From Arthrobacter sp. KBS0702 (GTDB lineage: Bacteria > Actinomycetota > Actinomycetes > Actinomycetales > Micrococcaceae): DNA of 64,000 nt. Where the stretch lies: NCBI RefSeq assembly GCF_005937985.2, contig NZ_CP042172.1:2232001-2296000 (forward strand), read 5' to 3'. The first letter of the stretch is position 1. Each line of letters opens with the position of its first letter. The notes below the pieces were generated by a model. That model was not told where the DNA came from and made no database searches. It was given only the letters and a program-made list of their open reading frames with translations. Below, piece by piece: positions 1 through 64,000 of the stretch. A program made the position numbers and the translations under genes.

Positions 1-464
1 GCCGCGGCCTCCATCACCGAAAGCATGGTGCCCGGGACCGGGTCGCTGAGCGCGGACCAGGCCCGGATCTGGGCGCGGTTGAGCGCGGCGGCCAGCAGCG
101 GTGAGCTGAGCCGGGAGTGCCCGGCCAGGGGTTCGGCCGCGGCGCACAGGAAGACGGCGAAGAGCGTGCCGGAGTTTCCCCGCGCCTGCTCGATCGCGGC
201 CTGGCCGGCCCTGGCCAGGACTGCGCCGACGTCGTTCTGGGCGGGGTCTGGTGCGCCCACAGCGTGCACCTGGCTGTCGGCGCCCAGTTGCGGCAGGGCA
301 GCGGTGTCGGTGGCGACATCGTGGAGCGCCCGGGCGGCGGCGCGCACCGTGAGGTAGAGGTTGGTTCCGGTGTCGCCGTCGGCGACGGGGAAGATGTTGA
401 TGGCGTTCAGGCGGTCGCTGTGGTTTCCAAGCGTTGTTTCCGCCTTGCCCAACCACCGCTTCAT
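1..464 (-). CDS. DAK2 domain protein, N-terminal part (runs off window start)
   Basis: The 154 visible residues form the start of a DAK2 (dihydroxyacetone kinase L-like) domain, as in FakA/YloV fatty acid kinase ATP-binding subunits. The signature DGDTGTN lies at residues 29-35 and a GNSGT motif follows further on. In FakA the aspartates bind Mg-ATP, and the partner FakB presents the fatty acid; whether this actinobacterial protein phosphorylates fatty acids is inference. The ATG at 464 follows the thiL stop by 22 bases, so the two are probably co-transcribed. A TTG at 497 would make the genes overlap and cannot be excluded. The C-terminal part lies outside the window. Confidence 0.85.
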   Translation of the reverse strand, partial: MKRWLGKAETTLGNHSDRLNAINIFPVADGDTGTNLYLTVRAAARALHDVATDTAALPQLGADSQVHAVGAPDPAQNDVGAVLARAGQAAIEQARGNSGTLFAVFLCAAAEPLAGHSRLSSPLLAAALNRAQIRAWSALSDPVPGTMLSVMEAA

Positions 465-486
465 CGCTTGCGCGTTGGCGGCAATT

Positions 487-1542
487 TTAGTCTGCAAAGT
501 GATCCCATCCCACAGTGTCAGCGGGTCGGCCCGCTATCGTCACGCCCGTGCTGTCTGTTGGTGCAGGGGCCTCTACCGAGCCTATCGCAGTGAAACCGTG
601 AGGCAGCTGAACGCCCGCCGGGAAGGCTGCGAGCAGGCCGTGGTCTTCGCCGCCGCCCAGGACCCAGCCCATCGCGTCCGCGCCCAGCAGGGCCGCGGCC
701 GGCTCCAGGGGTAGGGCGAGTTCCCGGAGCGCCGCCGGATCAAGGTTCAGCACGGCGTGGCTGGCTGCGGCCATCCGCTGCCCGTCCCGGACGAGCCCGT
801 CGGAGATGTCCATCAGGGCGCTGGCGCCGGCTGCCCGCGCCAGCGGCCCGGCCGCGAGCGGCGGCCGGGGGCGGCACTGGGTGTCCATCAGGGCCCGCTG
901 TTCCTGGCTCAGCGCCTGCACGGGGGTCGCGGATTCCAGCAGGGCCAGGCCGGCGGCCGCCCGTCCGACGCTCCCGGCGAGCGCCAGGGTGTCCCCCGGT
1001 CGGGCGCCGGAGCGCAACACCGGAGCATGTCCGTCCAGGGTGCCGAGGATGGCGACGCTGACGGCCAGTTCCTTTCCGCGGCCCAGGTCCCCGCCGGCCA
1101 CCGCGCAGTCACGGGCACCCAGTTCGCGGATCCCGGCGCTCAGCCCGTCGGCGAAGTCCTCCACCCAGCACACGAGGGTTTCCGGGGGCATGGTCAGGCT
1201 CACCACCATCGAGGTGGCCCGGGCTCCCATGGCGTTGATGTCGCTGAGGTTCTGGGCGGCGGCCTTCCAGCCGACGTCGTAGCCGGAGGTCCGGTAGCCG
1301 TTGTTCCACTCGAGCCGGAAATCCTGGTCGGCCACCTGGGTGTCGATGCTGACGACGGTCCGGCCGTCCGGCGCCGCCACGATCGCGGCGTCGTCCCCGG
1401 GGCCCAGCAGCAGGGTGCCGGTGCCCGGGGTGGAGTCGCCGCCGTGCAGCCGCGGGAAGATGCGGGCGAGGAGTTCCGATTCGGAGAGCTCGGCCACGGT
1501 CAGCGGCGATGAAGGGGGCGGTTGGGTCAGCTGTTCAGGCAC
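487..1542 (-). CDS. thiL: Thiamine-monophosphate kinase
   Basis: ThiL phosphorylates thiamine monophosphate with ATP to give thiamine diphosphate, the last step of cofactor synthesis in the cytosol. At 351 residues it is normal length for the family. The Mg-nucleotide motif GPGDDAA is at residues 47-53, a second acidic motif NLSDINAMG at about 98-106, and DISDGL, typical of the PurM/ThiL fold, at 245-250. GGGEDH lies near the C-terminus. It sits between the rml genes and the DAK2 gene on the same strand, the usual actinobacterial order apart from the rml genes. The diphosphate product is needed by acetolactate synthase (IlvB) encoded later in the window. Confidence 0.95.
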   Translation of the reverse strand: MPEQLTQPPPSSPLTVAELSESELLARIFPRLHGGDSTPGTGTLLLGPGDDAAIVAAPDGRTVVSIDTQVADQDFRLEWNNGYRTSGYDVGWKAAAQNLSDINAMGARATSMVVSLTMPPETLVCWVEDFADGLSAGIRELGARDCAVAGGDLGRGKELAVSVAILGTLDGHAPVLRSGARPGDTLALAGSVGRAAAGLALLESATPVQALSQEQRALMDTQCRPRPPLAAGPLARAAGASALMDISDGLVRDGQRMAAASHAVLNLDPAALRELALPLEPAAALLGADAMGWVLGGGEDHGLLAAFPAGVQLPHGFTAIGSVEAPAPTDSTGVTIAGRPADTVGWDHFAD

Positions 1543-1599
1543 AGCCCTACGCTACCGCGTGGGGCCGACAACGGCGGTGACGACCGGGCCGCAGCCGGA

Positions 1600-3015
1600 T
1601 CAGCCGGGTCCGTCCAGGTACTCCCGCAGCCTGGCCCCGGCCGCGGGCGGCCGGAACCCCCGCTCTGCCAGCTTGCGCAGGTCCAGGGTGCTGTTTGCCG
1701 GCCGCGGGGCGGCCTTCCGGCCGGCAAAATACTCGGCCGTGCTGACACCCTGCACGTCGGCTCCTGGCCTGCCGCTCAGTTCGTAGACCTCACCCGCGAT
1801 GTCCGCCCAGGTGCGGGGCTCGCCGTCGTTGCTGAGGTTGTAGGTGCCATAGGGTGCGGCCGTGTCGAGCAGGTGCCGGATCCCGGCGGCAATGTCCGCC
1901 GCGAAGCTCAGCCGGCCGGTCTGGTCGTTGACCACGGCGGGCCTGATGCCGCGGGCGGCGAGGCCGGCCATGGTGCGGACAAAGTTGTTCCCCTCGCCCA
2001 CCACCCAGCTGGTCCGCACGATGTAATGGCGGGGCACCACGCCCACAACGGCGTCGGCGGCGGCTTTGGTCTGGCCGTACACGCCCAGCGGAGACGGCGG
2101 TTCATCCTCGCCGTGGACCTGCCGGCTGCCGTCGAAGACGTAGTCCGAGGACACTTGGACCAGGGTCAGTCCGTGCTCGACGGCGGCGCGGGCCAGCCGG
2201 GTGGCGGCGGTGACGTTGATGCCCCAGGCGGCGGTCCGTCCTTCGGGGGTCTCGGCGTCGTCCACGGCGGTGTAGGCCGCGGCGTTGATGACTGTGCGGT
2301 AATCCCGCCAGTTCCGGGAGGCGAAAGAGGCCTCGTCGGCCAGGTCGAAATCGGCGCGGCCGGCAAACTCCACGGTAGGGTCGCCGTCGTACAGCGCCCG
2401 CAGGGCCGTGCCCAGCTGGCCGTCGGCACCGAGGACGAGGGTCTTCTTCGGCGGCATGGGGGCCACGTCCGCCAGCCGCGGGTGGGCCTTGTCCTGTTCC
2501 GAGAGTTCGGCCCGCTCCAGCGGCACCGGCCAGGCTATGGCGGCCGTTTCGTCGGCAAGGTTCAGGAAGGTGTACCGGTGCTGGGCATCGGCGGACCAGT
2601 GGTCGTTGACCAGGTAGGTGTAGAGCGTGTTGTCCTCCAGTGTCTGGAAGGCGTTGCCCACCCCACGGGGGATAAAAATGGCCCGGCCGGGATCCAACTC
2701 GGCGGTGAATACGGCCCCGAACGACGGTCCCTCCCGCAAGTCCACCCACGCGCCGAAGACCCGTCCGGCGCCCACCGAGACGAACTTGTCCCAGGGCTCG
2801 GCGTGGATCCCTCGGGTGGTCCCGGCCTTCGCGTTGAAGGAGATGTTGTTCTGCACCGGTCGGAAATCCGGCAGCCCCAGCGCCAGCATTTTTTCGCGCT
2901 GCCAGTTCTCCTTGAACCAGCCCCGGTTGTCGCCGTGCACCGGGAGGTCGAAGAGGACGACGCCGGGAATCGGGGTTGTCTGGGCCGTGAGTTGGTTCGG
3001 GAATTCGATCGGCAT
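1600..3015 (-). CDS. Fused dTDP-4-dehydrorhamnose 3,5-epimerase / reductase
   Basis: This single 471-residue protein carries two consecutive steps of dTDP-L-rhamnose synthesis. Residues about 10-190 match the RmlC cupin epimerase, with the catalytic-histidine region TRGIHAEPWDKFV at 67-79. Residues from about 191 match the RmlD reductase, an SDR with the nucleotide loop LGADGQLG at 195-202, a SSDYVFDG segment and a YGQTK active-site motif. It starts 3 bases after the rmlB stop, so the two are an operon. RmlC and RmlD are separate proteins in most bacteria; the fused form is known in Actinobacteria. Its product is the activated rhamnose used for cell-wall glycans. Confidence 0.92.
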   Translation of the reverse strand: MPIEFPNQLTAQTTPIPGVVLFDLPVHGDNRGWFKENWQREKMLALGLPDFRPVQNNISFNAKAGTTRGIHAEPWDKFVSVGAGRVFGAWVDLREGPSFGAVFTAELDPGRAIFIPRGVGNAFQTLEDNTLYTYLVNDHWSADAQHRYTFLNLADETAAIAWPVPLERAELSEQDKAHPRLADVAPMPPKKTLVLGADGQLGTALRALYDGDPTVEFAGRADFDLADEASFASRNWRDYRTVINAAAYTAVDDAETPEGRTAAWGINVTAATRLARAAVEHGLTLVQVSSDYVFDGSRQVHGEDEPPSPLGVYGQTKAAADAVVGVVPRHYIVRTSWVVGEGNNFVRTMAGLAARGIRPAVVNDQTGRLSFAADIAAGIRHLLDTAAPYGTYNLSNDGEPRTWADIAGEVYELSGRPGADVQGVSTAEYFAGRKAAPRPANSTLDLRKLAERGFRPPAAGARLREYLDGPG

Positions 3016-3018
3016 CGT

Positions 3019-4070
<1,052 letters not shown>

Positions 4071-4934
4071 ATGCGGGGAATCATTTTGGCCGGGGGGACC
4101 GGTTCGCGCTTGCATCCGATTACGTTCGGGATCAGCAAACAGCTGGTCCCGGTCTATGACAAGCCCATGATCTATTACCCGCTCTCCACGCTGATCCTTG
4201 CCGGCATCCGGGACATTCTGATTATCACGACGCCCCAGGACGCGGACCCGTTCCAGCGGCTGCTCGGGGACGGCTCCCAGTTCGGGATCTCCCTCAGCTA
4301 CCGGCAGCAACCCTCCCCCGACGGCCTGGCGCAGGCCTTCGTCCTGGGCGAGGAGCACATCGCGGGTGACGCGGTGGCCCTGGTTCTGGGCGACAACATC
4401 TTTTACGGCCCCGGCATGGGGAACCAGTTGGCTCGCTTCACAGCCGTGGACGGCGGTTCGGTTTTCGGCTATTGGGTCCAGAATCCGGCAGCTTACGGCG
4501 TGGTCGAGTTTGACGATGACGGACGGGTGCTCACGTTGGAGGAAAAACCCGAATTCCCGAAAAGCAATTACGCGGTGCCCGGCCTGTATTTCTACGACAA
4601 CGACGTCGTCGAAATTGCGCGCGAACTCAAACCTTCGGACCGCGGCGAGCTGGAAATTACCGACGTCAATAACGCCTATCTCGGGCTGGACAAGCTGCAC
4701 GTCGAAATTCTCCCGCGCGGCACGGCGTGGCTGGATACCGGGACATTCGACGATCTTAACGACGCCGCGAATTTTGTTCGGACGGTCCAGAAACGGCAGG
4801 GACTGATCATCGGGGCGCCGGAGGAGGTCTCGTGGCGCCAGGGATTCCTGAGCGACGACGAGCTGCGCGCCCGGGCCGAGCCCCTCGTCAAGAGCGGTTA
4901 CGGTTCGTACCTGCTGGGCCTGCTGGAACCGTAA
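4071..4934 (+). CDS. rmlA: Glucose-1-phosphate thymidylyltransferase
   Basis: RmlA makes dTDP-glucose from dTTP and glucose-1-phosphate, the committed step to dTDP-rhamnose. The protein is 287 residues from the ATG at 4071 and starts with the nucleotidyltransferase signature [14 protein letters not shown]. It also contains LGDNIFYG and the [10 protein letters not shown] segment of the short RmlA type. A GTG two codons upstream (4065) is an alternative start; I prefer the ATG because family members begin at this residue. It is divergent from rmlB and followed 56 bases later by an unrelated lipoprotein gene. Confidence 0.95.
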
Positions 4935-4990
4935 CCGGGACGTCCTGGCCGCCGCGTTCTGCTGGTCCCGGGTCGGGATAGGCTGGATGG

Positions 4991-5494
4991 ATGCCCCAGC
5001 TCCGCCCGCCCGGCCTCCTTCGCCCGTTCCGCCTTCTGGCCGCCGCTGCCGCGGCCGCGCTCGCGCTCAGTGCCTGCTCCCCGGTCGTCGACGTCGCCCC
5101 GGCCAAGGATGCGGCGAACGCCGCGTGTGCCCCCATGATGGTGGCTCTGCCGGACAGCCTGGGCGACGCGAAGCTGCGCAAGACCAACAGCCAGGCGACG
5201 GCAGCTTGGGGCGATCCGTCGCTTGTGGTCCTGCGTTGCGGAGTTAATGTCCCCGGCCCCACCACGGACCGCTGCGTCAGCGTGAACGGCGTCGATTGGG
5301 TGATCAAGGAGGGCAGCCCGGTGTGGACGCTCACCACTTTCGGGCGTGAACCCGCCACGGAGATTCTGATGGATCCGGACAAGATCAGCTCGGCGACGGT
5401 CCTTGCCGAACTGGCCAATGCCGCCGCGAAGGTCAAAGCGACGCGGAACTGCGTGGGTCAGGCCGACCTGCAGAACCTGCCCACCGGCAAGTAG
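4991..5494 (+). CDS. DUF3515 lipoprotein
   Basis: A 167-residue predicted lipoprotein. The N-terminus is basic, then a hydrophobic Ala/Leu run ends in the lipobox LSAC at residues 27-30. The mature part has the Cys and Trp pattern of DUF3515, including VVLRCGVNVPGP and a late NCVG. Function is unknown. In Actinobacteria this family is usually encoded next to ddl and thiL, and here its end lies 23 bases from the convergent ddl end, so the context is kept. A role at the cell envelope is inference from the lipobox and neighbours. Confidence 0.85.
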   Translation: MPQLRPPGLLRPFRLLAAAAAAALALSACSPVVDVAPAKDAANAACAPMMVALPDSLGDAKLRKTNSQATAAWGDPSLVVLRCGVNVPGPTTDRCVSVNGVDWVIKEGSPVWTLTTFGREPATEILMDPDKISSATVLAELANAAAKVKATRNCVGQADLQNLPTGK

Positions 5495-5517
5495 GCAGGG
5501 CCCACGCCGGCAGGGGG

Positions 5518-6663
5518 TCAGCGCAGGCCGGTCCTGCGGTGCAGGGCCAGGTGGATCAGTTCATCAATCAGCTCCGCGTAGCCCAGCCCGGAGGCCTTCC
5601 ACATCTGCGGGTACATGCTCTTGGGCGTGAAGCCGGGCATGGTGTTGATCTCGTTGATGATCAGGTCGCCCTCGGGCGTATAGAAGAAGTCCACCCGGCT
5701 CAGGCCCTCGGCGCCCACGGCGTCGAACGCGACCGCCGCGAGCTCGCGGACCCGGGCGATGGCCTCTTCGGGGAGGTCGGCCGGGCAGCTGAGCGCGGCG
5801 GCGTCGTCCTCCACGTACTTGGCGTTGAAGTCATAGAAGTCGTGGCCGCCGCCGGCCACAGAGATCTCCCCCGGCATCGAGGTCCGCGGCGCGTCGGTCC
5901 CGCGGCCTTCGAGCACGGCGCATTCGATCTCCCGGCCGACGATGCCGGCCTCGATCACGAGTTTGGGATCGTGTTCCCGGGCCGCCTCGATCGCGGCGTC
6001 CAGGTCCTCGAGCGAATCCACCTTGGAGATGCCCATCGAGGAGCCCGCCCGGGCCGGCTTGACGAAGACCGGGAAACCGAGTGCGTCCACGCGCTTGCGC
6101 ACGAGCTCCGGGTCGGTGAGCCACTGCCGGTCCGTAACGGCGATGTAGGGACCCACGCGCAGCCCGGCTGCTTCGAAGACCACCTTCATGTAGTGCTTGT
6201 CCATGCCGACGGCCGACGCGAGGACGCCGGCGCCCACGTAGCGCGTGTCGGAGAGTTCCAGCAGCCCCTGGATCGTGCCGTCCTCGCCGAAGGGCCCGTG
6301 CAGCAGCGGGAAGACCACGTCCACGGAACCCAGCTCCTGCGGGACCTGGTTGGGAGCGGCAACGATCAGCTGGTGTTCGCCGCCGATCTCGGCCAGCGTC
6401 ACGGTCTGGTTCGACGGCGCAACCTCGGGCAGGGAAGAGGCGGACAGCGACCATTGTTTGGTATCGCCGGAGGCCAGCACCCACTGGCCGGTCTTAGCGA
6501 TCCCGATCGGGATCACCTCGTACTTGGCCCGATCGATGGCGCCGAGCACGCCGGCCGCGGTGACGCAGCTGACGGCGTGTTCGCTCGAGCGGCCGCCGAA
6601 GAGCACCGCCACCCGGGGCTTGCGGCCGGGCTGGGCCTCTGGAGTCACATTCTTTTCCGACAC
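5518..6663 (-). CDS. ddl: D-alanine--D-alanine ligase
   Basis: Ddl is a cytosolic ATP-grasp enzyme that joins two D-alanines for the peptidoglycan stem peptide. The 381-residue product has AVLFGGRSSEHAVSC at the N-terminus, the HGPFGEDGTIQG segment, an ATP-grasp core (FPVFVKPARAGSSMGISKV) and the C-terminal NEINTMPGFTPKSMYPQMW active-site stretch. Nothing seen points to a D-Ala-D-Lac (vancomycin-resistant) type, but I did not test this. The GTG start lies two bases after the gpsA stop, making it the last gene of the murA-plsC-gpsA-ddl operon. Confidence 0.97.
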   Translation of the reverse strand: MSEKNVTPEAQPGRKPRVAVLFGGRSSEHAVSCVTAAGVLGAIDRAKYEVIPIGIAKTGQWVLASGDTKQWSLSASSLPEVAPSNQTVTLAEIGGEHQLIVAAPNQVPQELGSVDVVFPLLHGPFGEDGTIQGLLELSDTRYVGAGVLASAVGMDKHYMKVVFEAAGLRVGPYIAVTDRQWLTDPELVRKRVDALGFPVFVKPARAGSSMGISKVDSLEDLDAAIEAAREHDPKLVIEAGIVGREIECAVLEGRGTDAPRTSMPGEISVAGGGHDFYDFNAKYVEDDAAALSCPADLPEEAIARVRELAAVAFDAVGAEGLSRVDFFYTPEGDLIINEINTMPGFTPKSMYPQMWKASGLGYAELIDELIHLALHRRTGLR

Positions 6664-6665
6664 AG

Positions 6666-7727
6666 TTAGTAATCGCCTTCGGATTTCAGGTCCCGGGACA
6701 GCAGTAACGGTCCCAGTTCGTCTACGGACAGTTTTCCGGCCAGGACCGCGACGACGGCGGCGGTGATAGGCATCTCAACGCCCAGCTTGCCGGCCAGCTC
6801 GTGCACGGCCTGCGCCGATTTGATGCCTTCGGCGGTCTGCGTCATCTCGGCGGTGACCTGGTCCAGGCTCAGGCCTGTGCCGAGCAGCCGCCCCGCGGTG
6901 TGGTTCCGCGAGAGTGCGGAGGAACAGGTGGCGACGAGGTCGCCCAGGCCGGCCAGCCCCGCCATGGTCCGGGCCTCGCCGCCCAGCGCCAGGGTCAGCC
7001 GCGAGGTCTCGGCGAGGCCGCGGGTGATGACGGAGGCCTTGGTGTTGTCGCCCATCTGCTTGCCCTCGCAGATACCAACGGCAAGGGCAATGATGTTCTT
7101 GACGATGCCGCCGATTTCGACGCCGACCACGTCCGCCGTCGTGTACGGCCGGAAGTAGGGTGCCGTGCAGCTGCGAGCCACCCAGCCGGCCGTGGCGGCG
7201 TCGGAGCAGGCGACAACCGAGGCTGTCGGCTCCTCGCGGGCGATCTCCATGGCCAGGTTGGGGCCGGAAACCACGGCAACGCGCTCGGCGGGGAGCGCCA
7301 GCTCCTCGCAGATCACTTCGCTCATCCGGGCATCGGAGTGCAGTTCCAGGCCCTTCATCAGGGACACGACGAGGGCGTCGTGCCCGATCAGGTGTTTCCA
7401 CTCGCGCAGCTGGGGCCGCAGCGTCTGTGCGGGGACGGCCAGGACCACCAGGTCGGCGCCGTCGAGGACCTCGGTGACGTCGGTGGAGGCGGTGATGCTG
7501 GCGGGCAGCGCGATGCCTTTGAGGTATTGCTCGTTGCGGTGCTCGGTGTTGATCTGGTCCACGACGGCGGCGCGGCGTCCCCAGATCCGGATACTGCGGT
7601 CGACGCCGGAGGCGGTGGCCGCGTCGGCGAGGATTTTTGCGAACGTGGTCCCCCATGAGCCGGCGCCGAGCACGGCGACGCGCAGGGCCGAGCCGGCGGA
7701 ATCCGTGCCGCGGGGCTCAGCCGTCAC
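6666..7727 (-). CDS. gpsA: Glycerol-3-phosphate dehydrogenase [NAD(P)+]
   Basis: GpsA reduces dihydroxyacetone phosphate to sn-glycerol-3-phosphate, the backbone for phospholipids. The 353-residue protein starts its Rossmann fold with VAVLGAGSWGTT and has the SLMKGLE and SGPNLAMEIAREEPTASV segments and the KNIIALAVGICEG catalytic lysine region. Length is normal. The start overlaps the plsC stop by 4 bases (ATGA), which implies translational coupling. The product feeds the acylation pathway served by PlsC just upstream. Confidence 0.97.
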   Translation of the reverse strand: MTAEPRGTDSAGSALRVAVLGAGSWGTTFAKILADAATASGVDRSIRIWGRRAAVVDQINTEHRNEQYLKGIALPASITASTDVTEVLDGADLVVLAVPAQTLRPQLREWKHLIGHDALVVSLMKGLELHSDARMSEVICEELALPAERVAVVSGPNLAMEIAREEPTASVVACSDAATAGWVARSCTAPYFRPYTTADVVGVEIGGIVKNIIALAVGICEGKQMGDNTKASVITRGLAETSRLTLALGGEARTMAGLAGLGDLVATCSSALSRNHTAGRLLGTGLSLDQVTAEMTQTAEGIKSAQAVHELAGKLGVEMPITAAVVAVLAGKLSVDELGPLLLSRDLKSEGDY

Positions 7728-8533
7728 TGGACACCGTCCGTGGCGGTGCCACTGTCTGCGGCGGTGCCGGGGTTCGAGGCGGTGCCGGGGTTGCCGCCGC
7801 GTTCGACGAAGCGCCCGTGGGTGGACTGGTTGTGCGCCGAGGGGTCCCAGCGCACCAGTGGCGGCTGTCCGCCGCGCAGGCTGGCCAGCAGTTCGGAGAT
7901 GGCGTCCATGATCACGTTCGTCGCCTCGGTCAGCGTCGCCTTGTCCAGCGGCCGGCCGGCGAACGCGCTCAGGTCCACCGGGTCGCCTACGAGCACCCGG
8001 GACGTTTTCCGAGGGAAGACGTGGAACCGCTTGGCGTAGCGCGGGAAGACCTCATGCGCCCCCCAGTGCGCCATCGGGACAACCGGGATGCCGCTTTCCA
8101 GCGCCATCCTCGCTGCGCCGGTGTGGCCCTTCATCGGCCACAGCTCGGGGTCGCGGGTCAGCGTTCCCTCGGGATAGATGATGATGGCGCCGCCCTCATC
8201 CACCACTTCCCTGGCGACCTGCAACGAGCGGTTGGCGCCCGCCGTCGAGCGTTCCACCGGGACCTGCTTGGTGTTGCGCAACACCGAGCCCAGCACGGGG
8301 ACCTTGAAGAGGCTGCCCTTGGCGAGGAAGTGCGGCATCCGCTTCTGGTTGTAGAGCATGTGCCCGATCACCAAGGGATCAATCTCGGTGCAGTGGTTGG
8401 GCACGGCAATGAACCCGCCGGCAGGGAGTTTTTCCAGTCCCTCCCACTTCTTGTTCATCAGCAGGTTCATGACTGGCCGGACGATCCCGGCCACAATGAC
8501 AAAGGTGATGTGGCTCTTGGCCGTTTCCTTCAC
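7724..8533 (-). CDS. plsC: 1-acyl-sn-glycerol-3-phosphate acyltransferase (PlsC family)
   Basis: A 269-residue LPLAT acyltransferase. It carries the catalytic HX4D box in NHCTEID, followed by a KGSLFKVPVLG segment and the IIYPEGTLTRD box that binds the phosphate. The family transfers an acyl chain to lysophosphatidate at the inner face of the membrane. The C-terminal 40 residues are Gly, Ser and Thr-rich and probably unstructured. It lies between murA (9-base gap) and gpsA (4-base overlap). Substrate is inferred from family and the coupled gpsA gene. Confidence 0.9.
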   Translation of the reverse strand: MKETAKSHITFVIVAGIVRPVMNLLMNKKWEGLEKLPAGGFIAVPNHCTEIDPLVIGHMLYNQKRMPHFLAKGSLFKVPVLGSVLRNTKQVPVERSTAGANRSLQVAREVVDEGGAIIIYPEGTLTRDPELWPMKGHTGAARMALESGIPVVPMAHWGAHEVFPRYAKRFHVFPRKTSRVLVGDPVDLSAFAGRPLDKATLTEATNVIMDAISELLASLRGGQPPLVRWDPSAHNQSTHGRFVERGGNPGTASNPGTAADSGTATDGVQ

Positions 8534-8542
8534 TTCGTCCCT

Positions 8543-9868
8543 CTACCGGGCCGAGGTGATGTCGAAATCGGCACCCAGGCCGGCGAGCTTCTCGGTGAAG
8601 CGCTCGTAGCCGCGGTTGATGATGTCGATGCCGGTGACCCGGGACGTACCGGTGGCCGCCAGGGCGGCGATGAGGTGGCTGAAGCCGCCGCGCAGGTCCG
8701 GCACGTCAATGTCGGTCCCCTTGAGCTGCGTCGGGCCGGAGATGACGGCCGAGTGCAGGAAGTTCCGCTGGCCGAAGCGGCACGGAACGCTGCCGAGGCA
8801 CTCGCGGTGGACCTGGATGTTGGCGCCCATCCGGACCAGGGCATCGGTGAAGCCGAAGCGGTTTTCGTAGACGGTCTCGTGCACGATCGAGACACCCTCC
8901 GCCTGGGTCAGGGCAACGATGAGCGGCTGCTGCCAGTCGGTCATGAAGCCGGGGTGCACGTCGGTTTCGAGCACCAGCGGGCTGAGCTTGCCGCCGGGGT
9001 GGTAGAAGCGGATGCCGTCGTCGCCGATGTCCATGCCGCCGCCCACCTTGCGGTAGGTGTTCAGGAACGTCATCATGTCGCGCTGCGTGGCGCCCTCGAC
9101 GAAGATGTCGCCGCGGGTCACCAGCGCTGCGGAGGCCCAGGACGCGGATTCGTTGCGGTCGGACAGGGCCCGGTGGTTATAGCCTCCCAGATCCTGGACG
9201 CCCTCGATCCGGATGGTGCGGTCGGTCTGGACGCTGATGATCGCGCCCATCTTCTGCAACACGGCGATGAGGTCGACGATCTCGGGTTCGGTGGCTGCGC
9301 CGGACAGTTCGGTGATGCCCTCGGCGCGGGTGGCGCTGAGCAGGACCTGCTCGGTTGCCCCGACAGACGGGTAGGGCAGCGCGATCTTGGCGCCCTTGAG
9401 CCCGTTGGGGGCGGAAATGTGGATGCCGCCAGGGCGCTTCTCGACGACGGCGCCGAACTGGCGCAGCACGTTCAGGTGGTAGTCGATCGGGCGGTCGCCG
9501 ATCTTGCAGCCGCCGAGGTCCGGGATGAACGCCTCGCCGATGGCGTGGATCAGGGGTCCGCAGAGCAGGATCGGGATGCGCGAGTCACCGGCGTGTGCGT
9601 CGATGGCCGTGTGCGAGGCCGTCTTGGCATTGGTCGGATCCAGCGTGAGGTCCCCGGTGACGGGGTCCTTGTCCACTGTGACGCCGTGGAGCTGGAGCAG
9701 GCTGGTGACAACCTCAACGTCCTTGATTTCGGGGACGTTGCGCAACACGGACGGCTCATTGCCCAGCAGGGCAGCAACCATCGCCTTGGGGACAAGATTC
9801 TTGGCCCCGCGGACGGTGACGCGGCCGGTCAGCGGGACGCCTCCGCGGATTGTCAGAACACTACTCAT
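8543..9868 (-). CDS. murA: UDP-N-acetylglucosamine 1-carboxyvinyltransferase
   Basis: MurA transfers enolpyruvate from PEP to UDP-GlcNAc, the first committed step of peptidoglycan synthesis. The 441-residue protein has the two-fold EPSP-synthase-like architecture, with the GAKN motif at residues 21-24. The catalytic loop GGCKIGDRP contains Cys121. That Cys is the residue alkylated by fosfomycin in other MurA proteins; its presence argues against intrinsic target-based resistance, in contrast to mycobacteria, which carry Asp. It is the first gene of the four-gene operon ending in ddl. Confidence 0.97.
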   Translation of the reverse strand: MSSVLTIRGGVPLTGRVTVRGAKNLVPKAMVAALLGNEPSVLRNVPEIKDVEVVTSLLQLHGVTVDKDPVTGDLTLDPTNAKTASHTAIDAHAGDSRIPILLCGPLIHAIGEAFIPDLGGCKIGDRPIDYHLNVLRQFGAVVEKRPGGIHISAPNGLKGAKIALPYPSVGATEQVLLSATRAEGITELSGAATEPEIVDLIAVLQKMGAIISVQTDRTIRIEGVQDLGGYNHRALSDRNESASWASAALVTRGDIFVEGATQRDMMTFLNTYRKVGGGMDIGDDGIRFYHPGGKLSPLVLETDVHPGFMTDWQQPLIVALTQAEGVSIVHETVYENRFGFTDALVRMGANIQVHRECLGSVPCRFGQRNFLHSAVISGPTQLKGTDIDVPDLRGGFSHLIAALAATGTSRVTGIDIINRGYERFTEKLAGLGADFDITSAR

Positions 9869-9996
9869 TTACCAGTTTCCTCACGACTACTCGCCCCCAA
9901 ATCCTTACAAAGGCTCCAGCTAAGCATAGGAGCTAGCGTTACCGATCTGAAATACGGCGCGGTGCGGGGCCTTGTGAAACGTCCGTTCCCCGAAGC

Positions 9997-10503
9997 TCAG
10001 TTCGCCGTCGTGCCGCCGTTCAGCCTCGCCACCGCGGTCGACAACGCGGTGGCGAAGGCGCACCACGCGGCATAAGGGGCTAGGGCCGTCCCGGCACGGC
10101 GGTTGAGTTTGTAGGTACGCCGCACCAGATCTGCGCTGCTCGCAGTCAGCACGGCGCATTCGGCCGCGGCCACCCACGGCCGGCGGGCGCGCCAGAAGAG
10201 CCAGCTCCACGACGCATTGAGCACGAGGTTCGCTGCCAAGGCGGCCCGATAGGCGGCCAATTCCTGCTGCCTCGTTGTGCCGCCGGCGTCTGCCCCCGCG
10301 CCGCTGTCCAGCGCGACGGCGGAGCTCACGGCCAGGTCCGCGTACAGCGCGGTCCAGACCACGGGAAATGCGATGGCAGGCGGCTGCCATTCGGGTTTGC
10401 GCAGCCCCCGGTACCATCCGCCGTCGGGATCGGTGGCCACTCCCCCGGCCGCCGCTGTAGCTGCCGTCGCAGCCGCTGTCCATGCCACGGTGCTGATTTT
10501 CAT
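9997..10503 (-). CDS. TspO/MBR family membrane protein
   Basis: A 168-residue member of the TspO (tryptophan-rich sensory protein) family with about five hydrophobic helices. The conserved WYRGLRKPEWQPPAIAFPVVWT stretch near residues 25-46 is the family hallmark, and the WSWLFWRARRPW segment is kept. I chose the ATG at 10503 because AGGAG lies six bases upstream; a longer reading from 10596 adds a stretch without family similarity. Bacterial TspO proteins bind porphyrins and have been tied to stress responses; the ligand here is not shown by sequence. It is a monocistronic gene between murA and the HNH gene. Confidence 0.88.
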   Translation of the reverse strand: MKISTVAWTAAATAATAAAGGVATDPDGGWYRGLRKPEWQPPAIAFPVVWTALYADLAVSSAVALDSGAGADAGGTTRQQELAAYRAALAANLVLNASWSWLFWRARRPWVAAAECAVLTASSADLVRRTYKLNRRAGTALAPYAAWCAFATALSTAVARLNGGTTAN

Positions 10504-10685
10504 AACTGCTCCTCTGGCTGCCGGTGGTCGCCCTTCCGGGACGACCAAAACGCTGACTACATCCTCGCAAGCCGACCGCTGCAATGGAATGCCCATCCGG
10601 GCCCACCGCGTGCCCGATGCATTCCAATGCGGTGGAGCGGCCCCGCGGGGCTATTAATGTCATAGCCCTGCGGGAGACTTGAATC

Positions 10686-12029
10686 ATGGACGGCATGCAA
10701 GGGCCCGACGTGGCTCTAACGGCAAGCGTGACGGTCGCGGACCTTGCGCGAATTGTGGCCGACCTCCCGGCTCCGGCCAGTGCCGCAGCGCTCATCGACG
10801 AAACACGCGAGCTGGAGGACCTAAAGTCAGCCCTGGCCGCCCGCCAGGCCCGCTTGTCCGTCACGTTCGATTTGCTCCAGCGCCGCGAACAAGCCGCCGC
10901 CGGTCTGCCGGCCGACCAGTTGGGGTCCGGCGTTGCGGCTCAGATCGCCCTCGCCCGGCGCGAATCCCCCGCCCGCGGCGGCCGGCTCCTCGGCCTCGCC
11001 CGGGCCCTTGTCACCGAAATGCCGCACACCCTCGCCGCCCTCGAAACCGGGCAGCTCAACGAATGGCGCGCCACCCTCCTGGTCCGTGAAACCGCCTGCC
11101 TGCCCGCGGCCGACCGGACCGCCGTCGACGAGGAACTCGCCCCCGACACCGGAGCCTTCGACGGCGCCGGCGACCGGGCCATCACCGCCGCGGCCCGCGC
11201 CGCCGCCTACCGGCGCGACCCCCGCTCCGCCACCCAACGCGCCGCACACGCCGAGACCGAACGCCACGTCAGCCTCCGCCCCGCACCGGACACCATGTGC
11301 TACCTCACCGCCCTGCTCCCCGTCGCCCAGGGGGTCGCCGTCCACGCCGCACTCACCCGGGCCGCGGACGCTGCACGCTCCGACGGCGACACCCGCTCCC
11401 GCGGCCAGCTCATGGCCGACACACTGCTCGAACGCACCACCGGCAAGGCAGGCGGGATCAGCGGCATCGAAATCCAACTCGTCATGACCGACCGCACCCC
11501 CCTCCAAGGCGACAGCGAACCCGCCCGGCTCCCCGGCTACGGCATCGTCCCCGCCGGGTGGGCCCGGGCCCTGCTCCAGAACGCACGCACCGCCGCCGCG
11601 GGCGGCTCCGGCGACGAACAGGTCTTTTCGACCTGGCTCCGCCGGCTCTACACCGCCCCCGCCACCGGCGACCTCGTCGCCATGGACTCCCGCGCCCGGC
11701 TCTTCCCGCCCGGACACCGCCGCTTCATCCAGGCCCGGGACCACACCTGCCGCACCCCCTACTGCGACGCCCCCATCCGCCACCTGGACCACATCATCCC
11801 CTGGCACAACGGCGGCACCACCAACCTCGGCAACGGCGCCGGACTCTGCGAAGCCTGCAACCACACCAAAGAAACCCCCGGCTGGAACGCCCAACCCCGC
11901 CCCGGACCCCGACACACCCTCCAACTCACAACCCCAACCGGCCACAACTACCACTCCACCGCCCCGCCACTACCGGGAACGGCATTGCTGGCGGCGGTCT
12001 CCCGACTCTCGACTTGTCCCGCTGCATAG
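10686..12029 (+). CDS. DUF222 and HNH endonuclease domain protein
   Basis: A 447-residue protein of the family that is amplified in Actinobacteria (13E12-type). Residues from about 45 to 300 form the DUF222 region, rich in Arg and Ala. The C-terminus has an HNH nuclease motif: [23 protein letters not shown], then LCEACNHTK, with His, Asp and zinc-type Cys pairs intact. The ATG at 10686 has GGGAGA about nine bases upstream. Codon third positions are extremely C-rich, more than in neighbours. The biological role of the family is unknown; related copies are often described with mobile DNA, but no mobile element borders it here. Confidence 0.88.
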
Positions 12030-12070
12030 TCGAGTCGAATGGCTCCGCCACCGGCCGCCGTCTAAACAAA

Positions 12071-12110
12071 GAGTGCCGCCGTCGAGCCTTTCGACTCGAT
12101 GGCGGCACTC
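12071..12110 (-). terminator. Terminator hairpin between leuD and the HNH gene
   Basis: A 16-bp stem with one G-U pair (12071-12086 with 12095-12110) and an 8-base loop lies between the convergent ends. On the minus strand it is followed by TTTGTTT, so it should end the leuCD transcript; the plus side has no T-run. Confidence 0.8.
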
Positions 12111-12128
12111 TGGTACCTGCAGGCGGGG

Positions 12129-12731
12129 CTAGGAGAGCTTGGCCGGCAGGGTCGTGGGCTTGAAGGCGGGCCGGGTGGCCTCGTACGCCGTGATGTCTTC
12201 CTCATGCTGGAGGGTCAGACCAATATCGTCCAGGCCTTCCAGCAGGCGCCAGCGCGTGTAGTCGTCAATCTCGAACGGCGCGACGACGTTGCCACATTCG
12301 ACCGTCTTGGAGACGAGGTCCACCTTGACCTCGGTGCCCGGGGCGTTTTCCAGCACCTTCCAAATGAGTTCAATGTCGTCCTGGGCCAGCTCGGCGGCCA
12401 GCAGGCCCTGCTTGCCCGAGTTACCCCGGAAGATGTCCGCGAAACGGGAGGACAGCACGGCCTTGAAGCCGTAGTCCTTCAACGCCCAGACGGCGTGCTC
12501 GCGGGAGGATCCGGTGCCGAAGTCCGGTCCGGCGACCAGTACCGAGCCGGCGCTGAACGGGTCCTGGTTCAGGATGAAGGCCGGGTCCTTGCGCCAGGCC
12601 GAGAAGAGCGCGTCCTCGAAGCCGGTCCGGGTGATGCGCTTGAGATAGACGGCCGGGATGATCTGGTCGGTGTCGACGTTGCTCTGGCGCAGCGGGACGC
12701 CGATGCCGGTGTGGGTGGTGAACTTTTCCAT
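12129..12731 (-). CDS. leuD: 3-isopropylmalate dehydratase small subunit
   Basis: LeuD is the swivel-domain subunit of isopropylmalate isomerase, which converts 2- to 3-isopropylmalate in leucine synthesis. The 200-residue protein starts [24 protein letters not shown] and contains the [11 protein letters not shown] segment that closes over substrate. Length is usual for the separate small subunit. It is downstream of leuC with a 42-base gap and ends at a strong terminator, so leuCD forms a two-gene operon. Confidence 0.97.
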
Positions 12732-12773
12732 GGCGGATCCTTCGTTGGCTGTGGGGACCGGTGCGGGCGGACG

Positions 12774-14228
12774 CTATGCGGCGCCGGCGCGGTGGCCGGC
12801 GGACGCGGGCTCGGATTCCAGGTCCGACGGGGAACTCAGTGTGCCGCGCACGGCCGTCGCCGCTGCCACAACGGGCGAGACGAGGTGCGTGCGGCCGCCC
12901 TTGCCCTGCCGGCCCTCGAAGTTTCGGTTGGACGTAGAGGCGCAGCGTTCCCCCACCTCCAGCTGGTCCGGGTTCATGCCCAGGCACATCGAGCAGCCTG
13001 CGAACCGCCATTCGGCGCCGAAGTCGGTGAAGACCTTGTCCAGGCCCTCGGCCTCGGCCTCCAGCCGGACCCGAGCGGATCCGGGCACCACCAGCATCCG
13101 GATGTTGGGGTCCTTGGTGCGGCCGCGGATGATGTCCGCGGCGGCCCGGAGGTCCTCCATCCGGGAGTTGGTGCAGGAGCCCAGGAACACCGTGTCGACG
13201 CGGATGTCCTTCATCGGCGTGCCGGGCTCGAGGCCCATGTACTGCAGCGCGCGTTCCGCGGCGGCCTTGGCGTTTTCGTCGCCGAAGTCCGCGGGGGAAG
13301 GCACTTTCGCCGACAGGGACACGCCCTGGCCCGGGTTGGTCCCCCATGTCACGAAGGGTTCCAGGGTGTCTGCGTCGAGGTCCACCTCGGCGTCGAAAAC
13401 AGCGCCGTCGTCGGTGCGGAGGGTGTTCCAGTACTCGACGGCGGCGTCCCAGTCCGCGCCCTGGGGTGCGTGCGGGCGGCCGTGCATGTAGTCATAGGTG
13501 GTCTGGTCGGGGGCGACCAGGCCGGCCCGGGCGCCGGCCTCGATGGACATGTTGCAGATCGTCATCCGGGCTTCCATGGACAGCGCCCTGATGGCGGAGC
13601 CGCGGTACTCGAGGACGTAGCCCTGGCCGCCGCCGGTGCCGATCTTGGCGATCACGGCCAGGATGATGTCCTTGGCCGACACACCGGGGCGCAACGTGCC
13701 CTCGACGTTGATCGCCATGGTCTTGAAGGGCTTGAGCGAAAGCGTCTGGGTGGCCATGACGTGCTCCACCTCGGAGGTGCCGATGCCCATCGCGAGCGCG
13801 CCGAAGGCGCCGTGCGTGGAGGTGTGCGAGTCGCCGCAGACCACGGTCATGCCCGGCTGGGTGAGGCCCAGCTGCGGACCGACCACGTGCACGATCCCCT
13901 GCTCGGCGTCGCCAAGGGAGTGCAGGCGGACGCCGAACTCCTTGCAGTTGTTGCGCAGGGTTTCGATCTGGGTCCGGCTGGTGAGGTCCGCGATTGGCTT
14001 GTCGATGGCCAGCGTGGGAGTGTTGTGGTCCTCCGTAGCGATGGTGAGGTCCGGCCGGCGCAGCTTGCGGCCGGCAAGCCGCAGGCCCTCGAAAGCCTGC
14101 GGGGAGGTCACCTCGTGCACCAGGTGGAGGTCAATGAAGAGGAGGTCAGGCTGGGCGTTGGCGCCGTCGCCGTCCCCCTTACGCACCACATGTGCGTCCC
14201 AGACTTTCTCGGCCAATGTCTTTGCCAC
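12774..14228 (-). CDS. leuC: 3-isopropylmalate dehydratase large subunit
   Basis: LeuC is the aconitase-like large subunit holding the [4Fe-4S] cluster. The 484-residue protein shows [21 protein letters not shown]-type glycine loop ([14 protein letters not shown]), and cluster-ligand cysteines in FLGSCTNSR and [10 protein letters not shown]. Length is normal. The GTG start is preceded by AAGGGAG six bases upstream. It is divergent from an IclR-type regulator; the intervening 158 bases hold overlapping inverted repeats that are likely operator sites. The catalytic set here with leuD and leuB covers all leucine-specific steps except leuA. Confidence 0.97.
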
Positions 14229-14356
14229 GGCCTGCTCCCTTCACTGCTTCTTCGAGGCGTTTCTAACTTCGCTGCCGCGTTTGGTCCCGGTCTCGCGGGT
14301 TGATGCTCTCCACTGAATCAGCACAACCGTCGAATGTGCCAGCGCAATGATTTGCA

Positions 14357-14380
14357 TCTCAGATATTGAGACGGCAATAT
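14357..14380. promoter_or_regulatory. Overlapping inverted repeats, likely operator of leuCD and the IclR regulator
   Basis: Two perfect inverted repeats overlap here: TCTCA-5-TGAGA (14357-14371) and ATATTG-6-CAATAT (14363-14380). They sit just before the start of the regulator gene and upstream of divergent leuC. IclR-family proteins bind such AT-rich palindromes in their own divergent promoter regions, so autoregulation plus leuCD control is the likely role. Binding itself is inference. Confidence 0.65.
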
Positions 14381-14386
14381 CATTAC

Positions 14387-15106
14387 ATGGACAATTCTAG
14401 TGGCGTCGGTGTCATCGATAAAGCGGCCCATGTGCTTGACGCACTCGAGGCCGGACCCACCACACTGGCGCAGCTTGTAGCCGCGACCGGGCTGGCACGC
14501 CCCACGGTGCACCGCCTCGCGCTGGCGCTCGTCCACCACCGCCTCGTCAGCCGCGACATCCAGGGCCGCTTCGTACTTGGGAGCCGGCTGGTGGAACTCG
14601 CCTCGGCTGCGGGTGAGGACCGGCTCATCGCCACCGCCGGGCCCGTCCTGATGCAGCTGCGCGACGCCACCGGCGAAAGTGCCCAGATCTTCCGCCGCCA
14701 GGGCGACTGGCGCGTCTGCGTGGCATCCGCCGAACGTCCCATCGGTCTCCGTGACACTATCCCGGTCGGCACCCAGCTCTCCATGAAGGCCGGCTCCGCA
14801 GCCCAGGTGCTGCTGGCCTGGGAGGACCACGACCGCCTGTTGGAGGGCCTCCAGGCCGCCCGCTTCACGCCCACCGTCCTGGCCGGGGTACGACGCCGGG
14901 GCTGGGCCCAGAGCCTTGGCGAGCGCGAGCCCGGGGTCGCCTCCGTATCGGCGCCCGTCCGCGGGCCCTCCGGCCGGGTGATCGCCGCCGTCTCCATCTC
15001 CGGCCCGATCGAGCGCCTGACCCGCCAGCCCGGCCGCCTCCACGCCGAGGTGGTCTGCAATGCCGCGCGCGTGCTGACCGAGGCGTTGCGCAAGACCAAC
15101 GACTGA
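14387..15106 (+). CDS. IclR-family regulator next to leuCD (NdgR/LtbR type)
   Basis: A 239-residue IclR-family protein: an N-terminal winged helix-turn-helix (LAQLVAATGLARPTVHRLALAL, residues about 26-47) and a C-terminal IclR effector domain with the VSAPVRGPSGRVIAAVSISGP signature. The ATG at 14387 is chosen over the TTG at 14366, which would lie inside the putative operator. The divergent position beside leuCD matches LtbR of Corynebacterium and NdgR of Streptomyces, regulators of branched-chain amino acid genes. The effector is not visible from sequence. Confidence 0.88.
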   Translation: MDNSSGVGVIDKAAHVLDALEAGPTTLAQLVAATGLARPTVHRLALALVHHRLVSRDIQGRFVLGSRLVELASAAGEDRLIATAGPVLMQLRDATGESAQIFRRQGDWRVCVASAERPIGLRDTIPVGTQLSMKAGSAAQVLLAWEDHDRLLEGLQAARFTPTVLAGVRRRGWAQSLGEREPGVASVSAPVRGPSGRVIAAVSISGPIERLTRQPGRLHAEVVCNAARVLTEALRKTND

Positions 15107-15140
15107 CCCGGGCGTTCGGCTGCGGCGCTAGGCTGTGGCC

Positions 15141-15686
15141 ATGAACAGCTATGCGGTCTTCCTTCGCGGCGTCAACGTGGGCGGCATCAACATCAAGATG
15201 GCCGAACTCAAGGCGGCCCTGAAGTCACGCCCCTTCTCGGCCGTGGCAACACTCCTGGCCAGCGGCAACGTGGTGCTCTCAAGCGAACTGCCGGCCGCCA
15301 GGGTGAAAACCGAGTTCGAAGCCTGCCTGCGGGAAACCTTCGGCTATGACGCCTGGGTGGTGGTGCTGACCGCCGCCCAAGTGGCGGCACTGGTCGAGGC
15401 CTGCCCCTACCCCGCGGACGACAAGGCCACCCACAGTTACATCACGCTGTCCTCGGATCCGGACATCCTTTCCGAACTGTACGACGCCGGCAGGGCCCTG
15501 GACGGGGTGGAACTGACACGGTTGGGCCCGGAAGCCGTGGCCTGGCTGGCCCCCGCCGGCGGCACCCTCGACAGCCCGTTCAGCAAGCTCTCCGCCAAGG
15601 CCCGCTACAAGGCCAGCACCACCACCCGGAACCTGCGGACCATGGTCAAGGTCCGCGATGCTGCAAAGCGGCCGGAAGCAGGTTAG
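15141..15686 (+). CDS. DUF1697 family protein
   Basis: A 181-residue member of DUF1697, recognised by the start MNSYAVFLRGVNVGGINIKM, the LASGNVVLSS segment and the late FSKLSAKARYKASTTTRNL stretch. The family is cytosolic, compact and of unknown function. A GTG two codons upstream (15135) is an alternative start; family members begin at the ATG. It is a single gene after the IclR regulator and is convergent with the GTPase pair (19-base gap). Confidence 0.88.
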   Translation: MNSYAVFLRGVNVGGINIKMAELKAALKSRPFSAVATLLASGNVVLSSELPAARVKTEFEACLRETFGYDAWVVVLTAAQVAALVEACPYPADDKATHSYITLSSDPDILSELYDAGRALDGVELTRLGPEAVAWLAPAGGTLDSPFSKLSAKARYKASTTTRNLRTMVKVRDAAKRPEAG

Positions 15687-15704
15687 GCGGCGGCGCCGGG
15701 AACT

Positions 15705-17321
15705 TCAGCCCGCGGCTGACTTCAGTGCGGCGTTGAAAGACCGGAGACGGCTGACCTCCAGTTCCACCGGGTCGACCACGAGCCCCTGCGCGATGGCTGC
15801 GACAGAGGCGCGCAGCCGCCTGCGGGCCGCCGCCGCGCGGGCACGCGCCGCGGCGCCGGCAATGAATCTGGCCGCGAGGGCCAGCACGATTCCCAGCAGC
15901 ACTCCCCCGGCCACCAGGACAGTCGGCACCGGCCAGCCCTGCACCCGCGGAGCCTCCGGCACCGGCAGCTGGAAGTACGCCAGGACCGCCAGCACTCCGA
16001 GCCACCCGAGGCCCCCGAGCGCGGTGAGCAGGCCCAGCCACTGGATAACGTTGAAGCCCGTCCACCACCACGAGCCGCGCCCGGCCTTGAGATCCGTACC
16101 GGCAATGGCTTGGTCCAGGGCGTCGGGGAGCTGCTCCCGGCCCTCCCGGGCGGCGCCGCGGATGACCGCGCGCCAGGGTCCGGGCGCGCCGTCGGACGCG
16201 GCGTCGGCAAACTGCCGCACCGCCGCGTCGGTGCGGGCCCTTTCCGGGGCCCCCGCGGGCGGCAGCGAGGTCCGGTTCAGCTCCGGCCGCTCCCCCTCCC
16301 GGCGCAGGTTCAGCCGCCGCAGTGGGTCGGGCCGGAACCGGACCAGCCAGCGTGTGACGGGCCAGCCGGTGCGGCGGGTGGCCTCCTGCCGGTAGGAGCG
16401 CGCGACGGCGTCGACCACCAGCGGAACGTTCGCCGCCGCAGCCAGCTCGCCAGCCAGCCGGTCCCGGGTGTCCGCCTTGACGCCGGCGGCCTCGCCCTCG
16501 CCCGACGCCTCGGCGAGCCGTCGCGCCGCCCGGTCCACATCCGCCGCGAGCCGCTGCGAGAGCGCCAGCCGCTGCATGGCCACCTGCCGGATGGCGGCAC
16601 GGACCTTGTCCACACCGGTGCCCACGACCGCGGAGGCGCCCAGCACCTGGACTTTGCCCAGCCCGTCCCGCGCCAGGATGGCCTTGAGCGATTCCAGCAC
16701 CGGGCGGATCTCGTGCTCGGGCAGCCGGTCCACCTGGTTGAGCACCACGAGTGTCACGGCCGAGTGCGAGGCGAGCGGGGCCAGGAAATCATTGTGCACC
16801 GCGGCATCGGCGTATTTCTGCGGGTCCAGGACCCAGACCAGCACGTCCACGAGCCCCACCATCCGCTGCACGATCTCCCGGTTTTCCGCGCGCGTCGAGT
16901 CGAAATCGGGCAGGTCGAGCAGGATCAGCCCGGTCGTCTCGTCGGCGAACCCGGGCACGGCGGCGGCGTGGTGCCTGCTGCGGACTCCGAGCCAGTCCAG
17001 CAGCGCGTCACTGCCCTCGGCGCCCCAGATACCGGCGAGCGGTTCGGAGGTCGTCGGGCGCCGCGCCGCCGCGGTCGCGATTTCGACCCCGCTGACGGCG
17101 TTGAAGAGCGACGACTTGCCGCTTCCAGTCGCGCCGAAGAACCCCACCACGGTGTGGTCGGCCGAGAGGGAGCGGCGGGAACTTGCCCGCTCCAGGACGA
17201 GGAGCACCTCGTCCAGGGTTTCCTCGGGCAACGCGCCCGCAGCCAGCTGCCGGGCCTCGTCCAGGGCCTCAAGCCGGCGGTGCAGCTGTGAGGCCTCCCG
17301 GGCGGCGCCGTGCCGGTTCAT
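15705..17321 (-). CDS. Dynamin-like membrane GTPase, second of a pair
   Basis: A 538-residue GTPase with P-loop GATGSGKSS near residue 65, switch-II LLDLPDFDS, and an NQVD G4-type motif. After the G domain it has a long charged Arg/Ala helical region, and near the C-terminus two hydrophobic segments (WLGLLTALGGLGWLGVLAVL and VPTVLVAGGVLLGIVLALAA) that should anchor it in the membrane. Its start overlaps the upstream GTPase stop by 4 bases. Bacterial dynamin-like proteins often occur as such pairs and act in membrane remodelling or division in other Actinobacteria. The role here is inferred. Confidence 0.8.
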   Translation of the reverse strand: MNRHGAAREASQLHRRLEALDEARQLAAGALPEETLDEVLLVLERASSRRSLSADHTVVGFFGATGSGKSSLFNAVSGVEIATAAARRPTTSEPLAGIWGAEGSDALLDWLGVRSRHHAAAVPGFADETTGLILLDLPDFDSTRAENREIVQRMVGLVDVLVWVLDPQKYADAAVHNDFLAPLASHSAVTLVVLNQVDRLPEHEIRPVLESLKAILARDGLGKVQVLGASAVVGTGVDKVRAAIRQVAMQRLALSQRLAADVDRAARRLAEASGEGEAAGVKADTRDRLAGELAAAANVPLVVDAVARSYRQEATRRTGWPVTRWLVRFRPDPLRRLNLRREGERPELNRTSLPPAGAPERARTDAAVRQFADAASDGAPGPWRAVIRGAAREGREQLPDALDQAIAGTDLKAGRGSWWWTGFNVIQWLGLLTALGGLGWLGVLAVLAYFQLPVPEAPRVQGWPVPTVLVAGGVLLGIVLALAARFIAGAAARARAAAARRRLRASVAAIAQGLVVDPVELEVSRLRSFNAALKSAAG

Positions 17322-19099
17322 GCCGCGGCCGCCAGCCGGCCGAGGGCCTCGGCCTGCCCGGCGAGGGCGGCCGGCGAAACCCCGTCGGATGCCTCCAACC
17401 GGTCCAGGAAGCGCCGGCTTTCCGCCCGCAGAAGCCGCTGGCAGCGGGCCTGCAGGTCATCCCGCGCAGTCTTGGCCAGTCGACGCACGGCGTCCTCGCC
17501 GAAGACAGCCTCGAGCACGCGCTGGCCGACGACGGCGGTGCCGCCGGCCACGCCGATCTCGAGGCCGGTCAGGCCGGCGGTCATCGAGAAGACGACAATC
17601 ATCAGCGCCGCGCCCAGGCCGTTGATGCCGAAGGAGAGCCAGCGTGCCTGGCTGCGCTTGCCCTGGCCTTCGGTCCGGATCAGCTCCATCAGGCTGCCCT
17701 GCCACGCCCGGATCTCGGCCGCGACGGAGTCGGCGAAGCCCACACTGGTGCCCGAGAGGTCGTCGGTGCCGAGCAGCTGCCGCCCGGCCGGGTCCGACCG
17801 CCAGCGCTGGTCCGCCTCTTCGGCGGCGTTGGCGGCCTCATCGAGGATGACCGCCTGCAGACCGGTCTCGATCGCCGTCTCCACCCGCACCGCCGGGGTG
17901 GGTTCGCCGCGGAAGAAGGCGCCCATCCGGTCCCGCAGCCGGCCGATGTTCTGCTCCATGACACGGAAGAACTCACCCGTGCCCACAAAATCCTGCCAGC
18001 GGGCCAAGACCTCGCCACGGAGCAGGGCGCCGTCCCGGGTGGCGTCGAGGATCCTGCCGACGGCCTGCTCGTAAGCGCCGCTGGCGTCCCTGCCTAGCAG
18101 CTCGGCCGCACGGGACTGGGCCAGGACAGCCTCCGCGACGGCCCCAACGCGCCCGCCCAGCGCCTTGACCGTGCCGTTCAGGGTCCGGCGGGCAATCGCC
18201 GCACGGCCGGCGCCATCGGCGGCGAGGTCCTGGAGCCACTGGCGCAGCGGGGCCACGGCGTCGTCGGGCAGCATGCCCATCGCATCCAGCGCCACCTCGG
18301 GAACCACAAAGAGCCGGGCAGAGCCCAGGCCCTCGCGGCCGAGCATGGAGCGCAGGTCGGCGCTCACTTCGGCTTCAGCGGCCCCCGGAACGCGGTCAAG
18401 TACCACGGCCACCATGATGTCGCGGGAGGCGGCGTCCAGCAGCAGGCGCCAGGGTACGGCGTCGGCGTAGCGGTTGGCGGTGGTGACGAACACCCACAAG
18501 TCTGCGGCGGCCAGCAGTTGTCCCGCGAGCCTGCGGTTGTCATCCGAGATGGAGTCGACGTCGGGGGCATCCAGCAGCGCGATGCCCGGAGGCACGGCCG
18601 GGTCGGCGGCGAGTACGAGCGAGGTGATGGCGCCAGCGTCAGGGGTGGGGCCGGCTTGGTTGGCGGGCAGTGGCACGTCGACCACGGTTCCGCGGATCCG
18701 GCTCAGGCTCGGCAGCACCCGCTGGTCCTCGAACCAGGCGGCATCGCGGGGGTGGTGTAGCAGGATGGGTTGCCGGGTGGTGGGCCGGATGGCGCCGGCC
18801 CGGGTAACGGCGTGCCCCACGAGCCCGTTGACCAAGGTGGACTTGCCCGCCCCGGTGGACCCGCCGACGACGGCCAGCAGCGGGGCGTCAAGGCTGCGGT
18901 AACGGGGCAGGATGTAGTCATCCAGCTGGGCCAGGGCCCGGCGGATGTCGAGCCGGGCAGCGTCGGCGCCGGGCAGGGCCAGTGGGAGCGACACCGCGGA
19001 CAGCTCCCGCCGCACCGCCTCGAGCAGTTCGACGGCGGCGCCCTGGCGTGCGGCTTGTGACTGTTGGCCGGTGGGGCCGGCGCTTTGCATGGAGCTCAC
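17318..19099 (-). CDS. Dynamin-family GTPase, first of a pair
   Basis: A 593-residue protein with P-loop GGSTGAGKST near residue 80, a DAPDVDSIS switch-II motif and a VVLDRVP segment where the G4 motif is expected, less canonical than NKxD. The middle is a long helical region; near residue 490 there are hydrophobic stretches (GINGLGAALMIVVFSMTAGLTG and GVAGGTAVVGQRVLEAVFG) typical of a membrane-inserting paddle. It overlaps the next GTPase by ATGA, so the two are made together. The upstream side is bounded by the tRNA terminator. Confidence 0.8.
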   Translation of the reverse strand: MSSMQSAGPTGQQSQAARQGAAVELLEAVRRELSAVSLPLALPGADAARLDIRRALAQLDDYILPRYRSLDAPLLAVVGGSTGAGKSTLVNGLVGHAVTRAGAIRPTTRQPILLHHPRDAAWFEDQRVLPSLSRIRGTVVDVPLPANQAGPTPDAGAITSLVLAADPAVPPGIALLDAPDVDSISDDNRRLAGQLLAAADLWVFVTTANRYADAVPWRLLLDAASRDIMVAVVLDRVPGAAEAEVSADLRSMLGREGLGSARLFVVPEVALDAMGMLPDDAVAPLRQWLQDLAADGAGRAAIARRTLNGTVKALGGRVGAVAEAVLAQSRAAELLGRDASGAYEQAVGRILDATRDGALLRGEVLARWQDFVGTGEFFRVMEQNIGRLRDRMGAFFRGEPTPAVRVETAIETGLQAVILDEAANAAEEADQRWRSDPAGRQLLGTDDLSGTSVGFADSVAAEIRAWQGSLMELIRTEGQGKRSQARWLSFGINGLGAALMIVVFSMTAGLTGLEIGVAGGTAVVGQRVLEAVFGEDAVRRLAKTARDDLQARCQRLLRAESRRFLDRLEASDGVSPAALAGQAEALGRLAAAA

Positions 19100-19174
19100 A
19101 GCATCATCATGCCAGTTGGACCGGCCGGTACCGGAGCGCTCAGGGCCGCAGTGTTCGCACCTGCGGACAACGAA

Positions 19175-19206
19175 AAACGGCCCCGGGCTGATGCCCGGGA
19201 CCGTTT
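19175..19206 (-). terminator. Terminator of the tRNA-Gln/tRNA-Glu unit
   Basis: A GC-rich stem with one mismatch (AAACGG plus CCCGGGC arms, 4-base loop TGAT). On the minus strand it is followed by a T-run, placing it directly after tRNA-Glu. Confidence 0.85.
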
Positions 19207-19212
19207 TGATGG

Positions 19213-19285
19213 TGACCCCAGCGGGATTCGAACCCGCGTTACCGCCGTGAGAGGGCAGCGTACTAGGCCGCTATACGATGGGGCC
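19213..19285 (-). tRNA. tRNA-Glu (CTC)
   Basis: A 73-base cloverleaf on the minus strand: acceptor GGCCCCA pairs with TGGGGTC, discriminator A, T-loop GGTTCGAATCC, and anticodon CTC in the CCCTCTCAC loop. No CCA is encoded. It decodes GAG, the main Glu codon in GC-rich genomes. Together with tRNA-Gln it forms a minus-strand unit ending at the terminator at 19175. Confidence 0.95.
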
Positions 19286-19427
19286 CTGTACTTCCAGCTT
19301 GCACTTCCGAACAGCATTTCTGCCGTTCAAGCCAAGTCAGTATTTCATAGACTCGGCATGTGTTCCAAATCGGCGCGGCCGCTTCGGAACCCCTGATTCG
19401 CCGCGGAACTCCGCGGTTTTTTCAGAG

Positions 19428-19499
19428 CTGGGATACCAGGACTCGAACCTAGAATGACGGTACCAGAAACCGTAGTGTTGCCAATTACACCATATCCCA
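19428..19499 (-). tRNA. tRNA-Gln (CTG)
   Basis: A 72-base cloverleaf on the minus strand: acceptor TGGGATA pairs with TATCCCA, T-loop GGTTCGAGTCC, anticodon CTG in the GTTTCTGGT loop. The first base pair is the U-A pair typical of tRNA-Gln. It precedes tRNA-Glu by 142 bases and probably shares its promoter and terminator. Confidence 0.95.
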
Positions 19500-19843
19500 A
19501 TGGAACTTTCGGGCCGGTTTCGCAGGTCCAAACCCGCGCTCCCAGCGCCTCAGCACGAGTAATTACTTTACCCGAGACTCTCCTCCGGCACAAATCGGGC
19601 CTCCCGCTGGCCCCACCGGCCCCGCAGTTCCTCGCCGGCCGGCACTTTTCGGGGTCAATCCGCCAAAACCCTTGCCAATCCGGCCCCGCTAAGTTTACGC
19701 TCGGTAAGTTACCAATGAGTAACAACTCCTCCCACACCCAGTTGAGGGCGGAGCAACGTTCAATTCCGAATGTTAGCTGCATCACATATTGGGGGGGCCG
19801 GTAGCAGAGCCGTTGCCGGCGAGATCGTCGAGAGGAACAACCT
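19500..19843. other. Intergenic region between the tRNA genes and the Gly-Ala repeat gene
   Basis: These 344 bases hold no convincing gene. The left part should contain the minus-strand tRNA promoter, and the right part the promoter of the repeat-protein gene. The stretch 19680-19790 is clearly more AT-rich than its surroundings and contains one inverted repeat listed separately. Confidence 0.6.
19708..19723. promoter_or_regulatory. Inverted repeat, candidate operator
   Basis: GTTAC-6-GTAAC, a perfect 5-bp inverted repeat, lies about 120 bases upstream of the repeat-protein start in an AT-rich stretch. Its size and spacing fit a dimeric repressor site such as those of TetR proteins, but no regulator gene is adjacent. 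Weak evidence. Confidence 0.3.
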
Positions 19844-21232
19844 GTGTCACAGAGTCGTGCCGCCACCGCCCCGATCCGCACCCGTGCGCAACAGATCGCC
19901 ATCGCCATCCTGGCCCTGCTGCTGATTGCGCTGCTGGGGTTCTACACCCTGGTTACCGGAAGGATCACAGACGGATCAGCGAAGCTCAACGACGGAGCCG
20001 GGCAGGCCGCAACCGGCGCCCAGCAACTGAAGGACGGCGCAGGCAAGCTCGCCACCGGCGCAGGACAGGCCGACACGGGCGCGGGCAAGCTTTCGGAAGG
20101 TGCCGAGAAGATCCGCGCCGGAATCGCCGGCAAACTCGCCCCGGGCGCGGACCGGCTCCAGGAAGGCGCCAGCGCGCTGGCCGCGGGTGCCGTCAAGATC
20201 GAGGCGGACGTCAACAACAAGCTGGCCCCCGGCGTGTACAAGGTCGACGACGGCGCGCAGAAGCTTGCCGCGGGGGCCGTTCAGCTCTCCGCCGCGCTCA
20301 CCCCGACTGCCGCGGGCAACGCCGAGAACAACCTGGCCGACGGCGCCACGCAGCTCGACGCGGGGGCCGGGCAGCTGGAGGCTGGTACGACCCAGCTGGC
20401 GGCCGGCACCGACCAGCTGAAGGGCTACCGCGGGGCGAACAACGACCCGGCGGCCGGCACCGGAACCGCGGCACTCTCCCAGGCCCTGGAACAGCTTTAC
20501 GCAGCGGCCAACGATCCACTCCAGGGGGCCGTGCCGCTGGCCGTGATCAAGGACAAGATCGCGAAGATCCTCGCCGGTGCCCAGCGGCTGGATGCCGGGG
20601 CGTCCCAGCTCCAGGCCGGCGCGGCCAAGCTCAACGCCGGAGCCGGCCAGCTCCACGCTGGCACCGGCAAGCTCACGGCCGGGTTCGCCACCCTGGCGGG
20701 CAAGCTCAACAGCCGCGATCCCAACAGCCCGGGCGTGGTCATGGGCACCGCGCTGCTGGCTGACGGCACCGCCAAGATCCGGGTCGGCATGGACGGCGTT
20801 CCGGGCGACCCCGAACACCCCGGCCTGCTCAAGGCCACGGCCAAGATGACCGATGGCAGCTCGCGCCTCGCCGACGGCACGCTGGCCTTGAACGCCGGCA
20901 TCAAGGGCGACCCCGCTGATCCGGCCAACCCGGGACTGCTGAACGGTTCCACGGCTCTGGCATCCGGCGCAACGCAGCTCTCGGAGGGCAACACCAAACT
21001 GGCCTCCGGCTCATCGCAGCTGTCCGCCGGCGCCGACAAACTGGCCGACGGCAACGCCAAGATTGCCGCAGGCACCGGCACGCTGTACTCCAGCGCCGCG
21101 GCTGTCTCGCCGTCGAACATGATCAAGGCCGACGTCGCGGTGGCCCTGGGCCTCGTGGCACTCCTTGCCCTCGGCGCCGTCGGAGGGTACCTGGCCCTGC
21201 GGAACCGCCGGCTGGCAGCGAAGACGGCCTAG
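19844..21232 (+). CDS. Membrane-anchored Gly-Ala repeat protein (YhgE/Pip-like ectodomain)
   Basis: A 462-residue protein with one N-terminal membrane helix (residues about 17-40) and one near the C-terminus (about 428-452, then LRNRRLAAKTA). Nearly all of the approximately 380 residues between are built of short units of the form GAxxLxxGAxxL with about 7-residue spacing. Such repeats form long extracytoplasmic helices in YhgE/Pip-type proteins, but the ABC-2 membrane part of those proteins is missing. The GTG start has AGAGGAAC upstream. It is a single gene closed by an 18-bp terminator. Function unknown. Confidence 0.75.
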   Translation: MSQSRAATAPIRTRAQQIAIAILALLLIALLGFYTLVTGRITDGSAKLNDGAGQAATGAQQLKDGAGKLATGAGQADTGAGKLSEGAEKIRAGIAGKLAPGADRLQEGASALAAGAVKIEADVNNKLAPGVYKVDDGAQKLAAGAVQLSAALTPTAAGNAENNLADGATQLDAGAGQLEAGTTQLAAGTDQLKGYRGANNDPAAGTGTAALSQALEQLYAAANDPLQGAVPLAVIKDKIAKILAGAQRLDAGASQLQAGAAKLNAGAGQLHAGTGKLTAGFATLAGKLNSRDPNSPGVVMGTALLADGTAKIRVGMDGVPGDPEHPGLLKATAKMTDGSSRLADGTLALNAGIKGDPADPANPGLLNGSTALASGATQLSEGNTKLASGSSQLSAGADKLADGNAKIAAGTGTLYSSAAAVSPSNMIKADVAVALGLVALLALGAVGGYLALRNRRLAAKTA

Positions 21233-21251
21233 CCAACAACAAGCACCATAC

Positions 21252-21292
21252 GAAGAGGCCCTGCCGGAGTTTTCCTCCGGCAGGGCCTCTTC
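21252..21292. terminator. Strong bidirectional terminator
   Basis: A perfect 18-bp stem (21252-21269 with 21275-21292) and 5-base loop between two convergent genes, the Gly-Ala repeat gene and the HAD hydrolase. The plus-strand side runs into TTCTTAT. Confidence 0.9.
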
Positions 21293-21321
21293 TTATGGAT
21301 TGGAGCCGAGCCGCTCCGGCG

Positions 21322-22059
21322 TTAGGCCAGCAGTTCCAGCAGCGAGGAGACCTCGCGGCCGGCGAAGCCCGGGGCCGGTTCGCCGTTGCGGTTCAGCCAG
21401 ATGCCCAGCAGTCCGGCCGCCGTCGCCCCCTCCGCGTCGAGCAGGCGGTTGTCCCCCACGTACAGTGTTTCGCCCGGGCCGATGCCCAGCCGGCGCACGC
21501 CTTCGAGGTAGATCGCGGGATCCGGTTTGGGCACGCCGATCGTGTCCGTGCCGACCAGGACGCCGATGCGGCGCAGGCCTGCGGCGTCGAGCTTCACCCG
21601 CTGGTAGTCGTGCACGTTGTTGCTGACCGCGCCGTACGGGACGCCGGCGGCGTCGAGGGCGTCCAGCAGCGGTGCCACGTCGTCGAAGGCCCGGATGTAG
21701 CTGTGCTGGAGGCTGGCGTACGAGCTTACCCAGTGGTGGGCTTGCTCGCCCTCCTCGAGTTCTACGCCGAAGTGCCCCAGCGCGGCCCGGCCGCGCAGCA
21801 GCCGTTGTTCGTTGAAAGTCAGTTCGCCGGCCAGGTAGCGGTCGTAGTAATGGGTCGTCTCGCGGGTGAAGATCCGCCCGAACCGCTCCCAGCCGGCCTC
21901 GTCGAGGCCGGGCAGAAGGTGCTCGCTGACGCCGCGCAGCGCCGACGTCATCGCGAACTCAAGGTCCACGAGGGTGTCGTCGATATCGAAGAGCACCCCT
22001 CGGATGCCGCCGAGTCCGGCAGCAAGGACCCCGCTGCCGGTGCCGGCCCCGCTGTTCAT
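21322..22059 (-). CDS. HAD-family hydrolase
   Basis: A 245-residue haloacid dehalogenase-type hydrolase. Motif I FDIDDT gives the nucleophile and general acid Asp residues, an SNNVHDYQ segment is motif II, and GVPKPDPAIY plus YVGDNRLLD are motifs III and IV. The alpha-helical cap region between suggests a phosphatase on a small metabolite. I place the start at the ATG at 22059, which overlaps the gltX stop; a longer frame from 22251 only reads gltX in another frame. It is translationally coupled to gltX. Substrate unknown. Confidence 0.88.
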   Translation of the reverse strand: MNSGAGTGSGVLAAGLGGIRGVLFDIDDTLVDLEFAMTSALRGVSEHLLPGLDEAGWERFGRIFTRETTHYYDRYLAGELTFNEQRLLRGRAALGHFGVELEEGEQAHHWVSSYASLQHSYIRAFDDVAPLLDALDAAGVPYGAVSNNVHDYQRVKLDAAGLRRIGVLVGTDTIGVPKPDPAIYLEGVRRLGIGPGETLYVGDNRLLDAEGATAAGLLGIWLNRNGEPAPGFAGREVSSLLELLA

Positions 22060-23606
22060 CAGCCGCGGAAGGCGCGCAGGCGGGCCAGGGACGAATCCTT
22101 GCCCAGGATGACCATGGACTCGAACAGCGGCGGGGAGATCCGGCGCCCGGAGATGGCCGTCCGCACAGGCCCGAAGGCGAGGCGCGGCTTCACGCCGAGG
22201 CCTTCGACGAGTGCCTCCTTGAGGGCGGCCTGGATGTTGTCCGCGGTCCACTCGGCGACGGGCTCGAGGGCCGCCAGCGCGGCGTCGAGAACCTCGGTCA
22301 GGTTCTCCGGCAGGCCCTTGCGGGCGTCATCGGCGACGTCGATCGCGTCGTCGGCCTTGAACAGGAAGGCGAGCATCTCCGGGGCTTCGCCGAGCAGCGA
22401 GATCCGCTCCTGGATCAGCGGCGCCGCCTCGGCGAGGATCTCCTCGTCACGGGCAGTCAACTGTTCCCCGACGAGGCCGGCGGCCTGCAGGTAAGGAACC
22501 AGGCGCCCGCGGAAGTCCTCCGGGGCCAGCATGCGGATGTGCGTACCGTTGATCGCTTCGGCCTTCTTGATGTCGAAGCGGGCCGGGTTGGCCAGCACGT
22601 CGTTGACGTCGAAGTTCTCGATCAGCTGATCCACGGTGAAGATGTCCTCGTCGGCGGAAAGGCTCCAGCCGAGCAGGGACAGGTAGTTCAGCAGGCCTTC
22701 GGGGATGAAGCCGCGGTCCCGGAGCAGGAAGAGGTTGGACTGGGGGTCACGCTTGGAGAGCTTCTTGTTGCCCTCGCCCATGACGTAGGGCAGGTGGCCG
22801 AACAGCGGCAGGTAGCTGGCGACGCCGATGTCCATGAGCGCGCGGATCAGCACCACCTGGCGGGGCGTGGAGGACAGCAGGTCCTCGCCGCGCAGCACGT
22901 GGGTGATGCCCATCAGCGCGTCGTCGACCGGGTTGACCAGGGTGTAGAGCGGGGAGCCGTCGGCGCGGACGATCACGTAGTCGGGGATGCTGCCGGCTTT
23001 GAAGGTGATCTCGCCGCGGACCAGGTCGGTGAAGGTGACGTCCTCGTCCGGCATCCGCACGCGCAGTACGGGCTGGCGGCCCTCGGCCTTGAACGCGGCG
23101 AGCTGTTCCTCAGTGAGGTCGCGGTCGAAGTTGTCGTAGCCGAGCTTGGGGTCGCGGCCGGCGGCGCGGTGGCGGGCCTCGACCTCCTCCGGCGAGGAGT
23201 AGCACTCGTACGCGTAGCCCGCCTCCATGAGCTTGGCCACGACGTCCTTGTAGAGTTCCAGGCGCTGCGACTGGCGGTACGGCTCGTGCGGGCCGCCCAC
23301 TTCGACGCCTTCTTCCCAGCTGATGCCGAGCCACTTGAGGGCTTCCAGCAGCTGCTGGTAGCTCTCTTCCGAGTCACGCGCCGCGTCGGTGTCCTCGATG
23401 CGGAACACGAACGTGCCGTTGGTGTGCTTGGCGTGCGCCCAGTTGAAGAGGGCCGTGCGGATCAGGCCGACATGCGGGGTGCCGGTGGGTGACGGGCAGA
23501 AACGGACCCGGACCGGGGTTTCGGCGGTGACTTCACGGGTGGCTTCACGGGTCATTTCCGTGGTGGCAGTGCTGGAGACGGCGTCGGGCGCGGTGGGAGT
23601 AGTCAT
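22059..23606 (-). CDS. gltX: Glutamyl-tRNA synthetase
   Basis: GltX charges tRNA-Glu. The 515-residue class I synthetase has the HIGH-type motif in [21 protein letters not shown] near residue 33, the IEDTD segment, and the KLSKRDPQ (KMSKS-type) motif near residue 285, then the helical anticodon-binding domain. The ORF begins with a 30-residue Thr-rich extension before [10 protein letters not shown]; a shorter start is possible, for instance the Met at residue 18. In Actinobacteria this enzyme usually also charges tRNA-Gln for later amidation. tRNA-Glu and tRNA-Gln genes lie 2.6 kb away. Confidence 0.96.
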
Positions 23607-23655
23607 AGTGGTACCAACTTTACCGCCTGCCCGGCGCCGGATTCCGCTACAAAAC

Positions 23656-23693
23656 CGGACAGCCGCACCGTGGATCCACGGTGCGGCTGTCCG
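23656..23693 (-). terminator. Perfect palindromic terminator upstream of gltX
   Basis: A fully self-complementary 38-base sequence centred on GGATCC. On the minus strand it is followed by GGTTTTGT, so it should end the FAH-family transcript 33 bases after its stop codon. Confidence 0.8.
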
Positions 23694-23725
23694 AAATCGA
23701 CGCGGTTTCTTCCGGCGCAGTGTAG

Positions 23726-24502
23726 TTAGCGGCGGACCACCGGGTTGGAGAGGCGTCCGATGCCCTCGATCTCGACCTCGAAGCGGTCACCGGCCTGGAC
23801 CAGGCCGACGCCGGCCGGGGTGCCGGTCATGATGACGTCGCCCGGCAGCAGGGTGAACGCGTGCGAGACGATGGAAACCAGCTCGCGCACGCCGCGGATC
23901 ATCTGGCTCGTGCTGCCGTCCTGCCGGAGTTCGCCGTTGAGACGGCCCTGGATCTGCAGGTCCTCGGTGTCCAGCTCGGTCTCGATCCACGGGCCCAGCG
24001 GCGCCGAGGTGTCGAAGCCCTTGGCCCGCGCCCACTGCAGGTCCGTCTTCTGGACATCCCGGGCGGTGAGGTCGTTGCCGCAGGTGTAGCCGAAGACGAC
24101 ATCGTCGACCCGGTCCTCCGGGACGTCCTTGCAGATCCGGCCGATCACGACGCACAACTCGGCTTCGAACGAGACCTCCTCGGAGAACTCCGGCAGGATG
24201 ATCGGATCGTTGGGCCCAACCACCGAGGTGTTGGGCTTGAGGAACAGCAGCGGCTGCGCCGGCACCTCGTTGCCAAGTTCATGGGCGTGCTCCACGAAGT
24301 TGCGGCCGACGCCGATGACCTTGCTGCGCGGGATGATCGGCGCGAGGAGGCGGACATCCTCCAGCTTGTGCTTGACGGCGGTCCGTTCCACACCGTGGAA
24401 GAAGGGGTCGCCGTTGATGACAGTGACTTCCTCACTGCCGGGCTGGCCCTCAACAATGCCGTACATGGGATCTGAATCGACTACAAACCGGGCGATACGC
24501 AT
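23726..24502 (-). CDS. Fumarylacetoacetate hydrolase family protein
   Basis: A 258-residue FAH-superfamily protein. It starts MRIARFVVD, and has [15 protein letters not shown], the metal-binding glutamates in [23 protein letters not shown], and [13 protein letters not shown]. The family hydrolyses or decarboxylates acylpyruvate-type substrates; members with this architecture are annotated as acylpyruvases or 2-hydroxyhepta-2,4-diene-1,7-dioate isomerases, and the substrate cannot be read here. The ATG at 24502 fits the family; a longer frame to 24700 does not. It follows the MBL-fold gene by 10 bases. Confidence 0.85.
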
Positions 24503-24512
24503 GGTTCCAAGC

Positions 24513-25298
24513 CTACCGTCCGCGCAGGTACTCCAGCTGCGCGGCGACGGACAGTTCCGCCGCCGGCCGGACCGCCGGGTCGACGGCGGCGTACACGGCA
24601 TTCGCCACGTCGTGCACACCGGCTTCCGCGCCGAGCTCGGCCAGGGCGGCGCGGATCTGGTCGAGGCGGTCCTGCCGGTGGTCCCGGTAGGCTCGCACAA
24701 TGTTGTCCAGGGCGGGAAGCATGGGCCCGTGGGCGGGCAGCACCGTGGCCGGGCCCAGGCTCTCCAGCCGGTCCAGCGAGTCGAGGTAATCCCCCAAGGT
24801 GCCGTCCGGGTAGTCCAGGACGGTGGTGCCTAGGCCTAAGATCGTGTCGCCGGTGAGGACGGCTCCGTGGGCGCCGTCCGCCGGCAGGTGGAAGCAGACG
24901 GAGTCGGAGGTGTGGCCCGGCGTCGCGAGCACCCGGATTTCCACCCCGGCGGCGTGCAGTACCTCGCCATCCCGGAGCGGCTCGGCCCCGTGGCAGTGCG
25001 CGGGGTCGGCGGCCCGGACCGGCGCACCCGTGAGGTCCGCAAACCGCGCAGCGGCCGCGGTGTGGTCGGCGTGGCGGTGCGTGATGAGGATCAGTTCGAC
25101 GGGGCCGTACTGGGCCAGCTCACGCAGATGCTCCTCGTCGAGGGGCCCTGGATCAACGACCACGACCTTGGGCGAGCCGGGGGCGGCCACCACGTAGGAG
25201 TTGGTCCCGTGCAGGCTCATCGGGCCAGGGTTCGGCGCCAGGCGGAAACGCGTCAGCTCGGTGCTGCGGACCAGGGCGCGGGAATCGTCGGGAATCAC
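24513..25298 (-). CDS. Metallo-beta-lactamase-fold hydrolase
   Basis: A 261-residue MBL-fold protein with the zinc motif HRHADH, a downstream TPGHTSDSV, GDTILG and the late AHGP motif, all intact. The spacing is that of glyoxalase II-like or LACTB2-like hydrolases rather than true beta-lactamases, and no signal peptide is seen. I choose the GTG at 25298 because GGGAAG lies about eight bases upstream and family members begin near this residue; an ATG at 25328 is the alternative. It is probably co-transcribed with the FAH gene. Substrate unknown. Confidence 0.82.
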   Translation of the reverse strand: MIPDDSRALVRSTELTRFRLAPNPGPMSLHGTNSYVVAAPGSPKVVVVDPGPLDEEHLRELAQYGPVELILITHRHADHTAAAARFADLTGAPVRAADPAHCHGAEPLRDGEVLHAAGVEIRVLATPGHTSDSVCFHLPADGAHGAVLTGDTILGLGTTVLDYPDGTLGDYLDSLDRLESLGPATVLPAHGPMLPALDNIVRAYRDHRQDRLDQIRAALAELGAEAGVHDVANAVYAAVDPAVRPAAELSVAAQLEYLRGR

Positions 25299-25388
25299 TC
25301 TTCCATCTTCCCACCACGCGGCGTTCATAGGAGCAGCAGGACAACAATCACTGCAGGCAGCAGCGCCTCGGCACTTTCGCCCGAAAAC

Positions 25389-25432
25389 GACGACGGCGGC
25401 CCGCACCCCGGAGGATGCGGGCCGCCGTCGTC
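25389..25432 (-). terminator. Terminator after ilvE
   Basis: A perfect 17-bp stem (25389-25405 with 25416-25432) and 10-base loop, located 24 bases after the ilvE stop. On the minus strand it is followed by GTTTTC. Confidence 0.85.
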
Positions 25433-25456
25433 CTCAACGCAGCGGGTCGACGCAGG

Positions 25457-26569
25457 CTACGCCAGGCGGGTCAGCCAGCCGTGGGTGTCCTCGACGGTGC
25501 CGGTCTGGATGCCGAGCAGCTGTGCGCGGATGGCCATGGTGGTCTCCCCCGCCGTGGCGTCCTCGGAACCGATGAATTCGGTGTTGTCCTTCAGCACGCC
25601 GATCGGGGTGACCACAGCGGCGGTGCCGCAGGCGAAGACCTCGGCGATGTCGCCGGCGGCGACGCCGTCGCGCCACTCGTCGAGGGTGATCTTTCGTTCG
25701 GTCACTTCGCGGCCCATGTCGCGGGCCACCTGGATCACGGAGGAACGGGTGACGCCCTCCAGGATGGTGCCGGACAGCGCCGGGGTGACCAGTGAGCCGT
25801 CCTTCATCACGAAGAAGACGTTCATGCCGCCGAGTTCCTCGACGGCATTGTCGTTGAACTGGTCCAGGAACAGCACCTGCTTGCAGCCGTGGGCCTCGGC
25901 TTCCTGCTGGGCGATCAGCGAGGCCGCATAGTTGCCGCCGCACTTGGCCGCGCCGGTGCCGCCACGGCCCGCGCGGGCGTATTCGCGGGAAATCCAGATC
26001 GATACCGGCTTCAGCTCGCCGCCGAAGTAGTTGCCGGCCGGGGACGCGATGACGCGGAAGGAGACCTCGCGGGCTGCACGGACCCCCAGGAACGCCTCGG
26101 TGGCGATCATGAAGGGGCGCAGGTAGAGGGCTTCGCCGTCGCCGGAGGGGACCCAATCCCGGTCCACGGACACGAGTTCGCGGATGGCTGCAAGGAAGTA
26201 TTCCTCCGGGAGTTCCGGGAGGGCCAGCCGGCGCGCGGACTTGTTCAGGCGCGCAGCGTTGGCCTCGGGCCGGAACGTCCAGATCGAGCCGTCTGCGTGG
26301 CGGTAGGCCTTGAGGCCTTCGAAGATTTCCTGGCCGTAGTGCAGGACTGCCGCGGACGGATCCAGCATGATGGGACCGTAGGGTTCAATCCGCGCGTCGT
26401 GCCAGCCGCCCTTGCCCTCGGCATCGACACTGTAGTCGACAATCGCGGTGTGGTCGGTGAAATAGTCGCCGAATCCCGGGTTGGCCAGGATGGCTTCACG
26501 CTCTTGCGCGGACTTCGGGGTCGCCGAGAGCCGCTGGGTGAATTCGACGCCATGGGCAGTCTGGGTCAT
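25457..26569 (-). CDS. ilvE: Branched-chain amino acid aminotransferase
   Basis: IlvE is the PLP enzyme that transaminates the keto acids of Val, Leu and Ile with glutamate. The 370-residue protein is the longer class IV type. It has [14 protein letters not shown], the PLP-lysine region [24 protein letters not shown], and [13 protein letters not shown] near the C-terminus. Length is normal. It is a single gene ended by a strong terminator, with leuB upstream on the same strand (154-base gap). It completes the pathway fed by ilvBN, ilvC and ilvD. Confidence 0.96.
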
Positions 26570-26723
26570 GGTTCCTCCACGGTCGGCTGCCTGGTGTGTG
26601 AACGTGGTTCATCCTCGGACCACGGCAGCATGTTGGTGATTCGAAAACAAGCTTACGCCCGTTGCCGCAGCCCTCCGGGGCGTTACCGCCGCCGTTCCAG
26701 GCGGACGGTCCCTTTCATTCTTC

Positions 26724-27776
26724 CTAGAGTGCGGCTGCGATGGCGTCGCCGATCGCGGCGGTGCTGCGGAAGCTGCCGTCCCTGCCCTCGACGTCGGCGG
26801 CGACAGCAGCCTCGATCTTGCGGGCTGCCGCGGCGTAGCCCAGGTGGTCCAGCAGCAGCGCAGCTGACAGGATTGCCGCGCTCGGGTCGGCTTTCTGCTG
26901 GCCGGCAATATCCGGTGCGGAGCCGTGGACCGGCTCGAACATCGACGGCGCGGTGCGGTCCATGTTGATGTTGCCCGAGGCGGCCAGGCCGATGCCGCCG
27001 GTGATGGCTGCGGCGAGGTCGGTGAGGATGTCGCCGAAAAGGTTGTCGGTGACGATGACGTCGAAACGCGCCGGATCGGTCACCATGAAGATCGTGGCCG
27101 CATCGACGTGCAGGTAGTCGTGGCTGACCTCGGGAAACTCCTGGGCCACCGCTTCCACGGTGCGCTTCCAGAGGTGCCCGGCGAAGACCAGGACGTTGTG
27201 CTTGTGCACCAAGGTCAGCTTCTTGCGGGGGCGCTCGTTGGCGCGGCGGAACGCATCCCGCACCACGCGCTCCACGCCGTGGGCGGTGTTCAGCGAAACC
27301 TCGGTGGCCACCTCGTGCGGCGTGCCCGCGCGCAGCGTCCCGCCGTTGCCTACGTACGGTCCTTCGGTGCCCTCGCGGACCACGATGAAGTCGACCTCGC
27401 CGGGGTTCGCCAGCGGGCTGCCGACGCCGGCGTACAGCTTCGAGGGGCGCAGGTTGACGTAGTGGTCAAGGCTGAAGCGCAGCTTGAGCAGCAATTCGCG
27501 TTCGATGATGCCGGAGGGAATGCGGGTGTCATCGGGGGCGGCGCCCACCGCGCCGAACAGGATGGCGTCGCGGGTGCGGAGGTCGGCCAGGGTGTGCTCG
27601 GGCAGGGTCTCCCCCGTGGCCAGCCAGTGCGCTGCGCCGAGCTCGTAGTGCGTCTGCTGCAGCACGATACCCTCGGCGGCGGCGGCCTTCTCGAGGACCT
27701 TCAGGGCTTCGGCGGTGACCTCAGGGCCGATGCCGTCGCCGGGAATGACTGCCAGATCAATCGTGGATGCGCTCAT
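26724..27776 (-). CDS. leuB: 3-isopropylmalate dehydrogenase
   Basis: LeuB oxidatively decarboxylates 3-isopropylmalate with NAD. The 350-residue protein begins [20 protein letters not shown] and has the substrate motif [15 protein letters not shown], the KHNVL lysine region, [20 protein letters not shown] and [12 protein letters not shown], where Glu and Pro positions indicate NAD preference. Length is normal. The 60-base upstream region contains AATGAGACGG, matching a motif upstream of leuC, ilvB and ilvD. Confidence 0.96.
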
Positions 27777-27838
27777 GATTTCAGCGTAGCCAAGCCATCC
27801 GCATGCTGGTCAATCCGTCTCATTATTCGAACACCGCC

Positions 27839-28609
27839 TTAGCGCGCCGGGACCGGCGACGCGATCACCACCACATTCCTGCCCCACGGGTCCTCCGTGT
27901 AGCAACTGATGAGGACCAGCCGGTTGGCAACAGCTTCCCAGACAGCGCTGTCCTTCAGGGTCGCCTTGGTGTAGGTGGTGACCGAATCCACCCGGTAGCT
28001 CAGGACTCCGGCGGCGGTGGTCACGGACAACAGGCCACCGGGCGCGGCCTGTGAGCTCAGGTGGTTGAAGGGTGCATCCTGGTCCAGCCAGCTGTGGCCG
28101 ATGACGTACGTGGTGTTCGCAGAGCCCTGCCCCGGAGTTCCAAAGGGTGCCAGCCAGTAGCCGTCTTTGGTCTCCGGCGGCTCGATGCTCCGGCTGTCCG
28201 TAGCGTCGCGGCCAGGCTCCAGCGGGTGCACTTCAACGTCCATGCCGGCGGCCGGGAACGTGATCCGGCGCGGGGCGGAAGCGGCTGGTAGCACTGGCGT
28301 TGCCGGTGCGGCCGACTTGGCGGCCGCGGTTGCCCCGGCGGGCAGGACGGCTGTTGCCTTCGCTGGGGTCGTCGCTGCATCCGATGCGGCCGGCCGCCTT
28401 TGGGGGGACGACGCCGACGCCGAGGTTCCGTTCTCCTGAGCGGTGGCGGGAGCCCCGGCGTCGGCGATGGTGCTGCCGGTGCCATAAGCGAGCCACGCGG
28501 TCAGGATACCCAGCGCACAGAAAGCCAGGATGACGATGTCCCTCGCGCTCAGCAGCAGTCCGCGACTGCCGGCAACCCGGAACCGGGGCGTCGTACGGTG
28601 GATGCCCAT
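27839..28609 (-). CDS. Class F sortase
   Basis: A 256-residue membrane-anchored sortase. An N-terminal membrane helix lies at about 22-42, then an Ala/Thr/Pro-rich linker to about 110 and the catalytic domain. The catalytic triad is visible: His172 in YVIGHSW, Cys236 in LVLISCYTED, and Arg244 in WGRNVVV. The ATG at 28609 has AGGAGA upstream; a longer frame to 28762 overlaps the region after the neighbouring gene. Class F sortases attach surface proteins in Actinobacteria. The upstream gene, 88 bases away, encodes a secreted repeat protein that could be its substrate. Confidence 0.87.
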   Translation of the reverse strand: MGIHRTTPRFRVAGSRGLLLSARDIVILAFCALGILTAWLAYGTGSTIADAGAPATAQENGTSASASSPQRRPAASDAATTPAKATAVLPAGATAAAKSAAPATPVLPAASAPRRITFPAAGMDVEVHPLEPGRDATDSRSIEPPETKDGYWLAPFGTPGQGSANTTYVIGHSWLDQDAPFNHLSSQAAPGGLLSVTTAAGVLSYRVDSVTTYTKATLKDSAVWEAVANRLVLISCYTEDPWGRNVVVIASPVPAR

Positions 28610-28697
28610 GGTTTCTCCTGCTGAGAGGTAAGCAACGGATCCTGAAGGAGCGGGGCGGGCACCGCCTGCGCAGCACCCGCCCCGTGAAACGGACTTC

Positions 28698-29564
28698 CTA
28701 CCCGGCGGCCCTCCGGGCGCGCTGTCCGCCCCGCCACAGCACTGCGCCGGATCCCGCCGCAAACAGTCCGGTCAGGCCCAGCAGCCAGGCCGGCAGGCCG
28801 TCGGGCGTGTGCGAGCGGCCAACAGCGGTCTGGACGTTGAAGCCCACGTTGACCTTGGCCGGCGTGGCAGCGGGCGCCGGCTTGGCAGCGGCCGGGCTCA
28901 GGCTGGCTTGGGGGACGGCCGTGACAGCCTTGCCGTCCACCTTGAGCGGTGTCACCGCCGTCGACGGCTGCAGGGGGACGGTCGTTCCCGGCGCGGGATT
29001 AGCAGCCGGGTTCGTCCCGGTATCAGCCGGCGGGTTACCCGGCGGGTCCACAGGCGGGTTACCCGGCGGATCGACAGGCGGGTTACCCGGCGGGTCTACA
29101 GGCGGGTTACCCGGCGGGTCCACAGGCGGATTACCCGGCGGGTCCACAGGCGGGTTACCCGGCGGGTCCACAGGCGGATTACCCGGCGGGTCCACAGGCG
29201 GGTTACCCGGCGGGTCCACAGGCGGGTTACCCGGCGGGTCCACTGGCGGGTTACCCGGCGGGTCGACTGGCGGCACCACCACCGCAACAGCAACGCAGTT
29301 GTTGGCCAGCAGGGCAAGGTTTGCCTGTGACAGGTTCTGGCCCTTGGGCATGATGTCACCCGAGTTCTCCGGCACAATGTCCAGAGTGTCATCGGCGTGC
29401 GCCTTGAGCGCGTTGAGGTTGATCGTCTCGGCGACAAACGGGTTTCCCGCTGCCTTGGTCGCGTGACAAATGGTGATCTTGTCCGGCGGCGCCGCGTTCG
29501 CGGAGACAGCTGCCCCCATTACGCCGAGCCCCACTACCCCCAGCGTGGCAATGGTTCTTTTCAT
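28698..29564 (-). CDS. Secreted repeat protein with C-terminal membrane segment, possible sortase substrate
   Basis: A 288-residue protein. The signal peptide ends near SANA-AP (residues 21-26), then a Cys-containing domain with ITICHAT at 30-36, a motif shared by many actinobacterial surface proteins. Ten copies of the 8-residue unit PPVDPPGN follow (about 98-178), then an Ala/Pro-rich stretch and a C-terminal hydrophobic helix with a basic tail RGGQRARRAAG. That is cell-wall sorting signal architecture, but there is no LPXTG; the helix is preceded by HTPDGLPAW. The ATG at 29564 follows GGAGG by eight bases; another ATG lies at 29579. Confidence 0.75.
   Translation of the reverse strand: MKRTIATLGVVGLGVMGAAVSANAAPPDKITICHATKAAGNPFVAETINLNALKAHADDTLDIVPENSGDIMPKGQNLSQANLALLANNCVAVAVVVPPVDPPGNPPVDPPGNPPVDPPGNPPVDPPGNPPVDPPGNPPVDPPGNPPVDPPGNPPVDPPGNPPVDPPGNPPVDPPGNPPADTGTNPAANPAPGTTVPLQPSTAVTPLKVDGKAVTAVPQASLSPAAAKPAPAATPAKVNVGFNVQTAVGRSHTPDGLPAWLLGLTGLFAAGSGAVLWRGGQRARRAAG
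29035..29273 (-). repeat. 24-bp tandem repeat, ten copies, in frame
   Basis: Ten near-identical 24-bp units encode PPVDPPGN. They differ at a few third-position or neighbouring bases, for instance GGG/GGA and TCCACA/TCGACA/TCTACA. The unit is a multiple of three, so copy number can change without frameshift, as in variable surface proteins. Confidence 0.95.
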
Positions 29565-29947
29565 CTTCGGCCCCTCCATCCACTCAGGTGTCAGAGCTGA
29601 CGTGAGCGCGCGGAGTAACCGTCCTAGAGACCCGGCAAATTGATGTGAGACCTCAAACAGCGAATTTTGAGAAGACAGTTACTCCCCAGCATTTGTCGTC
29701 AGTTCGCTTGCCTTTTCAGGCTATTGAGGGGCCGATCGCCAGTCCCGAGTAACTGGTACCCGAGTATCGGTACGCCTCCTACCCCCCTGCCCCGGGCTGT
29801 ACTCAGTTCGGGAGCCGCTGACCACTTGCCAGTAGCCTGAGGGCCGGGTTAACGGCCGCGAGGCGGCCCCTGGCGGCAATGTTCAGGGAAGAACATTGCC
29901 GCCAAGTGCCACCTCGCTGCGGTGGTGCCGGAAACCTCCGGCCCGGC
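29565..29947. other. Non-coding region between the repeat protein and metG
   Basis: These 383 bases show no supported gene. They hold three GAGTAAC heptamers (29613-29619, 29678-29684 inverted, 29747-29753), a related GAGTATC (29762-29768) inside GGTACC-8-GGTAC, and a hairpin near metG. The right-hand part is the likely promoter and control region of the secreted repeat protein. Confidence 0.6.
29871..29904 (-). terminator. Hairpin downstream of metG
   Basis: A perfect 14-bp inverted repeat with a 6-base loop lies 43 bases after the metG stop codon. No T-run follows on the minus strand, so termination is likely but not certain. Confidence 0.6.
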
Positions 29948-31507
29948 TCAAGCTTCTGCGGGTTCCTCGTACTTGGGGAACACCGGCGAAGGTGCTGGCA
30001 GTGCGGTACCGGCCTCAATCGGGGTCTCCAGGGCGGCGAACTCGCGGGACTCCCCCTCGGCCTGGCCCAGGCTGTCGAGGATGGCTCCGGCAGCCGCCGG
30101 CATCACCGGCTGCGCCAGGATAGCGACGGTCCGGAGCACCTCAAGGGTCACGTACAGGACCGTGTTCATGCGTTCGACGTCGGTTTTGCGCAGCACCCAC
30201 GGGGCCTGCTCCGCGAAGTAGGCGTTGGTGTCGCCGAGGACGTTCCAGATCGCCTCGAGCGCGCGGCTGAACTCCTGCTTTTCGAATGCTGCGCGGGCAA
30301 TGCCCAGCAGGCCCTTGGCCTGGCCGAGCAGCGCGGCGTCCTCGGCGGAGAATCCACCGGGAACGGGGACGGCGCCTTCGCAGTTCTTCGCCACCATGGA
30401 CAGGGAGCGCTGGGCAAGGTTGCCGAAGTTGTTCGCCAGGTCGGAGTTCATCCGGCCAACAATCGCGTCGTGGCTGTAGTTGCCGTCGGCGCCGAACGGC
30501 ACTTCACGGAGCAGGAAGAAGCGCACCTGGTCCAGCCCGTACTGCGCCACCCAGTCGGCCGGCGCCACCACGTTGCCCAGCGATTTGGACATCTTGACGC
30601 CCTGGTTGTGCAGGTGGCCGTGGATCATCACCCGTTTGGGCAGTTCCAGGCCGGCCGACATCAGGAACGCGGGCCAGTACACCGCGTGGAACCGCGAGAT
30701 GTCCTTGCCGATCACGTGGACGTCGGCGGGCCAGTACTTCCGGAAGCTCTCCGACTCCGTGTCCGGGAAGCCGACGCCGGTCAGGTAGTTGGTCAGCGCG
30801 TCCACCCAGACGTACATCACGTGGTCCGGGTTGCCCGGCACGGGGACGCCCCAGTTGAAGGAAGTGCGGCTGATCGAAAGGTCCTCAAGGCCGCCCTTGA
30901 CGAAGCTGATGACCTCGTTGAACCGGCTGTGCGGCGCGCCGAATTCCGGGTGGTCCGCGTAGAGGGCCAGCAGCCGGTCCTGGTAGGCGGAGAGCTTGAA
31001 GAAGTAGCTCTCCTCCTCGGTCCAGGTCACCTCGGTGCCGGTTTCGGAGGCGTAGCGGAGCCCGTCGTCGCGGACCTCGGTCTCGTCCTCGACGAAGTAG
31101 CGTTCGTCGCGGACCGAGTACCAGCCGGCGTACTTGGAGAGGTAGATGTCGCCGTTGGCTTCCATCCGCTGCCACAGCGCCTTGGCGGCCTCGTAGTGGT
31201 CAGGGTCCGTGGTGCGGATGAACCGGCTCAGCGAAATGCCCAGGTCGTCGCTCATCCGGCGGAAGGCCGTCGAGTTGCGGTCGGCAAGTTCCTTGACCGG
31301 AATGCCTTCCTTTTCCGCCGTTTGCTGCATCTTCAGGCCGTGCTCGTCCGTGCCGGTCATAAAGAAGACGTCGTAGCCGTCCAGCCGTTTGAATCGCGCC
31401 ATCGCGTCGGTGGCGATGACTTCGTAGGCGTGGCCAATGTGCGGCACGCCGTTGGGGTAGCTGATGGCTGTCGTGATGTAGAACGGGGTTTTTTCGGAAG
31501 GGGTCAC
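29948..31507 (-). CDS. metG: Methionyl-tRNA synthetase
   Basis: MetG charges initiator and elongator tRNA-Met. The 519-residue class I enzyme has the HIGH motif in [10 protein letters not shown], the FMTGTDEHG segment and KMSKSLGN, then the helical anticodon-binding domain ([13 protein letters not shown]). It is the short form without the C-terminal tRNA-binding dimerisation domain and without an obvious zinc-knuckle cysteine set, as in mycobacterial-type enzymes. It starts 9 bases after the ABC ATPase gene, so the three may share transcription. Confidence 0.96.
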
Positions 31508-31516
31508 GGTATAAAC

Positions 31517-32284
31517 CTAGATCAGTTCGGTCAGGGTATCGCTCTGGCGGACGAGTTCGTGGTCATGTGAAGCCACCAGGACGGCGATGCCGTCCGACGT
31601 CGTGTCCTTGAGGATGCTGATGATGCGGTTGGCCGAGGTGCGGTCCAGGCTCGCCGTCGGCTCGTCCACCACCAGCACCCGGGTGCCGAGGATCAGGGCG
31701 CGGGCGATCGCAACGCGCTGGCGTTCGCCGCCGGAGAGCTGTGCGGGGCGGTGGCGCATGCGGCGGCCGAGGCCGACGAGGTCCAGCAGGTCCTTGGCCA
31801 TGTCTCGGCGCTGTTCGACCTCGCCGTCGGGCACGGCCGGGAGCAGTACGTTCTCGAGTGCACTCATGCCGTCGATCAGGGCGCCGCCCTGGTCGACATA
31901 GCCGATCAGGGCGCGGCGGCGGTCGGCGATCTCGTCGTCGCCCATGGTCTCGAGGGAGTCGCCTTCCCAGAACACCCGGCCCGAGGTCGGCAGCGTCAGG
32001 CCCGCGCCGACGGTCAGGATGCTGGTTTTGCCCGAGCCGGAGCGGCCGGCGATGCAGTGCATCTCGCCGGAATGCAGCGTCATGTTGAAGTCGTCGACGA
32101 CGTTAACGGGCTCGGCGCCGCCCTTGCCACCGCCGTAGTGGATCGTGATGTTGCTCAGTTCCAGCGGCGTGGCGTGGTCCGCGGCCTTCACGATCGTGTT
32201 GGCTCGGGTCTGGTGGCCGCCGTTCCCGGTGCTCTCCGGCATCCGGTTTCGGGCCGCCCTGGTCAGGTTCAGCTCGTTAGTCAT
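31517..32284 (-). CDS. ABC transporter ATP-binding protein (MacB/LolD type)
   Basis: A 255-residue ATPase with Walker A GRSGSGKTS, Q-loop YVDQGG, signature LSGGERQRVAIARAL, Walker B VLVVDEPTASLD and H-loop VASHDHEL, all intact. The family works with FtsX-type permeases that handle lipoproteins, antimicrobials or cell-wall hydrolase control rather than bulk transport. The ATG at 32284 overlaps the permease stop (ATGA), so a longer start at 32317 is unlikely. The first about 45 residues are a polar extension before the ABC core. Confidence 0.92.
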   Translation of the reverse strand: MTNELNLTRAARNRMPESTGNGGHQTRANTIVKAADHATPLELSNITIHYGGGKGGAEPVNVVDDFNMTLHSGEMHCIAGRSGSGKTSILTVGAGLTLPTSGRVFWEGDSLETMGDDEIADRRRALIGYVDQGGALIDGMSALENVLLPAVPDGEVEQRRDMAKDLLDLVGLGRRMRHRPAQLSGGERQRVAIARALILGTRVLVVDEPTASLDRTSANRIISILKDTTSDGIAVLVASHDHELVRQSDTLTELI

Positions 32285-35070
32285 TGGACCACTTTCGTTG
32301 CAATCGGAATCCAGCAAAGTACCGCTACGAGTCCGGCGATTCCGGCCCAGATGGCGGCGTAGGGGGCGAGGAGCAGGCTGATGCCCAGGGCGCCGAGGAT
32401 ACCCAGCGGCAGTGCGATGGTCCCCACCATGGCATTTTCGAAGAAGCGGACCTGGCCCAGCATGTCCGGGTTCCAGCCCATGGCCTGCAGGGTGCCCAGG
32501 TACTGGCGTTTGGCGCCCAGCTCGAAGCGGCCGGTGACCATGGTCAGCAGCAGCCCCACGGCAACCCCGGACACGCCCAGCACGATGCTCGGCAGCGCGA
32601 CGCTGGCCGCGGCCAGACCGCTCAGGGCACTGGCGCCAGCGGCCCGCGGGATGTCGATCAGGAGTGCTGCGAGCCCGCCCACGGCGGCACCGAAGACGCC
32701 GACGGCGACGGCCAGCGAGCCGGTGTTGAACTTGTTCGTGCTCAGCTGCCGGCTGGCGAAGGTCAGCGGCGAGTCGACCGGGATGAGGCGCTCATCGTGC
32801 TGCGGTTCCTGGTCGATGACCTCGCGGTGGCGCAGCTGCTGCGCGGCGAAGTAGGCGGCCCCGCAGTACAGGACCAGGACCGAAGCGGAGACGATCGCGG
32901 TGGCCGGGTTCCAGCTGATCAGGCTCAGCGCGATCCCGGCGACGGCCAGCAGGGCGGCGCCCACACCGAATTCTGCCAGGACCCAGGACCGGATCTTGCG
33001 CTGCGTCCAGCCCATGGCCCGCAGTGTTCCGGCCTCGCGGCGGCGCTTGCGGACGTAGCTGACGGTCGAGGCGCCGGTGAGCAGCGCGGAACCGCACAGG
33101 GTCAGGAAGAGGAGCGTGAGGTTGGTGCCGGTCAGCGAGCCGGAGACGGCGTCGGCGGCGTCCTGGCGGACCCAGGACTGCTGCACGGTGCCCAGCGGCG
33201 ATTCCTTCCCGGCGTCGTCCTTGGAGTAGCCGGGCACGAAGATGTTGGCATCTTCGCGGGCGGAGCCGGCGACCACGGTGGCCTGCAGGCCCATGTCGCG
33301 GATCTGGTTGGCGAGCTTTTCAACCTCCGGCTGCGCCTGCTTCCAGGTGCCGTCCACCTTGGCGCGGACACGCACGGCGTCGATGACGGAGGCGTTCTTC
33401 TCGTAGCCGCGGGCGGCGGCCAGGCCGTAGTAGTCGGTGATGGCGCCGGCCGACTGGCTGACCAGTCCGGTCCCGCTGAGCGAGGGCTTGAGGGTGGTCT
33501 GCCCGGCGTCGTTGCCCGCGGCGTCCTTGCTCAGGGTCATCGGCGTCGGGTCGTAGCCGCCAAGCGGCAGGCGGTTGACGTCACCGGCGGCCGCCTGGAC
33601 CTTGGCCGGGTCGAAGGTGCCGTAGACCATGGCCAGCGGCGTGGCCGGCTTCTTGCCGGTCGCGAGGTTGTCGCGGTAGGCGCGCTCGTCGACGGGCGTA
33701 CGCTGCGTCTGGTCGACCGGGGCGCCGTTGGCGCCCTTCTCGGGCAGCCGGTTGACGGTGATCCAGTCGCCGGGGACCGCGGACTTGTCCACGGCGCCGT
33801 TGCCGGCGGTCTCGCCGTCCTTGTACTTGGGGGCGGCGGCGAAGTCGGTGCTCCAGGTCGCGGGGTTGTAGAGGCCCTGGCCGAAGCTGCCGGTGTCGCC
33901 CATCAACTGGGAGAAGTCCTTGGAGCCGGGCCAGGCGAGGGCGAACGGCGACTTGGAAACGAACGGCAGGTAGTCCTTGTCCAGCGACCGGGTGGCGGTG
34001 CCGACGTCCTTCGTCACGTTGCCGGCGGCGTCGATTTCCTCGATCTTGACCGAGTACTTCAGGTCAAGGGAGGTGCCCGAGCGGACGATCAACGGAATCG
34101 CCTGCGAGTCGGCGGTCAGCTGCCCGGCCCGCTTGGCCTGCTGGTACTGGGACATCAGGGGCGCCCAGTACTTGAGCTTGACGCCGAGGAAGTCGGGGCC
34201 TTCCTTGAGCTGGTCCATGCTGATGCCGTTGGTGAACAGGCTCTCGAAGTGGCGGCCGATCGCGCCGGCGTTGCGGGCATCGGCCGGGGGTGCCTTCTCC
34301 AGCGGCGCGAGGAAGTCCCCGGCGCCGCCCAGGAGCGCGCGCTCCGAAACCGGGTCGACGGCGACGACGGATTCGGTCACCTGCGGCGCCATGGGCAGGG
34401 AGACAGAGAGATTGAAAAGGTTGTGCTCTGAGCCGCCGGCAGGGGCCGGGAACTTGATTCCGGTCTCCCCTGCCGGGCCGGCGATCCGCACGTTCTTGCC
34501 GCCGGCGACCTGCTCTTCGACCAGCTTGGCTTTGCCGAGGGTTCCTTCGGCAGTGGTTTTGAACAGGGTCTGCTCGGACTTACCGTCAGAGCTCACCGCG
34601 CTGGCGGTGAGGCGGTACTTCTTGGCGGTGGCGCTGAGCACGGACTCGGCCGCGGGCCACTTGGACGGATCGGTGGCGCTGGGATCGCCGGCGGTGCCGG
34701 CAAGGCCGGCACTGTAGCCGAGGTAGTCGGTGGCGTCGAGGCGCGGGGCCTCGAGATTCTGTGAGACGCGGGACACCAGGCTGATCGGAGCCGCGACGGA
34801 GGTGCCGGCGAGCTTGCGGATGGCGTCCAGCTGCTCGAAGCTGACCCCGCCCTGGCCGGTGGCGATCTCGGGCTGCATCAGGCCGCCGTTGTCGTCGGCC
34901 TTGGCCTGGACGAGGACGTCGTAGAGACCGCGGGAGTTCTGGTCGACGGTGCGGTTAAGCGCGGCCTGCGACTGGCCCTGCACCAGGACGGACAGGCACA
35001 TGGCCACGATCAAAATGGACGCGGTCAGCAAAAGCACTCTGCTTCTGATGAACCTCTGGACGGCGTTCAT
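32281..35070 (-). CDS. FtsX-like ABC transporter permease
   Basis: A 929-residue permease partner of the adjacent ATPase. One N-terminal membrane helix (about 12-32) is followed by a very large extracytoplasmic region of roughly 600 residues. An FtsX domain follows (near FLTLCGSALLTGASTVSYV and the cytoplasmic loop RKRRREAGTLRAMGWTQRKI), and a second similar module closes the protein, with RQYLGTLQAMGWNPDMLGQ as its matching loop. About eight membrane helices in total. The ATG at 35070 has AGGAG four bases upstream. The large ectodomain suggests binding of an envelope-side substrate; none is identified. Confidence 0.88.
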   Translation of the reverse strand: MNAVQRFIRSRVLLLTASILIVAMCLSVLVQGQSQAALNRTVDQNSRGLYDVLVQAKADDNGGLMQPEIATGQGGVSFEQLDAIRKLAGTSVAAPISLVSRVSQNLEAPRLDATDYLGYSAGLAGTAGDPSATDPSKWPAAESVLSATAKKYRLTASAVSSDGKSEQTLFKTTAEGTLGKAKLVEEQVAGGKNVRIAGPAGETGIKFPAPAGGSEHNLFNLSVSLPMAPQVTESVVAVDPVSERALLGGAGDFLAPLEKAPPADARNAGAIGRHFESLFTNGISMDQLKEGPDFLGVKLKYWAPLMSQYQQAKRAGQLTADSQAIPLIVRSGTSLDLKYSVKIEEIDAAGNVTKDVGTATRSLDKDYLPFVSKSPFALAWPGSKDFSQLMGDTGSFGQGLYNPATWSTDFAAAPKYKDGETAGNGAVDKSAVPGDWITVNRLPEKGANGAPVDQTQRTPVDERAYRDNLATGKKPATPLAMVYGTFDPAKVQAAAGDVNRLPLGGYDPTPMTLSKDAAGNDAGQTTLKPSLSGTGLVSQSAGAITDYYGLAAARGYEKNASVIDAVRVRAKVDGTWKQAQPEVEKLANQIRDMGLQATVVAGSAREDANIFVPGYSKDDAGKESPLGTVQQSWVRQDAADAVSGSLTGTNLTLLFLTLCGSALLTGASTVSYVRKRRREAGTLRAMGWTQRKIRSWVLAEFGVGAALLAVAGIALSLISWNPATAIVSASVLVLYCGAAYFAAQQLRHREVIDQEPQHDERLIPVDSPLTFASRQLSTNKFNTGSLAVAVGVFGAAVGGLAALLIDIPRAAGASALSGLAAASVALPSIVLGVSGVAVGLLLTMVTGRFELGAKRQYLGTLQAMGWNPDMLGQVRFFENAMVGTIALPLGILGALGISLLLAPYAAIWAGIAGLVAVLCWIPIATKVVQ

Positions 35071-35230
35071 TGGGCTCCTGAAAGCTGGATTGCGTGCGCA
35101 CACCACTGTTCATTCCGCGCGGAAATAATGGCGTCCCCGGCCGGGTGTGCAAAAGTAAAGGCCGGTCTGCCGGCCAGATCCGAAATTCGGACCTAGCCAT
35201 TGTACGCAGACCGGCCGCTTCTTCGTGGCC

Positions 35231-35257
35231 GCCTGCGGCGGTGTTGCCGCCGCAGGC
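35231..35257 (-). terminator. Hairpin after serA
   Basis: A perfect 11-bp stem with a 5-base loop (TGTTG), 15 bases downstream of the serA stop. No T-run follows. A second long-range repeat (GCCGGTCTGC at 35161 and its complement near 35206) lies just beyond, towards the ABC permease. Confidence 0.6.
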
Positions 35258-35272
35258 GTCCGACGTGGGGCT

Positions 35273-36868
35273 TTAGTCCTCGAGGTCGACTTCGCGGACC
35301 ATTTCGGCGCCGATTCCGGCCTTGATCGCGTCCAGCACCTGCTGCGGCACGGAGCTATCGATGGTCAGGAGCGCAAGCACCTGCCCGCCTTCCGCCTGCC
35401 GGGCCACCTGCATGCCGGCGATGTTGATGTTGTTCATGCCGAGGATGTGGCCGATCGTGCCGATCACACCCGGGCGGTCCGAGTAGGCCACCACCACGAG
35501 GTGTTCGCTGATCGGGATTTCGACCTCGAAGCCGTTGATTCCGACGAGCTTCTGGATCTGCTTGGGTCCGGTCAGGGTGCCCGCTACGGAGATCTGGCTG
35601 CCGTCGCTCAGGGCCCCGCGCAGGGTCAGGACGTTGCGGTAGGACTCCGTGTCCGGCGTGGTGATGAGCCGGACGTTGATGCCGCGCTGCTCGGCGATCA
35701 CGGGGGCGTTGACATAGGAGACCTGCTCGGTCACGATGTCGGCGAAGATGCCCTTGAGGGCGGCCAGTTCGAGGACCTTGACGTCCAGCGAGGAGATCTC
35801 GCCGGCCACCTCGACGTCGAACTGGGTGAGCGAGGCGTGGGTCATGGCGGTGAAGATCCTGCCCAGCTTCTCGATCAGCGGGATGCCGGGGCGCACGTCC
35901 GGGGCGATCACGCCGCCGGCGACGTTCACGGCGTCCGGGACGAGCTCCCCGGCGAGGGCCTGGCGGACGGACCGGGCGACCGAGACGCCGGCCTTTTCCT
36001 GGGCCTCGTCGGTGGAGGCGCCCAGGTGCGGGGTGACCACGACGTTGTCGAGCTTGAAGAACGGCAGGTCGGTGCTGGGCTCCTTGACGAAAACGTCGAC
36101 GCCGGCGCCGGCGATCTCCCCGGACTCCAGCGCGGCGTAGAGGGCTTCCTCGTCCACCAGGCCGCCGCGGGCGACGTTGACGACGTAGGCGGTGTTCTTC
36201 ATCTTCTTGAACGCCTCTGCGCCGAGCATGCCGACGGTCTCGGGCGTCTTCGGCATGTGGATCGTGATGAAGTCCGACTGGGTCAGGAGCTCGTCCAGGG
36301 TCACCAGCTGGACGCCGAGCTGGGCGGCGCGGGCCGAGGTGATGTACGGGTCGTACGCGAGGATCTTGGTGTCGAAGCCCTTCAGCCGGGCCGCGACGAG
36401 GGCGCCGATCCGGCCGAGGCCGATGATGCCGATCTTCTTCTCGAACAGCTCGGTCCCGGTGTACTTGGAGCGCTTCCACTCGCCGTCCTTGAGCGCGGCG
36501 GAGGCCTGCGGGATGTGCCGGGCCAGGCTGAGGATGTGGCCGACGGTGAGTTCGGCGGCGGAGACGATGTTCGACGTCGGGGCGTTGACCACCATTACGC
36601 CCGCCTGGGTGGCGGCCTTGATGTCCACGTTGTCCAGGCCCACGCCGGCGCGGGCGATCACCTTGAGGTTCTTCGCGGCGGCGATCGCCTCGGCATCCAC
36701 CTGGGTGGCGGAGCGGATCAGGATCGCGTCGACGTCGGCGATCGCGGAGAGCAGCTGGGAACGGTCGGCGCCGTCGGTCTGGCGGATTTCAAAGTCCGGG
36801 CCGAGGGCCTCGACTGTGGCGGGCGAAAGTTCCTCAGCGAGGAGTACGACAGGTTTGGTGCTTGTCAC
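35273..36868 (-). CDS. serA: D-3-phosphoglycerate dehydrogenase
   Basis: SerA oxidises 3-phosphoglycerate, the first step of serine synthesis. The 531-residue protein is the long actinobacterial type: a substrate and NAD-binding core with GLGRIGALVAARL and NVARGGLVDEEAL, then an intervening domain and a C-terminal ACT domain (VVVAYSDRPGVIGTIGHILG) that senses serine in related enzymes. It has its own gap of 130 bases to ilvC, with a hairpin between, so it is probably transcribed separately although on the same strand as the ilv genes. Confidence 0.97.
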   Translation of the reverse strand: MTSTKPVVLLAEELSPATVEALGPDFEIRQTDGADRSQLLSAIADVDAILIRSATQVDAEAIAAAKNLKVIARAGVGLDNVDIKAATQAGVMVVNAPTSNIVSAAELTVGHILSLARHIPQASAALKDGEWKRSKYTGTELFEKKIGIIGLGRIGALVAARLKGFDTKILAYDPYITSARAAQLGVQLVTLDELLTQSDFITIHMPKTPETVGMLGAEAFKKMKNTAYVVNVARGGLVDEEALYAALESGEIAGAGVDVFVKEPSTDLPFFKLDNVVVTPHLGASTDEAQEKAGVSVARSVRQALAGELVPDAVNVAGGVIAPDVRPGIPLIEKLGRIFTAMTHASLTQFDVEVAGEISSLDVKVLELAALKGIFADIVTEQVSYVNAPVIAEQRGINVRLITTPDTESYRNVLTLRGALSDGSQISVAGTLTGPKQIQKLVGINGFEVEIPISEHLVVVAYSDRPGVIGTIGHILGMNNINIAGMQVARQAEGGQVLALLTIDSSVPQQVLDAIKAGIGAEMVREVDLED

Positions 36869-36944
36869 CGGTGACCTCTTTAGCTCTCTTGTAATTCAGG
36901 TGGGGATTTTGGTGAAACGTGGGTGATGCTCGGTAGTGCTCAAC

Positions 36945-36986
36945 GCAGGGAAGCCGGACCCCAGTAATGGCGTCCGGCTCCCCTGC
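36945..36986 (-). terminator. Hairpin after ilvC
   Basis: A 15-bp stem with one mismatch (36945-36959 with 36972-36986) lies 12 bases past the ilvC stop, separating the ilvBNC unit from serA. No clear T-run follows. Confidence 0.65.
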
Positions 36987-36998
36987 CGGCCAGCTGCC

Positions 36999-38625
<1,627 letters not shown>

Positions 38626-38627
38626 TT

Positions 38628-40526
38628 TCAGTCCTCTTCTTCCCAGTCCGGGGTCATGTTGCGGGCAACCTGGATCTGGTCGTTGCTGACTCCGGCGGGG
38701 ACCATCGGCCACACCATGGAGTTGGGGCTTACGACGAAATCGATGACCACCGGGCGGTCGTTGATCGCCAGGGCCTGCTGGATGGTGGCGTCGATGTCCT
38801 CGTCGCGTTCGCAGCGGAAGGCGGCGCAGCCGTAAGCGTCCGCGAGCTTGACGAAGTCCGGGATCCGTACGGTGTCGTGCCCGGTGTTGAGGTCGGTGTT
38901 GGAATAGCGGCCCTCGTAGAACAGGGTCTGCCACTGGCGCACCATGCCCAGCGAGGAGTTGTTGATCACAGCGACCTTGATCGGGATCTTGTTGATCGCA
39001 CAGGTGGCCAGCTCCTGGTTGGTCATCTGGAAGCAGCCGTCGCCGTCGATCGCCCAGACCACCCGGTCAGGTTCGCCCACCTTGGCGCCCATGGCGGCCG
39101 GCACGGCGTAGCCCATGGTGCCTGCGCCGCCGGAGTTCAGCCAGGCGTGCGGGCGTTCGTACTTGATGAACTGCGAGGCCCACATCTGGTGCTGTCCGAC
39201 GCCGGCGACGTAGACGCCCTCCGGCCCGGTGAGGGCACCAATCCGTTCGATCACGCGCTGCGGGGCGCTCAGGCCGTCCTCGGGTTCGGTCCAGCCCAGC
39301 GGGTAGGTCTCCTTGAGGTTGTTCAGGAAGGCCCACCAGTTGGTCAGGTCCGGGGTTCCGGCGGTTTCGAACTGCTGGCGCAGTGCCTCGCTGAGCTCCG
39401 GGATGATCTCCTTGACCGAACCCACGATCGGCACGTCGGCGGTGCGGTTCTTGGAGATCTCCGCCGGGTCGATGTCCGCGTGGATGACCTTGGCGTTCGG
39501 GGCGAAGGACTTCAGGATGCCGGTGACCCGGTCATCGAAACGCGCGCCCAGGGTGATCAGCAGATCCGACTGCTGCAGCGCGGTCACGGCGGACACGGCG
39601 CCATGCATGCCCGGCATGCCCACGTGCTGCGGGTGGGAATCCGGGAAGACGCCCCGGGCCATCAGCGTGGTGACCACCGGGGCACCGGAGAGCTCGGCCA
39701 GTTCCCGCAGCTCGGCGGACGCGTGGGCCTTGACCACGCCGCCGCCGACGTAGAGCACCGGCTTGCTGGCGGCCGCGATCAGCCGGGCTGCCTCACGGAC
39801 CTGCTTACTGTGGCCACGGAGCACCGGGCGGTAACCGGGGAGGTCGATCTTGGGCGGCCAGGAGAAGGTCATCTGGCCCTGCTGGGCATCCTTGGCCACG
39901 TCGACGAGGACGGGGCCCGGGCGGCCGGTCGAGGCCAGGTGGAACGCCTCGGCCATCACGTGCGGGATGTCGTTCGGGTCGGTCACCAGGAACGAGTGCT
40001 TGGTGATCGGCATGGTAATGCCGACGATGTCCGCTTCCTGGAACGCGTCGGTGCCAATGACTCCGCTGGAGACCTGGCCGGTGATGGCCACCATCGGCAC
40101 GGAGTCCATGTGGGCGTCCATGATGGCGGTAACGAGGTTGGTGGCCCCGGGGCCCGAGGTGGCGATGCAGACGCCCACCCGTCCGGTGACCATGGCATAG
40201 CCTTGCGCGGCGTGGCCGGCTCCCTGTTCGTGACGGACCAGAATGTGGTTCATTTTGGAGGCCATCAAGGGGTCATAGGTGGGCAGGATCGCGCCACCGG
40301 GCAAACCGAAAATGTCCTCGACGCCGAGTTCTTCGAGCGCGCGGACGATTGCTTGCGAGCCGGTCATCACCGTCGGGGGTACGACGTTGTTCGGCCCAAG
40401 GACGGGAGAGGCAGCAGCATGCTCGACGCCGGCGTCGGCCGGTCGTTCGATGCGTTCCGGAGCCTTGTGGGCTCCAGCGGACTTTGTGGCCATCAGCGAG
40501 GGGCTGATCGGCGATCCTTTGCTCAT
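38628..40526 (-). CDS. ilvB: Acetolactate synthase large subunit
   Basis: IlvB is the thiamine diphosphate and FAD-dependent catalytic subunit that condenses pyruvate to acetolactate. The 632-residue protein has the [13 protein letters not shown] start region, the catalytic Glu in [15 protein letters not shown], and the diphosphate motif [29 protein letters not shown] in the C-terminal domain. The first about 50 residues are a polar extension. It is preceded by a leader peptide and an attenuator, so expression should follow branched-chain aminoacyl-tRNA levels, and it heads ilvBNC. Confidence 0.97.
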
Positions 40527-40574
40527 CGGACTCTTCCTTTGGTGGATCTTCTGTGATCGTGGAACTGCGGGTAA

Positions 40575-40614
40575 TAAAAAAACCCCTCAGCCTTAGCGGC
40601 TCTTCGAGGGGTTT
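40575..40614 (-). terminator. Attenuator terminator in the ilvB leader
   Basis: On the minus strand AAACCCCTC pairs with GAGGGGTTT, followed by a run of T, 49 bases before the ilvB start and 28 bases after the leader-peptide stop. This position, after a short Val-rich ORF and before a biosynthetic gene, is diagnostic of transcription attenuation. Two alternative upstream helices are described in the findings. Confidence 0.9.
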
Positions 40615-40642
40615 GCGCGTGACGGTTCGTTACCAGTGGAGG

Positions 40643-40729
40643 CTATGGAGCCACGCGCTTGGTAAGGACGACGGATACACCTGCAGCACTCTCGTATGCA
40701 ACGCGGCCGGTGGTAACGAATGCGGTCAT
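40643..40729 (-). CDS. ilvB leader peptide (28 residues)
   Basis: A 28-codon ORF, ATG at 40729 and TAG at 40643-40645, directly upstream of the attenuator. It encodes MTAFVTTGRVAY at the start and GVSVVLTKRVAP at the end: six Val (5, 10, 18, 20, 21, 26) and one Leu, no Ile. The Val-Val-Leu cluster is where ribosomes would stall when charged tRNA is scarce. C. glutamicum ilvBNC is also preceded by an attenuator with a leader peptide, so the mechanism has precedent in Actinobacteria. This ORF is too short to be found by size-filtered gene calling. Confidence 0.88.
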   Translation of the reverse strand: MTAFVTTGRVAYESAAGVSVVLTKRVAP

Positions 40730-40748
40730 GCGTTCAGTTTTCCCTCTG

Positions 40749-40795
40749 CGTGAGACGGGTGTCAACGAGGTCGCCCCCTGTCTCACGATGTGGAC
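40749..40795 (-). promoter_or_regulatory. ilvB promoter region with inverted repeat and ilvD-shared motif
   Basis: On the minus strand TTGACA (40765-40760) is a perfect -35 hexamer; the -10 is weak (GAAAAC, 17-base spacing). The -35 is flanked by CGTGAGAC/GTCTCACG, a perfect 8-bp inverted repeat (40749-40756 with 40780-40787). Next to it is TGTCTCA-4-GTGGAC (40779-40795), also found upstream of ilvD. Confidence 0.55.
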
Positions 40796-40869
40796 AACGG
40801 CGTCCACTTTTTGGTCCCCCGGTTCCTCTGGTGACCCTTCCGCCTTCGGCGGCAGGCGGGAGTCTCCTA

Positions 40870-40905
40870 CCCCAAGCGGACGGCGCGGGCGCCGTTCGCT
40901 TGGGG
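40870..40905 (-). terminator. Hairpin between ilvD and ilvB, distal
   Basis: A 16-bp stem with one G-U pair and a 4-base loop, the second of two stem-loops after ilvD. It may back up the nearer one (40925-40948) and insulate the ilvB promoter. Confidence 0.6.
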
Positions 40906-40924
40906 CCCCTCGGAGCCTGCCTTA

Positions 40925-40948
40925 CTAAGCGTGGTCGCCCACGCTTAG
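40925..40948 (-). terminator. Hairpin directly after ilvD
   Basis: A perfect 10-bp stem, CTAAGCGTGG with its complement, and a 4-base loop, starting 4 bases after the ilvD stop codon. Likely the ilvD terminator; no strong T-run. Confidence 0.65.
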
Positions 40949-40952
40949 GGAA

Positions 40953-42674
40953 TCACCCGCAGTAGGCGCCGGTGGAGGCGCTGTGGACGAGCTTGGCGTA
41001 CTTGGCGAGCACACCCTTGGTGAACTTGGCCGGAAGCGGCTCCCAACCCACCTTGCGGGACTCCAACTCGGCCTCGTCGACCAGGAGGTCGAAGCTGCGG
41101 GCCGCGATGTCCACCCGGATCCGGTCGCCGTCCTTGACGAAGGCGATGGGACCACCGTCGACGGCTTCCGGGGCGACGTGGCCGATGCAGAGGCCCGTCG
41201 TGCCGCCGGAGAAGCGGCCGTCGGTCAGCAGCAGCACGTCCTTGCCCAGGCCCGCGCCCTTGATGGCACCGGTGATGGCGAGCATCTCCCGCATGCCGGG
41301 GCCGCCCTTGGGGCCCTCGTAGCGGATGACGACGACGTCGCCGGCCTTGATCTGGCCCTGGTCCAGCGCGTCCAGGGCACCCTGTTCGCGCTCGAAGACG
41401 CGGGCCGTGCCCTCGAAGACGTCGGCGTCGAAGCCGGCGCTCTTGACGACGGCGCCCTCGGGAGCCATCGTGCCGTGCAGGATCGTAATGCCGCCGGTCT
41501 TGTGGATCGGGTTGTCCATGGCGCGGAGGATCTTGCCGTCCAGGTCCGGCGGGTTGATCGCTTCGAGGTTCTCCGCGACGGTCTTGCCGGTGACGGTGAG
41601 GCAGTCGCCGTGCAGCAGGCCGGCGTCGAGCAGCGCGCGCATGATCACCGGGACGCCGCCGATCTTGTCGACGTCGGTCATGACGTAGCGGCCGAACGGT
41701 TTGAGGTCGCCGAGGTGCGGGATCTTGTCGCCGATCCGGTTGAAATCGTCCAGGGTCAGCTCGACCTCGGCCTCACGGGCGATGGCGAGCAGGTGCAGGA
41801 CCGCGTTGGTGGAGCCGCCAAAGGCCATGGTGACGGCGATGGCGTTCTCGAAAGCTTTTTTGGTCATGATGTCCCGGGCGGTGATGCCCTTGCGCAGCAG
41901 GTTGACCACGGCCTCGCCGGACTTGCGGGCAAAGTCGTCGCGGCGGCGGTCCGCGGAGGGCGGGGCGGCCGAGCCGGGCAGGGACATGCCCAGCGCTTCG
42001 CCGATGCAGGCCATCGTGTTGGCGGTGTACATGCCGCCGCAGGCTCCTTCGCCCGGGCAGATGGCCTTTTCGATCCGGGTCAGGTCTTCCATGCTCATCT
42101 TGCCCGCGGCGCAGGCACCCACGGCCTCGAAGGCGTCAATGAGGGTGACTTCCTTTTCGGAGCCGTCCTCCAGCTTGACCCAGCCGGGCATGATGGATCC
42201 GGCGTAGAGGAAGACACTCGCGAGGTCCAGGCGGGCGGCGGCCATGAGCATGCCGGGGAGCGACTTGTCACAGCCGGCCAGCAGCACAGAGCCATCGATC
42301 CGCTCGGCCTGCATGACGGTTTCGACGGAGTCGGCGATGACTTCGCGGGAGACCAGGGAGAAGTGCATTCCTTCGTGGCCCATGGAGATGCCGTCGGATA
42401 CGGAGATGGTGCCGAACTGCATCGGGAACCCGCCGCCGGCGTGCACGCCTTCCTTGGCGCCCTGGGCCAGCCGGTTCAGGGAGAGGTTGCAGGGAGTGAT
42501 TTCGTTCCACGAGCTCGCCACGCCGATCTGGGGCTTGGCGAAGTCGTCGTCGCCCATGCCGACCGCACGGAACATGCCGCGCGCCGGGGCCGCGTGGATT
42601 CCATCGGTGACGACCCGGCTGCGGGGCTTGATGTCCGGTGTGGTTGCTGTCGCTGTTTGGGTGTCCTCACTCAT
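40953..42674 (-). CDS. ilvD: Dihydroxy-acid dehydratase
   Basis: IlvD dehydrates dihydroxy acids to the keto acids transaminated by IlvE. The 573-residue Fe-S enzyme has [33 protein letters not shown] and the [16 protein letters not shown] segment, giving the three cluster-type cysteines, and late [20 protein letters not shown]. Length is normal. It is a single gene on the minus strand upstream of the ilvB leader, with its own upstream motif shared with ilvB. Confidence 0.97.
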
Positions 42675-42768
42675 GGGTGAAAGTCTAGGGCTCCGGCGCG
42701 GGCAGCAACGAGCCGTAATGGCTCATTAAGCGCAAAACCGGGAATATTTCGTCCGGATGGTGGACGCT

Positions 42769-42785
42769 TGTCTCATTCCGTGGAC
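42769..42785 (-). promoter_or_regulatory. ilvD upstream motif shared with ilvB
   Basis: TGTCTCA-4-GTGGAC (GTCCAC-4-TGAGACA on the minus strand) matches the element at 40779-40795 in 13 of 13 fixed positions. It lies about 95-110 bases upstream of the ilvD start. The recurrence upstream of two genes in the same pathway suggests a regulator site. Confidence 0.5.
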
Positions 42786-42813
42786 GTCCCGGCCGTGCGG
42801 CACCGAGCACGGT

Positions 42814-43752
42814 TCAGATGCTGTGGGCCGTGTCACGCAGCTCGGGGGCCTCTGCGACGGCCCGGGCCTCTGCCTTGAGCATTGCGAGAACCTGCCGGAT
42901 GGTGGTCCGGGCGGCGGCCTCGGGACGGGCCAGGGCTACGATGCTTCGGCTGGCCTTGACACCGCGGAGCGGGCGGAGCACGAACCCCTTGCCCTGGTTC
43001 TTCAGGGCGGTGTACCGCGGGAGCAGGCTGAGCCCGTGCCCGGCGCTGACCAGTGCCTCCAGGACGCGGAGGTCCGGGAACAGCTGGGCCCGCAGGGCCG
43101 GGGAATCGGCCTGCGTTTCAATCTGGCGCAGCACGGTGTCAAAGGGGAAGCCGTCAGGCACCCCCATCCAGGGGAACCCGACCACGTCTTCGGCGCTTAG
43201 CGTCGCCTTGCCGGCCAGGGCGTGGCCCGCCGGTACGGCCACGTCCAGCGGCTCGTCCAGCAGGGGGACCACCTGGAGGCCCTGGCGGGCGAACACTTCG
43301 GGCCCGTCGACGCTGTGCGCCAGGACGATGTCATAGTCGGCGGCCAGGGCGGCGAAACCGGCCACGCCGGGATCCTCGAAGTGTGCTTCGAAGCGGAGAC
43401 CGTCGATCTCCTTCACCCGGTGCAACAGCCCGGGCAGGAACATCTCCGCGGCGCTCGGAAAGAACGCCGCCGTAATCCGGGTCTGCCAGCCGAGCCGGTA
43501 GGTGTCGATGGTGGCCTCGGCGCGGGCCATGGCGGTGGACACCTCCGCCGCCGCTCCCGCCATGGCCAGCCCCGCCTCGGTCAGTCGCACTCCCCTGCCT
43601 GACTTCTCGACAAGGACGACGCCGAGTTCCTCCTGCAGGGTCTTGAGCTGCTGCGAGACCGCCGACGGGGTCACCCGCAGGGCCTCGGCAGTGGCCCCTA
43701 CAGTGCCGCGGTCCGCCAGTTCGCGAAGAATCCGCAGTCGCTTGAAGTCCAT
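42814..43752 (-). CDS. LysR-family transcriptional regulator
   Basis: A 312-residue LysR protein: helix-turn-helix at the N-terminus (RILRELADRGTVGATAEALRVTPSAVSQQLKTL) and a periplasmic-binding-like effector domain. No effector is evident. It lies upstream of ilvD on the same strand (139-base gap) and divergent from the sunset-domain gene (105-base gap), so either could be a target; LysR proteins often act on the divergent gene. Confidence 0.9.
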   Translation of the reverse strand: MDFKRLRILRELADRGTVGATAEALRVTPSAVSQQLKTLQEELGVVLVEKSGRGVRLTEAGLAMAGAAAEVSTAMARAEATIDTYRLGWQTRITAAFFPSAAEMFLPGLLHRVKEIDGLRFEAHFEDPGVAGFAALAADYDIVLAHSVDGPEVFARQGLQVVPLLDEPLDVAVPAGHALAGKATLSAEDVVGFPWMGVPDGFPFDTVLRQIETQADSPALRAQLFPDLRVLEALVSAGHGLSLLPRYTALKNQGKGFVLRPLRGVKASRSIVALARPEAAARTTIRQVLAMLKAEARAVAEAPELRDTAHSI

Positions 43753-43857
43753 GCTGCGAGGCTACACGCGGCGGGTCCGGAACGCTGGACAGCCGCGTCG
43801 GGCCGGACGTAACGTCAAGCAACGGCAACCCTGCCGCCTGGACAGAAGGATTCGGCC

Positions 43858-44769
43858 ATGGATTGGATTATCTGGCTCATCGTCATCGTGGTGATTGTCG
43901 GCGTCGTGTGGTGGCTGTTGAACCGCAACAGTTCCCGCAGCACGGCCGGAACTTCGACGTCCACGGGGGCCGGATCCGCCGCCGCACCGCAGGCGGCCCC
44001 GGGCCGGGGAGGCCACGACGGCGCCCTCTCCGGCGGGACCGCCGCCGCATCGGCTTCCGCGGCCGCCACCACGGGAATACCGTCCGCCGCAGGTTTCAGC
44101 AACGCCGAGCCGGAGCCGCCGACGACCGCCGACGACACCGCCGCGGCAGCGGGCGCCCCCGCAGCCACCGCGCCGGCGAAGAGCGCGCCGGCGGAGAGCG
44201 CGGTGCCGGAGAGCGGCCGCACGCAGGGTGTCGGCGCTGAGGCCGGCGCGGCAGACAATGCGGACTGGGAGACGCAGTGGTCCGAAACGCCGCCGGCCGA
44301 GGCGCACACCGCAACGCACCACGACCTTCCGCACCACGACCTTTCCCACGGGGCCCACACCACGCAGACTCCGCCGCAGGCCGCCGACCACGCCCCGGTC
44401 CACCACCCTGAATACACCGAGCCGCACGCCCCTACGCTTCCCGGCGCGGAATCCGCGGCGGCCGAGGCTGCCGACCTGGAGACGGCGCAGGTGACGTCCT
44501 CGGCCGCGGCCTCCGAGGGTTCGGCGAGCCACACCGCCCCGCCGGCCGGGCACCTGGCGGTGGAGGAACCCTACGGCGAGGGGTCCGCGGCCCCGGCCCC
44601 CGATGGCAGCGGACCGGAGGGGTTCACCGTCAAGGGCAACGCCTCGTCGATGATCTACCACGACGAGACCAGCCCCTCCTACGAGGAAACCCGCGCCGAG
44701 GTCTGGTTCTTATCCGCGGCCCACGCCGAAGCGGCGGGCTTCCGGCCGCCGCGCCGCTCCCGGGCGTAG
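43858..44769 (+). CDS. Membrane-anchored sunset-domain protein
   Basis: A 303-residue protein with one N-terminal membrane helix (MDWIIWLIVIVVIVGVVWWL), then a long Ala/Pro/Glu/Gly-rich linker of about 220 residues with a His-rich stretch near 140-180. A C-terminal sunset domain follows, with GNASSMIYHDETSPSYEETRAEVWF, Ser, Tyr and Trp positions kept. The domain is common in Actinobacteria and its function is not known. The orientation predicts the tail in the cytosol or outside depending on the helix; this is not resolved. The next gene starts 3 bases after its stop, so the two are probably co-expressed. Confidence 0.8.
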   Translation: MDWIIWLIVIVVIVGVVWWLLNRNSSRSTAGTSTSTGAGSAAAPQAAPGRGGHDGALSGGTAAASASAAATTGIPSAAGFSNAEPEPPTTADDTAAAAGAPAATAPAKSAPAESAVPESGRTQGVGAEAGAADNADWETQWSETPPAEAHTATHHDLPHHDLSHGAHTTQTPPQAADHAPVHHPEYTEPHAPTLPGAESAAAEAADLETAQVTSSAAASEGSASHTAPPAGHLAVEEPYGEGSAAPAPDGSGPEGFTVKGNASSMIYHDETSPSYEETRAEVWFLSAAHAEAAGFRPPRRSRA

Positions 44770-44772
44770 CCC

Positions 44773-45921
44773 GTGCCGCGGCCGTCGCCGCTCCGGGCCG
44801 TCCTGGCGGCGGCTGCGGTGGCCCTCACGACGTCCGCCTGCACCGGCAGCCCCACCGCTCCCCCGGCTCCCAGCCAGCCCGCCACCAGCCAGGCCGCCGG
44901 CAGCCCGACCATCACAGGCCCGAACGTCCCACGCCAAGGGACGCCGCAGGTGGTCGGTCGCATCGACGCCGGACTGGCGCTGCCATGGTCCCTCGTCTTC
45001 CTGCCGGACGGCAGCGCCGTGATCTCGGAGCGGGACAGCGCGCTGCTGAAGGTCCTGCCGCCCGGCGGCCAGGGCGCACCGGCCACCATCGCCCCCGCAA
45101 CCATCGGCAAGGTGCCCGACGTCGTCCCCGGCGGCGAAGGCGGCTTGCTCGGGCTGGCGCTGTCGCCGGACTTCGCGGCAGACCGGTACCTGTACGCCTA
45201 CTTCACCGCCCAGGGAGACAACCGGATTGCCCGCTTCCGGCTTGAGGGCACCGGTGCACAGCTGGGACTGCGGGCCGCCGAAGTGATCTTCAGCGGGATC
45301 CCCAAGGCCTCAACGCACAACGGCGGCCGCATACGCTTCGGCCCCGACGGCTATCTCTACGTCGGCACCGGCGACTCCCAACGCCGTGACCAGCCGCAGG
45401 ACCGGAATGCCCTGGGTGGCAAGATCCTCCGCCTCACCCCCGACGGCAAACCTGCCCCGGGCAACCCCTTCGGCGACAACCCCGTTTACAGCCTTGGGCG
45501 CCGCAACGTCCAGGGTCTCGACTGGGACAGCGCGGGGCGGCTCTGGGCGAGCGAGTTTGGTCCGGACGTTGACGACGAGCTGAACCTGATCGTCCCGGGT
45601 GGCAACTACGGCTGGCCCGAGGTCACCGGCGCGCCGCACCGCGGGGGTTACCTGGACGCCAAAGTGGTCTGGCCCTCGACGGCGTCGTCCTCTCCGAGCG
45701 GCCTCGAAATAGTTGGCGACACGGCCTATCTGGGGGCGCTTCGTGGCCAGCGGCTTTGGGCCGTCCCCTTGCGGGGCGAGTTTGCCGGGGATCCTGTGGC
45801 CTATTTCACAGGCGAGTACGGTCGAATCCGCGACGTTTCACTGGCCCCTGACGGCCGCCTCTGGGCCCTCAGCAACGGCCAAAACCCTGATTTTGTGCTG
45901 GTTTTGAGCCTCAGTGGCTAG
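44773..45921 (+). CDS. PQQ-type sugar dehydrogenase lipoprotein
   Basis: A 382-residue secreted six-bladed beta-propeller of the glucose/sorbosone dehydrogenase family. The lipobox TSAC (residues about 20-23) ends a signal peptide. Family motifs include ALPWSLVFLPDG, EGGLLGLALSPDF, STHNGGRIRFGPDGYLYVGTGDS with the catalytic-His region, and YSLGRRNVQGLDWD. Members oxidise aldose sugars with PQQ; no PQQ synthesis genes are in the window. The GTG start is 3 bases after the sunset gene. Confidence 0.88.
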   Translation: MPRPSPLRAVLAAAAVALTTSACTGSPTAPPAPSQPATSQAAGSPTITGPNVPRQGTPQVVGRIDAGLALPWSLVFLPDGSAVISERDSALLKVLPPGGQGAPATIAPATIGKVPDVVPGGEGGLLGLALSPDFAADRYLYAYFTAQGDNRIARFRLEGTGAQLGLRAAEVIFSGIPKASTHNGGRIRFGPDGYLYVGTGDSQRRDQPQDRNALGGKILRLTPDGKPAPGNPFGDNPVYSLGRRNVQGLDWDSAGRLWASEFGPDVDDELNLIVPGGNYGWPEVTGAPHRGGYLDAKVVWPSTASSSPSGLEIVGDTAYLGALRGQRLWAVPLRGEFAGDPVAYFTGEYGRIRDVSLAPDGRLWALSNGQNPDFVLVLSLSG

Positions 45922-46039
45922 CCCCACCCAAGGGTGCACGCCCCGATTTCACACTGCATCAAAACTCGTGTAGAGTTTCATGTCGTTGCGGAGAACACCG
46001 CGGGAAATAAAAAGCCCGAGGGGAACGAAAACAACAGTT

Positions 46040-46112
46040 GCACCTCTAGCTCAACTGGCAGAGCAATTGACTCTTAATCAATGGGTTCCGGGTTCGAGTC
46101 CCGGGGGGTGCA
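46040..46112 (+). tRNA. tRNA-Lys (CTT)
   Basis: A 73-base cloverleaf: acceptor GCACCTC pairs with GGGGTGC (one T-G wobble), T-loop GGTTCGAGTCC, anticodon CTT in the GACTCTTAATC loop. CCA is encoded immediately after (46113-46115). A terminator follows. Confidence 0.95.
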
Positions 46113-46120
46113 CCACAGAG

Positions 46121-46166
46121 AAAACCCCGTCCTGACTGGCTGCAAAGCGAGCAGGGCGGGGTTTTT
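46121..46166 (+). terminator. Terminator of tRNA-Lys
   Basis: AAACCCCGTCCTG pairs with CAGGGCGGGGTTT (one mismatch) and a T-run follows on the plus strand. Confidence 0.85.
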
Positions 46167-46201
46167 CGTTGCCCGACCCAAGTCGCCGCGCCTGATGGGC
46201 G

Positions 46202-46259
46202 CGAACGTACACTTGGGGCCCGGCTTTTGCCTCCGAGATGGGCCCCAAGTGTACGTTCG
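46202..46259. repeat. Perfect 20-bp inverted repeat
   Basis: Two 20-base arms (46202-46221 and 46240-46259), starting CGAACGTACACTTGGGG, are exactly complementary around an 18-base spacer. It lies between the tRNA-Lys terminator and the end of a convergent secreted-protein gene. There is no T-run. It could be an additional terminator, a repeated palindromic element or a protein-binding site; the arms have no resemblance to the neighbouring terminators. Confidence 0.8.
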
Positions 46260-46310
46260 GGCGTTGACATTGAAGGATCCGGGTGAGGGGCGGCCCGAGG
46301 CGCCGTCGGC

Positions 46311-46853
46311 TTAGGGCAGCCGGTCGTGGCGCCGGTTGAGTCCCAGGGCAGCAGAGGCAGTTAGCAGTAGCCCGCCTATGGCCAGCAGGACGGCTCCAGC
46401 CGTTGTTTCGGCCCCTGCCGCCCGCGGGCCGGTGACGGCGTCGGCCGTCTGCTCAGCCGGAAGAGCCGGGGGCACGGGCGTCGCCGTCGTCGTAACGGTG
46501 GAGGACGGCGCGGGGCGCGGCGCCGAATCGGCGGCGGGTGCGGCGGACGACGCCGGAACCGCGGCCGGAGCCGACGAGGTCTCAGGGGCGCTCGGGACGG
46601 GTGCCGGGGGAATTGCGGGTGCTGGCGCCGCCGGAGGGGCTGATGGTGCTGGTAGGGCCGTCCGTGACGGCTTTGGGGTGCTGGACGGCTTCGGGGTCGG
46701 TGTGGCCGGCGACTGGCACAGGCCCAACGGATCCACCACCACCGGACCGCAGGTCTCCGCGGCGGCAGGAGCCGCGACAGCGAGGGCGGCCAGGGCGAGG
46801 GCGGTCAGGGCCGTGCCGACTATGGCACTCCTACGCGTTCTCATCCTAGACAT
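46311..46853 (-). CDS. Secreted Ala/Pro-rich protein with C-terminal membrane helix
   Basis: A 180-residue protein: basic N-terminus and signal peptide ending near AAAETC, a single short Cys-containing segment (ETCGPVVVDPLGLCQSP), then about 100 residues of Ala, Pro, Ser and Thr, a C-terminal hydrophobic helix (TTAGAVLLAIGGLLLTASAALGL) and the basic tail NRRHDRLP. This resembles a cell-wall anchored protein, but no LPXTG is present. ATG at 46853 or 46844 are both possible. No known family recognised. Confidence 0.65.
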   Translation of the reverse strand: MSRMRTRRSAIVGTALTALALAALAVAAPAAAETCGPVVVDPLGLCQSPATPTPKPSSTPKPSRTALPAPSAPPAAPAPAIPPAPVPSAPETSSAPAAVPASSAAPAADSAPRPAPSSTVTTTATPVPPALPAEQTADAVTGPRAAGAETTAGAVLLAIGGLLLTASAALGLNRRHDRLP

Positions 46854-46924
46854 CCTACGTTCCGCCGCGGGTGGGCCCGGGGATATCGACCGATTTCGGC
46901 CGGCAGCACCGCGGATCGCCCCCC

Positions 46925-47059
46925 CTAGCGGTGGCCGGCGGCCGCCAGCTGAAAGTGGATGGGAAGCGCAAGCTGGAGCGGGGCGGCCCCGACGGGCTCA
47001 TCGAGCAGCTCGTTGATCGAGGTCTGCCCATCCAGTTCGGGTGGCGGCGCCGTTTCCAT
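46925..47059 (-). CDS. Hypothetical 44-residue protein
   Basis: A short ORF with ATG at 47059 and TAG at 46925-46927. It starts METAPPPELDGQTSINELLD and ends with ALPIHFQLAAAGHR. It has an amphipathic, acidic composition unlike the Arg-rich products of the overlapping frames, which is why I list it. I see no strong ribosome-binding site and no known family. It lies between the secreted-protein gene and a small membrane protein gene on the same strand. Confidence 0.35.
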   Translation of the reverse strand: METAPPPELDGQTSINELLDEPVGAAPLQLALPIHFQLAAAGHR

Positions 47060-47112
47060 AGGAAAACCTTATGCGAGCCCGGCCCCGGGCACCGGGCATG
47101 ACACGGAAAGCC

Positions 47113-47469
47113 TCAGCCCTGCCGCGCGAGGCGCGCGTCGCGCCGCCGCGCCAACACCGGACGGGCGGCGTGCCACCCGGCCCAGCCAGCAACTCCGACG
47201 GCGGTCAGCACCAGCGGCGCGACGCCCACCACACCCCAGGCGCTGGCTACGAAGAGGGAGGTCGTGGATCCATCCGGCATGGTGTAACGGCATTCCACTC
47301 CGAGCGGCACCAGGTGATGCTTGCTCCAGAGACCGCTCTCGGGTGTGTGGATGGTTCCGGGCGGCAGCTCCCGGTAGCAGATTTGGCCTTGGCCGCCGTG
47401 CCGCATGGTGATGGCGTTGTGGCCCAGCGCAACGAAGAAATACCAGCCCACGCAGAGGGCGGCGATCAC
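47113..47469 (-). CDS. Small membrane protein, unknown
   Basis: A 118-residue protein with an N-terminal helix (VIAALCVGWYFFVALG), a central extracytoplasmic part with two Cys (ICYRELPPG, VECRYTMPDG) that could form a disulfide, a second helix (ASAWGVVGVAPLVLTAVGVAGWAGW) and a basic tail. The GTG at 47469 is the first usable start; the reading frame stays open further up but offers no start codon before marR. It lies 49 bases downstream of marR. Function unknown. Confidence 0.6.
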   Translation of the reverse strand: MIAALCVGWYFFVALGHNAITMRHGGQGQICYRELPPGTIHTPESGLWSKHHLVPLGVECRYTMPDGSTTSLFVASAWGVVGVAPLVLTAVGVAGWAGWHAARPVLARRRDARLARQG

Positions 47470-47518
47470 CGTGAGGGTGATGATTCGGCGGCGTAAGGCT
47501 CCCCCGGATCCCGGGGGC

Positions 47519-48007
47519 CTAGTTGACGTGGTTCGCCTCGGCGGGGACCGCCGGCTCCACGATCACGAGGGTCGTGGCCTCCGTCGTGGATATCCGGTTG
47601 GCCAGTTCGCGGACCACGGACTGCAGTTCGTGCCGCAGCGAATCGGGGTCGATCGACGCGGCGGCAAGGACTGAGCGTTCCATGTCCGCGGCGGCCGCCA
47701 CGGCCTCGCGTCCGCGGTCGGTCAGCGTCACCACATGACTGCGGCGGTCGGAGGCGCTACGCTCCCGGGAGATGTGGCCGTGGGCTTCGAGCCGGCTCAA
47801 CGTCTTCCCCATGGTCTGGGCCTGGACCCGGACGAGTTGCGCCAGTTGGGCCTGGGTCATAGGTCCCTGGGCAGAGAGCACTTCCATCGCGATCACACCG
47901 GCGTGGGTCAAGCCGATGGCCCCGAGCTTCTCGTTCCAAGCGTGTTCTACAAGGCGTGCTGCCGTTGACAATAGGCGGCCAGTGGGCCAGCGATCCATAT
48001 CAGGCAT
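47519..48007 (-). CDS. MarR-family transcriptional regulator
   Basis: A 162-residue winged-helix protein with MTQAQLAQLVRVQAQTMGKTLSRLEAHGHISRER, the MarR recognition helix and wing with DRRSHVVTLTDRG. No Cys is present, so a thiol-based oxidant switch is unlikely. It is divergent from the peroxiredoxin gene with 86 bases between and upstream of the small membrane protein, either of which could be its target. The ATG at 48007 lacks a clear ribosome-binding site; a Met three codons in is an alternative. Confidence 0.88.
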   Translation of the reverse strand: MPDMDRWPTGRLLSTAARLVEHAWNEKLGAIGLTHAGVIAMEVLSAQGPMTQAQLAQLVRVQAQTMGKTLSRLEAHGHISRERSASDRRSHVVTLTDRGREAVAAAADMERSVLAAASIDPDSLRHELQSVVRELANRISTTEATTLVIVEPAVPAEANHVN

Positions 48008-48093
48008 ACCAAAGAGTATAACGACTGTACGATTCGCCGCCCGCCCCCGCGCTCACTAGGCTGGAAATCCGCAAATCTGTCAAGGAGAACACC

Positions 48094-48567
48094 ATGCCTG
48101 AACGACTCGCCCCCGGGGACGACGCACCCGACTTCCGACTCCAAGACTCGGGCGGAAGCGACGTCGGCCTGCAGGACTTCCGCGGCAAGAAAACGGTTGT
48201 CTACTTCTACCCCGCGGCCGCCACGCCGGGGTGCACCAAGCAGGCCTGCGACTTCCGCGACTCGCTCGCCACCCTCCAGGGGGCAGGCTACGAGGTGGTG
48301 GGCATCTCCCCCGACCCCGTAGAGAAGCTCGCCCGCTTCGCGGCGGCCGAGGGGCTCAGCTTCCCGTTGCTCTCCGATCCCGACCACACCGTGGCCGAGG
48401 CGTATGGGGCGTGGGGCGAGAAAAAGAACTATGGCCGCAGTTACGAGGGGCTTATCCGTTCCACCGTGGTGGTTGGTCCCGACGGCAAGGTCATGCTGGC
48501 CCAGTACAACGTGCGCGCCACCGGCCACGTCGCCAAGTTGCGCCGCGACCTGAAACTCGACGTCTAG
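48094..48567 (+). CDS. bcp: Thiol peroxidase of the Bcp/PrxQ family
   Basis: A 157-residue 1-Cys/atypical 2-Cys peroxiredoxin that reduces hydroperoxides with thioredoxin. Peroxidatic Cys47 lies in YPAAATPGCTKQACDFRD and a resolving Cys52 five residues later, as in PrxQ. Length is normal. The ATG at 48094 has AAGGAGA six bases upstream. It is a single gene divergent from marR. The thioredoxin reductase gene at 51.7 kb could supply electrons. Confidence 0.94.
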   Translation: MPERLAPGDDAPDFRLQDSGGSDVGLQDFRGKKTVVYFYPAAATPGCTKQACDFRDSLATLQGAGYEVVGISPDPVEKLARFAAAEGLSFPLLSDPDHTVAEAYGAWGEKKNYGRSYEGLIRSTVVVGPDGKVMLAQYNVRATGHVAKLRRDLKLDV

Positions 48568-48693
48568 ACGGCAGCCCCGCCAGCCCCGCCAGCCGCGTCC
48601 CGCGGGAACGGGCCCCGCACTGCGGAGCCGAATGTAGAATAATCTCTGGCATCCGTCGTCGGGTCCCCCGGGACTCCCGGACGACGGCGCCGC

Positions 48694-48775
48694 GCGCGAG
48701 TGGTGAAATTGGCAGACACGCAGGATTTAGGTTCCTGTGCCTTCGGGCGTGGGGGTTCAAGTCCCCCCTTGCGCA
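48694..48775 (+). tRNA. tRNA-Leu (TAG)
   Basis: An 82-base class II tRNA with long variable arm (TGCCTTCGGGCG): acceptor GCGCGAG pairs with CTTGCGC (one G-U), T-loop GGTTCAAGTCC, anticodon TAG in the GATTTAGGT loop. It decodes CUA and probably CUG by wobble. No CCA encoded. Confidence 0.94.
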
Positions 48776-48779
48776 CCTT

Positions 48780-48807
48780 GGAACCCCGGTCTTCGGACCG
48801 GGGTTCC
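48780..48807 (+). terminator. Terminator of tRNA-Leu
   Basis: A perfect 12-bp stem with a TTCG tetraloop, four bases after the tRNA. It is followed by TCCGTTATT on the plus strand, and also lies 5 bases past the end of the convergent small gene at 48812. Confidence 0.85.
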
Positions 48808-48811
48808 TCCG

Positions 48812-49051
48812 TTATTGCGAGCGGTCGGGGTGCTGAGCCAGCAGGGCTTCGATGTCCTTGGCGGTGGCGTCCAATCTGGCGATCGTGTCCCGTTGGATCG
48901 ACCGCAGGTATTCGGCATCGGACTCGCCATCCTGCACCCAATCCTCGTCGCCCGGTGATTCCATCGCCTGCCGCGTGTTGGCGGTGGCCGTCCTGATGTT
49001 TTCCAGCATGGCAAGCAGCCGGGCCTCGGTGGTGGGGGTCTCGGCACTCAT
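48812..49051 (-). CDS. Hypothetical 79-residue protein
   Basis: A small acidic, helical protein without signal or membrane segment: MSAETPTTEARLLAMLENIR, then a polar middle and a helical C-terminus (IARLDATAKDIEALLAQH). The Leu spacing suggests amphipathic helices. The ATG at 49051 follows GGAGGG by six bases, a strong ribosome-binding site. No family recognised. Confidence 0.7.
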   Translation of the reverse strand: MSAETPTTEARLLAMLENIRTATANTRQAMESPGDEDWVQDGESDAEYLRSIQRDTIARLDATAKDIEALLAQHPDRSQ

Positions 49052-49128
49052 GGCGCCCTCCTTGGTTGCAGTCGCGTCGACAGCTGACAGGCCCTACTTT
49101 CGACGCCGACGTGTTGGCAGCACAAGAA

Positions 49129-49653
49129 CTAAAGGACCCCCGTGCGCCGTTCGATCAGAATCGTGTCCCGCCACTGGCCGGCCGCAGGACCGTGGGCCAT
49201 CCGGGCAATTCTTTCCCTCCGCCCCACGACCCGGAAACCGTGGGCGAGGTGCAGTTTCATGCTGTACTCATTTTCCGGGAAAACGCTTGCCTGAATGGTC
49301 CAAATGCCGCCTTCCTCGGTAGAGGCGATCAGGGACCGGAGCAGGATCGACCCGATCCGCAGGCCGCGGGCCGCCTCGGCTATGTAAATGGAGTGTTCCA
49401 CGACGCCGGAATACACCGGACGGCCGGAAACTGCGGAAGCGGCCGCCCAGCCAAGAATCCCGCTGTTCGGTGCCTGCGCCACTAGGCGGTGGGACGGAAG
49501 GCGCGAAGCGTCGAAACCGGGCCAATCCGGCGCCTCGGCCTCGAACGTGGCCTGGCCCGTCGCGATTCCTTCAGCGTAGATCCGCTGTACCTCGGGCCAA
49601 TCGGATTCCCTCATTGGACGGACGACGACGTCGGGCACCGGGCTCCGGGTCAC
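49129..49653 (-). CDS. GNAT acetyltransferase, PAT/ArsN1-like
   Basis: A 174-residue GNAT protein of the phosphinothricin acetyltransferase type: VVRPMRESDWPEVQRIYAEGIATGQATFE at the N-terminus, the acetyl-CoA loop EAARGLRIGSILLRSLIAST, and FPENEYSMKLHLAHGFRVVGRRE. ArsN1 proteins of this family acetylate arsinothricin and often lie in ars operons. The GTG at 49653 overlaps the arsR stop by 4 bases, so it is translationally coupled to arsR. Substrate by context is an organoarsenical such as arsinothricin; this is inference, and phosphinothricin is the alternative. Confidence 0.82.
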   Translation of the reverse strand: MTRSPVPDVVVRPMRESDWPEVQRIYAEGIATGQATFEAEAPDWPGFDASRLPSHRLVAQAPNSGILGWAAASAVSGRPVYSGVVEHSIYIAEAARGLRIGSILLRSLIASTEEGGIWTIQASVFPENEYSMKLHLAHGFRVVGRRERIARMAHGPAAGQWRDTILIERRTGVL

Positions 49654-50000
49654 AGGGATGCCAGGAGGCCGGCCGTGTGCTCCAGCGCGCCGGGGACGAG
49701 GGAGTAATACGCCCACGTCCCGCGCTTTTCACGGTGCAGCAGGCCCGCATCAACCAGGATCTTGAGGTGGTGCGACACGGTGGGCTGGCCGAGGTCCAGT
49801 GGCTCGGTGAGATCGCAAACGCAGGCCTCCCCGGCGCCGGCTCCCTTGACGATGGAAAGCAGCCGCAGCCTGTTGGGATCGGCCAGGGCTTTGAACACCT
49901 GGGCCTTGCGCTGGGCATCCGCTGCGCTGAGGACAGCCTGGTCAGACGGTGCACAGCAGGCCTCGTCGACGGCCGGCTCAATCGTTTGCAGGGAATTCAT
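49650..50000 (-). CDS. arsR: ArsR-family arsenic-responsive repressor
   Basis: A 116-residue winged-helix repressor (ADPNRLRLLSIV, then LGQPTVSHHLKILVDAGLL). It has two potential As(III) sites: Cys15-Cys16 in EACCAPSD, at the same positions as in the Corynebacterium repressor, and Cys60 and Cys62 in EACVCDL, the site of E. coli-type ArsR. The ATG at 50000 gives this numbering; a longer frame to 50027 lacks support. It is divergent from acr3 and coupled to the GNAT gene. Repression of both units through the operators at 50021-50069 is the likely role. Confidence 0.92.
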   Translation of the reverse strand: MNSLQTIEPAVDEACCAPSDQAVLSAADAQRKAQVFKALADPNRLRLLSIVKGAGAGEACVCDLTEPLDLGQPTVSHHLKILVDAGLLHREKRGTWAYYSLVPGALEHTAGLLASL

Positions 50001-50020
50001 GTGTCTATTATGCACACTGA

Positions 50021-50069
50021 TTGACATTCATCGATATAGTTGGCAATACTTCATATCGACAAGTATCAA
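50021..50069. promoter_or_regulatory. Divergent ars promoter with two inverted ArsR-like sites
   Basis: TTGACATTCATCGATAT (50021-50037) and an inverted relative at 50053-50069 (TTGATACTTGTCGATAT on the minus strand) are separated by 15 bases. The first overlaps a perfect -35 TTGACA, with AATACT as -10 at 18 bases, for acr3. CATAAT (minus strand, 50012-50007) could be the -10 of arsR. This places both promoters under the same repressor. Confidence 0.7.
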
Positions 50070-50133
50070 TCTTCCGCCGGACAGCAACGTCCCGGCAACA
50101 TACCGAGCAGCACCAACGCAGCACAGGAGCCCC

Positions 50134-51231
50134 GTGAGCACCCAGACAGTCCAGCCGCCCGAAGTCGAAGGTGGCGTCGCCGTTGGCGGCAGACTCTCCA
50201 CCCTTGACCGCTTTCTGCCCGTCTGGATCATCGCTGCCATGGTGGTCGGCTTGCTTCTTGGCAACGTCATCACGGGACTGAACACCGCGCTTGAGGCCGT
50301 CAAAGTCGGCGGGGTGTCGCTGCCCATCGCCGTCGGGCTGCTGGTGATGATGTACCCGGTGCTGGCCAAGGTCCGCTACGACCAGGCGCACCGCGTGATC
50401 GGCGACCGCAAGCTCATGGTCACCTCGCTGGTACTGAACTGGGTGCTGGCCCCGGCCTTTATGTTTGCCCTCGCCTGGATTTTCATTCCGGACCTGCCCG
50501 ACTACCGCACCGGGCTCATCATCGTCGGCCTGGCTCGATGCATCGCGATGGTGATGATCTGGAACGACCTGGCCTGTGGCGACCGCGAGGCCGCTGCCGT
50601 ACTGGTGGCCATCAACTCCGTCTTCCAGGTCATCGCGTTCGGCGCGCTGGGCTGGTTCTACCTCGAACTCCTGCCAGCCTGGCTGGGCCTGCCGACCGCC
50701 AGCGCAGACTTCTCGTTCTGGGCCATCACCGCCTCCGTGCTGGTGTTCCTCGGCATTCCGCTGCTCGCGGGTTTCCTCACGCGGACAATCGGCGAAAAGA
50801 CCAAGGGCCGCAACTGGTACGAGGACACGTTGCTGCCAAAACTTGGCCCGTGGGCGCTCTACGGCTTGCTGTTCACCATCACCCTGCTCTTCGCCCTGCA
50901 GGGCGGAACCATAACGTCCCGTCCACTGGACGTGGCCCGGATCGCGCTGCCCCTGCTGGTCTACTTCCTGGTCGTGTTCGGCGCCGGCATGCTGATCGGC
51001 AAGGGGCTTGACCTGGGCTATGCGAAGACCACCACGCTGGCGTTCACGGCGGCGGGCAACAACTTCGAACTCGCCATTGCGGTGGCGATCGGCACCTTCG
51101 GCGTCACCTCCGGGCAGGCCCTGGCCGGCGTCGTCGGGCCCTTGATTGAAGTCCCCGTCCTTGTTGCACTGGTTTACGTGGCCCTCCGGGCCCGGAAACG
51201 CTACTTCGCCGCCGGCCCCCTTTCCGCCTAA
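50134..51231 (+). CDS. acr3: ACR3-family arsenite efflux transporter
   Basis: A 365-residue membrane protein with ten hydrophobic helices that exports As(III) using the proton gradient. The family signature ARCIAMVMIWNDLACGD contains the conserved Cys that is required for transport in related proteins, and AGNNFELAIAVAIGTFGVTSGQA is the second signature. The GTG at 50134 follows AGGAG; the longer frame up to 49762 runs through the divergent arsR. It is the first gene of acr3-arsC-trxB-flavoprotein. Confidence 0.94.
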   Translation: MSTQTVQPPEVEGGVAVGGRLSTLDRFLPVWIIAAMVVGLLLGNVITGLNTALEAVKVGGVSLPIAVGLLVMMYPVLAKVRYDQAHRVIGDRKLMVTSLVLNWVLAPAFMFALAWIFIPDLPDYRTGLIIVGLARCIAMVMIWNDLACGDREAAAVLVAINSVFQVIAFGALGWFYLELLPAWLGLPTASADFSFWAITASVLVFLGIPLLAGFLTRTIGEKTKGRNWYEDTLLPKLGPWALYGLLFTITLLFALQGGTITSRPLDVARIALPLLVYFLVVFGAGMLIGKGLDLGYAKTTTLAFTAAGNNFELAIAVAIGTFGVTSGQALAGVVGPLIEVPVLVALVYVALRARKRYFAAGPLSA

Positions 51232-51256
51232 CCCCCAGATCCTCCAGGAGAAACCC

Positions 51257-51679
51257 GTGAGCACCGAAACCGCCAAAAAGCCCTCCGTCCTGTTCGTCTG
51301 CGTCCACAACGCCGGCCGTTCGCAGATGGCGGCCGCCTTCCTCACCACGCTTTCCAACGGCGCGGTCGAGGTCCGGTCCGCCGGTTCCCAGCCCGCCGAG
51401 AAGGTCAATCCGGCCGCCGTCGAGGCCATGGCCGAACTCGGCATCGATATGTCCGCCGAAATCCCGAAGGTCCTCACCACCGAGGCTGTCAAGGAATCCG
51501 ACGTCGTCATCACGATGGGCTGCGGCGACACCTGCCCGATCTTCCCGGGCAAGCGCTACGAGGACTGGGAACTCGAGGACCCGGCCGGCCAGGGCGTCGC
51601 CGCCGTCCGCCCCATCCGCGACGAGATCAGGTCCCGGATCGAGGACCTCATCGCCTCCCTCACCCCCGCCGCCAAATAG
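51257..51679 (+). CDS. arsC: Arsenate reductase, mycothiol or thioredoxin type
   Basis: A 140-residue protein of the low-molecular-weight phosphatase fold that reduces As(V) to As(III) for Acr3. The P-loop CX5R is Cys15-Arg21 in [12 protein letters not shown], and [25 protein letters not shown] holds two more Cys, as in actinobacterial arsenate-mycothiol transferases. The GTG start has CAGGAG upstream, 25 bases after acr3. The reductant cannot be told from sequence, but the adjacent trxB suggests a thioredoxin or mycoredoxin link. Confidence 0.92.
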
Positions 51680-51689
51680 GAGTCCGGCC

Positions 51690-52664
51690 ATGACCGAAAA
51701 GCTGATCATCATCGGGTCCGGCCCGGCCGGCTACACCGCTGCGATCTACGCCGCCCGCGCCGGGCTGGCACCCCTGGTCATCGCCGGCGCCGTCACCGCG
51801 GGCGGGGCGTTGATGAACACCACCGAGGTGGAGAACTTCCCCGGCTTCCCCGCAGGCGTCCAAGGCCCCGAGCTGATGGACGGCCTCCAGCAGCAGGCCG
51901 AGAAGTTCGGCGCCCAGGTGCTGTTCGACGACGTCACCGAGGTCCAGCTCACCGGGCACCTCAAGCGCGTCGTCACCGGAGCCGGCGAGACCTACGAGGC
52001 GCCCGCCGTCATCCTCGCCACCGGCTCCGCCTACAAGGAGCTCGGCCTGCCGGAGGAGAAGAAGTTCAGCGGCCACGGCGTCTCCTGGTGTGCCACCTGC
52101 GACGGCTTCTTCTTCCGCGACCAGGACATCATTGTGGTCGGTGGCGGCGACTCGGCCATGGAGGAGGCCACCTTCCTGACCCGCTTCGGCAAAACCGTCA
52201 CCGTCGTTGTGCGCAAGAACGAGCTGCGGGCCTCCCGCATCATGGCCCAGCGGGCCAAGGACAACCCCAAGATCCGTTTCGCCTGGAACTCCGCCGTCAC
52301 CGCGATCCACGGTGACGGCAAGGTCACCGGCGTCACCCTGACGGACACGGCCACCGGCGAAACCCGGGAGCAGGCCGCCACCGGCATCTTCGTCGCGATC
52401 GGCCACGTGCCGCGCACCGAGCTGCTGCACGGCCAGGTGGAGCTCGACGCCGAGGGGTATATCAAGGTCGACTCCCCCACCACGGTCACCAACGTCAGCG
52501 GTGTCTTCGCCTGCGGGGACGCGGTTGATCACCGCTACCGCCAGGCCATCACCGCCGCCGGCACCGGCTGCGCGGCCGCGCTGGACGCCGAACGCTACCT
52601 CGCCGCGCTGGACGACGCCGACAGCATCGCCACCGCCCTGGTCGAGGAACCCACCCACTCCTAG
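51690..52664 (+). CDS. trxB: Thioredoxin reductase
   Basis: A 324-residue flavoprotein that reduces thioredoxin or a related small redox protein with NADPH. FAD motif [10 protein letters not shown] at residues 9-18, redox-active CATC at 134-137, NADPH motif [13 protein letters not shown] and late [13 protein letters not shown]. It begins 10 bases after arsC with AGGAG, inside the ars operon, so it probably recycles the electron donor for ArsC; it could also be a second copy of the housekeeping enzyme, which I do not see in this window. Confidence 0.93.
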
Positions 52665-52691
52665 GCACCACCGGATGAAACAGAGGACATC

Positions 52692-54077
52692 ATGGCTGTA
52701 ACCACTCCCCTTCCCGTGGCCATCATCGGCGCAGGCCCCGTTGGCCTGGCCGCAGCGGCCCACTTGATCGAACGAGGACTGGAACCTTTGATCTTCGAGG
52801 CCGGCCCCTCCGCGGGCGCCGCGATCGAGCAGTGGCGCCACATCCGGCTCTTCTCCCCGTGGCAGTACAACACCGACGCCGCCGCCGTCCGCCTGCTCGC
52901 CGCGACCGGCTGGGAACCACCGGAGCCGGCCGCGCTGCCCACCGGCGGCGACCTGGTTGACCGTTACCTCACCCCGCTCGCCTCGCTGCCCGAGATCGCG
53001 TCCCGGCTGCGGACCGGCGTCCGCGTCGTGGCAGTAACCCGGCAGGGCATGGACAAAACCCACAGCCGCGGCCGCGACACTACCCCCTTCCTGGTCCGGG
53101 TGGAACACGCCGACGGCAAAGTCAGCGATCACCAGGCCGCCGCTGTCATCGACGCCTCCGGCACCTGGTCCACCCGCAACCCGCTGGGAACCTCAGGGCT
53201 CCCCGCGGTCGGCGAAGCCGCCGCGGCTTCACGCATCTCCTCGCCGCTTCCGGATGTCCTGGGCCGCGACCGGGAAACGTTTGCGGGGCGCACCGCCGTC
53301 GTCATCGGCGCGGGCCACTCCGCCGCCAACACCCTGCTCAACCTCGCCGAGCTTGCCGCCCAGGTGCCCGGGACGAAGATCGTATGGGCGATCCGCGGCG
53401 CCTCGGCGGCCAAGGTCTACGGCGGCGGCGACGCCGACGGCCTCGCCGCCCGCGGCCAACTCGGCAGCCGGCTGCGCGCACTGGTCGAATCCGGCACCGT
53501 GGACCTCCAGACCGGCTTCGGTATCGCCGGCCTTACCGCCGACGGCGGCCCCGTCACGCTGACCGCAACCGACGGCCGCACCCTGACGGCCGACGTCGTG
53601 GTCCCGGCCACCGGCTTCCGTCCGAACCTGGACATGCTTCGGGAACTCCGGCTGGAACTGGACCCCGGCGTCGAGGCCCCGCGCGAGCTCGGCCCGCTGA
53701 TCGACCCCGAATTCCACTCCTGCGGTACCGTCGAGCCCCACGGGGCCCGGATGCTGGCCCACCCGGAACAGGACTTCTACATCGTCGGCATGAAGTCCTA
53801 CGGCCGGGCCCCCACCTTCCTGCTGGCCACCGGCTACGAACAGGTCCGCTCCGTCGCGGCTGCCCTGGCCGGCGACCGTCAAGCCGCCGACACCGTCCAG
53901 CTCGAGCTGCCGGAGACCGGCGTCTGCTCCTCGGATGTCGGCACCAGCTGCGACGTGGCCGCCGCCGCGCCGGCAGGCTTCGTGGCGGAAACCTCGGGCG
54001 GCTGCTGCGGAGCGCCGGAACCCGTCCTTGTCGGCTTCCCCACCGGACTGGCCCACGGTCGCGCCGGGGAGAACTGA
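52692..54077 (+). CDS. Flavin-dependent oxidoreductase of the ars operon with Cys-rich tail
   Basis: A 461-residue FAD- and NADPH-binding protein: GAGPVGLAAAAHL near residue 13 and VVIGAGHSAANTLL near 200, with ATGFRPN near the end of the core, like flavin monooxygenases and ArsO-type proteins. The last 60 residues are distinct: ETGVC, TSC and SGGCCGAPEP give four Cys, close to the CC in ArsR. Such a tail suggests As(III) binding or redox. It follows trxB by 27 bases and completes the operon. Its substrate, an organoarsenical or another thiol system, is not known. Confidence 0.78.
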   Translation: MAVTTPLPVAIIGAGPVGLAAAAHLIERGLEPLIFEAGPSAGAAIEQWRHIRLFSPWQYNTDAAAVRLLAATGWEPPEPAALPTGGDLVDRYLTPLASLPEIASRLRTGVRVVAVTRQGMDKTHSRGRDTTPFLVRVEHADGKVSDHQAAAVIDASGTWSTRNPLGTSGLPAVGEAAAASRISSPLPDVLGRDRETFAGRTAVVIGAGHSAANTLLNLAELAAQVPGTKIVWAIRGASAAKVYGGGDADGLAARGQLGSRLRALVESGTVDLQTGFGIAGLTADGGPVTLTATDGRTLTADVVVPATGFRPNLDMLRELRLELDPGVEAPRELGPLIDPEFHSCGTVEPHGARMLAHPEQDFYIVGMKSYGRAPTFLLATGYEQVRSVAAALAGDRQAADTVQLELPETGVCSSDVGTSCDVAAAAPAGFVAETSGGCCGAPEPVLVGFPTGLAHGRAGEN

Positions 54078-54241
54078 CCCGCCGGAAAAAAATTTCGAAT
54101 CCCACCCATCCCTTTCCGCCGAACCCCCGAATACCCATTGAGACACCAACCAAGGGTCGGTGCCCATCAGTCGGATAAGGGCCGCAGCGGCAAAGACGTT
54201 CGCTGCCGGCAACGAAATCGGCACAACAAAGGAGATTCGAA

Positions 54242-54919
54242 ATGCAGACCATCAAGCGCACGACTTTCGCCGTTGCAGGTATCGCTGCCGCAACCATGCT
54301 CAGCCTCACTGCCTGCGGCGGTTCCAGCACCGGTTCCAGCTCCTCCTCGGCTCCGGCCTCCACGCCGTCCGCCTCGAGCATGGCGCCGTCGCCGTCCATG
54401 AGCTCTTCCGCCGCCGCGATGGACCCGGCAGCTGACCTCGTCGGCGCCGGCTGCGCCGGCTACGCCGCCAAGGTTCCCAGCGGCGCAGGCTCCGTGTCCG
54501 GCATGGCCCTGGATCCGGTGGCCGTGGCCGCCTCCAACAACCCGATCCTGACCACCCTGACCGCCGCCGTCTCCGGCAAGCTCAACCCCAAGGTCAACCT
54601 GGTGGACACCCTGAACGGCAGCGAATTCACCGTCTTCGCTCCGACGGATGACGCGTTCAAGAAGATCGACCCCGCCACCATCGAAGCGCTCAAGACGGAC
54701 GACGCCCTGCTGAGCAAGATCCTGACCTACCACGTGGTGCCCGGCAAGATCAGCCCGGACAAGATTGTCGGCACCCACAAGACGGTCCAGGGCGGTTCCG
54801 TCACCGTCACCGGCACCAAGGACGCGCTCAAGGTCGACAACGCCAACGTCGTCTGCGGCGGCGTCAAGACGGCCAACGCCACGGTCTACATGGTCGACTC
54901 CGTCCTGATGCCCAAGTAG
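54242..54919 (+). CDS. Fasciclin-domain lipoprotein
   Basis: A 225-residue lipoprotein: lipobox LTACG (residues about 22-26), a Ser/Ala-rich linker to about 60, then one FAS1 domain with [10 protein letters not shown] and [10 protein letters not shown], ending in [13 protein letters not shown]1 domains mediate adhesion or envelope interactions; similar to mycobacterial MPT70/MPT83-type secreted proteins. The start has AAGGAGA nine bases upstream and it is a single gene ended by a terminator, 164 bases after the ars operon. Confidence 0.92.
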
Positions 54920-54978
54920 GCAACCCGAAGACCCTCCTGCCCGGCTCCAGACTGACTCCCTGGATCCACGAGGAGAAA

Positions 54979-55010
54979 CGAAGGCCCGCACCTGTTGGTG
55001 CGGGCCTTCG
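54979..55010 (+). terminator. Terminator after the fasciclin gene
   Basis: A perfect 14-bp stem with a 4-base TGTT loop, 60 bases past the fasciclin stop codon. No clear T-run. Confidence 0.75.
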
Positions 55011-55146
55011 CCCGTTGCGGGCGGGTGTGCCGGGTTCGCCTCGGGTCACCGCCGCGGCGGCCACGCCGGGATCCGCAGCCCGGTCTACTAGACTGGGGCT
55101 GTTCCGCAGCCGGCGGCCTTACAGTTCCCCAGAGGTGATTCCTTCA

Positions 55147-56844
55147 GTGCCCAGCAGTAACGCGCCGACCACGACCGGCCCCCGCAGGACGTTGCGCCGC
55201 ATCGCGGCCGGTGTCAGTGCAGTCCTGTTGTTGTTGCCGCTCGCAGCGTGCACCGGAACACCCGGCCCGGCGCCGTCGCCGTCCACCGCCAGCGCGTCCG
55301 ACGCCGCCCCCACCGCCACATTCAACTTCGGCACCGCATCGCGGCCGCTGGGCCTGGACCCGGCGCTCGTCTCCGACGTCGACTCCTACCGCATCACCCG
55401 CCAGGTACTCGAGGGGCTGATCGGGGTCGACCAGACCAGCGGCAAGCCCACCCCCCTGCTGGCAACGGAGTGGAACGACAGCAACGAGGGCCGCGCCTAC
55501 ACCTTCAAGCTCCGCGAGAACGTGAAATTCCAGGACGGAACGGTCTTCGACGCGGCCGCGGTGTGCACCAACTTCAACCGCTGGTTCAACTTCCCCGCAG
55601 CCCTCCGGAAGCAGGCGACGGGCAGCACCTTCAAGGGGGTGTTCAAGGCCCACGCCGACCAGGCCTCGCTGTCCATCTACAAGGGCTGCACCGCCCTGGC
55701 CGCGAACAGTGTCCGGATCGACCTCACCCAGCCGTTCACGGGCTTCCTCCAGGCCTTGACGCTGCCCGCTTTCGCGATCTCTTCGCCGAAGGCCCTCGCC
55801 GCGCAGTCCGCCGACGCGCTCACCCAGAGCCGCGAAGGCCAGGCCGTGTCCGCCTATGCCCTGCACCCGGTGGGCACCGGCCCCTTCGTTTTCGGCTCAT
55901 GGGACAACAACACCGTCACCCTGACCAGCAACAAGGATTACTGGGGCGACAAGGGCCAGATCGGAACCATCAACTTCATCAGCTACGACCACCCGCAGAC
56001 CCGGCTGCAGGCGCTGCTGGATGGCAAGATCGATGCCTTCGATTCGGTCACGGTGGGAAATTTTGACCAGTTGGTCAAGCGCGGGAAGCAGATCATCCAG
56101 CGTGATCCGTTCTCGGTCATGTACCTGGGCATGAACCAGGAAGTGCCGGTGCTGCAGAACCTCAAGGTCCGCCAGGCGATCGAGATGGCCCTGGACAAGG
56201 ACACCCTGATCCGCAAGTTCTTCATCGACAACACCGCGGCGGCCTCCCAGTTCGTACCGCCGAAGCTGAGCGGCTTCAACAACAACGCCCCCTCGCTGGG
56301 ACACGATCCCGCCAAGGCCAAGGAACTCCTCGCCGAGGCCGGATACAAGGGCGAGGAACTGAAGTTCTACTACCCGCTCAACGTCGCCAGGCCGTACCTG
56401 CCGACTCCGGAGAAGGTCTACGCCGAGATCAGCCGCCAGCTCACCGCCGTCGGTCTCAACATCAAGCCGGTTCCGGTGGACTGGTCCGACGGCTACCTCC
56501 AGAAAGTCACCTCCCCCGGGGACCACGCCCTGCACCTGCTCGGCTGGAACGGCTCCTATGCCGATCCGGACAACTTCGTGGGCCCGCTGTTCGGCGAGAA
56601 CACCGGCGAGTTCGGCTACCAGGATCCCCAGGTGTTCTCCAAGATCGCCCGGGCGCGCGGCCTGCCTGACGGCAAGGATCGCACCGAGCAGTACCAGACC
56701 ATCAACGCCCAGATTGCCGCGACCGTCCCGGCCGTGCCGATCGCGTTCCCGATCTCGGCACTGGCGCTCTCCGACCGGGTGCTGAAGTACCCGGCCTCGC
56801 CCGTCCTGAACGAAGTTTTCACCAAGGTCGTGTTAAAGCCTTGA
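55147..56844 (+). CDS. ABC transporter substrate-binding lipoprotein (family 5)
   Basis: A 565-residue lipoprotein of the peptide/nickel-binding family 5. Lipobox LAAC at residues about 30-33, then [43 protein letters not shown] and [21 protein letters not shown]. The GTG at 55147 has AGAGGTGAT seven bases upstream; a GTG four codons earlier (55135) is less favoured because it overlaps that site. No permease or ATPase genes follow, so it must use a transporter encoded elsewhere. Substrate is probably a peptide. Confidence 0.9.
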
Positions 56845-56923
56845 CGGAGGCACCCAATTTCAGTTAGTGGGCGGTGCAGGGATATTCTGTGACAGCCAGA
56901 GCCGCTGCTATCGGAGACTGATT

Positions 56924-58426
56924 GTGACTTTCATTTCCAAGACCCAACATGCCGACGTTGTCCTGATTGGCGGCGGCATTATGAGCGCCACGCTGGGCGC
57001 CTTCCTAAAGCAGCTGGAGCCGAACTGGACCATTTCGCTGTTCGAGCGCCTGGACCAGCCGGGCTTGGAAAGCTCCGATCCGTGGAACAACGCGGGCACC
57101 GGGCACGCCGCCCTGTGTGAGCTTAACTACTCCCCCGCAGCCAAAGACGGCTCGGTGGACCCGGCCAAGGCCCTGCACATCAACGAGCAGTTCCAGCTGT
57201 CCCGCCAGTTCTGGTCCCACCTGGTCACCAACTCCCTGATCGGCTCCCCCAAGGGCTTCATCAACACGGTGCCGCACATGAGCTTCGTGGTGGGCGACGC
57301 CAACGCCAAGTTCCTCCGGACCCGCTACGAAGCGCTCAAGCCGAACCCGCTGTTCCGCTCCATGGAGTTCTCGGAGGACCACGCCCAGATCGCCAAGTGG
57401 GCGCCGCTGATCGTCAAGGGCCGCGACCCGAAGCAGCACATCGCGGCAACCCGCGCCGCCGAGGGCACCGACGTCGACTTCGGCGCACTGACCCGCGAGT
57501 TGACCGGCTACCTCGGCAACAATGGTGTGGAAATCAACTACGGCCACGACGTCACCGACCTCAAGCGTGCCTCCGACGGCGGCTGGGACCTGTCGCTCAA
57601 GCACCCCCGCTCCGGCGAGCACGGCTCGATCCACGCGAAGTTCGTCTTCGTCGGCGCCGGCGGCGGGGCGCTGCACCTGCTGCAGGCCTCGGGCATCCCC
57701 GAAAGCAAGGGCTACGGCGGTTTCCCGGTTTCCGGCCAGTTCTTCCGCTGCACCGACGAGACCCTCGCCGCCCAGCACAGCGCCAAGGTTTACGGCCAGG
57801 CATCCGTGGGCGCCCCGCCCATGTCCGTGCCGCACCTGGACACCCGGTTCGTCAACGGCAAGCGGTCCCTGCTCTTCGGACCCTATGCCGGCTTCTCCAC
57901 CAACTTCCTCAAGAACGGCTCCTACCTGGACCTGCCGCTGTCCATCCGTCCCTCCAACATCATCCCGATGCTGGCCGTGGCCAAGGACAACATGGATCTC
58001 ACCGCCTACCTGGTCAAGGAAGTCGCCAAGCGGCACGGGGCCAAGGTGGAGGCCCTGCGGGAGTACTACCCGGAGGCCAAGGACGGCGACTGGGAACTCA
58101 TCACCGCCGGCCAGCGGGTCCAGATCATCAAGAAGGACCCGAAGAAGGGCGGCGTGCTGCAGTTCGGCACCGAGGTCATCGCCGGCCGCGACGGCACCAT
58201 CGGCGCCCTCCTCGGCGCGTCCCCGGGCGCCTCTACCGCGGTGCCGATCATGATCGAACTCCTGCAGAAGTCGTTCCCGAAGAACTTCAAGGGCTGGCAG
58301 TCCAAGCTCAAGGAGATGATGCCGGGCTACGGCGTCAAGCTCAACGAGAACCCGGAACTCGCCGCCCGGCTCGAGGCCGAGACGGCCGCAGCCCTCCAGC
58401 TTGAACCGGTCAGCGCCACCCGCTGA
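56924..58426 (+). CDS. mqo: Malate:quinone oxidoreductase
   Basis: Mqo oxidises malate to oxaloacetate at the membrane and passes electrons to menaquinone, a TCA-cycle step. The 500-residue flavoprotein has [17 protein letters not shown] near residue 12, a [20 protein letters not shown] region and the late [19 protein letters not shown] of the FAD-binding end. Length is normal. The GTG start at 56924 has GGAGA about seven bases upstream. It is a single gene, 79 bases after the solute-binding protein. Confidence 0.96.
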
Positions 58427-58508
58427 AACCCTGTGGGGTTGCGGCACGTTTAATCCTTTTGACGTCATGTTGTGACGTGCGTCCGTCGACCCACCAGGAG
58501 ACCATGAG

Positions 58509-61500
58509 ATGTTCCGGCTGGCCAAGCTCTCGCTAGGAAACCGGGCGCTGATCGCGCTGATCACCGTCTTCGCGTCCGTCTTCGGCGTGATCACGATGTC
58601 CTCGCTCAAGCAGGAGCTCATTCCGTCCATCGAGTTCCCGCAGATCACGGTCATCACCTCGATGCCCGGGGCCTCGCCGGAAGTCGTGGACAAGCAGATC
58701 AGCGGTCCGCTCGAGACGGCGCTCAACGGCGTCGAGGGGCTGGAGTCGACGTCCTCGACCTCGCGCAACGGCGTCTCCCAGATCACCCTGGTGTTCACCT
58801 ACGGCTCCAACCTGGATAGGGCCCGGAACCAGATCGACCGTGCCATCTCCAACGCCAAGCAGGCGCTGCCGAAGGACGTCCAGCCGCAGGCGATCGCCGG
58901 CAGCATCAGTGACTTCCCGATCGTTTACCTCGCGGTTTCCTCGGACAAGCCGCTCAGCGAACTCAACGCGGACCTGGCCCGCCTGAGCGTGCCGCGGCTG
59001 CAGAAGCTCGACGGCGTCCGCGGAGCCGAGGTGACCGGCGGGGCCACCCAGCACATCAAGATCCTGCCGCGGCCCGAGGCCATGGCGGCCTCCGGCGCCA
59101 CCATCGCCTCCATTACGGATGCGCTGAAGAACAACGGTTCGCTGGTGCCCGCCGGCAGCATCGAGGAGCAGGGGAAGACACTGTCGCTGCAGATCGGCAG
59201 TCCGGTGGACTCCCTGGACGCGGTCAAGGCCCTGCCGCTGGGAGGCGCCCGCGACGCCGCCACCATCGGCACCGTGGCGGATGTCAGCGTCACCGAGGAC
59301 GCCCGCACCTCGATCACCCGGACCAACGGCAAGGAAACCCTGGCCCTGTCGGTCACCAAGAAGCCGGAGGGCGACACGGTCGGCATTTCGCATGCGGTGA
59401 AGGACTCCATCCCGCAGCTTGAGGCCGAGCTGGGCTCGAACGCCAAGTTCACCCCGGTCTTCGACCAGGCGCCGTTCATTGAGAAGTCGATCAAGGACCT
59501 CACCACCGAGGGACTGCTGGGGCTCGGCTTCGCCGTCGCCGTCATCCTGCTGTTCCTGCTTTCGGTGCGCTCCACCCTGGTCACGGCTGTGTCCATCCCG
59601 CTGTCCCTGCTGATCACCTTCATCGGGCTCTCCGCCACCGGGTACTCGCTGAACATCCTGACCCTTGGGGCGCTGACCATCGCCATCGGCCGCGTGGTGG
59701 ACGACTCGATCGTGGTGATCGAGAACATCAAACGGCACCTCAGCTACGGCGAACAGAAAATCACCGCCATCCTGACCTCCATCCGGGAAGTCGCCGGAGC
59801 GATCACGGCTTCCACGCTCACCACGGTGGCGGTGTTCCTGCCGATCGCCTTCGTGGCCGGACTCGCCGGCGAGCTGTTCCGGCCCTTTGCGCTCACGGTC
59901 ACGATCGCCCTGGTGTCTTCACTGCTGGTCTCGCTTACCATCGTTCCGGTGCTGGCCTACTGGTTCCTGCGGACGCCGGCGGACAAGGCCGGGAACGCCG
60001 TGTCCGAAGCCTCGGCCCGCGAGACCGCGGCAAAGGCTCACGAAGCCGAACAGCGCAGCTTCCTGCAGCGCGGCTACCTCCCGATCCTCACGAAGACCCA
60101 GCGGCATCCCGTGATAACGCTGGTCGCTGCCGTCCTGGTCCTCGGCGGGACCGCGGCCATGTCGCCGCTGCTCGCCACCGACCTGCTGGGCCGTTCCGGC
60201 GAAAACAGCATGACCGTGAAGCAGGCCCTTCCGGCCGGCACCAGCCTGGCCGAGGGAAGCGCCGCGGCCATCAAGGTCGAAACCGTGCTGCGGGGCATCG
60301 ACGGGATCAAGGACGTCCAGGTCACCACCGGCAACGCCCAGACCGGTTTCTCCGCGCTGCAGTCGACCGGGGCGGCGAATTCCAGCTTCACCGTGGTGAC
60401 CGAAGAGAAGTTCAACCAGGGCCAGCTGCAGGACACTGTCCGCGGCGAACTCGCCAAGATCTCCGGGGCCGGCAAGATCACCGTCGGCTCGCAACAGGGC
60501 GGCTTCGGCACGACGTCGACGGTCGACATCACGCTCAAGGCCGCCAGCTCCGCGGACCTCCGCACCGCCAGCGATGCCATGGTCAAGGCCATGGACGGCG
60601 TCCCCGGCTCCTCCGAGGTCAGCACCAACCTGGCCGCAAGCCAGCCCGTGGTGCAGGTCAAGGTGGACCGTGCCAAGGCCGTCGCGGCGGGCCTGAACGA
60701 ACAGCAGGTCGCCGGCGTGCTGGCCTCCACCATCAGCCCGATCCCGGCCGGCACCGTCCGCATTGGCACCACCGATTTCCCGGTCCGGATCGGAGAGGGC
60801 ACCCGATTCACCAGCATCGGCGCCGTCCGCGACCTTCCGCTGCCGACGGCGCGCGGGCCGGTTCCGCTGTCCTCGATCGCCTCGGTGGAACAGGTGGACG
60901 TTCCGGTCTCCGTCACGGCCAGCAACGGCCAGCGGACCGCGCGCGTCTCCATCACGCCGTCGGGCGGCAACCTCGGCGCGGTCAGCACCGAGGTGCAGTC
61001 CCGGCTCAAGAACGTCCAGCTCCCGCCGGGCGTCACCGCGGAGATCGGCGGCGCCACGACCCAGCAGGCCGAGTCCTTCGGGCAGCTCGGGCTGGCGTTG
61101 CTCGCCGCCATCGCCATCGTCTACGTGATCATGGTGGCCGCCTTCAAGTCGCTCGTGCAGCCGCTGATCTTGCTGGTCTCGGTCCCGTTCGCGGCCACCG
61201 GCGCCATCGCGCTGCTGCTCGTGACCCGCGTCCCGCTGGGGCTTCCGTCGCTGATCGGCATGCTGATGCTGGTGGGCATCGTGGTGACCAACGCGATCGT
61301 GCTGATTGACCTGATCAACCAGTACCGCCAGCCGCGCAACGGCGAGCCCGGGATGAGCGTGGCGGAGGCGATCACGCACGGCGCGAGGCAGCGCCTTCGG
61401 CCGATCCTGATGACAGCGCTGGCCACGGTGTTCGCCTTGACCCCGATGGCGCTGGGCCTCACGGGTGGCGGTGGCTTCATCTCCCAGCCGCTGGCTATTG

Positions 61501-61736
61501 TGGTGATCGGCGGACTCATCTCCTCCACCGCCCTGACCCTGGTCCTGGTCCCGGTGCTGTACCGGCTGGTGGAGGGCCGGCGCGAACGCAGGGCGCTGCA
61601 GAAGGCCGCCGGCGGCAAGCCGGCCCACGGCCGCCGCGCCCAGCCGGCACCGGCGGACGCGGCGGGCACGGCTGGCGGCCTGGACCAGCATGACGAGGCC
61701 GACGAACCGGACGAGGCCCCGGCGCTCCGCAACTAG
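58509..61736 (+). CDS. RND efflux transporter, AcrB/HAE1-like
   Basis: A 1075-residue inner-membrane transporter with the duplicated RND layout: 12 predicted helices and two large extracytoplasmic loops. It begins MFRLAKLSLGNRALIALITV, has the TM4 proton-relay motif GRVVDDSIVVIENI (two Asp), and the C-terminal LIGMLMLVGIVVTNAIVLIDLINQ. It resembles SwrC-type pumps of Gram-positives more than mycobacterial MmpL proteins. There is no membrane fusion protein gene alongside. The last 50 residues are polar. Substrate unknown. Confidence 0.9.
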   Translation: MFRLAKLSLGNRALIALITVFASVFGVITMSSLKQELIPSIEFPQITVITSMPGASPEVVDKQISGPLETALNGVEGLESTSSTSRNGVSQITLVFTYGSNLDRARNQIDRAISNAKQALPKDVQPQAIAGSISDFPIVYLAVSSDKPLSELNADLARLSVPRLQKLDGVRGAEVTGGATQHIKILPRPEAMAASGATIASITDALKNNGSLVPAGSIEEQGKTLSLQIGSPVDSLDAVKALPLGGARDAATIGTVADVSVTEDARTSITRTNGKETLALSVTKKPEGDTVGISHAVKDSIPQLEAELGSNAKFTPVFDQAPFIEKSIKDLTTEGLLGLGFAVAVILLFLLSVRSTLVTAVSIPLSLLITFIGLSATGYSLNILTLGALTIAIGRVVDDSIVVIENIKRHLSYGEQKITAILTSIREVAGAITASTLTTVAVFLPIAFVAGLAGELFRPFALTVTIALVSSLLVSLTIVPVLAYWFLRTPADKAGNAVSEASARETAAKAHEAEQRSFLQRGYLPILTKTQRHPVITLVAAVLVLGGTAAMSPLLATDLLGRSGENSMTVKQALPAGTSLAEGSAAAIKVETVLRGIDGIKDVQVTTGNAQTGFSALQSTGAANSSFTVVTEEKFNQGQLQDTVRGELAKISGAGKITVGSQQGGFGTTSTVDITLKAASSADLRTASDAMVKAMDGVPGSSEVSTNLAASQPVVQVKVDRAKAVAAGLNEQQVAGVLASTISPIPAGTVRIGTTDFPVRIGEGTRFTSIGAVRDLPLPTARGPVPLSSIASVEQVDVPVSVTASNGQRTARVSITPSGGNLGAVSTEVQSRLKNVQLPPGVTAEIGGATTQQAESFGQLGLALLAAIAIVYVIMVAAFKSLVQPLILLVSVPFAATGAIALLLVTRVPLGLPSLIGMLMLVGIVVTNAIVLIDLINQYRQPRNGEPGMSVAEAITHGARQRLRPILMTALATVFALTPMALGLTGGGGFISQPLAIVVIGGLISSTALTLVLVPVLYRLVEGRRERRALQKAAGGKPAHGRRAQPAPADAAGTAGGLDQHDEADEPDEAPALRN

Positions 61737-61786
61737 GGTCCGCCCTCCCCGCCCGACTATTGCGAGCTAGTTGGGGATGGGACGGG

Positions 61787-63259
61787 TCATTTGGAGGCGG
61801 ACGCGGGGTCGGGGGTGTCGGCAGGGGTTTCGGCGGGGACCGGGCCGGGGTCGGAGAACGCCAGCCGGGGCACGAGCATCAGGGCGGCGGCCGCGGCCAG
61901 TCCGGTGACCCCGCAGACGGCCCACACCGTGAGGTAGCCGGCCAGCGGCGCCGCGGTCTGGCCCGCGTCCGCGGCAGCACCGGTGTCGCCCAGGACGTGG
62001 CTGAGCAGCGCAATGCCGAAGACCGCGGAGGCGAAGGCACCCCCGATGGTCTTGGTGGTGTTCGTCAGCCCTGTGGCCATCGCGGTCCGGTTCAGCGGCG
62101 CCGCGGCAGCCGCCGCCGAGGGCAGTGCCGCAACGAGCGCCCCGGAACCGACGCCGGCCACCGCCATGTTGACCAGCGCCTCGGCCAGGCTGCCGTGCAG
62201 GGGCAAAAACAGCAGGTAGCCGACGCCCACAAGCGCCGCTGCGCCCACGAGGGTCCAGCGCGGGGTGAGCCGGCGGGTCACCACGGGGTAGAGCAGTGCT
62301 CCCACCAGCAGGGCGAGCACGTACACACCGATGATGATCGAAACCTGCCCCGCACGCAGCCCCAGCCCGTAGCCGTGGAGCGCGGGATCGGTCCGGGCAA
62401 AGGTCGAGAGCGGGGCCTGGGCACCCAGCACGGAGACGCCAAACAGCCCCGCGGTCAGCTGCACCGGCCACATGGACTTGGACCGCAGCATCCGGATATC
62501 CACCAGCGGGTCCTCGCGGCGCAGCTGGACGCGGACAAAGCGAACAAAGGCCAGCAGCCCGGCCGCGACCAGCACCCAGGCCCACCAGGCACCGGGTCCG
62601 TTGAGCCGCATGAACGTCAGCCCGGAGGTGATCAGCAGCAGCCCGACGGCGAGCAGCGCGAAGCCGCCGGTGTCCACCCGGCCGCTGGCGCGCCCGGTCG
62701 ATTCCGGCACGCCGAAGCGGATGGCGAACCAGCAGGCGGTCACGGCCAGCGCCGGAAGCATCAGCACCAGCTGCAGCTGCCCGGCGAACACTTCCACGAG
62801 CGCCCCGGCCGCGAGGGCGCCTGCGATGACACCGAATTCCAGCGCCCCCACGAGGACGCCCGCCGCGCGGCGGGTGCGGGCAGCGCCGTCGGGCAGTCCG
62901 TGCACCCGGCTGAAGACCAAGGCGATCTCCAGCGGCAGCCAGACCACGTAGAAGCCCTGCAGGGACCAGGCGGCGAGGAACGTCCAGAAATCCGGCGCCA
63001 GCGCCACGCCCCAGGAGGCGGCAGCGGTGAGGACAGTGGAGACAAGCAGGATCCGGCGGTGCCCGTACAGGTCGCCCAGCTTTGCCAGCACGGGCACGGC
63101 CAGGGCGCTGACCGTCAACTGGGCGGCCTCGAACCAGTTGACGTCGCCGTCGTGGATCCCCAGGTGCCGGGCGATGTCGGTGAGGATGGGAGTGTAGTAG
63201 CCCTGCAGGATTCCGCTGGTGAGTTCCACCAGACACAAAAAAGCAACGATGCGGCGCAT
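61787..63259 (-). CDS. MFS transporter (DHA2-like, 14 helices)
   Basis: A 490-residue major facilitator. After MRRIVAFLCLVELTSGILQGYYTPIL, motif A follows in AKLGDLYGHRRILL, and about 14 hydrophobic segments are visible, with a polar C-terminal tail. The ATG at 63259 has GGAAGG upstream; a longer frame to 63310 is less likely. It is divergent from a luciferase-like gene with an 18-base palindrome between, so a drug or small-molecule exporter controlled by a repressor is possible. Substrate unknown. Confidence 0.85.
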   Translation of the reverse strand: MRRIVAFLCLVELTSGILQGYYTPILTDIARHLGIHDGDVNWFEAAQLTVSALAVPVLAKLGDLYGHRRILLVSTVLTAAASWGVALAPDFWTFLAAWSLQGFYVVWLPLEIALVFSRVHGLPDGAARTRRAAGVLVGALEFGVIAGALAAGALVEVFAGQLQLVLMLPALAVTACWFAIRFGVPESTGRASGRVDTGGFALLAVGLLLITSGLTFMRLNGPGAWWAWVLVAAGLLAFVRFVRVQLRREDPLVDIRMLRSKSMWPVQLTAGLFGVSVLGAQAPLSTFARTDPALHGYGLGLRAGQVSIIIGVYVLALLVGALLYPVVTRRLTPRWTLVGAAALVGVGYLLFLPLHGSLAEALVNMAVAGVGSGALVAALPSAAAAAAPLNRTAMATGLTNTTKTIGGAFASAVFGIALLSHVLGDTGAAADAGQTAAPLAGYLTVWAVCGVTGLAAAAALMLVPRLAFSDPGPVPAETPADTPDPASASK

Positions 63260-63383
63260 GGGAACCTTCCGGGCGGGCTGGAGACCTGGCGGCCAGCCGA
63301 TTGATTGCATCCTAGGGCCGGGCGCCGCCGGCTCCCCGGAGGGCAGGGGAATATCCCGGCGTGGCGGGCGTTGTACCGAACGA

Positions 63384-63401
63384 TAGATGCAAATGCATCT
63401 A
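63384..63401. promoter_or_regulatory. Perfect 8-bp inverted repeat between divergent genes
   Basis: TAGATGCA-2-TGCATCTA lies 56 bases upstream of the luciferase-like start and 125 bases upstream of the MFS start. The size fits a MarR or TetR dimer site; no such gene is next to it in the visible sequence. Confidence 0.5.
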
Positions 63402-63456
63402 AATCGGGTACAGTGGAAACAGCAACCGGAAGTTTCCGGCCAGGGAAAGGAACACC

Positions 63457-64000
63457 ATGCAGATCGGCGTCTTCAGCGTCAGCGACATCACCACGGACCC
63501 CACCACGGGCCGCACCCCTACCGAACACGAGCGCATCAAGGCCTCGGTGGCGATCGCCAAAAAGGTCGAAGAGATCGGCATGGATGTCTACGCCATCGGC
63601 GAGCACCACAACCGGCCGTTCTTCTCCTCCTCCCCCACCACCACGCTGGCCTACATCGCGGCGCAGACGGAACGGATCATCCTTTCCACCGCGACGACGC
63701 TGATCACCACCAACGACCCGGTGAAGATCGCCGAGGACTTCGCGATGCTCCAGCACCTCGCAGACGGCCGGGTGGACCTGGTCCTGGGCCGCGGCAACAC
63801 CGCCCCGGTCTACCCCTGGTTCGGCAAGAACATCCAGGACGGGATCGAACTCGCGATCGAGAACTACTCCCTGCTGCGCCGGCTCTGGGACGAGGACACG
63901 GTCAACTGGTCGGGCAAGCACCGCACCCCGCTGCAGAACTTCACCTCCACCCCGCGCCCGCTCGACGGCGTCGCCCCCTTTGTCTGGCACGGCTCCATCC
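63457..64000 (+). CDS. LLM-class flavin-dependent oxidoreductase, partial
   Basis: The first 181 residues of a luciferase-like monooxygenase: MQIGVFSVSDITTDPTTGRT, then YAIGEHHNRPFFSSSP, TTTLITTNDPVKIAEDFAMLQHLADGRVDLVLGRG. The His-rich EHH and the GRVDLVLGRG loop are typical for FMN or F420-binding members. The gene continues past the window. It is divergent from the MFS gene. The substrate cannot be read. Confidence 0.88.
   Translation, partial: MQIGVFSVSDITTDPTTGRTPTEHERIKASVAIAKKVEEIGMDVYAIGEHHNRPFFSSSPTTTLAYIAAQTERIILSTATTLITTNDPVKIAEDFAMLQHLADGRVDLVLGRGNTAPVYPWFGKNIQDGIELAIENYSLLRRLWDEDTVNWSGKHRTPLQNFTSTPRPLDGVAPFVWHGSI

Follow-up and report, generated by a model that had tools for sequence, protein, structure and literature searches.

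The ilvBNC locus and its leader peptide

The window, meaning the whole 64,000-nucleotide stretch of Arthrobacter sp. KBS0702 DNA analysed here, carries ilvD, a leader region, ilvB (start at 40526), ilvN and ilvC in this order on its minus strand, as assigned by NCBIfam matches. The leader element lies directly upstream of ilvB-ilvN-ilvC, a placement that is a membership feature of actinobacterial ilvB attenuators. The features are listed below in order along the minus strand; near leaders are those of the Arthrobacter group.

40760..40765, minus: -35 element TTGACA of the leader promoter, present upstream of 49 of 49 distinct near leaders
40736..40741, minus: -10 element AAAACT, after an 18-nt spacer from the -35 and ending 6 nt before the leader ATG
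40643..40729, minus: leader peptide ORF, 28 codons plus TAG, MTAFVTTGRVAYESAAGVSVVLTKRVAP, identified by sequence and translation and conserved in relatives
40711..40720, minus: A strand of helix P1, TTCGTTACCA, leader codons 4-7, 10 bp with 40626-40635
40664..40678, minus: likely regulatory codons GTA TCC GTC GTC CTT (V18 S19 V20 V21 L22), at the position of the Ile, Val and Leu codons of distant relatives
40650..40658, minus: B strand of helix H1, GCGCGTGGC, leader codons 24-27, whose CGC and GTG are identical in all 49 near leaders, with covariation across the phylum
40626..40635, minus: A' strand of P1, TGGTAACGAA, 4 nt 5' of B' by the 7-bp core definition of H1
40615..40623, minus: B' strand of H1, GTCACGCGC, flush with the terminator
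40576..40614, minus: predicted intrinsic terminator with a 7-T run (40582-40576) and a covarying outer stem
38631..40526, minus: ilvB, acetolactate synthase large subunit (NF005860, 1111.9 bits)
38116..38934, minus: ilvN, acetolactate synthase small subunit (NF008864, 218 bits)
36999..38138, minus: ilvC, ketol-acid reductoisomerase (NF004017, 564.3 bits)

The true ilvN start is probably inside the 38116..38934 ORF, judging by the NF008864 match, which begins at residue 105. Just upstream of ilvD is a LysR-type regulator gene (42814-43752, minus), whose best matches fall far under curated cut-offs. Between ilvD and the leader promoter, at 40840-40960 on the minus strand, lie two strong hairpins, one of 10 bp and the other of 16 pairs; they have no U-run, score z -4.26 relative to shuffled sequence and may mark where the ilvD transcript ends. 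Rfam covariance models, from a library that may not include ilvB-II, gave zero matches up to E 1 on either strand of 38000-43000. A simple promoter and terminator scan of 40400-41100 missed the minus-strand leader promoter and terminator, its sole output being two terminator-like sites on the plus strand. Searching the own genome for T-boxes produced a single weak site elsewhere (L123, G000:C1:2126917-2127156; 29 bits, family cut-off 93).

Leader DNA matched all 37 genus-level genomes (the own genome included) and none of 22 other genomes of the order. The closest named loci with IlvB are titled Arthrobacter, Pseudarthrobacter and, in one case, a Paenarthrobacter MAG, and the near set comprises 51 loci with 49 distinct leaders. 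By predicted translation, all 49 keep the leader ORF as coding sequence. Their peptides, of 13-28 residues, follow the pattern M(I/T)xFVTxG...VVVLTKRVA with exceptions; length differences keep the frame, and the longest version occurs in the window and L083. Conservation is strongest at the last regulatory codons and those that follow: GTC in 49/49, CTT in 47/49, CGC in 49/49 and GTG in 49/49. Such conservation is, for a predicted leader element, stronger evidence than shuffle statistics. Indeed, the fold energy of the whole leader is unexceptional (z -1.70; 12 of 200 shuffles fold equally well), and its minimum fold picks P1 and the terminator.

With the -10 element ending 6 nt before the ATG, transcription would start at or beside it. 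This spacing suggests that the leader ORF is leaderless, transcribed from or beside the ATG at 40729. The geometry recurs in 48 of the 49 near leaders, with T at -7 and A at -11 each kept in 48/49. It also recurs at 45 of 48 loci derived from a covariance model described below (R1), for which promoter score was one of the criteria in picking the start.

An earlier note on this DNA had described a Val-rich leader of 28 residues with six Val codons and one Leu codon, and this proved exact to the base: MTAFVTTGRVAYESAAGVSVVLTKRVAP has Val at codons 5, 10, 18, 20, 21 and 26, Leu at codon 22 and zero Ile. The note had also taken the lack of Ile to suggest that Val and Leu are the signals. The Ile-free composition holds for the peptide of this species, but relatives do carry Ile: near leaders have it at codon 2 in 29/49 and further on in 12/49, and some distant leaders have it among the regulatory codons. 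Rarity as the reason for the conserved CTT is weak in the window. With its 31 long ORFs as stand-ins for genes, CTT accounts for 13.4% of the codons for Leu, and GTA for 8.9% of those for Val.

Helices P1 and H1 in comparison across the phylum

P1 joins the early leader codons to the RNA just before B', and the H1 core pairs GCGCGTG (40658-40652) with CACGCGC (40621-40615) over 7 bp, extendable to nine pairs with one G.U. Two mutually exclusive helices, of 10 and 7 bp, had been proposed in the earlier note. They are indeed unable to nest together, and each has comparative support. P1 and H1 present simultaneously would form a topologically possible pseudoknot, a class of structure that the energy model used here excludes.

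The P1 score of the window is reached by 4 of 500 simple shuffles. With L013 and L014 excluded, 47 near leaders remain, of which 40-47 are paired at each position; both sides of a position have changed in L086, L094, L010 and L118, and an A.C mismatch occurs at one position in 5/47. Across 12 Micrococcaceae-type loci, the same shuffle test gave at most 6/500 for L001, L083, L009, L013, L018 and L021, 24/500 for L016, and weak results (38-349 of 500) for L086, L094, L010, L007 and L014. Helices of unrelated sequence occupy the place of P1 in L018, L021, L013 and L016, and there A' precedes B' by 1-6 nt. A general test for P1-like pairing between the leader and the H1 loop at 40 loci (leaving out L017, L138, L139, L141, L146, L142 and L143) found only six at 5/100 shuffles or fewer, namely L018, L061, L072, L075, L135 and the window. 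By this test P1-like pairing is not phylum-wide.

H1 reaches further. Its score in the window is matched by 2 of 200 dinucleotide shuffles, and a search for upstream helices at 30 loci (27 distant, 3 near) found one of at least 5 bp in 29, of which 19 scored better than 190 or more of the 200 shuffles. The best helix was not H1 in L032 (among the 19), L045 and L076, and L020 had none. In alignment A2 (23 sequences), 90.7% of H1 cells are paired and 5 of 10 H1 pairs have changed on both sides. For the whole A2 structure the figure is 11 of 20 pairs, in 41 cells, which none of 500 shuffles equalled; of the inner terminator stem, just 47.7% of cells are paired. A 22-row alignment, comprising the window and 21 sequences absent from A2, has double changes at 13 of 20 pairs, likewise unequalled in 500 shuffles, although it was fitted to the R1 model and so leans towards it. 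The 24-sequence set omits L020, L026 and L045, and A2 omits L015, L017, L018 and L019. The outer stem of the terminator likewise covaries across the phylum alignments. We conclude that the predicted helix H1, in the published antiterminator position, is under selection.

H1 and the terminator abut. They have zero nucleotides in common in the window and in 49/49 near leaders. Among 45 rows of two phylum alignments (the window counted twice), 29 are flush with none in common, 12 share 1-2 nucleotides and 4 have a gap of 1-3 nt, so that 33 of 45 have no common nucleotide. A gap-free junction was observed in 40 of 44, compared with 23.7 +- 2.4 of 44 for random spacers, a difference whose significance is overstated by the relatedness of the sequences and by purines that pair easily with the U-run. 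On these alignments, exact abutment of H1 and terminator looks selected.

Beyond the near set, many but not all of the 30 distant loci judged, out of 67 upstream of ilvB, show one layout in differing sequences: the last Val or Leu codon, about 5 nt (by eye), B, a loop with the stop codon in or near it, B' and the terminator. The search pattern found no terminator at 37 of the 67, and of the 30 with one, L021, L037 and L064 were dropped when their hairpin was judged not to be that of the leader. The pattern also misses cases, for leader-like ORFs are visible by eye in the Nesterenkonia loci L023 and L025 and the Kocuria-titled L022 and L024. Three loci titled Sporosarcina beigongshangi (L019), Proteobacteria bacterium MAG (L036) and Bifidobacterium breve MAG (L079) have ilvB leaders like those of other actinobacterial groups, and their record titles look doubtful.

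Two covariance models extended the comparison. R1, built from A2 with the window included, matches 23 of 198 phylum genomes at one site each, the own genome and one congener among them. An IlvB match lies downstream on the same strand, starting within ~440 nt, at 22 of the 23 loci (the window included); the exception, L138, is a short piece with no IlvB match downstream. The 175 of 198 genomes without a match count against the attenuator reading, though the filters there were stricter and absence is not implied. Leaders found by R1 include LVV(I/L)-type peptides resembling the M. tuberculosis uORF of PMC13236596. R2 was built from 20 loci, none titled Micrococcaceae, two of them belonging to genomes from other families and another two to MAGs of doubtful label. 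It finds 40575-40672 with 47.1 bits (E 3.2e-11 in the window; E 1.8e-9 in the 3.65 Mb genome), the only significant site in the own genome, where the next has E 0.25. The predicted element is thus homologous in sequence and structure to members outside Micrococcaceae.

The terminator and its possible competitors

An intrinsic terminator is predicted between the leader ORF and ilvB. Its outer stem joins AAACCCCTC (40614-40606) to GAGGGGTTT (40588-40580) in 9 pairs, and its inner stem is AGCC:GGCT with the loop GCTAA. The succession of GC stem, T-run and ilvB had been recorded in the earlier note, and a recheck of coordinates confirmed it.

We folded the leader with the RNA under a stalled ribosome set as unpairable, in an energy model without pseudoknots or kinetics. 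The outer stem of the terminator has a mean probability of at least 0.97 in 24 distant leaders (lowest 0.71, in L027 unmasked) and in 49 near leaders it is 1.0 both with and without the mask. In the window the terminator stands at ~1 in all four states, including no ribosome, a stall at the Leu codon and a ribosome at the stop codon, which speaks against the attenuator reading. The earlier note's proposal that terminator folding depends on which helix forms is therefore unsupported: the terminator is at ~1 in every state folded, and P1 and H1 use none of its nucleotides. Folding under alternative constraints, which the note had put forward as a check, predicts the terminator in each state and gives its 5' arm no partner above shuffles. 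Without a ribosome, P1 has probability 0.92 and H1 0.08. P1 beats H1 at equilibrium, yet H1 is the more widely conserved, another point against the attenuator reading.

Termination is a race, so we also cut the RNA before the 3' arm of the terminator and computed the occupancy of the 5' arm. In the E. coli controls trp, his, thr and leu, the arm is sequestered at 0.71, 0.69, 0.82 and 0.60 when the ribosome is stalled, and at 0.29, 0.00, 0.56 and 0.03 when the RNA is free. The outer arm CCCCTC of the window reaches 0.12 stalled against 0.01 free. Group means for the stalled state are 0.21 in the 24 distant leaders (2 above 0.5) and 0.17 in the 49 near leaders (4 above 0.5).

Proposed mechanism, rivals and known systems

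Comparison establishes the ORF, the promoter spacing, the predicted P1, H1 and terminator, and their order. The ilvBNC attenuator with a leader peptide claimed in the earlier note is supported to this extent, as one of the actinobacterial kind, with the Val codons and the single Leu codon as the likely signals. We consider it probable that the element is a ribosome-dependent ilvBNC transcription attenuator, by which the actinobacterial ilvB leader family is represented in the Arthrobacter group. Judging from promoter geometry, transcription from or beside the ATG would let a ribosome load directly on the leaderless, Val-rich ORF. Shortage of Val or Leu would slow decoding at GTC-GTC-CTT (V20-V21-L22) and hold the ribosome over or just 5' of B, whereas under fast translation it would reach the stop codon and leave the RNA. 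The position of the ribosome would then govern whether P1 or H1 forms; the helices come from comparison, and the ribosome's effect on them is our proposal. By position, P1 would correspond to the antiantiterminator of C. glutamicum and H1 to its antiterminator. Since H1 lies flush with the terminator and shares no nucleotide with it, its effect would come through folding order, stacking or RNA polymerase pausing rather than through sequestration of a strand. The name "antiterminator" for H1 should accordingly be held loosely.

A more familiar alternative is attenuation of the E. coli type, in which a stalled ribosome would let GGCTC (codons 26-27) pair with GAGCC of the inner terminator arm and block the terminator. 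When B is masked in the cut RNA of the window, GGCUC:GAGCC does fold and arm pairing, 0.06 in the free RNA, reaches 0.46, and in 12 of 49 near leaders (and 2 of 24 distant ones) whole-arm sequestration exceeds 0.5. The window value is ordinary, however: shuffled upstream RNA gives 0.37, and 11 of 40 shuffles reach 0.46, a null result that also weighs against the attenuator reading. At least 38 of 40 shuffles are beaten by 3 of 4 E. coli controls (not trp), by none of the 24 distant leaders and by 3 of the 49 near ones, and the outer arm CCCCTC is sequestered at only 0.12 after the stall. An antiterminator through GGCTC:GAGCC or CCCCTC pairing is thus no better than shuffles in the window. Together, the whole-arm and shuffle results mean that a dedicated antiterminator is undetectable as a shared feature, and we regard the E. 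coli-type reading as quite unlikely. The masking does bring out that upstream RNA is kept away from the terminator arm once H1 has formed (0.06 free, 0.46 with B masked), an effect that another structure might have as well. A competing strand can be seen in the Nesterenkonia-titled loci L023, L025 and L026, whose leader end has a GCCGGGG that is the complement of CCCCGGC, the 5' arm of the terminator, and repeats the sequence of the 3' arm. By its sequence, this GCCGGGG is a true competing strand and completes a classical antiterminator triple, unlike the Arthrobacter group; the ilvB leader family may therefore hold more than one solution.

H1 could instead be a pause hairpin, delaying RNA polymerase until a ribosome has loaded, and not an antiterminator. 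Its place directly 5' of the terminator in aligned members, the stop codon in or near its loop and the 33 of 45 rows without overlap would all suit such a role, but pausing in C. glutamicum is proposed, in the available text of PMC11857589, for the first hairpin's apex, and that hairpin corresponds to P1 and not to H1. We hold this to be rather unlikely. That a chance ORF and chance helices merely accompany a constitutive, leaky terminator, with the promoter setting expression, would agree with the unexceptional fold energy of the whole leader and with codon changes in S. coelicolor that had no effect, as told in PMC1262725. That reading is highly improbable in view of the codons and promoter spacing that are conserved and of the compensatory changes seen across the phylum.

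Our preferred reading, the ribosome-dependent attenuator, has close published parallels, set out here as the available text of each source presents them. The C. glutamicum ilvBNC leader is a three-hairpin attenuator whose antiterminator and terminator share the trinucleotide GCC, the basis of a fast switch (PMC11857589), and changes of Val to Ala or of its start codon alter expression (Morbach 2000, as told in PMC11857589). That leader, or the Corynebacterium ilvB-II motif (PMC10272879), shares with the window a near-leaderless peptide rich in branched-chain amino acids, a terminator before ilvBNC, an early antiantiterminator helix placed like P1 and an antiterminator beside the terminator placed like H1; this likeness is one of position, taken from published descriptions. 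It differs in the overlap, GCC there and zero nucleotides here, so that the shared boundary of the "fast" model is absent from the window. Its peptide has 15 residues rather than 28, and peptide and helix sequences differ.

Streptomyces IlvL, MRTRILVLGKRVG, is leaderless (PMC8079986, in the part available) and is encoded by 6 of the 48 R1-derived loci, with a one-residue variant at 2 more, in genomes of 7-10 Mb. These loci have the C-terminal KRV or QRV, the layout of H1 and terminator and the leaderless geometry in common with the window; they differ in having 13 codons, and at all eight P1-like pairing does not exceed shuffles. In M. tuberculosis, a uORF rich in branched-chain amino acids also precedes a Rho-independent terminator and ilvB1, and alanine changes of its LVVI regulatory codons abolish induction; the authors draw a classical antiterminator (PMC13236596, as far as available), whereas none rises above shuffles in the window. 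The E. coli trp, his, thr and leu attenuators (L119-L122) similarly have a terminator preceded by a leader peptide in which the regulated amino acid is abundant, but their stalled 5' arm is sequestered at 0.60-0.82, compared with 0.12 here, and the classical competing strand is not seen. In S. coelicolor, changes of candidate regulatory codons were without effect (Craster 1999, as told in PMC1262725), which runs against an attenuator.

The Arthrobacter-group element joins actinobacterial ilvB leader-peptide attenuators that are already known, and so adds this group to them; the literature searched, with subscription papers mostly outside its scope, yielded no description of one in the Arthrobacter group. 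A selected H1 that in 33 of 45 rows nonetheless does not overlap the terminator amounts to a wide comparative test of the published mechanism. Extending this, most carrier Actinobacteria might use a flush-junction switch, in which H1 stands in register with the terminator base, translation acts through stacking, folding order or pausing and not through a competing strand, and the C. glutamicum overlap is a local elaboration. We put this forward as possible, if doubtful. Selection on H1 together with the lack of overlap makes the discrepancy between the codon changes in C. glutamicum and M. tuberculosis and those in S. coelicolor testable with junction mutants.

Microbacteriaceae-type loci are without the B, B' and terminator leader layout. 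When 32 loci were re-examined, the end of ilvD lay at most 180 nt from the ilvB match in 27. The codons of the 3' third of ilvD were then compared at 12 of the 27, 15 having been dropped for lack of a full-length segment. In these 12 Microbacteriaceae-type loci (L029, L030, L034, L038, L042, L047, L057, L060, L062, L071, L073 and L077), where ilvD directly precedes ilvB and no leader was found, ilvD keeps synonymous codons from GTA CTA CTN TTG onward through ...RVDI. Pairwise identity there is 0.84-0.89 over 45 codons, compared with 0.55-0.77 elsewhere and with 0.58-0.67 for the same codons in 15 Arthrobacter-group genes. The conserved codons may act as a control element within ilvD, in place of a separate leader.
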